Of a stretch of DNA of 27,505 nt, positions 1-27,505 are shown in pieces. The stretch spans positions 1 through 27,505 of IMG/VR virus record IMGVR_UViG_3300033141_000910; one strand, given 5' to 3'. Both the position numbers and the translations under genes were made by a program. This DNA comes from a virus. Positions within the stretch are counted from its first letter, which is position 1. Every line of letters starts with the position of its first letter. Below the pieces are notes generated by a model. The model saw nothing but the letters and a program-made list of their open reading frames with translations, searched no databases and was not told the origin of the DNA.

Positions 1-83
1 GTATGGAGGTATGCCCAACAGATCTTGCTATTTGGCCAATAGTGTATGATACTTGTATATGTATCGGTGACATAGTAGCATAA
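1..83 (+). CDS. 3' end of a gene cut by the window edge
   Basis: The frame that reads ATG at position 3 stays open to a TAA at 81-83. The stop lies 11 bases before the next start, with that gene's AAGGAGAT ribosome-binding site in between, which is the tight packing seen through the rest of the window. The visible residues end CICIGDIVA. They are too few to assign a function, and the ATG at 3 may simply be internal to a longer gene. In T4-like phages portal (gp20) and prohead protease (gp21) genes usually lie on this side of the scaffold, but nothing in these 27 codons identifies either. Confidence 0.35.
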   Translation, partial: MEVCPTDLAIWPIVYDTCICIGDIVA

Positions 84-94
84 GGAGATAAAAA

Positions 95-346
95 ATGAAA
101 AATACAGAACAAAATATGGAAAAACAATGTTTAGGTGATTATATAGCTGAAAAAATATATATAAAACAAACAAATAATGACGATTATAATGAACTTCCAA
201 ATTATGCTAAATTGGTATATAAATCTATGGCTAATAAATTTCTTGTTGTATTTTTAAAAAAATATACTGCGGAAAAATATGATACGAAATTAATGGAGGT
301 GGAAGCTATAAAATTAGAAATAAATAAAAAACTTAAATTTGGCTAA
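95..346 (+). CDS. Hypothetical protein, 83 aa
   Basis: This small, lysine-rich, largely helical-looking protein has no motif I recognise. The start is well supported: AAGGAGAT lies 82-89 with a short A-rich spacer to ATG. It sits first in the run of small genes upstream of the scaffold and capsid genes, so a minor structural or head-related role is possible by position only. It lacks the MK(K/R)SEL N-terminus of the genes further downstream. There is no signal peptide or membrane segment. Confidence 0.65.
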   Translation: MKNTEQNMEKQCLGDYIAEKIYIKQTNNDDYNELPNYAKLVYKSMANKFLVVFLKKYTAEKYDTKLMEVEAIKLEINKKLKFG

Positions 347-391
347 GCAAAAAAATTAGGTTTATAGGTTAAAATAAATAGGAGAATTAAA

Positions 392-1690
392 TTGCCAGCG
401 AAAAGTAAAGCTCAACAACGATATATGGGGATGGTACATGGAGTACAAAAAGGTACTGTTGAACCTGGAGATGTTTCTCCTGAAGTTCGTAAAACGGCAA
501 AGACGATGAAGAAGAAAGATGCTAAAGATTTTGCGACGACAAAACATAAAGGATTACCGATGAAAGTTAAAAAAGAAATTACAGAAGGTCAATTTCCAAA
601 ATTTTCTGAATTAAAAGTAAAAGATAGAATTACATATCATGGGAAAACGCAATATATGATTACAAAGGTTACGCCCAAAGAAATTCATATTGGTATGATA
701 GATAAAGGTTCAAATCCGGTTGCTGGGATGTTTGCTAAGAATGCAATAATAACAAAATCAAATTATGAATCACAAGCTAAAATGAAATTTATTAAAGATG
801 TGATTCAAGAGCATAGTATTAAAGAAGATAAAAGGAGTAATAAAATGAGTAAAAAACGATTAGTAGAACATTTCTATTCAACTGATGAAATTAAAGCAGT
901 ACATGAAGGTATATTTGAAGACGAAAAGCCAAAGCTTACTCCTGAAATTAAAGAAAAAGCTATTGCTGCTATTAAAGAATATGCTAAGTTCGGGAAAATG
1001 ATTTATCGTGAAGGAAATCTTAGAGAAGTTGCTAAAACTCTTAGCGAAATAGCAGACTTTGCTGGACATTATACAGTTGAAGAAGCTGGTGATTGGTTTG
1101 ACGCTGTTACGGTTAAACGTAATATGGGCGACTTAAAAAAATTATCACTTGAATTTGCTAAAGTATCAGGTGAAGTTCAAGGTCATCAAGATAGAATGAG
1201 TGCTTTATATGAAGATATGGGTGGTATTCTTAACAGATATTTTGATATTCAAGAATTGGTTGATGAACAACCTCCTGCTACAAGAGATATGGATTCTACC
1301 ATGAAAGTAGGTGATCGTGCTGTTGTTAATACGAATGTAGTTCGTAAAGATGACCCAACTCCATCTCATGTTAGACGAGTTAATCAAGAAATTGTAAGAG
1401 GAAGAGGAACTGTTAAAATTCATGAATTTGTTGATGAGTATGCTGTAGTATCTGGTGGTGACATTGGATTATTTGAAGTAAAAATTCCACTTAGTTCTCT
1501 TTCTAAAGTAGTTCCTGGACAACGTATTGGTGAAGCCGCTAAATATAAAAAAGCTACAATGGAAAAATATGTTAAAAAAGATAAATTTTTAGGTGCTCAA
1601 TATAAAACTGGTACTGATTTAGAAAAACTGTTTAATACTTATGTACTTGGAGATTCTGCTCAAGAAAAATTATATAATAAGGTGAAATAA
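392..1690 (+). CDS. DUF3008-like N-terminus fused to a phage structural-region protein, 432 aa
   Basis: The gene starts with TTG at 392, preceded by AGGAGAA. Residues 1-57 (MPAKSKAQQRYMGMVH at the start, FATTKHKGLP near residue 50) match the DUF3008 pattern, a short motif of unknown role that is common in phage and bacterial proteins. Residues about 68-115 look like a small beta-rich domain (KVKDRITYHGKTQYMI). From residue about 152 a helical domain follows (YREGNLREVAKTLSEIADF, DWFDAVTVKRNMGDLKKLSLEF) that I recall from T4-like phage genomes without a function. The C-terminus has another beta-rich region (MKVGDRAVVNTN, GRGTVKIHEFVDEYAVV). An internal ATG at 845 has its own AAAGGAG, so a shorter second product (residues 152-432) is possible. 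By position it may be a head-associated protein. Confidence 0.75.
   Translation: MPAKSKAQQRYMGMVHGVQKGTVEPGDVSPEVRKTAKTMKKKDAKDFATTKHKGLPMKVKKEITEGQFPKFSELKVKDRITYHGKTQYMITKVTPKEIHIGMIDKGSNPVAGMFAKNAIITKSNYESQAKMKFIKDVIQEHSIKEDKRSNKMSKKRLVEHFYSTDEIKAVHEGIFEDEKPKLTPEIKEKAIAAIKEYAKFGKMIYREGNLREVAKTLSEIADFAGHYTVEEAGDWFDAVTVKRNMGDLKKLSLEFAKVSGEVQGHQDRMSALYEDMGGILNRYFDIQELVDEQPPATRDMDSTMKVGDRAVVNTNVVRKDDPTPSHVRRVNQEIVRGRGTVKIHEFVDEYAVVSGGDIGLFEVKIPLSSLSKVVPGQRIGEAAKYKKATMEKYVKKDKFLGAQYKTGTDLEKLFNTYVLGDSAQEKLYNKVK
831..847 (+). promoter_or_regulatory. Internal ribosome-binding site and ATG inside the 392-1690 gene
   Basis: AAAGGAG at 831-837 is followed after 7 bases by ATG at 845, in frame with the gene. 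Translation from here would give MSKKRLVEHF..., a 281-residue protein lacking the DUF3008-like part. The spacing and strength equal those of real starts nearby. The site also falls at the boundary between the two apparent halves of the protein, so it may be the old start of a once-separate gene. Confidence 0.45.
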
Positions 1691-1691
1691 T

Positions 1692-1904
1692 ATGAAAAAA
1701 GAACAATGGGGAAAGCTACTGCATGAAAATAAATTAAATGAATTCAAAAGTGAATTTAAAATGTCGATCATAAAAGAAACAGGCCTATTACACATAAGTA
1801 ATAAAATTTCTGATTTTGAGTTGGCTATTGAAGATATTGACGAAATATGTAAATATGCTAATGTGAACAGAAAAAAAATTGCTAATAGAGCTGATTTCAG
1901 TTAA
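1692..1904 (+). CDS. Hypothetical protein, 70 aa
   Basis: The ATG lies two bases after the previous stop, with a weak AAGGTGAAA upstream, so translation is probably coupled. The protein is small, charged and helical in appearance. Its first 20 residues (MKKEQWGKLLHENKLNEFKS) contain L-N-E at residues 15-17, which fits the (L/I)-x-E cleavage rule of T4-type prohead proteases. The leader differs in sequence from the MK(K/R)SEL leaders of the next four genes, so membership of that group is only a possibility. There is no recognised domain. Confidence 0.6.
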   Translation: MKKEQWGKLLHENKLNEFKSEFKMSIIKETGLLHISNKISDFELAIEDIDEICKYANVNRKKIANRADFS

Positions 1905-1925
1905 AATATAATAAGGCGAAATAAT

Positions 1926-2315
1926 ATGAAAAAATCTGAATTACGACATATAATAAGAGAAATGATTGAATCTATGCGGGTTGATCCACATTCTGTATCT
2001 AAAAAATTAGATAATAAAAAAATAAATGGGTGGGAAGCAGAATTTCAATATGCTACTGGTGGAATTGTTTGGTATAATGATAAATATATAGAAAATGATG
2101 ATCCTATTTGGGTAATTGAAAGTAGCCCATTTTATGATGGTGATGAATTTACTATGAATATTCATCATTTAGATACCAGTGATTTTTCAGATGTTGCTAT
2201 TCAAAAGATAAAACCATCTGGGAATGACGCAAAGGATTTAAAAGCGTTTGTTAATTTTTTTAAGAAAAATGTTGTTAAAGCAGAAAAGATGATTAAGAAG
2301 AATACTAAAAAATAG
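1926..2315 (+). CDS. Candidate internal head protein with MKKSEL leader, 129 aa
   Basis: The first 17 residues (MKKSELRHIIREMIESM) form a basic amphipathic helix nearly identical to the N-termini of the next three genes, while the rest differs. In T4, internal proteins IPI-III and Alt carry a short N-terminal capsid-targeting sequence that the gp21 protease removes after a (I/L)-x-E site. Here I-R-E at residues 10-12 fits that rule; M-I-E at 13-15 does not fit strictly. The body is aromatic-rich and acidic (GGIVWYNDKYIENDDPIWVIESSPFY has the density of a folded domain) and ends in a lysine-rich tail. GGCGAAATAAT precedes ATG. Internal-protein identity is inferred from leader and position; the body's function is unknown. 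Confidence 0.7.
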   Translation: MKKSELRHIIREMIESMRVDPHSVSKKLDNKKINGWEAEFQYATGGIVWYNDKYIENDDPIWVIESSPFYDGDEFTMNIHHLDTSDFSDVAIQKIKPSGNDAKDLKAFVNFFKKNVVKAEKMIKKNTKK

Positions 2316-2327
2316 GAGTAAGTGAGC

Positions 2328-2615
2328 ATGAAAAAGAGTGAACTACGACAAATGATACGGGAAATGATATCTGAAGCTACTGATCCAATGATTGATAAAA
2401 TTGGCGAAATTGCTAAACGGGTAGAATTGATGAGTATGAGAAAACCTTTAGAAAGGCTTTTTAAAAAGAATGATATTGATTTTGCTATGTCTCCTATTCC
2501 TCATTTTAGGGTTAAATATAAAGGGAAGGTTCTTATTATAGTAAATAAAAATTATGCTGATAATGCAGAATTGATTGTAAAAAATCTTGCCATTGGGTAT
2601 GAGGGGAGAATATAA
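2328..2615 (+). CDS. Candidate internal head protein with MKKSEL leader, 95 aa
   Basis: The ATG at 2328 is preferred to the in-frame GTG at 2322: it is 9 bases after AGGAG and restores the leader MKKSELRQMIREMISEATDP shared with neighbouring genes. I-S-E|A at residues 14-17 is a textbook-like prohead protease site, similar to the I-A-E|A of T4 capsid-targeting sequences. The remaining 79 residues hold a helix (IDKIGEIAKRVELMSM) and a short beta-rich segment (FRVKYKGKVLIIVNKNY). It has no recognised domain. Its stop is directly followed by the next start, so translation is likely coupled. Confidence 0.7.
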   Translation: MKKSELRQMIREMISEATDPMIDKIGEIAKRVELMSMRKPLERLFKKNDIDFAMSPIPHFRVKYKGKVLIIVNKNYADNAELIVKNLAIGYEGRI

Positions 2616-2894
2616 ATGAAAAGGAGTGAACTCAAAGAAATTATTCGACAAGAAGTATTAAATGAAGTCAAACCAAAAGCCAATAAAAATGGCGAAATAG
2701 ATATTGATAAATTATTTGATTATATTGAAGATGCTCAGACTGCTGTAAAAAATATAACATTTTATGCAAAAAATAATTTAAATGCATCAAAACATAAAAA
2801 AACTTTTATGTCTGTTTTAACTCATTTAAAAAGTGCTGAAAAACAATTATACACATTTGCAGAACGACATGGTGTGGTATTATTAGATAAATAA
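2616..2894 (+). CDS. Candidate internal head protein with MKRSEL leader, 92 aa
   Basis: The ATG begins at the base after the previous stop; GAGGGGAG lies upstream inside the preceding gene. The leader MKRSELKEIIRQEVLNEVKP repeats the local pattern, with L-N-E at residues 15-17 as a likely protease cut. The mature part is nearly all helical and basic (DYIEDAQTAVKNITFYAKNN, HLKSAEKQLYTFAERHG). A small basic helical protein would suit DNA-associated packaging in the capsid, but that is inference. The nucleotide sequence around the start (GAGAATATAAATGAAAAG) recurs almost exactly at the next gene, showing the two leaders arose by duplication or recombination. Confidence 0.7.
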   Translation: MKRSELKEIIRQEVLNEVKPKANKNGEIDIDKLFDYIEDAQTAVKNITFYAKNNLNASKHKKTFMSVLTHLKSAEKQLYTFAERHGVVLLDK

Positions 2895-2906
2895 TGGAGA
2901 ATATAA

Positions 2907-3191
2907 ATGAAAAGAAGTGAACTCAAAGAAATTATACGACAAGAGTTAAATGAAGCTAAAAAATATCCATCACAAGATGAAGCAGAATCTATGAGTGATT
3001 GGTATGATGCTGTTAATGGAATATCATTATTTGGTAATGAAGTAAGAGCTGAATTTGATAAAGCTGATAAAATTAGAATAAAGTTACATCTAAAGATATT
3101 TGGTGATAAATCACCGTGGTCTCTTGATCGAAAAGGAAATAAAACAAAAGTTGTGTGGGATAAACACAAAGCTGAAAAATTAGGGTTGTAA
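2907..3191 (+). CDS. Candidate internal head protein with MKRSEL leader, 94 aa
   Basis: The leader MKRSELKEIIRQELNEAKKY is the closest of the four to a canonical capsid-targeting sequence: L-N-E|A at residues 14-17 fits the T4 prohead protease rule. TGGAGAATATAA precedes the ATG. The mature part has an acidic start (DEAESMSDWYDAVNGISLFG) and a C-terminal half with alternating basic and hydrophobic residues (KIRIKLHLKIFG, NKTKVVWDKHKAEKLGL). No known domain was recognised. It is the last leader-bearing gene before the bS21-like gene. Confidence 0.7.
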   Translation: MKRSELKEIIRQELNEAKKYPSQDEAESMSDWYDAVNGISLFGNEVRAEFDKADKIRIKLHLKIFGDKSPWSLDRKGNKTKVVWDKHKAEKLGL

Positions 3192-3210
3192 TAAAATAAA
3201 GGAATACGTT

Positions 3211-3444
3211 ATGGATGATAAGAAAAAATTTAAAGGTTTATACGTTGAAGTTCGAAGTGAAGGCGACAAAGATGCTAATTTAGATTATGCTCTTAGAAAA
3301 TTAAAACAAATGATTAAAAATGATGATTTAATGGTACGAATACATGAAACATCACATTATACAAAACCATCTGAAAAACGAAGAGACCAACGTGCAAGGG
3401 CTAAAGCTCGTGCTCGTAGTCAAACAAAACGAAGTAATATGTAA
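3211..3444 (+). CDS. rpsU: Ribosomal protein bS21 homologue, 77 aa
   Basis: The sequence fits bS21 across its length: a short beta start (GLYVEVRSEG), the helix LDYALRKLKQMIKNDDLM, the turn VRIHETSHYTKPSEKRR, then an arginine/alanine-rich tail (RARAKARARSQTKR). Bacterial bS21 shows the same order (F-D-x-A-L-R-R-F-K-R, then E-x-x-x-Y-x-K-P-T/S-x-x-R, then a basic helix). bS21 sits on the 30S platform near the anti-Shine-Dalgarno end of 16S rRNA and aids initiation. It is one of the ribosomal proteins most often found in phage genomes. A phage copy could bias host ribosomes toward phage mRNAs; that is inference. GGAATACGTT precedes the ATG, and a terminator follows the gene. Confidence 0.75.
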   Translation: MDDKKKFKGLYVEVRSEGDKDANLDYALRKLKQMIKNDDLMVRIHETSHYTKPSEKRRDQRARAKARARSQTKRSNM

Positions 3445-3474
3445 AAAAGTAAAGAAAATCGTTAATTTATTGAA

Positions 3475-3508
3475 AAAACACCTCAAATTTGGGGTGTTTT
3501 TATTTTTT
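3475..3508 (+). terminator. Rho-independent terminator after the bS21-like gene
   Basis: AAAACACCTC (3475-3484) pairs with GGGGTGTTTT (3491-3500), ten pairs with one T:G, around an AAATTT loop. A T-rich tail (TATTTTTTA) follows. It separates the small-gene run from the scaffold/capsid transcription unit. Confidence 0.85.
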
Positions 3509-3513
3509 ACATA

Positions 3514-3521
3514 TATTTATA
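3514..3521 (+). promoter_or_regulatory. TATTTATA box upstream of scaffold gene (candidate late promoter)
   Basis: TATTTATA lies just after the terminator and about 105 bases before the scaffold start. The same octamer is present in the gaps at 7049, 11804 and 21203. T4 late promoters use TATAAATA; the reverse complement of that is what is seen here, so the link is only by analogy. The same gap (3445-3627) also holds an 8-bp inverted repeat, TATATTAC/GTAATATA at 3536-3543 and 3551-3558, of unknown role. Confidence 0.3.
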
Positions 3522-3627
3522 TACAACCTACCGAATATATTACGTCCTATGTAATATAACGTTTAATAAATTTCATTGACGTTCTAATAACGTTAAATTC
3601 CAAATTAAAATATATTGGAGAAGTATA

Positions 3628-4770
3628 ATGAGTAGCTTAATTAAAGAAGCCATCGCAGATGCTAAAGCTGTACGCGAAATGGCTGTAAAACAAGCGAAAG
3701 CAGCTCTTGAAGAAGCTTTTGCTCCACAAGTCGATGCTATAATTTCTCGTAAGCTCCAGACTGAAATGGAAGATGAAGAAGAAATTGAAGTAGAAGAACC
3801 AGAAGAAGAAGTTGAAGAAGCTATTTCTGCTGGTGCTGGTATTGAACTTGGTACTGATAATGACCATGAAGAAGCTGATGAAAATTCTGGATTAACAGAA
3901 GACGCTGACACATCGGGTATTGGTACTGGCGACAATAAAGAACCTTCTGCTGCTGCTTCTGAAGAATCCACTACAGATGCTGAAGGCGAAGTGACAGTTA
4001 AACCTGATCACGAAACTGCTAAAGAATCTGACCTGACTGAAGAAATCGACGAAATTGAAGAAGATGTAGACTTGGCTCAAATCGTTAAGGAATTGGAAGA
4101 CGAAACCAGCGAATTTGAAGAAGAAGAGTTTGAAACTGAAGATGAATTCGAAGCTGAAGAAGGATTTGGAGCTGAAGAAGAACCAGAAATGGAACCTGAA
4201 GCAGAACCTGAAGCAGAATTTGAAGCAGAACCTGAAGAAGAAGAACTCGAACTTGAAATTGACGATGATTTAGGTGAGGTAGAACCTGAACCTGAAGAGG
4301 AAGAAGAACTTGACCTCGAAGCTATTGTTGGTGAAGAAGAAGAACCTGAAGAAGACGAATTTAATTTCGAATCTCTACGACAAGAAAATGCTGAACTCAA
4401 AGCTAAATTAGGTGAAGCAATGAAAGCTGTAAAAATTCAAAAAGATCGTCTCAACGAAATTAACATCTTAAACGCTAAACTCTTATTTACAAATAAAGTA
4501 TTTGGTAAATATAATCTTGATGATAGTTCCAAGATTAAAGTTATCGAAAACTTTGACCGTGCTAAGAATGTACGCGAAGTAAAATTGATCTTTGCAACAC
4601 TTATGGAAAATATGAAAGCGGACGAACGCAAAATGTCTTCTAAAGCCCAACGGTTAGTCGAAGGCGCTTCAAAAGCTATCAAATCTACAAAAGCTGCAGA
4701 TAGTCAAATTATCAGTGAACAAGCGGAAGTTAAATCTCGCGTTCACAAACTTATGGGATTAAAATCATAA
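3628..4770 (+). CDS. gp22: Prohead core scaffolding protein, T4 gp22-like, 380 aa
   Basis: Scaffold proteins fill the prohead core and are degraded by the prohead protease before DNA enters. Three parts are visible: an N-terminal helix (KEAIADAKAVREMAVKQAK), a very acidic low-complexity stretch from about residue 48 to 245 made largely of E, D, P and A, and a C-terminal coiled-coil-like region. That region (ENAELKAKLGEAMKAV, then NILNAKLLFTNKVFGKYNL, then IENFDRAKNVREVKLIFATL) is the pattern I know from scaffold proteins of gp23-type phages. At 380 aa it is longer than T4 gp22 (269 aa), mostly because of the acidic insert. TTGGAGAAG precedes the ATG. It is directly upstream of the capsid gene, the usual T4 order. 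Confidence 0.8.
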   Translation: MSSLIKEAIADAKAVREMAVKQAKAALEEAFAPQVDAIISRKLQTEMEDEEEIEVEEPEEEVEEAISAGAGIELGTDNDHEEADENSGLTEDADTSGIGTGDNKEPSAAASEESTTDAEGEVTVKPDHETAKESDLTEEIDEIEEDVDLAQIVKELEDETSEFEEEEFETEDEFEAEEGFGAEEEPEMEPEAEPEAEFEAEPEEEELELEIDDDLGEVEPEPEEEEELDLEAIVGEEEEPEEDEFNFESLRQENAELKAKLGEAMKAVKIQKDRLNEINILNAKLLFTNKVFGKYNLDDSSKIKVIENFDRAKNVREVKLIFATLMENMKADERKMSSKAQRLVEGASKAIKSTKAADSQIISEQAEVKSRVHKLMGLKS

Positions 4771-4801
4771 GTAAATTTAAATAATTATTAGGAGAATAAT
4801 A

Positions 4802-6439
4802 ATGAGTAAAACTTTATTCAATTTGCAAAAATTGATGGAAGGTAAAAATCCTTATGATGCTCTTCTTGAACAAACCCGCGCTCTTGTGAAAAAATGGGAG
4901 CCAACTGGTCTTTTAGACGGTTTGGATGAAGAACATGAAGTATATGGGATGGCTGTCCTTCTTGAAAATCAGGCCCGTCAATTACTTGACGAAGTGTCTC
5001 AAACTGGTGGTGCCGGTTCGGAACAATGGTCTGGTGTAGCACTTCCATTAGTACGTCGTATTTTTGGCGAAGTGGCTGCTAAAGAATTTGTATCTATTCA
5101 ACCAATGAACTTGCCTTCAGGCCTTGTATTTTATATCGACTTTAAATACGGTGGCGGAACGCAACCGGGCTTCACCCAAAATGATTCTGTTTTCGGTGGA
5201 ACTGATGCTGCTAAAACTCCGGGCTCAACTGACGAAGCTTCTGGCGGACTCTACGGTGCTGGACGTTTTGGATATTCATTAAATGATGTTGCTGTATCTG
5301 GTGAAGCTAATCTCGGAACTACGGCTACGGGTGATACTTTCGCTTCTGGAACTGTTGCATACGGTGATATTAATTTCGAACAAGGTCATTTATCTGCATC
5401 TATGGCTGCTGGAAATTTGACTAAATTGTATTATAATACTGGATCTTTGACCACACCTGATTTTGAAGGCGTTCGTGCTTTCTCATTGGCGGGTACTGGT
5501 ATCTCGTTTTATTTACCACAATTTACTCAACAAGTTGGTTCAAATATTATGTGGATCGTTTCTGGTAGTGGTGGTCTTGGTGGTACTTTTTCGGGTAGTG
5601 CTTATACTATTAAATATCATAAACAACCTTCTGCTGATTCTCGTGGCGACTTTGAAGATACTACGGAATCTGGTAGTTTCACTCGTCTTGACATCCCAGA
5701 AATTGATCTTTCTGTGTCTCAAGAACCAATCGTTGCAAAAACACGTAAATTGAAAGCAGTTTGGACTCCTGAACTTGCTCAAGATTTAAATGCATATCAC
5801 TCAATTGACGCTGAAGCAGAATTAACTGCTCTCCTTTCTGAATACATCGGAATGGAAATTGATCTCGAAATTCTTGATATGTTGTTCGTGAACGCGCCTT
5901 CAACTGAATACTGGTCAGCTCGTCCGGGTTGGGAAATCAACTCTGGTAAATCTGCATTCTTGGATGCATCAAGCCATACCGGTACGAAAAATGAATGGTA
6001 TCAAACAATCGGTAATAAAATTCAAAAAATTAGTAACCAAATTCATAGATTAACATTACGCGGTGGAGCAAACTTCGTCGTGGTTAGTCCTGATGTGGCT
6101 ACTGTGATTGAATCTATTCCGGGATACGCAGCGGATACAGACGGAAACGCAATGACGTATGCTATGGGTGTACAAAAAGTGGGTATGCTTAACAGCAGAT
6201 TTACTGTGTACAAAAACCCTTACATGAATGAAAATGCAATTCTTGTTGGTTTTAGAGGAAGTAATTTCTTAGAAACTGGTGCTGTTTATTCACCATACAT
6301 TCCACTTATCATGACTCCGTTGATTCATGATCCAGACAATTTTACTCCTCGTCGCGGAGTTATGACTCGTTACGCGAAGAAGATAGTCCGGCCAGAATTC
6401 TACGGAAAAATCTATGTTCATGGTTTGGAAACTGTATAA
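4802..6439 (+). CDS. gp23: Major capsid protein, T4 gp23-like, 545 aa
   Basis: This is the hexamer-forming capsid shell protein of T4-like phages. Family signs are the N-terminal helical region (LMEGKNPYDALLEQTRALV), the SGLVFYIDFKYGG segment, and a C-terminus with GFRGSNFLETGAVYSPYIPL and DPDNFTPRRGVMTRYAKK. The length is near T4 gp23 (521 aa). T4 gp23 loses its first 65 residues to the gp21 protease; here L-L-D-E at residues 61-64, followed by V and a Gly/Ser-rich stretch (SQTGGAGSEQ), marks a likely cut after E64. TTAGGAG precedes the ATG. The gene follows the scaffold by 31 bases, and a strong terminator follows it, so the two form one transcription unit. Confidence 0.95.
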   Translation: MSKTLFNLQKLMEGKNPYDALLEQTRALVKKWEPTGLLDGLDEEHEVYGMAVLLENQARQLLDEVSQTGGAGSEQWSGVALPLVRRIFGEVAAKEFVSIQPMNLPSGLVFYIDFKYGGGTQPGFTQNDSVFGGTDAAKTPGSTDEASGGLYGAGRFGYSLNDVAVSGEANLGTTATGDTFASGTVAYGDINFEQGHLSASMAAGNLTKLYYNTGSLTTPDFEGVRAFSLAGTGISFYLPQFTQQVGSNIMWIVSGSGGLGGTFSGSAYTIKYHKQPSADSRGDFEDTTESGSFTRLDIPEIDLSVSQEPIVAKTRKLKAVWTPELAQDLNAYHSIDAEAELTALLSEYIGMEIDLEILDMLFVNAPSTEYWSARPGWEINSGKSAFLDASSHTGTKNEWYQTIGNKIQKISNQIHRLTLRGGANFVVVSPDVATVIESIPGYAADTDGNAMTYAMGVQKVGMLNSRFTVYKNPYMNENAILVGFRGSNFLETGAVYSPYIPLIMTPLIHDPDNFTPRRGVMTRYAKKIVRPEFYGKIYVHGLETV

Positions 6440-6490
6440 GAATTAAATCTTAAAATAGATAATAATTAAACCTTAATGCTTATCGAAAAG

Positions 6491-6516
6491 AAGCCGGTCA
6501 ATGACCGGCTTTTTTA
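6491..6516 (+). terminator. Rho-independent terminator after the major capsid gene
   Basis: AAGCCGGTC (6491-6499) pairs perfectly with GACCGGCTT (6503-6511) around AAT, followed by a run of T. It closes the scaffold-capsid unit. The bases after it (ATTGCGCAAAATGGAA) recur after the terminator at 7334 with one change. Confidence 0.93.
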
Positions 6517-6584
6517 TTGCGCAAAATGGAACTTTTATTTTTTGATTTGGTTTAATAAAGTAATGAATAAAAGGAGGAAATAAA

Positions 6585-6806
6585 ATGGACAAGATATTTG
6601 AAATGTTATTTGGATTTATGTTTGTTGTGATAGGTTTAATGATTATAGGTGCAATAATAGCGTATCCCGTAATGTGGTTATGGAATGGGTTAATGCCTGT
6701 AATTTTTGGATTACCGATCATAACTGCTTGGCAGGCGTTAGGATTAACTATATTGAGTGGATTTTTATTTAAGAGTGGTACGATGCCAGTAACACCAAAG
6801 AAATAA
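6585..6806 (+). CDS. Small two-segment membrane protein, 73 aa
   Basis: Two hydrophobic stretches are visible, at residues about 6-35 (FEMLFGFMFVVIGLMIIGAI and onward) and about 46-64 (ITAWQALGLTILSGFLF), joined by MWLWNGLMPVIFGLP. The linker and second segment match a pattern I recall in small inner-membrane proteins of bacteria and phages (W-N-x-L-M-P-x-I-F-G-L then W-Q-A-L-G-L). I know no function for it. A strong AAAGGAGG precedes the ATG. It is the first gene of the accessory block between capsid and neck genes. A holin-like role cannot be excluded, but nothing points to it specifically. Confidence 0.75.
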   Translation: MDKIFEMLFGFMFVVIGLMIIGAIIAYPVMWLWNGLMPVIFGLPIITAWQALGLTILSGFLFKSGTMPVTPKK

Positions 6807-6824
6807 TTATTAAAGGAGGTTTCA

Positions 6825-7037
6825 ATGAGAGAATTTGGAAGAGATGAATTAGATAAATTGCGAGATCGTGCTTATATGTTATCAGACGAAAATAAGTTAC
6901 ATCCGTATCATCGTAAGGCTTATATGAGATTAGCATTAGCGATTGATGGATTAGATGCTATGATAGCGAGGGACATATTAGCAGCTGCTAAGCGAGAGTT
7001 AAAGGAAAAATTAGCAGACATTAAAAAAGAAAAATAA
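6825..7037 (+). CDS. Hypothetical helical protein, 70 aa
   Basis: The start has one of the best ribosome-binding sites in the window, AAAGGAGGT followed by TTCA and ATG. The protein is charged and helical (MREFGRDELDKLRDRAYMLS, then LALAIDGLDAMIARDILAAAKREL). There is no membrane segment, cysteine pair or known domain. It follows the membrane protein by 18 bases and is probably co-transcribed with it. Confidence 0.7.
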   Translation: MREFGRDELDKLRDRAYMLSDENKLHPYHRKAYMRLALAIDGLDAMIARDILAAAKRELKEKLADIKKEK

Positions 7038-7048
7038 ATGGAACTTTA

Positions 7049-7056
7049 TATTTATA
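7049..7056 (+). promoter_or_regulatory. TATTTATA box upstream of the cold-shock gene (weak candidate)
   Basis: TATTTATA follows ATGGAACTT in the 75-base gap before the cold-shock gene. It is the same octamer seen before the scaffold (3514), neck (11804) and 21269 genes. This copy sits among genes that look early rather than late, which weakens a late-promoter reading here. Confidence 0.2.
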
Positions 7057-7112
7057 GGTTAGTATAAGAAGTATAATAAACAGAAGTAGTATTTTTTAGA
7101 GGAAGAAGTTAA

Positions 7113-7313
7113 ATGGAAACAGGAACAGTAAAATGGTTCAACAGTTCAAAGGGATATGGATTCATATCTCGAGAAGAAGGTGAAGATGTATTTGTTCATC
7201 ACAGTGTGATTGTCGCCGAAGGCTACAAATCATTGGATGAAGGAGATAAAGTTCAGTTTGATGTTGAAAACGGAGCAAAAGGTTTACAGGCTAATAACGT
7301 AACAGTTATATAA
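7113..7313 (+). CDS. csp: Cold-shock domain protein (CspA family), 66 aa
   Basis: This is a single-domain nucleic-acid chaperone that binds single-stranded RNA and DNA. It begins [15 protein letters not shown], with RNP1 (KGYGFI, about residues 14-19) and RNP2 (VFVHHS, about residues 27-32) both intact. The length equals bacterial CspA proteins. A possible role is opening structured phage or host mRNAs, or antitermination as known for CspA; the phage role is inferred. AGAGGAAG precedes the ATG, and a strong terminator follows, so it may be transcribed as a short unit with the two genes upstream. Confidence 0.95.
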
Positions 7314-7333
7314 ACAGTCAATCTTTTGAATGG

Positions 7334-7358
7334 AAGCCGCTCGGTGGGCGGCTTTTTT
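7334..7358 (+). terminator. Rho-independent terminator after the cold-shock gene
   Basis: AAGCCGCTC (7334-7342) pairs with GGGCGGCTT (7346-7354), nine pairs with one T:G, around GGT, followed by TTTT. The 26 bases beginning CGGCTTTTTTATTGCGCA at 7349 repeat those at 6506 with one mismatch. Confidence 0.9.
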
Positions 7359-7398
7359 ATTGCGCAGAATGGAATATAATTTATATAAGGAGAGATAA

Positions 7399-7794
7399 AT
7401 GGAAGCGAAATGGAATGTAGGAGATGATTATTTTATACGATTGAAGCCTATCAAGGAACGTGCCAAGAATTTAAGTCAGGAAAAATTTGAGCAAGATTTA
7501 ATTATCAAGGTAATGCAGATAATCAATGGTCGTCAGTTACCGATTGGCAGCAACAAGACAATACCAGTGAGGGTTCATTCATATGGTTCGTGGGAAACGG
7601 CTAAGATGGATATAATGAAGGAGATAATAGAATTACTTCAGGGGAAGGTACAGGTAAAGATGGAAGAAAAGTTCTCATTAGATACGAATGAAGCCAAGAT
7701 TAAATGGGCTAAGGAGTTACAGGATTTAGCTGGTTCGATAGTAGCATTACAGAATGCGTTCAAGATAATTGAAATGGATTTTGACAAAAAATAA
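7399..7794 (+). CDS. Hypothetical protein, 131 aa
   Basis: A basic N-terminal part (WNVGDDYFIRLKPIKERAKN) is followed by helical regions (FEQDLIIKVMQIING, IKWAKELQDLAGSIVALQNA). I recognise no domain. AAGGAGAG precedes the ATG. A perfect TATAAT lies 19 bases before the start (7375-7380), but no good -35 partner was found. The stop is immediately followed by the first of three strong promoters. Confidence 0.7.
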   Translation: MEAKWNVGDDYFIRLKPIKERAKNLSQEKFEQDLIIKVMQIINGRQLPIGSNKTIPVRVHSYGSWETAKMDIMKEIIELLQGKVQVKMEEKFSLDTNEAKIKWAKELQDLAGSIVALQNAFKIIEMDFDKK

Positions 7795-7796
7795 AT

Positions 7797-7825
7797 TTGA
7801 CAATGAAACTTTTGTTTTGTATATT
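7797..7825 (+). promoter_or_regulatory. Sigma70-like promoter P1
   Basis: TTGACA (7797-7802), a 17-base spacer ending TTTTG, and TATATT (7820-7825). It lies three bases after the upstream stop and serves the 7861 gene. The -35 box is the perfect consensus and the spacing is ideal, so it should be read by unmodified host RNA polymerase. Confidence 0.88.
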
Positions 7826-7830
7826 ACTGA

Positions 7831-7853
7831 TGTTGGTAATAGAACTAAACAAA
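7831..7853 (+). repeat. Shared 23-base 5' leader, copy 1
   Basis: The 23 bases from TGTTGGTAATAG to ACTAAACAAA are identical to 8185-8207. Each copy begins six bases after its -10 box, so it would form the very start of the transcript. The spacing from promoter to leader is the same in both places. Confidence 0.85.
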
Positions 7854-7860
7854 GGAAAAC

Positions 7861-8148
7861 ATGATGAAAGCATATTTAGGTGAATACGTTATAACTGGTA
7901 AATATAATTACAGAGGAAGAGTAACGGCTATTCATACAAGTTTTGATCGAACAGGTGAAAACGAAAAATGGTTAAATGCTCAAAGCGTCAAGGTTACAGA
8001 TGAAGAACGGAATGGAAAATGGTATTCCGTATTATGTAAAGATGGTGGTTCTGTGTTAGTTTCTGAAAGCGACATCACAAAAAAGGAACAACCTTATCCA
8101 TTAAACAATTTATGGGAAAGCGAATATTTTAATCAAGTTTCCATATAA
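7861..8148 (+). CDS. Conserved phage hypothetical protein, 95 aa
   Basis: ATG is present at 7861 and again at 7864; AAAGGAAAAC precedes them. The N-terminal segment GEYVITGKYNYRGRVTAIH and the segment VLCKDGGSVLVSESDI resemble a small family I recall from phage genomes, without a known function. The pattern suggests a compact beta-rich domain. The gene has its own promoter (P1) and leader, the next gene also has its own (P2), and the pair are therefore expressed as separate short units. Confidence 0.75.
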   Translation: MMKAYLGEYVITGKYNYRGRVTAIHTSFDRTGENEKWLNAQSVKVTDEERNGKWYSVLCKDGGSVLVSESDITKKEQPYPLNNLWESEYFNQVSI

Positions 8149-8150
8149 AT

Positions 8151-8179
8151 TTGACATTGATTTATTTATTTTGTATATT
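8151..8179 (+). promoter_or_regulatory. Sigma70-like promoter P2
   Basis: TTGACA (8151-8156), a 17-base spacer (TTGATTTATTTATTTTG) and TATATT (8174-8179). It has the same architecture as P1 and is followed by an identical leader. It serves the 8218 zinc-ribbon gene and probably those after it. Confidence 0.88.
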
Positions 8180-8184
8180 GCTAT

Positions 8185-8207
8185 TGTTGGTAATAGAACT
8201 AAACAAA
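8185..8207 (+). repeat. Shared 23-base 5' leader, copy 2
   Basis: Identical to 7831-7853 and placed the same distance after the -10 box. The conservation ends where the ribosome-binding site begins (AAGGATAAAAG here, GGAAAAC in copy 1). Confidence 0.85.
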
Positions 8208-8217
8208 AGGATAAAAG

Positions 8218-8496
8218 ATGAGCTTACCATTATTGCACAAGTATAACAAAAAGATGAACACGATGTATTGTCCAGAATGTAAGTCATATGAAGTTTTCGC
8301 TGATGGTAGTGGAACTATCACACTTCCCGCAGGTTTTGGATTTATACCTGGTGACGACAAATTTTCTATTGCTGTCATTAAGTATAAAGGTTGGGTTGGA
8401 GAATGTGAACTTTGTCATCGTGAAGTATTCAATTGGACTTCTAAAAAGGTATCAAATACCTATCCTAAATCAATAAACAAAAGACTTAATAAATAG
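8218..8496 (+). CDS. Zinc-ribbon protein, 92 aa
   Basis: Two cysteine pairs, C-P-E-C near residues 19-22 and C-E-L-C near residues 64-67, are spaced as in zinc ribbons that bind one zinc ion. Between them lies a hydrophobic, glycine-rich segment (TLPAGFGFIPGDDKF). The C-terminus is basic. Such small ribbons in phages often bind nucleic acid or modify host transcription machinery, but no specific role can be read here. AAGGATAAAAG precedes the ATG; an in-frame ATG at 8254 is a weaker alternative. It is driven by promoter P2. Confidence 0.75.
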   Translation: MSLPLLHKYNKKMNTMYCPECKSYEVFADGSGTITLPAGFGFIPGDDKFSIAVIKYKGWVGECELCHREVFNWTSKKVSNTYPKSINKRLNK

Positions 8497-8507
8497 AGGA
8501 ATGAGTT

Positions 8508-8702
8508 ATGTGTAATTCGTGTGAATTATTAGTAATTAATGGCGTCAAATGTCATGAACAGGGATGTCCAGATGCTTGGAAGGATTATGTAGCAGAGTGT
8601 GTTTGGTGTGGTAGTGAATTTACACCAGAGTTTAAAGGACAGCGTTATTGTGATGAATCATGTTCTAATAATGATGGGTATACACATTTTTCTTGTTCGT
8701 AA
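8508..8702 (+). CDS. Cysteine-rich zinc-binding phage protein, 64 aa
   Basis: Eight or more cysteines fall in paired arrangements: C-N-S-C at the start, C-H-E-Q-G-C near residues 15-20, C-V-W-C near 31-34 and C-D-E-S-C near 48-52. The string INGVKCHEQGCPDAWKDY is a pattern I recall in small proteins of many unrelated phages, with no known function. Two zinc sites are likely. GAGGAATGAGTT precedes the ATG, and the gene lies 11 bases after the previous one, so the two probably share a transcript. Confidence 0.8.
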   Translation: MCNSCELLVINGVKCHEQGCPDAWKDYVAECVWCGSEFTPEFKGQRYCDESCSNNDGYTHFSCS

Positions 8703-8720
8703 ATAATGGATGGAAGGGTT

Positions 8721-9194
8721 ATGAATTTATTAACTATTGAAGCATTAGATAAATTACCAACACCGCGACTATTAGCATACTTCAAAAGGATTCGTTCAGG
8801 AGTATTTGGTAGCGCAGTTTGTGATTGTTGTGGAGAGTCAGTTAGCGAAATATATGGTGAGGATAGCAACGAAAACATACGACATTTAAAATTAGACCAA
8901 CATTATGCCGCAGTTAAAAAGATATTAAGTGGTCGATGTCATGTTCCTAAAAAGGTTCACAAATATGGTCGTGGTAGGAGTTATCGTTATCGGGAATTTC
9001 GGGAATTGCGGAAAAATGTATGTCGAGAGTTAAACTTAACACATGAGCATCCTCTTGTAAAGCGTGAACTTAAAGAGCGAATCAAATTAGGTTCATATCA
9101 TGTATATAGTTTCAATTCACCCGCGATCAATTTCACTAAGAAGGACAATGAATTTCTTAAAAAGTATGACGAAAATAAACTTGACACGGATTGA
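8721..9194 (+). CDS. Conserved phage hypothetical protein, 157 aa
   Basis: An upstream ATG at 8706 exists, but the ATG at 8721 has GGAAGGG at a good distance and gives the start MNLLTIEALDKLPTPRLLAY. This opening (LDKLPT-R-LL) recurs in hypothetical proteins of T4-like phages. A C-D-C-C cluster near residue 34 may be a partial metal site. The middle is very basic (HKYGRGRSYRYREFRELRKN), which suggests nucleic-acid binding. The last codons contain the -35 box of promoter P3, so gene and promoter overlap. Confidence 0.7.
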   Translation: MNLLTIEALDKLPTPRLLAYFKRIRSGVFGSAVCDCCGESVSEIYGEDSNENIRHLKLDQHYAAVKKILSGRCHVPKKVHKYGRGRSYRYREFRELRKNVCRELNLTHEHPLVKRELKERIKLGSYHVYSFNSPAINFTKKDNEFLKKYDENKLDTD

Positions 9195-9209
9195 TTTATT
9201 TCGTATATT
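9181..9209 (+). promoter_or_regulatory. Sigma70-like promoter P3
   Basis: TTGACA (9181-9186), a 17-base spacer with the same TTGATTTATTT core as P2, and TATATT (9204-9209). It begins inside the last codons of the upstream gene and drives the lipoprotein gene. It lacks the 23-base leader of P1 and P2. Confidence 0.88.
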
Positions 9210-9238
9210 CTTTTAGTTAATTAATAAAAGGAAATGTT

Positions 9239-9607
9239 ATGAAGAATTATATTATTACAATCGTATTTTTAATTGGTTTGATTTCCATGTTAAGTTGTGA
9301 AGATGGAATCAATGAAGGTGAAGTATATGCTAAGGAATATGAACCGGCACGTACACAGTTGATTATGACGCCAATGATTGTTTCGACAGGAAAAACAACT
9401 ATTACGACAATGACTCCGATGTATGTATATGATGATGAAGACTATGTAATTCATATTCATAAATTCAACGAAGAAACTCAAGAATTTGATACCAACACTT
9501 TTTATACAGACAACGTTACATATAATCAAATAAATGTAGGTGATTGGTTTGTATACGACGAAGAATTATATACAGCAGATGATCCTGATATTAAAAAAAG
9601 GAAGTAG
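9239..9607 (+). CDS. Predicted lipoprotein, 122 aa
   Basis: The N-terminus (MKNYIITIVFLIGLISMLSC) has a short basic start, a hydrophobic core and a lipobox-like L-S-C ending at Cys20. The cysteine is followed by acidic residues (EDGINEGE). The mature part is about 100 residues, acidic and beta-rich in look (VIVSTGKTTITTMTPMYVYDD). Phage lipoproteins such as T5 Llp block receptors and prevent superinfection; a similar role is plausible here but unproven. The gene has its own host-type promoter (P3), consistent with expression early in infection. AAAAGGAAA precedes the ATG. Confidence 0.8.
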   Translation: MKNYIITIVFLIGLISMLSCEDGINEGEVYAKEYEPARTQLIMTPMIVSTGKTTITTMTPMYVYDDEDYVIHIHKFNEETQEFDTNTFYTDNVTYNQINVGDWFVYDEELYTADDPDIKKRK

Positions 9608-9612
9608 ATGTT

Positions 9613-9927
9613 ATGAGAAAGTCTTATGAAGAAGCGTTAATAAATTTTTTACACAAGTTAGATGAACGAAATGTTGCTTATTACAAAGAACATTTCCCGA
9701 CGTTAGAACCCAGCATATTTGAAGTTCATCCTGGTCGTAAATATGATAAAATTGTTCGTATTACGAATCAGAGTTCTGTGTATGGATTTATCAATAAGGA
9801 AACAGGTGGGATTATAAAAGCAGCATCGTGGAAAGCTCCTGAGCCTAAGAAACGTGCTCGAGGTAACATTTTCAACGACAATCCGCTTGACGGGACAACA
9901 ATTGCTGGTGTTATGTATTTAAAATAA
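9613..9927 (+). CDS. Conserved phage hypothetical protein, 104 aa
   Basis: The C-terminal half has a pattern I recognise from many phages: GRKYDKIVRI, then YGFINKETGGIIKAASWKAP, then ARGNIFNDNPLDG near the end. No function is known to me. The domain is compact and probably beta-rich. The ATG lies six bases after the previous stop, with AAAAGGAAGTAG overlapping that stop, so translation is likely coupled to the lipoprotein gene. Confidence 0.8.
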   Translation: MRKSYEEALINFLHKLDERNVAYYKEHFPTLEPSIFEVHPGRKYDKIVRITNQSSVYGFINKETGGIIKAASWKAPEPKKRARGNIFNDNPLDGTTIAGVMYLK

Positions 9928-9939
9928 AGGGTATTAAAA

Positions 9940-10239
9940 ATGAAATTATTTGATGTTATAACGAGAGAGTACAGTGGTTATGATTGTGATGGTCACATGG
10001 TTAATCATCTTATAGCAGCTGACACAGCGATGGATGCTGTAAAAGTTATGTTGTTACATTGGGCTAATTCTGATATTAACTTTTCCAATTATGATATAAA
10101 AATCAGTGATAATGGTGATATTACTGTTAAATGTATTGATGATGATGGAGCTGATCTTGGAGAAGATGAATTATGGAGCGTACATACTTTTGTAGCGCCA
10201 GATATTAGTAAATTAACAGAAGCAACTATACTTACTTAG
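9940..10239 (+). CDS. Hypothetical acidic protein, 99 aa
   Basis: It is a small acidic protein with the visible segments YDCDGHMVNHLIAADTAMDA and VKCIDDDGADLGEDELWSVH. It has a predicted alpha/beta mix, two isolated cysteines and no known motif. AAGGGTATTAAAA precedes the ATG. It lies 12 bases after the previous gene and 11 before the next, in the same transcription unit. Confidence 0.7.
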   Translation: MKLFDVITREYSGYDCDGHMVNHLIAADTAMDAVKVMLLHWANSDINFSNYDIKISDNGDITVKCIDDDGADLGEDELWSVHTFVAPDISKLTEATILT

Positions 10240-10250
10240 AGGAATTAAAA

Positions 10251-10448
10251 ATGACTGAGGTTGAATTTACAAACCGATTAGACAGGGAATTAGCCATTGG
10301 AACGTCTAAAGGATTGAAGCAGGGTGCTGATTTTATTATGGGAATGGCAACAGCACGTTTTTCTGATAAAAAGGATAGAGAGGCTGGGAATTTGCGAGAT
10401 TTAGCGGACAAATTATATGAATTGAGTGAAGCCGAATATCCAGAATAG
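10251..10448 (+). CDS. Hypothetical helical protein, 65 aa
   Basis: This charged, helical small protein (EVEFTNRLDRELAIGTSKGL, then REAGNLRDLADKLYELSEAE) has no recognised domain. GAGGAATT precedes the ATG. Its stop lies 13 bases before the RNA ligase start, so the two are probably translated from one message. Confidence 0.65.
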   Translation: MTEVEFTNRLDRELAIGTSKGLKQGADFIMGMATARFSDKKDREAGNLRDLADKLYELSEAEYPE

Positions 10449-10461
10449 AAAGGAAGTTAAT

Positions 10462-11412
10462 ATGAGTACAAAATATTCTGAAATTATGAATCCGAGTGGT
10501 TTGAATGGAAAGCTATTACGGATGGACAAAGAATTACACGGAAAGTTATTCAATTTGTCGGCTCACGTTACTGAGAAGATACATGGAGAGAATTTTCGTA
10601 TAGGTATTGATAGCAAAGGTGAATACATTGGGCAGAAGAATATGATGTTTCGCACCTTTGAAGAGCATCCTAATTGGAACAGGATGAATGAAAAGACGAA
10701 ACGTGAGATTGAGGTTATTCATGCTTACATTCGTGAATTAAAGAAACTCCCAAAGTATAAGACCAAGAGCGTTACTTTTTATGGTGAACTATATGGTAAT
10801 GGAATGCAGAAGGGATTCACTTATTCATTTGAAGGATTAGAGGTTCGTTGGATTGATATTCGTGCTAACGACAAGTATTTTGGTTACAAGGAAGCGTACT
10901 TCATTTTTGATATTTTAGATTTAGATGTAATGTTTTCGTTTGGTGAAATGACGATTAAAGAAGCCTTTGATTTAGATATTGAAAACATTTCGTCTCAGGT
11001 TGCAAATGAAGATTACATTGAAGGTGTTGTAATTGTTCCTATTGATAATCCTGATTGGTGGAGATTTTCTTCACGTCTTATTTTCAAATATAAGACTAAG
11101 AAGTTTGCTGAAGCAAAGCAGGGAAAACATAAGGGTGAAAAACCTATCAACAATTTTGTTTCTAAGTATGTTGATTTTGTAACAGAGGCTCGTATTGAAC
11201 ATGCCATTGAAGCATTAAAGGAACAGGGTGTAGAAATTTTATATGAAATGAAGGATTTACAGCATATTCCGAAGGCTGTTATTATGGACATTGAAAAGGA
11301 AGAAAATGACGGTGAGCCATTAGTTAAGGAAGATCGTAAGTATTTAGGTTCATACATTCCAAAGTTTTACAACGAGTATTTGGATAAGTTATTACAGGAG
11401 AAGATGAAATGA
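10462..11412 (+). CDS. rnl2: RNA ligase, T4 Rnl2-like, 316 aa
   Basis: ATP-dependent RNA ligases seal nicks by an enzyme-adenylate on a lysine. The nucleotidyltransferase motifs are all visible: motif I E-K-I-H-G with the lysine at residue 39 (T4 Rnl2 has the same E-K-I-H-G string at Lys35), motif III FYGELYG at about 106-112, IIIa YFIFDIL at 146-152, motif IV EGVVIVP at 187-193, and motif V LIFKYKTKKF with lysines at 209 and 211. The length matches Rnl2 (334 aa), leaving a C-terminal domain of about 90 residues. The start at 10462 follows AAAGGAAG; an upstream in-frame ATG at 10426 overlaps the previous gene and is unlikely. A role in tRNA or other RNA repair during infection is inferred. 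No polynucleotide kinase partner is in the window. Confidence 0.92.
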   Translation: MSTKYSEIMNPSGLNGKLLRMDKELHGKLFNLSAHVTEKIHGENFRIGIDSKGEYIGQKNMMFRTFEEHPNWNRMNEKTKREIEVIHAYIRELKKLPKYKTKSVTFYGELYGNGMQKGFTYSFEGLEVRWIDIRANDKYFGYKEAYFIFDILDLDVMFSFGEMTIKEAFDLDIENISSQVANEDYIEGVVIVPIDNPDWWRFSSRLIFKYKTKKFAEAKQGKHKGEKPINNFVSKYVDFVTEARIEHAIEALKEQGVEILYEMKDLQHIPKAVIMDIEKEENDGEPLVKEDRKYLGSYIPKFYNEYLDKLLQEKMK

Positions 11413-11627
11413 AATTTTTGAGGTGGTTTAAGAAATACAAGAATTTTTATATTGAACCCGGTATTTACATTTATCCTAATGACACAATATGTAATTATGG
11501 AATTACCAGCACAGTTCGATTTTTAGAAAAATTTACTGTGATGGGTCGTGATGAAAAAGAAGCTCACGAAACAGCATTTAATGTATTAAATGAAAAATAT
11601 CCAAATTGGAATGTTTGGTTATTTTAA
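11409..11627 (+). CDS. Hypothetical protein, 72 aa
   Basis: It overlaps the RNA ligase stop by four bases (ATGA), a sign of coupled translation. The protein is basic at the start (MKFLRWFKKYKNFY) and then shows GIYIYPNDTICNYG and a helix with DEKEAHETAFNVLNEKYPNW. It has no recognised domain. By coupling it may work with the ligase, but this is inference. Confidence 0.7.
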   Translation: MKFLRWFKKYKNFYIEPGIYIYPNDTICNYGITSTVRFLEKFTVMGRDEKEAHETAFNVLNEKYPNWNVWLF

Positions 11628-11632
11628 ACAGT

Positions 11633-11727
11633 ATGGAAGTTACAGGAGGAAAACCTGTTGAACGCAGCGTATAAACCTAACGGCTGTTGGCTGCCGATGG
11701 ACGCGGAGTAAAAACCAGCACTTCCAT
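11633..11727 (+). ncRNA. Structured RNA element enclosing a micro-ORF
   Basis: ATGGAAGT (11633-11640) pairs perfectly with ACTTCCAT (11720-11727), closing a 95-base domain. Inside are a hairpin ACAGG/CCTGT (11642-11646 with 11654-11658) whose loop side carries AGGAGG, and a second possible hairpin CGGC/GCCG (11681-11684 with 11693-11696). An intrinsic terminator follows directly. The region is visibly richer in G and C than its surroundings. I do not recognise it as a tRNA or as a riboswitch or ribozyme I know. Confidence 0.45.
11658..11711 (+). CDS. 17-residue micro-ORF (MNAAYKPNGCWLPMDAE)
   Basis: AGGAGG (11644-11649) is followed after eight bases by TTG (11658), then 16 further sense codons and TAA (11709-11711). 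This is a full Shine-Dalgarno at proper spacing. Most of the Shine-Dalgarno lies in a small hairpin that also pairs with the first base of the start codon, so translation could be controlled by structure. The peptide has no membrane character. A leader peptide or a small functional peptide are both possible. The short length means chance cannot be excluded. Confidence 0.4.
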   Translation: MNAAYKPNGCWLPMDAE

Positions 11728-11733
11728 TTTATG

Positions 11734-11769
11734 AAACCCGATTATTTTAATTGATGATCGGGTTTTTTT
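11734..11769 (+). terminator. Rho-independent terminator ending the accessory block
   Basis: AAACCCGAT (11734-11742) pairs perfectly with ATCGGGTTT (11757-11765) around a 14-base loop, followed by a run of T. It ends transcription from the RNA ligase unit and separates it from the neck genes. Confidence 0.9.
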
Positions 11770-11803
11770 ATGCCTGCTTATACGTGATTTTGTTCTTTTC
11801 TTA

Positions 11804-11811
11804 TATTTATA
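11804..11811 (+). promoter_or_regulatory. TATTTATA box upstream of neck genes (candidate late promoter)
   Basis: TATTTATA lies in the short gap between terminator and neck gene, 34 bases before the ATG. The surrounding TTCTTATATTTATATCTGAT resembles the box at 3514. It would be well placed for a late promoter of the neck and tail block. The link to T4-type late transcription is by analogy only. Confidence 0.35.
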
Positions 11812-11844
11812 TCTGATATATAGTATTTAATTTGGAGAAAAAAT

Positions 11845-13044
11845 ATGCCTGTATTTGAAGAATCCTCAATATGGAATGATGATCCTGGAGTTGTATCTGG
11901 GAGCACAGCATTTGGATTTTACGACAATGATGTTACATTTACGAATGACGCTTTGAATTTTTCGAGGTGGGCTGCTCGTAGACTTGGTTATCCCGTTGTT
12001 GAAATTGAGATGGTAGATTATGAATTTTACGAATGTTTTGAAGAAGCAGTGAGTGAATTCACTAATCAAGTAAATCAGTTTAACATTCGAGAAAATAGAT
12101 TAGCTGCACAAGGATTATCAACAGATATAAATTTAACACAAAAAACAGTAATAAGTCCTGGGTTATCACAAGTTATTCGTTTGGCTAAGGCTTATGGTGC
12201 TGAGGCTGGTGCTGGTGGTAATGTAACGTGGCACAGTGGAAGTGTTGAAGTGAGTGCTGGAAGACAAGATTATGATTTAAAGGATTGGGCGGCACAAAAT
12301 GTAGGTGGGAAGCCAATTGAAATTAAAAGGATATTCCACACAGGTCGTCCGGCTGTATCAAGATATTATGATCCATTTGTAGAAACTGGAATAGCAAGAA
12401 ATAATTTAATGGATGAATTTGGTTGGGGCGGTTGGCAACCAGCGATGGAATATGTAATGTTTCCGATATATGAAGATTTATTGAGGGTTCAATCAGTTGA
12501 GCTTAATGATCAGATACGTCGCTCGGCATATTCATTTGAAATTAAGAACAATGTATTAAAATTATTTCCTGTTCCGACGTCGGCATATAATGTATGGTTT
12601 GAATACATCATAATTGAAGATAGAGATGCAGCAGTAGTTCAAGGCACGACTGGTTCATTATCAGAGCAAGATACATCTTCATCAACGAGCGAAGTTCAAT
12701 CAGATTATTCTAACATTCAATATCAACAAATTGAGTATGTTTCGATTAATCAACCTGGAAAATATTGGGTAAGAAAATATGGATTAGCTTGTGCAAAGGA
12801 AACGCTTGGAAATGTGCGTGGGAAGTATCAACAAATTCCTATTCCTAATGCAGAAGTCACATTAGATGGTGACACATTGAGGAGTGAGGCTCAGCAAGAA
12901 AAGGAATTACTTATTAGTCAATTGAGGGAAACATTAGAAGATGCTTCGATGATGTCACAGTGGGAAAAGAAAACCGCACAGGAGGAAGCAATGACGACTA
13001 TATTAAAGAACATTCCGTCACCGCAAGGAATTTGGATAGCATAA
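11845..13044 (+). CDS. Neck / head-completion protein, gp13-like candidate, 399 aa
   Basis: The N-terminus (FGFYDNDVTFTNDALNFSRWAARRLGYP then VEIEMVDYEFYECFEEAVSE) follows the pattern of neck-type structural proteins in T4-like phages from environmental genomes: an early helix with a short R-R-L-G-x-P string, then a helix containing ECFEEA. The middle holds a beta-rich domain (YDLKDWAAQNVGGKPIEIKRI, FPIYEDLLRVQSVELNDQIR, LKLFPVPTSAYNVWFEYI). The C-terminal part is helical (KELLISQLRETLEDASMMSQ). T4 gp13 (309 aa) closes the filled head. Assignment is by recalled pattern and by position before the gp14-like gene. TTTGGAGAA precedes the ATG. Confidence 0.6.
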   Translation: MPVFEESSIWNDDPGVVSGSTAFGFYDNDVTFTNDALNFSRWAARRLGYPVVEIEMVDYEFYECFEEAVSEFTNQVNQFNIRENRLAAQGLSTDINLTQKTVISPGLSQVIRLAKAYGAEAGAGGNVTWHSGSVEVSAGRQDYDLKDWAAQNVGGKPIEIKRIFHTGRPAVSRYYDPFVETGIARNNLMDEFGWGGWQPAMEYVMFPIYEDLLRVQSVELNDQIRRSAYSFEIKNNVLKLFPVPTSAYNVWFEYIIIEDRDAAVVQGTTGSLSEQDTSSSTSEVQSDYSNIQYQQIEYVSINQPGKYWVRKYGLACAKETLGNVRGKYQQIPIPNAEVTLDGDTLRSEAQQEKELLISQLRETLEDASMMSQWEKKTAQEEAMTTILKNIPSPQGIWIA

Positions 13045-13054
13045 GGAGACAAAT

Positions 13055-13528
13055 ATGACTCAACCGCTTTTTAACAGACGTAGAGATATAAAATTTTTCA
13101 ATTCATTAAATAACGAGTTGTTAAATAACATTATTCAAACGCCTGTAACGATATACAAGATTAGCACTGAAAGTCCGGAGAACATATATGGCGAATCAGA
13201 ATTAAAGACATATACTAAGGGATTACAGATTGGGGCGTTAGTGACACACGACGAACAAACGACCGATGCTTCTGAAGGATTTGGTCCTCTTGTTGATCAG
13301 AGTATAACGATAGCGTTCCATCGCGAGATGATAGCTGCTCGAGGATTTTATCCAGAGGTTGGCGACATAGTTGAATGGAATGAGGCTTATTATGAAATAA
13401 ATGGAATTGTAGAAAATCAATTAATTGGTGGTTCTACACATAAAAATTTCAGTATAGTATGTACTGCTAATATGACTCAACGTGACAAGCTTAATCTTGA
13501 AAATGTTCGAGTTGGCAATAATGATTAA
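13055..13528 (+). CDS. Neck / head-tail connector protein, gp14-like candidate, 157 aa
   Basis: It opens RRRDIKFFNSLNNELLNNII and carries YKISTESPENIYGESELKTY, then FYPEVGDIVEWNEAYYEING. I recall this arrangement from connector proteins following gp13-like genes in T4-like phage genomes. The PEVGDIVEWNEAYYE segment is typical of beta-barrel head-tail connector proteins. T4 gp14 is 256 aa, so this protein is shorter, and a different connector role is possible. AAGGAGAC precedes the ATG. The gene sits 10 bases after the previous gene and 14 before the fibre-like gene. Confidence 0.55.
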   Translation: MTQPLFNRRRDIKFFNSLNNELLNNIIQTPVTIYKISTESPENIYGESELKTYTKGLQIGALVTHDEQTTDASEGFGPLVDQSITIAFHREMIAARGFYPEVGDIVEWNEAYYEINGIVENQLIGGSTHKNFSIVCTANMTQRDKLNLENVRVGNND

Positions 13529-13542
13529 AATGGAGACAAATA

Positions 13543-16500
13543 ATGGCTGATTTAAGCTATCAACATATATCACAGAGCTATGAAACATTAATTCAAACAA
13601 CTGGTTCAGATCAATTAGCTACTGCACTTGGTGCTATGGTAAATACAGTGAGAGCTGATATTTTTACTGGTTCGTTTTATGGAGGTACTTTTCAAGGAGA
13701 TGGACTTGTAATAAGTGGCAGTGCTTATATAAGTGGTTCTGTGTCTACTGATTGGGTTGATTTTACTAATGGAAGTGTGATTATAGATGCTCCATATAAA
13801 GAGGGTCGTTTATTTTACAATTCAGATGATGCAACATTAACAATGTATACGGATAATTCTGATGTATCATTACAACTTGGACAGGAAGAATGGGTAAAGG
13901 TTGTTAATAAAACTGGTGGAACAATCCCAGATGGAACGGCTGTTCGTATAAATGGAGCTCAAGGAAATCGCCCAACAATTTCGCAATCTAATGCAAGCCT
14001 TCGTGTAGGTTCTGTTGTGATTGGTTTAACGACTCATGAATTTTTAGATAATGAAGAAGGATATGTAACAGTTCACGGTACTGTACGTGGGTTAGATACT
14101 TCTGATTATTTTGCTGGTGCTCCGTTATATCTTCAGACAGGTTCTTTAGGTGAATTAACATTTCCTGCTCCACCATCACCCAATTATAGAACAATTGTTG
14201 GAGTTGTTACAGTAGCACATGGTACTCAAGGGGCTATTTATGTACAACCGACAATAGGAACATCAGTAGAAGATTTAAGTGATGTATGTTCAGTAAGAAC
14301 TAATCATGGATTACTTGTGTGGGATGAAACGAATGATATATGGTTTTCACCTCCAGATATAACATTTAGTGGTTCATTGCGAGAGAGTCCTGCAACTGTT
14401 GTAGGTTCAACATCAGTTGGTATCGGAACATTAAATCCTGAAACTAAATTACATGTTTGGGGTAATATATCTGCATCGGCTTTTTATGGTGATGGAGAAT
14501 TTGTAACTGGTGTTATTACTTCTGAATCATCAAGTGTTGCGGATTATTCTGATACAGCTGGAACATTACTTGGTTCAGTTGAATCAGCGTCTTATGCACC
14601 TATTGATACAGCGTATAGCGAATCAGTAAGTACACGAGTGACAACTTTAGAAACTAATGAAACAGCGAGTTTTGCTGTATCTGCTTCACGTGCTTTATCT
14701 GCTTCAATAGCTGATTTCTATCCTAACGCTGTAGTTGATTTTGCTAACATTACATCTGATCCAACAGGATATAAACCTGACGATAGAATTAATACTACAA
14801 TATCTCATAGTAATGTTGATAGAACAGTATATGTGTATCCAAAAGACGGGACGACATTTGATTATTATATTCATGGAACGCAATATAGTATTTCAACAAC
14901 TCATTCAGTAGTACATCCAGATGTTCAAGGAGAACATTTCTTCTATTTTGATAATACCGAAACATTACAAACATCAGGATTTGATTTAGAAACACTTATA
15001 CAAAATAATGCATATACAGCCAATCTTTATTGGGATACTGGAAGTCAAACGGCGTTAATAGTTGGTGATGAAAAACATGGACTTTCAATGGATCATTCAA
15101 CTCATGGATATTTACATACAATATTCGGAACGCAGTGGATAAGTGGATTAGGAATAGATGTATTTGATGTTGATGGAGATGGTGATATAAGTTCTTCTGC
15201 TCAAATTGGAATATCTAATGGTGTTATTGCTGACGAAGATATTAGGCATACGATTACTACGGGAGATTTACAAACATTAAATCCAACTGGGTCAATTCCA
15301 ATTTTATATAAGACTGGTTCGACAGGAACTTGGACGTTTAAGGTTGCTGACGAATATCCAATAATTCATCGTGGTTCATCAGTATCTTATATAAATACGA
15401 ATGGTCGAGTTCCATATAATTTAAATACAGGTGGAAATTGGACGCTTGAAGAAGTTTCTCATGTTAATTTTGTATTAGTTCATTATTTTGCTACAAATGA
15501 TATAGCATACAATAAAGTTATTGGTATTCAAGGGCAAGACTCGTATGCAAATAGTGGTGATGCAAGATCTGGGGCTGCGACTGAAATAGCAACAATAGTA
15601 ACAAGTGGATTACCAATGCAAGAATTTAAGGCTCTTGGTACAGTTATTTTTCAAACGAGTAATTTATATGATAATGTTCCAAGAACAAGAATTATATCAA
15701 CTGATACAGGTGATGAGTATGTAGATTTCAGAACTTCTGCTCCTATTGGAACTGGTACTTCTGTAAATGAGCATGGTTCTTTAAGTGGGTTAGTAAATGA
15801 TGACCATAAGCAATATATTTTAGTTGATGGAACACGAGATTTTGAAGGAACATCAAGTTTTGCTGTATCATCAAGTCATACATTGAGAGCTGACATAGCA
15901 GATAATGCTATAGAATATAGTTCCAGTTTTGAAATTCGTATTACAACTGACGAAAGTAATATAAGCGATTTACAAACTGACAGTGGAAGTTTTAGTACAA
16001 GGGTCATGACGAATGAAACAGATATTACAAATTTAGAAACTGATAGTGGTTCATTTAGTACGAGGGTAACAACGAATGAAACAGACATTTCAAATCTTGA
16101 AACTGATTCAGGAAGTTTTGGTACAAGAGTTACTGATTTAGAAAATGAAGTTTCAATTAGTTATGCTGATACATCAGTAAGTTCAAGTTATGCTTTATCA
16201 GCAAGTAATGCTTGGTTAGCTGATTATGCTACTTTGGCAAGTAATTCTTGGTTAGCTGATTATGCTACTTCTTCAAGTTATTCTGATTATGCTGAAACGG
16301 CTTCTTTAATTAATGGCAACATACATATATCTGTTCCATCAATCACACAAGAAGTTAATGGAACAACGTTTGATTTTATTGTTGGTGAGAATGTATCATT
16401 TGGAGATTTACTTTATATGAGTGGTAGTGGACAATATACTATTGTTGATACAACATCAACAAGTTCAATGCCTGGAGTTGTTCTTGCGACGGAAACAGCA

Positions 16501-16713
16501 ACAATTGGAAATGAATGTAAAATGTTAATGTCTGGATTCGCAAGAAATGATAATTGGACATTTGAAACAGGGGAAGTTTTATATGCATCGGCGTCAACCA
16601 TTAGCCATACGGCTCCAGATGCTGTGGGTAGTATAGTTCAAACAATAGGGTATGCTGTATCTTCTTCTATAATACAATTTAATCCATCACTTGTAATGTT
16701 GGAGATTGGTTAA
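13543..16713 (+). CDS. Modular fibre-like virion protein, 1056 aa
   Basis: This protein has the modular make-up of phage tail fibres. Residues about 115-238 form a beta domain found in many fibres (VKVVNKTGGTIPDGTAVRI, then RTIVGVVTVAHGTQGAIYVQ). A typical linker follows near 300-325 (LHVWGNISASAFYGDGEF). Near 744-766 is GSLSGLVNDDHKQYILVDGT, the D-D-D-H-x-Q-Y-type motif common in fibre proteins. Residues about 805-866 hold three 21-residue coiled-coil repeats (TDSGSFSTR) shared with the fibre genes downstream. Residues about 926-1056 are a second beta domain like the first. It probably forms trimers on the virion. GGAGAC precedes the ATG. Position between neck and tail-completion genes leaves neck whisker, head fibre or tail fibre all possible. 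Confidence 0.8.
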   Translation: MADLSYQHISQSYETLIQTTGSDQLATALGAMVNTVRADIFTGSFYGGTFQGDGLVISGSAYISGSVSTDWVDFTNGSVIIDAPYKEGRLFYNSDDATLTMYTDNSDVSLQLGQEEWVKVVNKTGGTIPDGTAVRINGAQGNRPTISQSNASLRVGSVVIGLTTHEFLDNEEGYVTVHGTVRGLDTSDYFAGAPLYLQTGSLGELTFPAPPSPNYRTIVGVVTVAHGTQGAIYVQPTIGTSVEDLSDVCSVRTNHGLLVWDETNDIWFSPPDITFSGSLRESPATVVGSTSVGIGTLNPETKLHVWGNISASAFYGDGEFVTGVITSESSSVADYSDTAGTLLGSVESASYAPIDTAYSESVSTRVTTLETNETASFAVSASRALSASIADFYPNAVVDFANITSDPTGYKPDDRINTTISHSNVDRTVYVYPKDGTTFDYYIHGTQYSISTTHSVVHPDVQGEHFFYFDNTETLQTSGFDLETLIQNNAYTANLYWDTGSQTALIVGDEKHGLSMDHSTHGYLHTIFGTQWISGLGIDVFDVDGDGDISSSAQIGISNGVIADEDIRHTITTGDLQTLNPTGSIPILYKTGSTGTWTFKVADEYPIIHRGSSVSYINTNGRVPYNLNTGGNWTLEEVSHVNFVLVHYFATNDIAYNKVIGIQGQDSYANSGDARSGAATEIATIVTSGLPMQEFKALGTVIFQTSNLYDNVPRTRIISTDTGDEYVDFRTSAPIGTGTSVNEHGSLSGLVNDDHKQYILVDGTRDFEGTSSFAVSSSHTLRADIADNAIEYSSSFEIRITTDESNISDLQTDSGSFSTRVMTNETDITNLETDSGSFSTRVTTNETDISNLETDSGSFGTRVTDLENEVSISYADTSVSSSYALSASNAWLADYATLASNSWLADYATSSSYSDYAETASLINGNIHISVPSITQEVNGTTFDFIVGENVSFGDLLYMSGSGQYTIVDTTSTSSMPGVVLATETATIGNECKMLMSGFARNDNWTFETGEVLYASASTISHTAPDAVGSIVQTIGYAVSSSIIQFNPSLVMLEIG

Positions 16714-17318
16714 TGGCTACAAAAATATTTGGAATAACTGTTAAGTCGACTGATAGAATTAATGATCAATTGGTTAGTAATATCAGAAAAATAAATACAC
16801 ATGAGATGGCAAGCAATAGGTTTGATTTTACGACAACAGGAACTAATCCAGTACTTGAACTTATATTAACTGATAGTCCTACGGTTACGTGGTATTGGGG
16901 AGATGGAACTACATCATCTGGTGCAGCTCCATCCAAAACATTTGTTAATACTGATCGTCGTGATAACTATGTAACTATTGAACCGGCATCTGCATTAACG
17001 AGAATTAATCGTAATGGTAGAGAGTTAAGAACGGTGGATAATTTAGGTAATTTTCCTAATCTTAATTATTTATATTTTTATTCGTGGACTACTGGAGAAC
17101 ATTTGGATCTCGTGGGTTGTACAGCAATGAGAGAATGGCATTTACTTGGTGCTATTGCATCAACGACTGAAGTTGATCAATGGATTATAGATCAGGCGGC
17201 GGCATTTTCTGAAATAGCAGATTCATCAATTTCTGGTAATTTTTATTGTCCGTCAAGAACATCCGCATCAGACAGTGCGAGAAGTATAATTATAGCTAAA
17301 GGTATAACTTGGCATTAA
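16713..17318 (+). CDS. PKD-like beta-domain virion protein, 201 aa
   Basis: The start ATG shares one base with the previous stop TAA. Residues about 40-85 contain LILTDSPTVTWYWGDGTTSS, where W-x-W-G-D-G-T is the hallmark of PKD-like immunoglobulin folds. The rest has leucine-rich spacing (NFPNLNYLYFYSWTTGEHLD, GCTAMREWHLLGAI), as in short solenoid-like proteins of phages. It could be a small fibre-tip or decoration protein working with the preceding protein. There is no signal peptide. Confidence 0.65.
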   Translation: MATKIFGITVKSTDRINDQLVSNIRKINTHEMASNRFDFTTTGTNPVLELILTDSPTVTWYWGDGTTSSGAAPSKTFVNTDRRDNYVTIEPASALTRINRNGRELRTVDNLGNFPNLNYLYFYSWTTGEHLDLVGCTAMREWHLLGAIASTTEVDQWIIDQAAAFSEIADSSISGNFYCPSRTSASDSARSIIIAKGITWH

Positions 17319-17334
17319 TATTAGGTGAAATAGT

Positions 17335-18264
17335 ATGACATTATGGATTAACAAAGCAGATTTATGGAGAATAGCTCCTGAATTATGGAATAGTGATGGA
17401 CAAGCTGTTGTTTATCGTCCACAAATAACACCGTTTCCAAAGAGGATTGCTCCTTTGGTTGATTCTCAACAGAGCGCTATTGACCGTAAGACATACGCCA
17501 ATGATCCTTCAAGGACGAATAGGGCTCATCAGATTAAACGTAGCGACGATACATTTAAGAATATATCAGTAAGTTTACAGGACATTGATGAAGCTATTTT
17601 ATTTTATTTCAATGAAATTATCAAGCCGTCAGTTATAGAAAATGGTGTTGATATAACTGTTCCCGTAATGTATGGAGATCCTGAGAGTTGGGAGTTTGTT
17701 CAGAAGACAGGATATATGCGTGATAAAAAGGGTAAAGTGATAGTTCCCGTAGTTATGGCACGTAGGACTTCTGTAGCGAAGGATGACAGTGTTCCTGTAG
17801 ATAAGGCTGACAGGAACATGGTACATCAATTTCCTATAAAGTGGTCGCATAAAAATGCGTATGATAGATTTTCATTATTAACTGGTGGATTTGGTCGAAA
17901 GGAAACTTATGAAGTATATAATGTTGTAGTGCCTGATTATGTAACTATAAATTATGATTGTGTAATTTGGACGACATATGTAACTCAGATGAATAAAATA
18001 ATTGAACAGATTTATTACAGTGAAGGACAGTATTGGGGTGATAGAAAAAAATATAAATTTAGTACAAAGATAGATTCATTTGATCAGAACATAGAAATTT
18101 CGACTGATAAAGGTCGTGTAGTAAAATCAAATTTTTCTTTGAATGTGCGAGGATTTTTAATACCAGAAGTTGCCAATGATCAGATTACGACACAAAAGAC
18201 ATTTACGAAGCAACAAGTTGTTCTTGGTACAGAAACTGAGGTCAACATAGGGGATATTAAATAA
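17335..18264 (+). CDS. Tail completion protein, gp15-like, paralogue A, 309 aa
   Basis: The order of segments recalls T4 gp15, which caps the tail sheath: an I/V-P-V-M-Y-G-D-P-E motif near residue 105 (T4 has I-R-V-P-I-T-Y-A-S), a long helix region YDCVIWTTYVTQMNKIIEQI (T4: L-S-I-F-T-R-Y-E-D-D-M-F-Q-I-V-E-Q-I), and a C-terminal beta hairpin FSLNVRGFLIPE (T4: W-S-L-T-F-E-V-N-G-W-M-Y-P). The central part (RSDDTFKNISVSLQDIDEAI) is almost the same in the next gene. AGGTGAAATAGT precedes the ATG. gp15-like identity is inferred from motif order, not alignment. Confidence 0.65.
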   Translation: MTLWINKADLWRIAPELWNSDGQAVVYRPQITPFPKRIAPLVDSQQSAIDRKTYANDPSRTNRAHQIKRSDDTFKNISVSLQDIDEAILFYFNEIIKPSVIENGVDITVPVMYGDPESWEFVQKTGYMRDKKGKVIVPVVMARRTSVAKDDSVPVDKADRNMVHQFPIKWSHKNAYDRFSLLTGGFGRKETYEVYNVVVPDYVTINYDCVIWTTYVTQMNKIIEQIYYSEGQYWGDRKKYKFSTKIDSFDQNIEISTDKGRVVKSNFSLNVRGFLIPEVANDQITTQKTFTKQQVVLGTETEVNIGDIK

Positions 18265-19529
18265 TGGCTATCAATGAATTACCAGTAAGACAAAAACCTT
18301 TATCTCGAATTAAACGAGAAAAATATGATGGTTCGGCTCGATTCAATCAACTTCCTAATAAGGATAACAGGGCAGAACAGATTAAACGTAGTGACGATAA
18401 AATCAAAAATTTTTCAGTTGGATTACAAGATATTGATGAAGCGATAATGTATTTTTTCAAACAAGTAATTAAACCAAGAGTTTTTGAGAATGGAACATTA
18501 ATAGATGTACCCGTTATGTATGGTGATCCTGAATTTTGGTCTCAGGTTCAAAGTCGAGGGTATGCTCGAGACAAGAAGGGTAAAATTATTGCTCCAGCAG
18601 TAATGTTTAGGCGTACCAATATAGCGAAGGATGACAGTGTTCCAGTGGATAAGGCTGACAGGAATATAGTACATCAGTTTCCTAAGAAGTTATCAGACGA
18701 ACATAATAAATATGATAGATTTTCGTTAGTACATAACATCATTCCTACATATGAATTATATAGCATAGTAGTTCCTGATTACATTATATTGAATTATGAA
18801 TGTTCGATATGGACTTCATATATTACACAGATGAATAAAATAATTGAATTGATTCAGTATTGGGAAGGTCATTATTGGGGAGATGAAGCCAAGTTCAAAT
18901 TTAAAGCAAAGATTGATTCATTTGATCAGAGCGTAGAAGTTTCGACTGACAAGGGTAGAGTAGCGAGGAGTAATTTCACATTAGAAATTCGTGGATATTT
19001 AATACCAGAAGTTGCCAATGATCAGATTACGACACAAAAATCATTTACGAAGCAACAAATTATTTTAGAAACAGAGACTGATATAGATGTATTAGCTCTT
19101 GCACAGACTGATCCATTGGCTCAAAAGATTTTAGTTACGACGAATAAACAACCAGCATTATCGGGTAATCAAACCATAACAGATTTGGTTAATGCAGGAC
19201 TTGCTGAATTACAAGTACAAGTAAATTATTTACGAAAGATGAGTGTATATTCATCATTAACAACTCCCGGTGCTACAATAGATTCTGGTAGTATTTCTGT
19301 GGTTACATATCCAAGTGTATATACAGCGTCTGTACCAACACAAGGAAATTTATTAGCGACAAGAGAAGATGATTTTCTTGTATTTGTTAATGGTCAATAC
19401 ATGGAACATGATGCATTTACAATTCAACAAAGTGGAAGTGATTTTGTAATAAATGCTAATGCTGGTAGTTTGGGGTATGAATTAAATGATACAGATGAAA
19501 TTGTAGTTTGGGGAAAGTTCAGTGGCTAA
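18264..19529 (+). CDS. Tail completion protein, gp15-like, paralogue B with extra C-terminal domain, 421 aa
   Basis: The ATG overlaps the previous stop by one base. Residues 1 to about 275 are a close copy of the preceding protein (same VPVMYGDPE, AKDDSVPVDKADRN, QMNKIIE and RGYLIPEVANDQITTQK strings), and 41 bases near the end (18999-19039) are identical to 18157-18197. The C-terminus adds about 140 residues absent from paralogue A, with DDFLVFVNGQYMEHDAFTIQ and LNDTDEIVVWGKFSG, a small beta domain seen at attachment points of fibre or baseplate proteins. One copy may have kept the tail-terminator role while the other anchors fibres; this is inference. Confidence 0.65.
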   Translation: MAINELPVRQKPLSRIKREKYDGSARFNQLPNKDNRAEQIKRSDDKIKNFSVGLQDIDEAIMYFFKQVIKPRVFENGTLIDVPVMYGDPEFWSQVQSRGYARDKKGKIIAPAVMFRRTNIAKDDSVPVDKADRNIVHQFPKKLSDEHNKYDRFSLVHNIIPTYELYSIVVPDYIILNYECSIWTSYITQMNKIIELIQYWEGHYWGDEAKFKFKAKIDSFDQSVEVSTDKGRVARSNFTLEIRGYLIPEVANDQITTQKSFTKQQIILETETDIDVLALAQTDPLAQKILVTTNKQPALSGNQTITDLVNAGLAELQVQVNYLRKMSVYSSLTTPGATIDSGSISVVTYPSVYTASVPTQGNLLATREDDFLVFVNGQYMEHDAFTIQQSGSDFVINANAGSLGYELNDTDEIVVWGKFSG

Positions 19530-21180
19530 GATATATCCAAAACAATTATTCGTAAGCGGTAGCGATTTACCGATAGGTATTCCTTCCGGTGGCGGATTTA
19601 ATATAAGTACATTAAATCCTTCTATGTCGATAGCAGATGCTGTAAATATAGTAGCAGCGTCTGGTAGTGATTCTATTGGTTATCCAGGTGATGGAACATT
19701 TACTGATGGATATTTCAGTAGTTGGACGCGAGACACATTGATAGCTGATGCATTTGATGATGTAAATGAATTATTAGTAAATGTTGTACAATCGTCGAGT
19801 ATTTGGCAACAATCAGGGTCAAATGTTTGGTTGAATACTGGAAATATAATAATAGGATCTACAATAAGTGCATCAGTTTTTTATGGTGATGGTAGTAATT
19901 TAACTGGATTAGAAAGTTCAAGTTACGCAGAAACAGCATCGTATGCTACGAGTATTGCTTCTGGATTGGGAGGATATTGGACAGCTTCTGATGGGTATAT
20001 TTCACGACTTGGTGATGTTCAAATAACTGGTAGTTTATATGTAAGTAATTCATTTAATTTAGGAACAGAAGTTTCTGTTACAAATATATCGAATGATGCT
20101 GCATTGTCTGATAATAGTCAAACTGATCTTGTAACAGAATATGCTGCTAAATCTTATACTGATGCTGCTTTAGTTGAAGCTGCTTCTGGTAGTGTATTTG
20201 GAAGTGGATCGACAGGATACATTGCACGTTGGAAGAATAGCGCGTCATTAGAAGATTCAAATATCTTTGATGATGGCACAAGTATAGGTATTGGAACAAT
20301 TTCACCAGAGGAACAATTACATGTATGGAATAATGTGTCTGCTTCTAATTTTTATGGTGATACATTTATTGGAACGATAATAAGCGCATCTTATGTATCA
20401 GCGTCAACATTTTATGGTGATGGTAGTAACTTAACTGGATTAGCAAGTTCGAGTTATTCTGAAACATCTTCTTTTGCGGAACATGCTACATCGGCTTCAT
20501 TTTCATCGTGGACAATCAGTTCAAGTTTTGCTGATACAGCTATAAGTACCAGTCATGCTTTAAGGGCTGACATAGCAGATAATGCTATTGATTATAGTTC
20601 AAGTTTTGAAAGTCGATTAACAACTGACGAAACAGACATAACCAATTTACAAACTGACTCAGGATCATTTAGTACAAGGGTTACAACAAATGAAACAGAC
20701 ATTGATAATTTACAAACTGACTCAGGATCATTTAGTACAAGGATAACTGATTTAGAAACCGAAGAAAGTTCGAGTTATGCTATTTCAGCAAGTCATGCTG
20801 TACGCGCAGATATTGCTGATACTGCTATAAGTTCATCGTATGCTATTTCATCAAGTTATGCTGCTACTTCATCGTATGCTACAGGATTAGCACCCGGACT
20901 TGGTGGGTATTGGACTGCGTCTGATGGATATATTTCAAGGGATGGTAATGTTCAAATAACAGGCTCATTAAGTATAAGTGGAACTGTTGACGGTGTGGAC
21001 ATCTCAGCATTTAGTTCATCAGTTGAAGATCGTATAACAAATGCCGAAGCTGGTTCATCTAAGTGGACGCTTGAAAGTGGATATATTTCACGAGACAGCG
21101 ATGTTCAAATAACTGGCAGTTTATATGTATCAGAGACTGGGTCATTTGAATATATTCATGTTGATGGAGGCACATTCTAA
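19522..21180 (+). CDS. Repeat-rich tail fibre / baseplate fibre protein, 552 aa
   Basis: The GTG start overlaps the end of paralogue B by eight bases. The N-terminus contains GYPGDGTFTDGYFSSWTRDT and LIADAFDDVNELL, a fibre-attachment pattern also present in the 21269 gene. Then come ISASVFYGDGSNLTGL modules, SSYAETASYA-type low-complexity stretches, the module FNLGTEVSVTNISNDAALSD to GSTGYIARWKNS that is nearly duplicated at 26.4 kb, two 21-residue coiled-coil repeats (TDSGSFSTR) and TVDGVDISAFSSSVEDRI. It ends in GYISRDSDVQITGSLYVS plus a short tail. No enzymatic or chaperone (S74) domain is seen. Confidence 0.8.
   Translation: MAKIYPKQLFVSGSDLPIGIPSGGGFNISTLNPSMSIADAVNIVAASGSDSIGYPGDGTFTDGYFSSWTRDTLIADAFDDVNELLVNVVQSSSIWQQSGSNVWLNTGNIIIGSTISASVFYGDGSNLTGLESSSYAETASYATSIASGLGGYWTASDGYISRLGDVQITGSLYVSNSFNLGTEVSVTNISNDAALSDNSQTDLVTEYAAKSYTDAALVEAASGSVFGSGSTGYIARWKNSASLEDSNIFDDGTSIGIGTISPEEQLHVWNNVSASNFYGDTFIGTIISASYVSASTFYGDGSNLTGLASSSYSETSSFAEHATSASFSSWTISSSFADTAISTSHALRADIADNAIDYSSSFESRLTTDETDITNLQTDSGSFSTRVTTNETDIDNLQTDSGSFSTRITDLETEESSSYAISASHAVRADIADTAISSSYAISSSYAATSSYATGLAPGLGGYWTASDGYISRDGNVQITGSLSISGTVDGVDISAFSSSVEDRITNAEAGSSKWTLESGYISRDSDVQITGSLYVSETGSFEYIHVDGGTF
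20050..20257 (+). repeat. Fibre module repeat, copy 1 (partner 26351-26558)
   Basis: About 208 bases coding for the FNLGTEVSVTNISNDAAL to GYIARWK module. By eye, about eleven bases differ from 26351-26558, and many differences are at third codon positions. Both copies are in frame within fibre genes. Confidence 0.85.
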
Positions 21181-21202
21181 GTTTATTTCTTTTATTTCTT
21201 CC

Positions 21203-21210
21203 TATTTATA
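21203..21210 (+). promoter_or_regulatory. TATTTATA box upstream of the 21269 gene (candidate late promoter)
   Basis: TATTTATA lies 59 bases before the ATG in an 88-base gap. The gap also contains two perfect palindromes, ATGGTATATACCAT (21215-21228) and GCTATATAGC (21239-21248). No terminator was seen for the upstream gene. Confidence 0.35.
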
Positions 21211-21268
21211 TTAGATGGTATATACCATTTTTACAATAGCTATATAGCAATATTTATGGAGAAGCCAA

Positions 21269-23017
21269 ATGGCGAGAAAGCATCTTATAACGCACATTCG
21301 CAGTGCGATTCCTGGAAAAACACCTACAACAGCATCATTAGCGCTTGGAGAATTTGGAATAAATACAAATGATGGAAAAGTTTATATTCACAAGAGTGGT
21401 TCTGGTGGCGATAAAATTGTTCATCTTATTACGACTGATTCAGTAACGACTGGTTCTATAATTATTTCAGGAAGTTTAACAACAACAGGTAGTATAATTG
21501 GAACTGTAAAAATTGGTGATCCAGATGATGGAACATACACTGATGGATTTTTTGATACATTTTCAGCAAATACAAATTTAGCAAATGCGATAGACGAAAT
21601 ATCAGAAGCATTCCTTGATTTGGCTCCAGCGAAGGCTGGAATTTTAACTGGTGAAAATTTAACAAGAATAAATCCAAGTGTGTTTAGTGGATATTTAGCT
21701 GATGGATTAAATTCTGAATGGTATGTTGGATATGTAGCTGGGAATTTGAGTTCTGTTTTAACAGCTGCTACGACAGTTGATTTAGATTCTCCAAGTCAAG
21801 GAGATACATTTAGGGCTGGGAAGAATAGTGATATTACTGCAAGTTTGGAAGGTGGAGTGAGTGCATCGAGAGCATATGGTAGTGATCCATTTACAGTGAT
21901 TGATACGAAGTCATTAGCAAGTGGAGTTGGTTCATCAGGGATTATAGAAATTGAAACGATTCAACAGTACAACACATTTTGGGCAATGGCTAATGCTCGT
22001 ATAAACGATACGATTACAGCGACAGGTTCAGTGAAGTGGAAAATGTCGGCTGACAATAGTGCTGGCGAAACAGATGAATATCAATTATTATATGTAGGTA
22101 CAATAACTGATTTTCCAAATGCATCTTTTTTGAATTCACCAACATCATCTGTGACGACAGAAGTAAATAAGTATTTAAGTGGTATTGCATATTATGGAAA
22201 TGGAACTGATATTGATATTATGTATGCTGGACAAAATTTATTTAATCCTGTTTATTCTGCTAACCAAACAAGAATTGAAAGTTCATATTTTATAAATCTA
22301 AATGTGAATACTCTTACTCCAGATTATTATGATAATTTTTATGTTACTCAATCTCTTTTATTATCGAGTAATGTCCAATCGTCGTACGGGAATGTTGGAA
22401 TTGGAACAGTGAGATTATATAAGCCAAATAAATCAACAGTATCGAGTAATTTCAACATAGGTTCAAAGGCAATAAACACATATGGAGTGCGAAGTACAAC
22501 ATTACTTGAGTATTTTGACGATGAAGATAAACGGTATGAGAGTTACAATAGTTCAAGTTGGACTGTAACAGATCTATTACCAGAGTTCCAGTTACAGGTC
22601 CAGAATGGTCGATTAATAGATGGCCGGTATGGAAATTACACAGGATTTAGTGGTTCGATTCATTATTATTACAGGCCATTTACACCGACGAATGCAAATC
22701 AGAATGGAACGATTACGATAGACAGAACTGATTTTAGTTCATTTGTAGAAGAATGGGATGGTTCAGGTGAATTGCAAGCTGCTTTTTATATTAACAGCGA
22801 AAATGGTTCAACGATATATGATTTAGGTAGAGCGGTTGGTAACAATTCAGGAAACATTTATGGGATACGAAACAGTATATCTGGAGAATTAATAGATTGG
22901 GCGTTACCAGCTGGAAAACAAACAAGTAATGGTGATCCTTTAATTTTGGTAATAAAATATAATAGTGCAGAATCAACAGATTACATAACACAACTCACAG
23001 TAACATTTGATGTTTAA
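21269..23017 (+). CDS. Virion fibre / baseplate-associated protein, 582 aa
   Basis: The N-terminus carries LALGEFGINTNDGKVYIHKS, the pattern found at the start of many phage tail fibre proteins, followed by IGDPDDGTYTDGFFDTFSAN and LANAIDEISEAFLDL, also seen in the 19522 gene. The rest is a long beta-rich body with no 21-residue repeats. The C-terminal third (LLEYFDDEDKRYES, YYYRPFTPTNANQNGTITID, IKYNSAESTDYITQLTVTFD) looks like a separate globular domain, possibly a receptor-facing or intermediate fibre part. ATGGAGAAGCCAA precedes the ATG. The low-complexity repeats of its neighbours are missing, so it may be a structural connector. Confidence 0.75.
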   Translation: MARKHLITHIRSAIPGKTPTTASLALGEFGINTNDGKVYIHKSGSGGDKIVHLITTDSVTTGSIIISGSLTTTGSIIGTVKIGDPDDGTYTDGFFDTFSANTNLANAIDEISEAFLDLAPAKAGILTGENLTRINPSVFSGYLADGLNSEWYVGYVAGNLSSVLTAATTVDLDSPSQGDTFRAGKNSDITASLEGGVSASRAYGSDPFTVIDTKSLASGVGSSGIIEIETIQQYNTFWAMANARINDTITATGSVKWKMSADNSAGETDEYQLLYVGTITDFPNASFLNSPTSSVTTEVNKYLSGIAYYGNGTDIDIMYAGQNLFNPVYSANQTRIESSYFINLNVNTLTPDYYDNFYVTQSLLLSSNVQSSYGNVGIGTVRLYKPNKSTVSSNFNIGSKAINTYGVRSTTLLEYFDDEDKRYESYNSSSWTVTDLLPEFQLQVQNGRLIDGRYGNYTGFSGSIHYYYRPFTPTNANQNGTITIDRTDFSSFVEEWDGSGELQAAFYINSENGSTIYDLGRAVGNNSGNIYGIRNSISGELIDWALPAGKQTSNGDPLILVIKYNSAESTDYITQLTVTFDV

Positions 23018-23030
23018 TTGGAGATAAGAA

Positions 23031-24965
23031 GTGGCTATAGATAAAACTGACAAGAGTTTTAAGATATTAATTAACAAAAAATTTACAACAGATCAACGAG
23101 AATTTTATCAAGAGGCTGGTGCTGACACACTTAACATGCACAAGCGTGAGATATGGATGGACGATGTATCAGAAAATTCTGCATCCGCAATAAGTTCTGG
23201 AGTTGCTCAATTTTTTGATAAATTTATATTATCGGCTGATCCTACATTTGGTAGTGATGCTTTTTATTTTTGTTCAGGTAGTGGATTTGTTCCTGGAACA
23301 TCAGTTTTATCGGCAGCAGATTTAATAAATTCTGATTCTGCGAGTTTATTTCAAACCGATTTTATCAGCGACAAATATGGTAGTGATTATGAATTAGAAT
23401 TATATGATGATACTGATACACGAATATATAAAACTGATGCTATTAATTGGATATTTGATTATAAGACAGGTATTTTGCATGTTGCTGACGCTGGTTCTTA
23501 TGTCGAACCATATAAAGTAACATTATTTCAATATACAGGGAAAGTTTTATCTGACAGTGGTTCAATTGATTCAGTAATGCTTGGTGGAAGTGTGGATTCA
23601 GCAAGTTATGCCGATTATGCTCTTAGTTCGTCGTATGCTGCTACGGCATCATATTTAGATGGTCAAACAAGTGGATTATGGACTGGTTCAGATGGGTATA
23701 TTTCAAGAGAAAGTGATGTTGAAATAACTGGTTCATTAGATGTAACTGGTTTAGTAGATATAGATAATGGTATAACTATTAATAAACTCATTTCAATCGA
23801 CAATTCTTTTAGATATATGAGTGGTTCTGTTGCTATAAATGGAATGAATGTAGCAATTCTTGATAATAATTTGACTCTATCACACACAACTTTAACAACA
23901 TCAACAGGATTATATGCTGGATATGATCAAATTTATGGGTCGATTACAGAAGGTGAAACGAATACTCGACCATTTAGTATAAATGTTTCTACAGGAAAAG
24001 CAAAATTTAAGGGAATAGTATCAACTGGTAGTATAGATATAATTAAAGGAGAGGTGATAGGAGAAGTTAATTTATTAACAATTGATGATGGTCATTTTAT
24101 ACTCAATGGAAACCAACGAATTACAGGAAGTATATATATTTCAGATGGTGAAACTGTAGATGGAGTGGATATTTCAGAATTTAGTTCATCTGTTGAGAAT
24201 AGATTAGTAACTGTTGAATCTGGTTCGTCAAAATGGACTCTTGAGGATGATGGAAGTATATCAAGAGATAGTGATGTACAGATTACAGGTAGTTTAAATG
24301 TTTCGTCAATAATTTATGCTGACAGTGCATCAATAGGTAAGTATGAAGAAGGTGCGCTTCTTGTAAATTATTCTCGATCATTTCCGGTTTGGGCACATTC
24401 TGGTCTAAATCAAATGCCTTTATATGCTATGCAAGAAGGTCTTATATATTCACCAGGAACAATAATACACCCAGTTTTTCGGGCAATACGAGCTAATGTA
24501 GGAGGTAATGTTACTGATTATACTGCACCTGTTTTTGAAATACGAAATCAAGATGATACAAGCGAATCTGATAATTTTATTATTTCCAGTGGTGATTCTC
24601 CAATAACAACGAAATTAAGTGTTGATTATTATGGAAATACATTTATAAGTGGTAGTGTTACATTACCTATTGGAGAAACTGTTGATGGAGTAGATATATC
24701 AGAGTTTAGTTCGTCAGTTGCAACTAATTTAGCATCATTAAACATAATAACTGGGTCGTATTGGACTGGTAGTATAACAGGAATAACAAGAGAAGGTAAT
24801 GTTGAAATAGACGGAGATCTTGATGTAACAGGTATTCTTACAGCACAAGAATTTCACACATCATTTGTATCACATCATTTGTATCAGCATCTATCATTTA
24901 TTCCTCTGGTTCAACCAAATTTGGCGACAGTATTGATGACATTCATCAATTTACAGGTTCAATAA
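23031..24965 (+). CDS. Fibre protein, N-terminal part of a frame-broken gene, 644 aa
   Basis: The GTG start at 23031 follows TTGGAGATAAGAA. The N-terminal 170 residues (KSFKILINKKFTTDQREFYQ, MHKREIWMDDV, RIYKTDAINWIFDYKTGIL) match a phage baseplate/tail fibre N-terminal domain I recall. Fibre modules follow: SYADYALSSSYAATASYL, SDGYISRESDVEITGSLDVT and two TVDGVDISEFSSSV modules. The reading frame is lost at a 14-base tandem duplication at 24857-24884. After it the last roughly 30 residues (HHLYQHLSFIPLVQPNL...) are unlike any fibre sequence, and TAA ends the frame at 24963. The true protein should continue in another frame to the window end. Confidence 0.8.
   Translation: MAIDKTDKSFKILINKKFTTDQREFYQEAGADTLNMHKREIWMDDVSENSASAISSGVAQFFDKFILSADPTFGSDAFYFCSGSGFVPGTSVLSAADLINSDSASLFQTDFISDKYGSDYELELYDDTDTRIYKTDAINWIFDYKTGILHVADAGSYVEPYKVTLFQYTGKVLSDSGSIDSVMLGGSVDSASYADYALSSSYAATASYLDGQTSGLWTGSDGYISRESDVEITGSLDVTGLVDIDNGITINKLISIDNSFRYMSGSVAINGMNVAILDNNLTLSHTTLTTSTGLYAGYDQIYGSITEGETNTRPFSINVSTGKAKFKGIVSTGSIDIIKGEVIGEVNLLTIDDGHFILNGNQRITGSIYISDGETVDGVDISEFSSSVENRLVTVESGSSKWTLEDDGSISRDSDVQITGSLNVSSIIYADSASIGKYEEGALLVNYSRSFPVWAHSGLNQMPLYAMQEGLIYSPGTIIHPVFRAIRANVGGNVTDYTAPVFEIRNQDDTSESDNFIISSGDSPITTKLSVDYYGNTFISGSVTLPIGETVDGVDISEFSSSVATNLASLNIITGSYWTGSITGITREGNVEIDGDLDVTGILTAQEFHTSFVSHHLYQHLSFIPLVQPNLATVLMTFINLQVQ
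24759..24872 (+). repeat. Exact 114-base direct repeat, copy 1 (partner 27392-27505)
   Basis: From TATTGGACTGGTAGTATAAC to CATCATTTGTATCA, no difference is seen from 27392-27505. It codes for YWTGSITGITREGNVEIDGD and DVTGILTAQEFHTSFVS. The second copy reaches the last base of the window, so the true repeat may be longer. Confidence 0.93.
24857..24884 (+). repeat. 14-base tandem duplication that breaks the fibre frame
   Basis: CACATCATTTGTAT occurs twice back to back (24857-24870 and 24871-24884). Fourteen is not a multiple of three. Removing one copy joins the frames and gives EFHTSFVSASIIYSSGSTKF, a typical fibre string. Confidence 0.95.
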
Positions 24966-27505
24966 AAGTAAGTGGATCAATTTATGGTGATGGTGAATAT
25001 ATAACTGGAGTGGTATCTGCGAGTCATGCTGTGAGAGCTGATATAGCCGACAATGCCATTGATTACAGTTCAAGTTTTGAAGGTAGATTGACGACTGACG
25101 AAAGTGATATAAGTGGTTTACAAACTGATAGTGGTTCATTTAGCACACGAGTTACAACAAACGAAGCAGACATTGATAATTTAGAAACTGACTCAGGAAG
25201 TTTTTCAACCAGAGTAACAACGAATGAAGCAGACATTGATAATTTAGAAACTGATAGCGGGTCGTTTAGTACTCGTGTAACAACTTTAGAAACCGATGAA
25301 ACGGCAAGTTTTGCAGTATCTGCTTCGCATGCTCTTTTTGCTGATGTAGCACAAAGTGTAATTGGAACAATTGATTCTGCGAGTTACGCAGATTATGCTG
25401 TATCAGCAAGTCATGCTTTAAGAGCTGACATAGCCGATAATGCTACAAGTGCTTCTTATGCTGATTGGACAATATCAAGTTCATTTAGTGATACATCAAT
25501 TAGTAGTTCTCATACGTTAGTCGCAGATGTTGCTAATAGCGTCATTGGAACAATTGATTCAGCGAGTTATGCAGATTATGCTGTATCTGCATCTCATGCT
25601 TTAAGAGCTGATATAGCCGATAATGCTATTGATTATAGTTCAAGTTTTGAAGATCGGATTACAACGAATGAAACCGACATTGATAATTTAGAAACTGATA
25701 GTGGGTCATTTAGTACAAGGGTCACGACCAATGAAACAGACATTGATAATTTAGAAACTGATAGTGGTTCATTCAGTACACGGGTGACTACTTTAGAAAC
25801 TGATGAAACGGCAAGTTTTGCAGTATCTGCTTCGCATGCTCTTTTTGCTGATGTAGCACAGAGTGTAGTTGGAACAATTGATTCAGCGAGTTATTCAGAT
25901 TATGCTGTATCTGCAAGTCATGCTTTAAGAGCTGATATTGCTGATAATGCTATTGATTATAGTTCAAGTTTTGAAACAAGAATAACGACTGATGAAACAG
26001 ACATAAGCAATTTACAAACTGATTCAGGTTCATTCAGTACAAGAGTTACAACAAACGAAACTGATATTGATAATTTACAAACTGACAGTGGAAGTTTTAG
26101 TACAAGGGTGACGACTAATGAAACAGACATTGATAATTTAGAAACTGACTCAGGCTCATTTAGTACAAGGGTAACAACAAATGAATCTGATATAAGCACA
26201 AATTTATTGAATTATACGACTGATAGTGGTTCAGTTAGTACGAGAATAACAACTTTAGAAGGTGAAACTGATGGAGCTTGGACAGCATCTGATGGATATA
26301 TTTCACGATTTGGTGATGTAAAAATAAGTGGCAGTTTATATGTGAGTGGTTCATTTAATTTAGGAACAGAAGTTTCTGTTACAAATATATCGAATGATGC
26401 TGCATTAGCTGATAACAGCCAAACTGATCTTGTAACAGAATATGCTGCTAAATCTTATACTGATGCTGCTTTGGTTGAGGCTGCTTCTGGTAGTGTATTT
26501 GGAAGTGGATCGACAGGATACATTGCTCGTTGGAAAAGTAGTGCATCATTAGAAGATTCTAAAATATACGATACTGGAACAAGTGTGGGTATTGGAATTA
26601 CTACACCAGAAGAAGAGTTACATGTATGGAATAATATAAGTGCTTCTGCTTTTTATGGAGACGGAGAATTTGTAACAGGAGTTGTTTCATCATCCTATGC
26701 TCCAGTAGAGGCTGTATTTAGTGAAAGCATATCAGATAGAGTAACAACGAATGAAATAGATATTGATAATTTAGAAACTGATTCAGGTTCATTTAGCACA
26801 AGAGTTACGACGAATGAAACAGATATCACAAATCTTGAAACTGATAGTGGAAGTTTTAGTACAAGGGTGACGACTTTAGAAACTGACGAAACAGCAAGCT
26901 ACGCAGATTATGCTACATCAGCAAGTCATGCTTTGAGAGCTGATATTGCTGATAATGCCATTGATTATAGTTCAAGTTTTGAAGATAGATTGACGACTGA
27001 TGAAACAGATATAAGCAATTTACAGACTGATAGTGGTTCATTTAGTACAAGGGTGACGGCGAATGAAACAGACATTGATAATTTAGAAACTGATTCAGGA
27101 AGTTTTAGCACAAGGGTGACGACTTTAGAAACTGATGAAACAGCATCTTACGCAGATTATGCTACATCAGCGAGTCATGCTTTAAGGGCAGATATTGCCG
27201 ACAGTGTAGTTGGAACGATTGAATCAGCGTCGTTTGCTCAGAATGCATTTGATTATAGTGCATCTTTTAGTACAAGAATTACAACTGATGAAAGTGATAT
27301 ATCTACAAATGAAACAGACATAAGCAATTTAGAAACTGATAGTGGCTCATTTAGTACAAGAATAACAACAGTAGAAGAATTAACTGGTAGCTATTGGACT
27401 GGTAGTATAACAGGAATAACAAGAGAAGGTAATGTTGAAATAGACGGAGATCTTGATGTAACAGGTATTCTTACAGCACAAGAATTTCACACATCATTTG
27501 TATCA
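24872..27505 (+). CDS. Fibre protein, continuation in shifted frame, at least 878 codons, open at the window end
   Basis: This frame is open from 24824 to the last base, with fibre-like sequence from 24872 onward. It has no start of its own, so it is the downstream part of the 23031 gene. Modules in order are: SASIIYSSGSTKFGD and SGSIYGDGEYITGV; alternating SHALRADIADNAIDYSSSFE linkers and 21-residue coiled-coil repeats (consensus NETDIDNLETDSGSFSTRVT); the FNLGTEVSVTNISNDAAL to GYIARWKSS module; LHVWNNISASAFYGDGEF; more coiled-coil repeats; and finally the YWTGSITGITREGNVEIDGD module again. With the N-terminal part the intact protein would exceed 1500 residues. A trimeric, mostly coiled-coil long fibre is the likely product. 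Confidence 0.85.
25106..27380 (+). repeat. In-frame 63-base repeats coding 21-residue coiled-coil units
   Basis: The core TDSGSFSTR occurs 13 times here plus one variant (TDSGSVSTR), in runs with a 63-base period (for example at 25679 and 25742), broken by other modules. Twenty-one residues equal three heptads, with I, L, F and V in core positions, as expected for a trimeric coiled coil. Three related units lie at 15961-16130 and two at 20650-20745. Confidence 0.9.
26351..26558 (+). repeat. Fibre module repeat, copy 2 (partner 20050-20257)
   Basis: This is a near-identical counterpart of the module in the 19522 gene. The sequences on either side differ more, so the match has defined edges, as expected for module exchange or gene conversion. 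Confidence 0.85.
27392..27505 (+). repeat. Exact 114-base direct repeat, copy 2, reaching the window end
   Basis: Identical to 24759-24872. The window stops inside it, at the base corresponding to 24872, only two bases into the second 14-base unit of copy 1. What follows copy 2 is therefore unknown. Confidence 0.93.

Follow-up and report, generated by a model that had tools for sequence, protein, structure and literature searches.

The DNA analysed here, hereafter the window, is a 27,505-base fragment from an uncultivated T4-like phage (IMG/VR record IMGVR_UViG_3300033141_000910). It encodes a gp23-type capsid protein, the mark by which membership of the T4 superfamily is judged, and the nearest cultured capsid proteins are those of Microcystis phage Mel-JY01 (55%) and Flavobacterium phage immuto (53%). 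Upstream of the capsid gene lies a cassette of small genes (Table 1), for which the original prediction had described four members at 1926-3191 with the common leader MK(K/R)SEL(R/K)xxIR(E/Q). All four open reading frames are present with ribosome-binding sites (1926-2315, 2328-2615, 2616-2894 and 2907-3191), the second starting at ATG 2328, which is better spaced from its AGGAG than the GTG 2322 of the ORF list; the first 12 residues read MKKSELRHIIRE, MKKSELRQMIRE, MKRSELKEIIRQ and MKRSELKEIIRQ, respectively. The bodies diverge after the leader as had been claimed, with pairwise BLOSUM scores of 40-59 over the first 16 residues and -15 to +5 from residue 25 on, and three of the leaders do end in ISE or LNE (MISE↓A, VLNE↓V and ELNE↓A, where the arrow marks the predicted cut), gene 1926 having only an internal IRE12. 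Two points required amendment: a fifth gene, 1692-1904, begins with a second leader type, MKKEQWGKLLHENKLNE↓F, so that the cassette is not four genes with one leader, and it does not lie directly upstream of the scaffold, since an S21-like gene at 3211-3444 (PF01165, 4e-8) stands in between. An S21-like gene is also found in the head modules of the related records L002, L005 and L054 and of Mel-JY01. Counting the fifth gene, the [LI]xE leader end is present in four of the five window genes, gene 1926 being the exception. The scaffold-like ORF at 3628-4770 had no family match.

Table 1. Leader genes and adjoining head genes of the window (↓, predicted cut)
Feature	Position	Strand	Remarks
Leader type 2, MKKEQWGKLLHENKLNE↓, 17 residues	1692..1742	+	same type in L005, L248, L054, L002
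Body of gene 1692-1904, 53 aa	1743..1904	+	no family above threshold
Leader type 1, MKKSELRHIIRE	1926..1961	+	leader end without [LI]xE; internal IRE12 only
Remainder of gene 1926-2315	1962..2315	+	no family above threshold; relatives searched, none
Leader type 1, MKKSELRQMIREMISE↓, 16 residues	2328..2375	+	lone low-confidence helix in model
Body of gene 2328, 79 aa	2376..2615	+	compact alpha/beta domain; two other leaders in L248, L249
Leader type 1, MKRSELKEIIRQEVLNE↓, 17 residues	2616..2666	+	
Body of gene 2616, 75 aa	2667..2894	+	no family above threshold
Leader type 1, MKRSELKEIIRQELNE↓, 16 residues	2907..2954	+	DNA, with 15 bases upstream, 89% identical to that of gene 2616
Body of gene 2907, 78 aa	2955..3191	+	no family above threshold; no relatives
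Acidic scaffold-like protein	3628..4770	+	position and composition; same place in L002, L005, L054
Capsid-protein propeptide, 64 residues, ends LLDE↓V at gp23 cut position	4802..4993	+	
Mature major capsid protein, gp23 type	4994..6439	+	PF07068, 1.9e-77 (capsid gene 4802-6439)

Two other regions of the window deserve mention. ORF 392-1690 encodes a DUF3008 domain and a second protein in one frame; because these are separate genes in the sisters L002, L005 and L054, and because an AGGAG of its own precedes the internal ATG at 845, the ORF would be either a natural fusion or the result of a lost stop codon. The long ORF 25010-27505 is repeat-rich (NLETDSGSFSTRVTTNETDI, SASHALRADIADNAIDYSSSF), similar repeats occur in the ORFs at 13543 and 19522, and all three perhaps encode tail-fibre-like proteins. 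The motif TATAAATA was dropped as a late promoter of the cassette because its six matches in the window are near the 4.8 expected and none lies upstream of the cassette on the same strand.

A degenerate DNA pattern covering leader residues 1-13 gave at least 120 matches in IMG/VR but, in 257 Gb of prokaryote genomes, no more than three contigs. Two of the three belong to a single metagenome bin and hold additional leader genes, so they are likely of phage origin. A chance origin of the matches is excluded by their strand bias, in that 34 start codons among relatives of the capsid gene fit the leader profile and every one of them lies on the head-gene strand, and by the lack of any match to the reversed pattern in 30 whole records. 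All 52 pattern matches in records bearing a peptidase S77 gene likewise lie on the strand of that gene. With a 14-position profile we collected 268 distinct leader proteins whose bodies (median length beyond the predicted cut, 85 residues) fall into 228 clusters, 198 of them singletons. The pattern described in the original prediction is real and more extensive than the four genes named there. Leader genes cluster in the head module and number up to nine per locus (L143, a 14-kb locus). At the site flanked on one side by the conserved homologue of ORF 845-1690 and on the other by the conserved scaffold gene, there are five leader genes in the window, two in L005 and none in L002 or L054; the capsid proteins of L002, L005 and L006 are 79-80% identical to that of the window.

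The type-2 leader recurs at L005:466, L005:685, L005:7727, L248:720, L248:1051, L054:3240 and L002:3734, in every case with [LIV]xE, and L005 and L248 each hold at least two such genes with differing bodies; a wider scan returned the L248 contig alone with a pattern that required NENKL and thereby missed L005 (NENTL). Simple scans yielded further types, eight genes of a W-type, 17 of a NFDLKKYLAEGKLLKE-type and four of an RMQKLAG-type, all with [LIV]xE, which is partly expected by chance in these three types given the wide search interval. Low-complexity and antisense frames were disregarded in the de novo scan for common N-termini. A tblastn search with the leader against 50,697 named phage records returned a single weak match (LR756508, E = 1), each listed Pfam, PHROGs or NCBIfam model hit at most one of 150 leader proteins, and the leader was absent from the open-access full texts searched. 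The leader families therefore appear to be undescribed in the open-access literature and the models searched.

As the collecting pattern was restricted to residues 1-13, any signal beyond residue 13 is independent of the search. Information content is 1.4 bits at residue 20, where 92 of 182 leader proteins have Glu, and does not exceed 0.5 bits at residue 21 or beyond. The triplet [LI]xE occurs at residues 13-26 in 144 of these 182 proteins, against a mean of 72.6 and a maximum of 91 in 2000 shuffles, and in 216 of 261 complete leader proteins of the enlarged set (83%); the control values are 85 of 375 (23%) for the remaining ORFs of these loci and 25 of 247 for residues 41-54 within the leader proteins themselves. 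LNE and LKE are the commonest triplets, followed most often by A, G or N; about 15-17% of leader proteins, gene 1926 among them, have no motif at the leader end.

The same motif recurs at the processing sites of the head. Of 30 records tested, 23 encode peptidase S77 (PF03420); among them are the close sisters L002, L005 and L006, in which its gene lies ~7-8 kb upstream of the capsid gene. The window fragment has no S77 gene. The seven leader-bearing records without S77 are all fragments that lack gp23 too, and in a second set S77 was present in 12 of 12 leader-bearing records with gp23. All 46 protease sequences share the motifs GELDHP and SSRG without change. The capsid proteins have Glu at the cut site in 57 of 57 aligned sequences, with L, I or V two residues earlier; the window protein has LLDE↓V after residue 64, and T4 gp23 loses 65 residues (PMC5694885). 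The proteases themselves carry [LI]xE↓[GS] near residue 21 in 44 of 46 cases, which agrees with a proposal that T4 gp21 cleaves its own N-terminus (PMC9958956). A cut preference of [LIV]xE can be read for the group from the sequences of its capsid protein and protease N-terminus; in T4 Alt, cleavage follows ITE and LTE (PMC5694885). In two phages of sample 3300035698 (L249, L203, L241), in-frame TGA codons stand where S77 and gp23 have a conserved Trp, suggesting that these phages read TGA as Trp.

Leader and body behave as separable units. The body of gene 2328 follows MDKKLWNKIFNENKLVTE in L248 (63% identity) and MKIKEIQLRQIIKEEIQWLNE in L249 (56%, with TGA read as Trp), so that one body stands under three leaders with the Glu at the same place or one residue off. 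Similarly, one body stands behind MKKSELKQIIKEEISKISNE in L162 and, at 81% identity, behind MDNFDLKKYLAEGKLFEE in L080. In L009 and L010, a leader ending INE↓ precedes VSTTGTGASFTPGTGAQYA, a near-match to the mature capsid N-terminus in register with the capsid cut, and related small proteins have other N-termini in other phages. A segment resembling the mature capsid N-terminus, STTGTGASFTPGTGAQYATPxAF, occurs in small head-module proteins (L009:5260-5523, L255:14454-14675 and relatives). On the minus strand of L143 near 7970, DUF3008 is followed by SIRQLIRKEIESINE↓A and a body seen elsewhere behind other N-termini, and the window copy of DUF3008 (392-560) ends KVKKEITE↓G; DUF3008 may be a longer head-targeting module. 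Searches for relatives of the bodies of genes 1926 and 2907 found none, and for that of 2616 found L251 only, at 35%. An AlphaFold2 model was made for gene 2328 with two relatives; for gene 2328 it has a confident domain from about residue 20, an isolated low-confidence helix at residues 3-13, and pLDDT below 50 at residues 11-16, the predicted cut falling after 16. A fold search with this body gave no PDB or viral-library match at E < 0.001.

The leader families, the motif at their end, the exchange of leaders between bodies and the recurrence of that motif in the capsid protein and the protease are directly observed. From these we infer targeting, cleavage and packaging of the tagged proteins, and we consider it probable that the leaders are prohead-targeting propeptides cut by the S77 prohead protease. 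The claim of a cleavable capsid-targeting leader is well supported by the end of conservation at the Glu of LxE, by the recurrence of this motif at the capsid-protein and protease sites, by the presence of S77 in every leader record with gp23 and by leader swaps at the predicted cut. In the putative mechanism, the N-terminal helix would recruit the tagged protein into the assembling prohead core, the protease would cut after the Glu of [LIV]xE as in the capsid protein, and the untagged bodies would remain in the head beside the DNA and pass into the next host cell; injection is likely, with less certainty than targeting. Leader and body would be separate modules, with several leader families serving one purpose, and the junction would be where bodies are acquired, dropped or given a new tag, so that the cargo of small proteins changes quickly.

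The closest known parallel is the capsid-targeting sequence (CTS) of T4 IPI, IPII, IPIII and Alt, which is cut by gp21 (PMC3012670, PMC5694885, PMC12373910). Both systems have a short N-terminal propeptide (about 10-20 residues here) on otherwise unrelated small proteins with variable bodies, and it ends in the Glu after which an S77 protease cuts in T4 and is predicted to cut here; by the same rule, T4 ipI has a 19-residue leader and a 76-residue body. The likeness to T4 drawn in the original prediction holds as analogy and fails as homology, since ipI, ipII and ipIII score -34 to -38 on the leader profile. Unlike T4, these phages have at least four leader families and up to nine leader genes per 14-kb locus, and the genes adjoin the scaffold and capsid genes in the head module, the T4 ip genes lying elsewhere. 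The leaders most likely work like the T4 CTS while being unrelated to it in sequence. Ejection proteins of the giant phages SPN3US and phiKZ, which are head proteins, also have propeptides cut after Glu, and gp53 and gp54 are identical at the N-terminus (PMC5694885), but there the protease is S80, the site AXE or SXE and most propeptides exceed 100 residues, compared with S77, [LIV]xE and 16-20 residues in the window group. P1 Dar and Hdf are described as virion proteins tied to head assembly and restriction protection (PMC12810830), and in this they would resemble the proteins described here.

The most serious alternative, which we regard as the less likely outcome, accepts that the tags are targeting signals and are cleaved but holds that the bodies are in-virion components of head assembly or DNA packing and not injected effectors. 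The clustering of leader genes in the head module, the leader protein resembling the mature capsid N-terminus and the net charge of +3 to +5 in three of the four type-1 window bodies would suit such components, but many bodies lack a positive charge (in 87 of 261 the net charge is negative), their extreme diversity, with most of them singletons, is unlike core assembly parts, and leader genes come and go at one place between phages with capsid proteins 80% identical.

It is improbable that the leader is instead a docking helix for another phage complex, such as the late transcription or replication machinery, with LxE as a usual helix end. The first 14 residues are predicted to form an amphipathic helix, and the terminase N-terminus MSTELKQIIRQEY looks alike; since terminase is implausible as an internal protein, the helix alone is no proof of targeting. 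However, LxE, unlike LxD, is enriched fourfold over the other ORFs of the leader loci, it is the sole feature common to unrelated leader types, and the capsid protein and protease carry the same motif. Least credible of all is that the four genes are ordinary tandem duplicates with quickly diverged C-termini: the leader plus 15 upstream bases of genes 2616 and 2907 are indeed 89% identical in DNA, but body DNA among the cassette genes is at background identity (52-54%), the leader codons differ synonymously between genes while the protein sequence is kept, and the body of gene 2328 stands under unrelated leaders in other phages.

With the leaders read as prohead-targeting propeptides, the bodies plausibly are, by analogy, anti-defense or host-takeover factors. 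This idea rests on T4 IPI-III, inhibitors of different GmrSD enzymes (PMC12373910), since few bodies match any family: among 150 leader proteins scanned against Pfam, PHROGs, NCBIfam and PADLOC the bodies were orphan with few exceptions, namely single matches to leucine-rich repeats, DUF7678, DUF6934, an SduA-like domain and an HPF/YfiA-like domain. One leader protein of L080 gave a weak, below-cut-off ADP-ribosyltransferase signal (6e-4), of note since T4 injects an ADP-ribosyltransferase, Alt (PMC7411985); the model of this protein (L080 with L098) has a mean pLDDT of 51. At L249:4039-4599 a leader-like N-terminus, RLNE↓G, is followed by a zeta-toxin/AAA-type kinase domain (2.5e-9). The cultured relative Flavobacterium phage immuto_2-6A, whose host is Flavobacterium sp. 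LMO8, carries leaders of this kind, with predicted cuts after ...AQLLKE (gp077), ...SKILKE (gp076), ...AGIITE (gp083) and ...EVLEE (gp072). No published virion mass-spectrometry set was found for it.

Taken as a whole, the original interpretation is partly supported. Hundreds of proteins that are otherwise unrelated are probably directed by these tags into the phage head, from which they would be injected into the next bacterial cell. A wider proposition seems to us evenly poised between true and false, namely that uncultivated T4-like phages hold a large, interchangeable set of leaders forming a general cargo system that delivers hundreds of small proteins, a gene joining its leader at LxE, with the T4 internal proteins a small and separately evolved example. 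If so, a simple sequence tag would mark injected cargo in uncultivated phages and would turn hundreds of orphan genes into ranked candidates for anti-defense or host-takeover proteins; if our reading is right, the junction would also provide a modular route by which phages alter the cargo that they inject.
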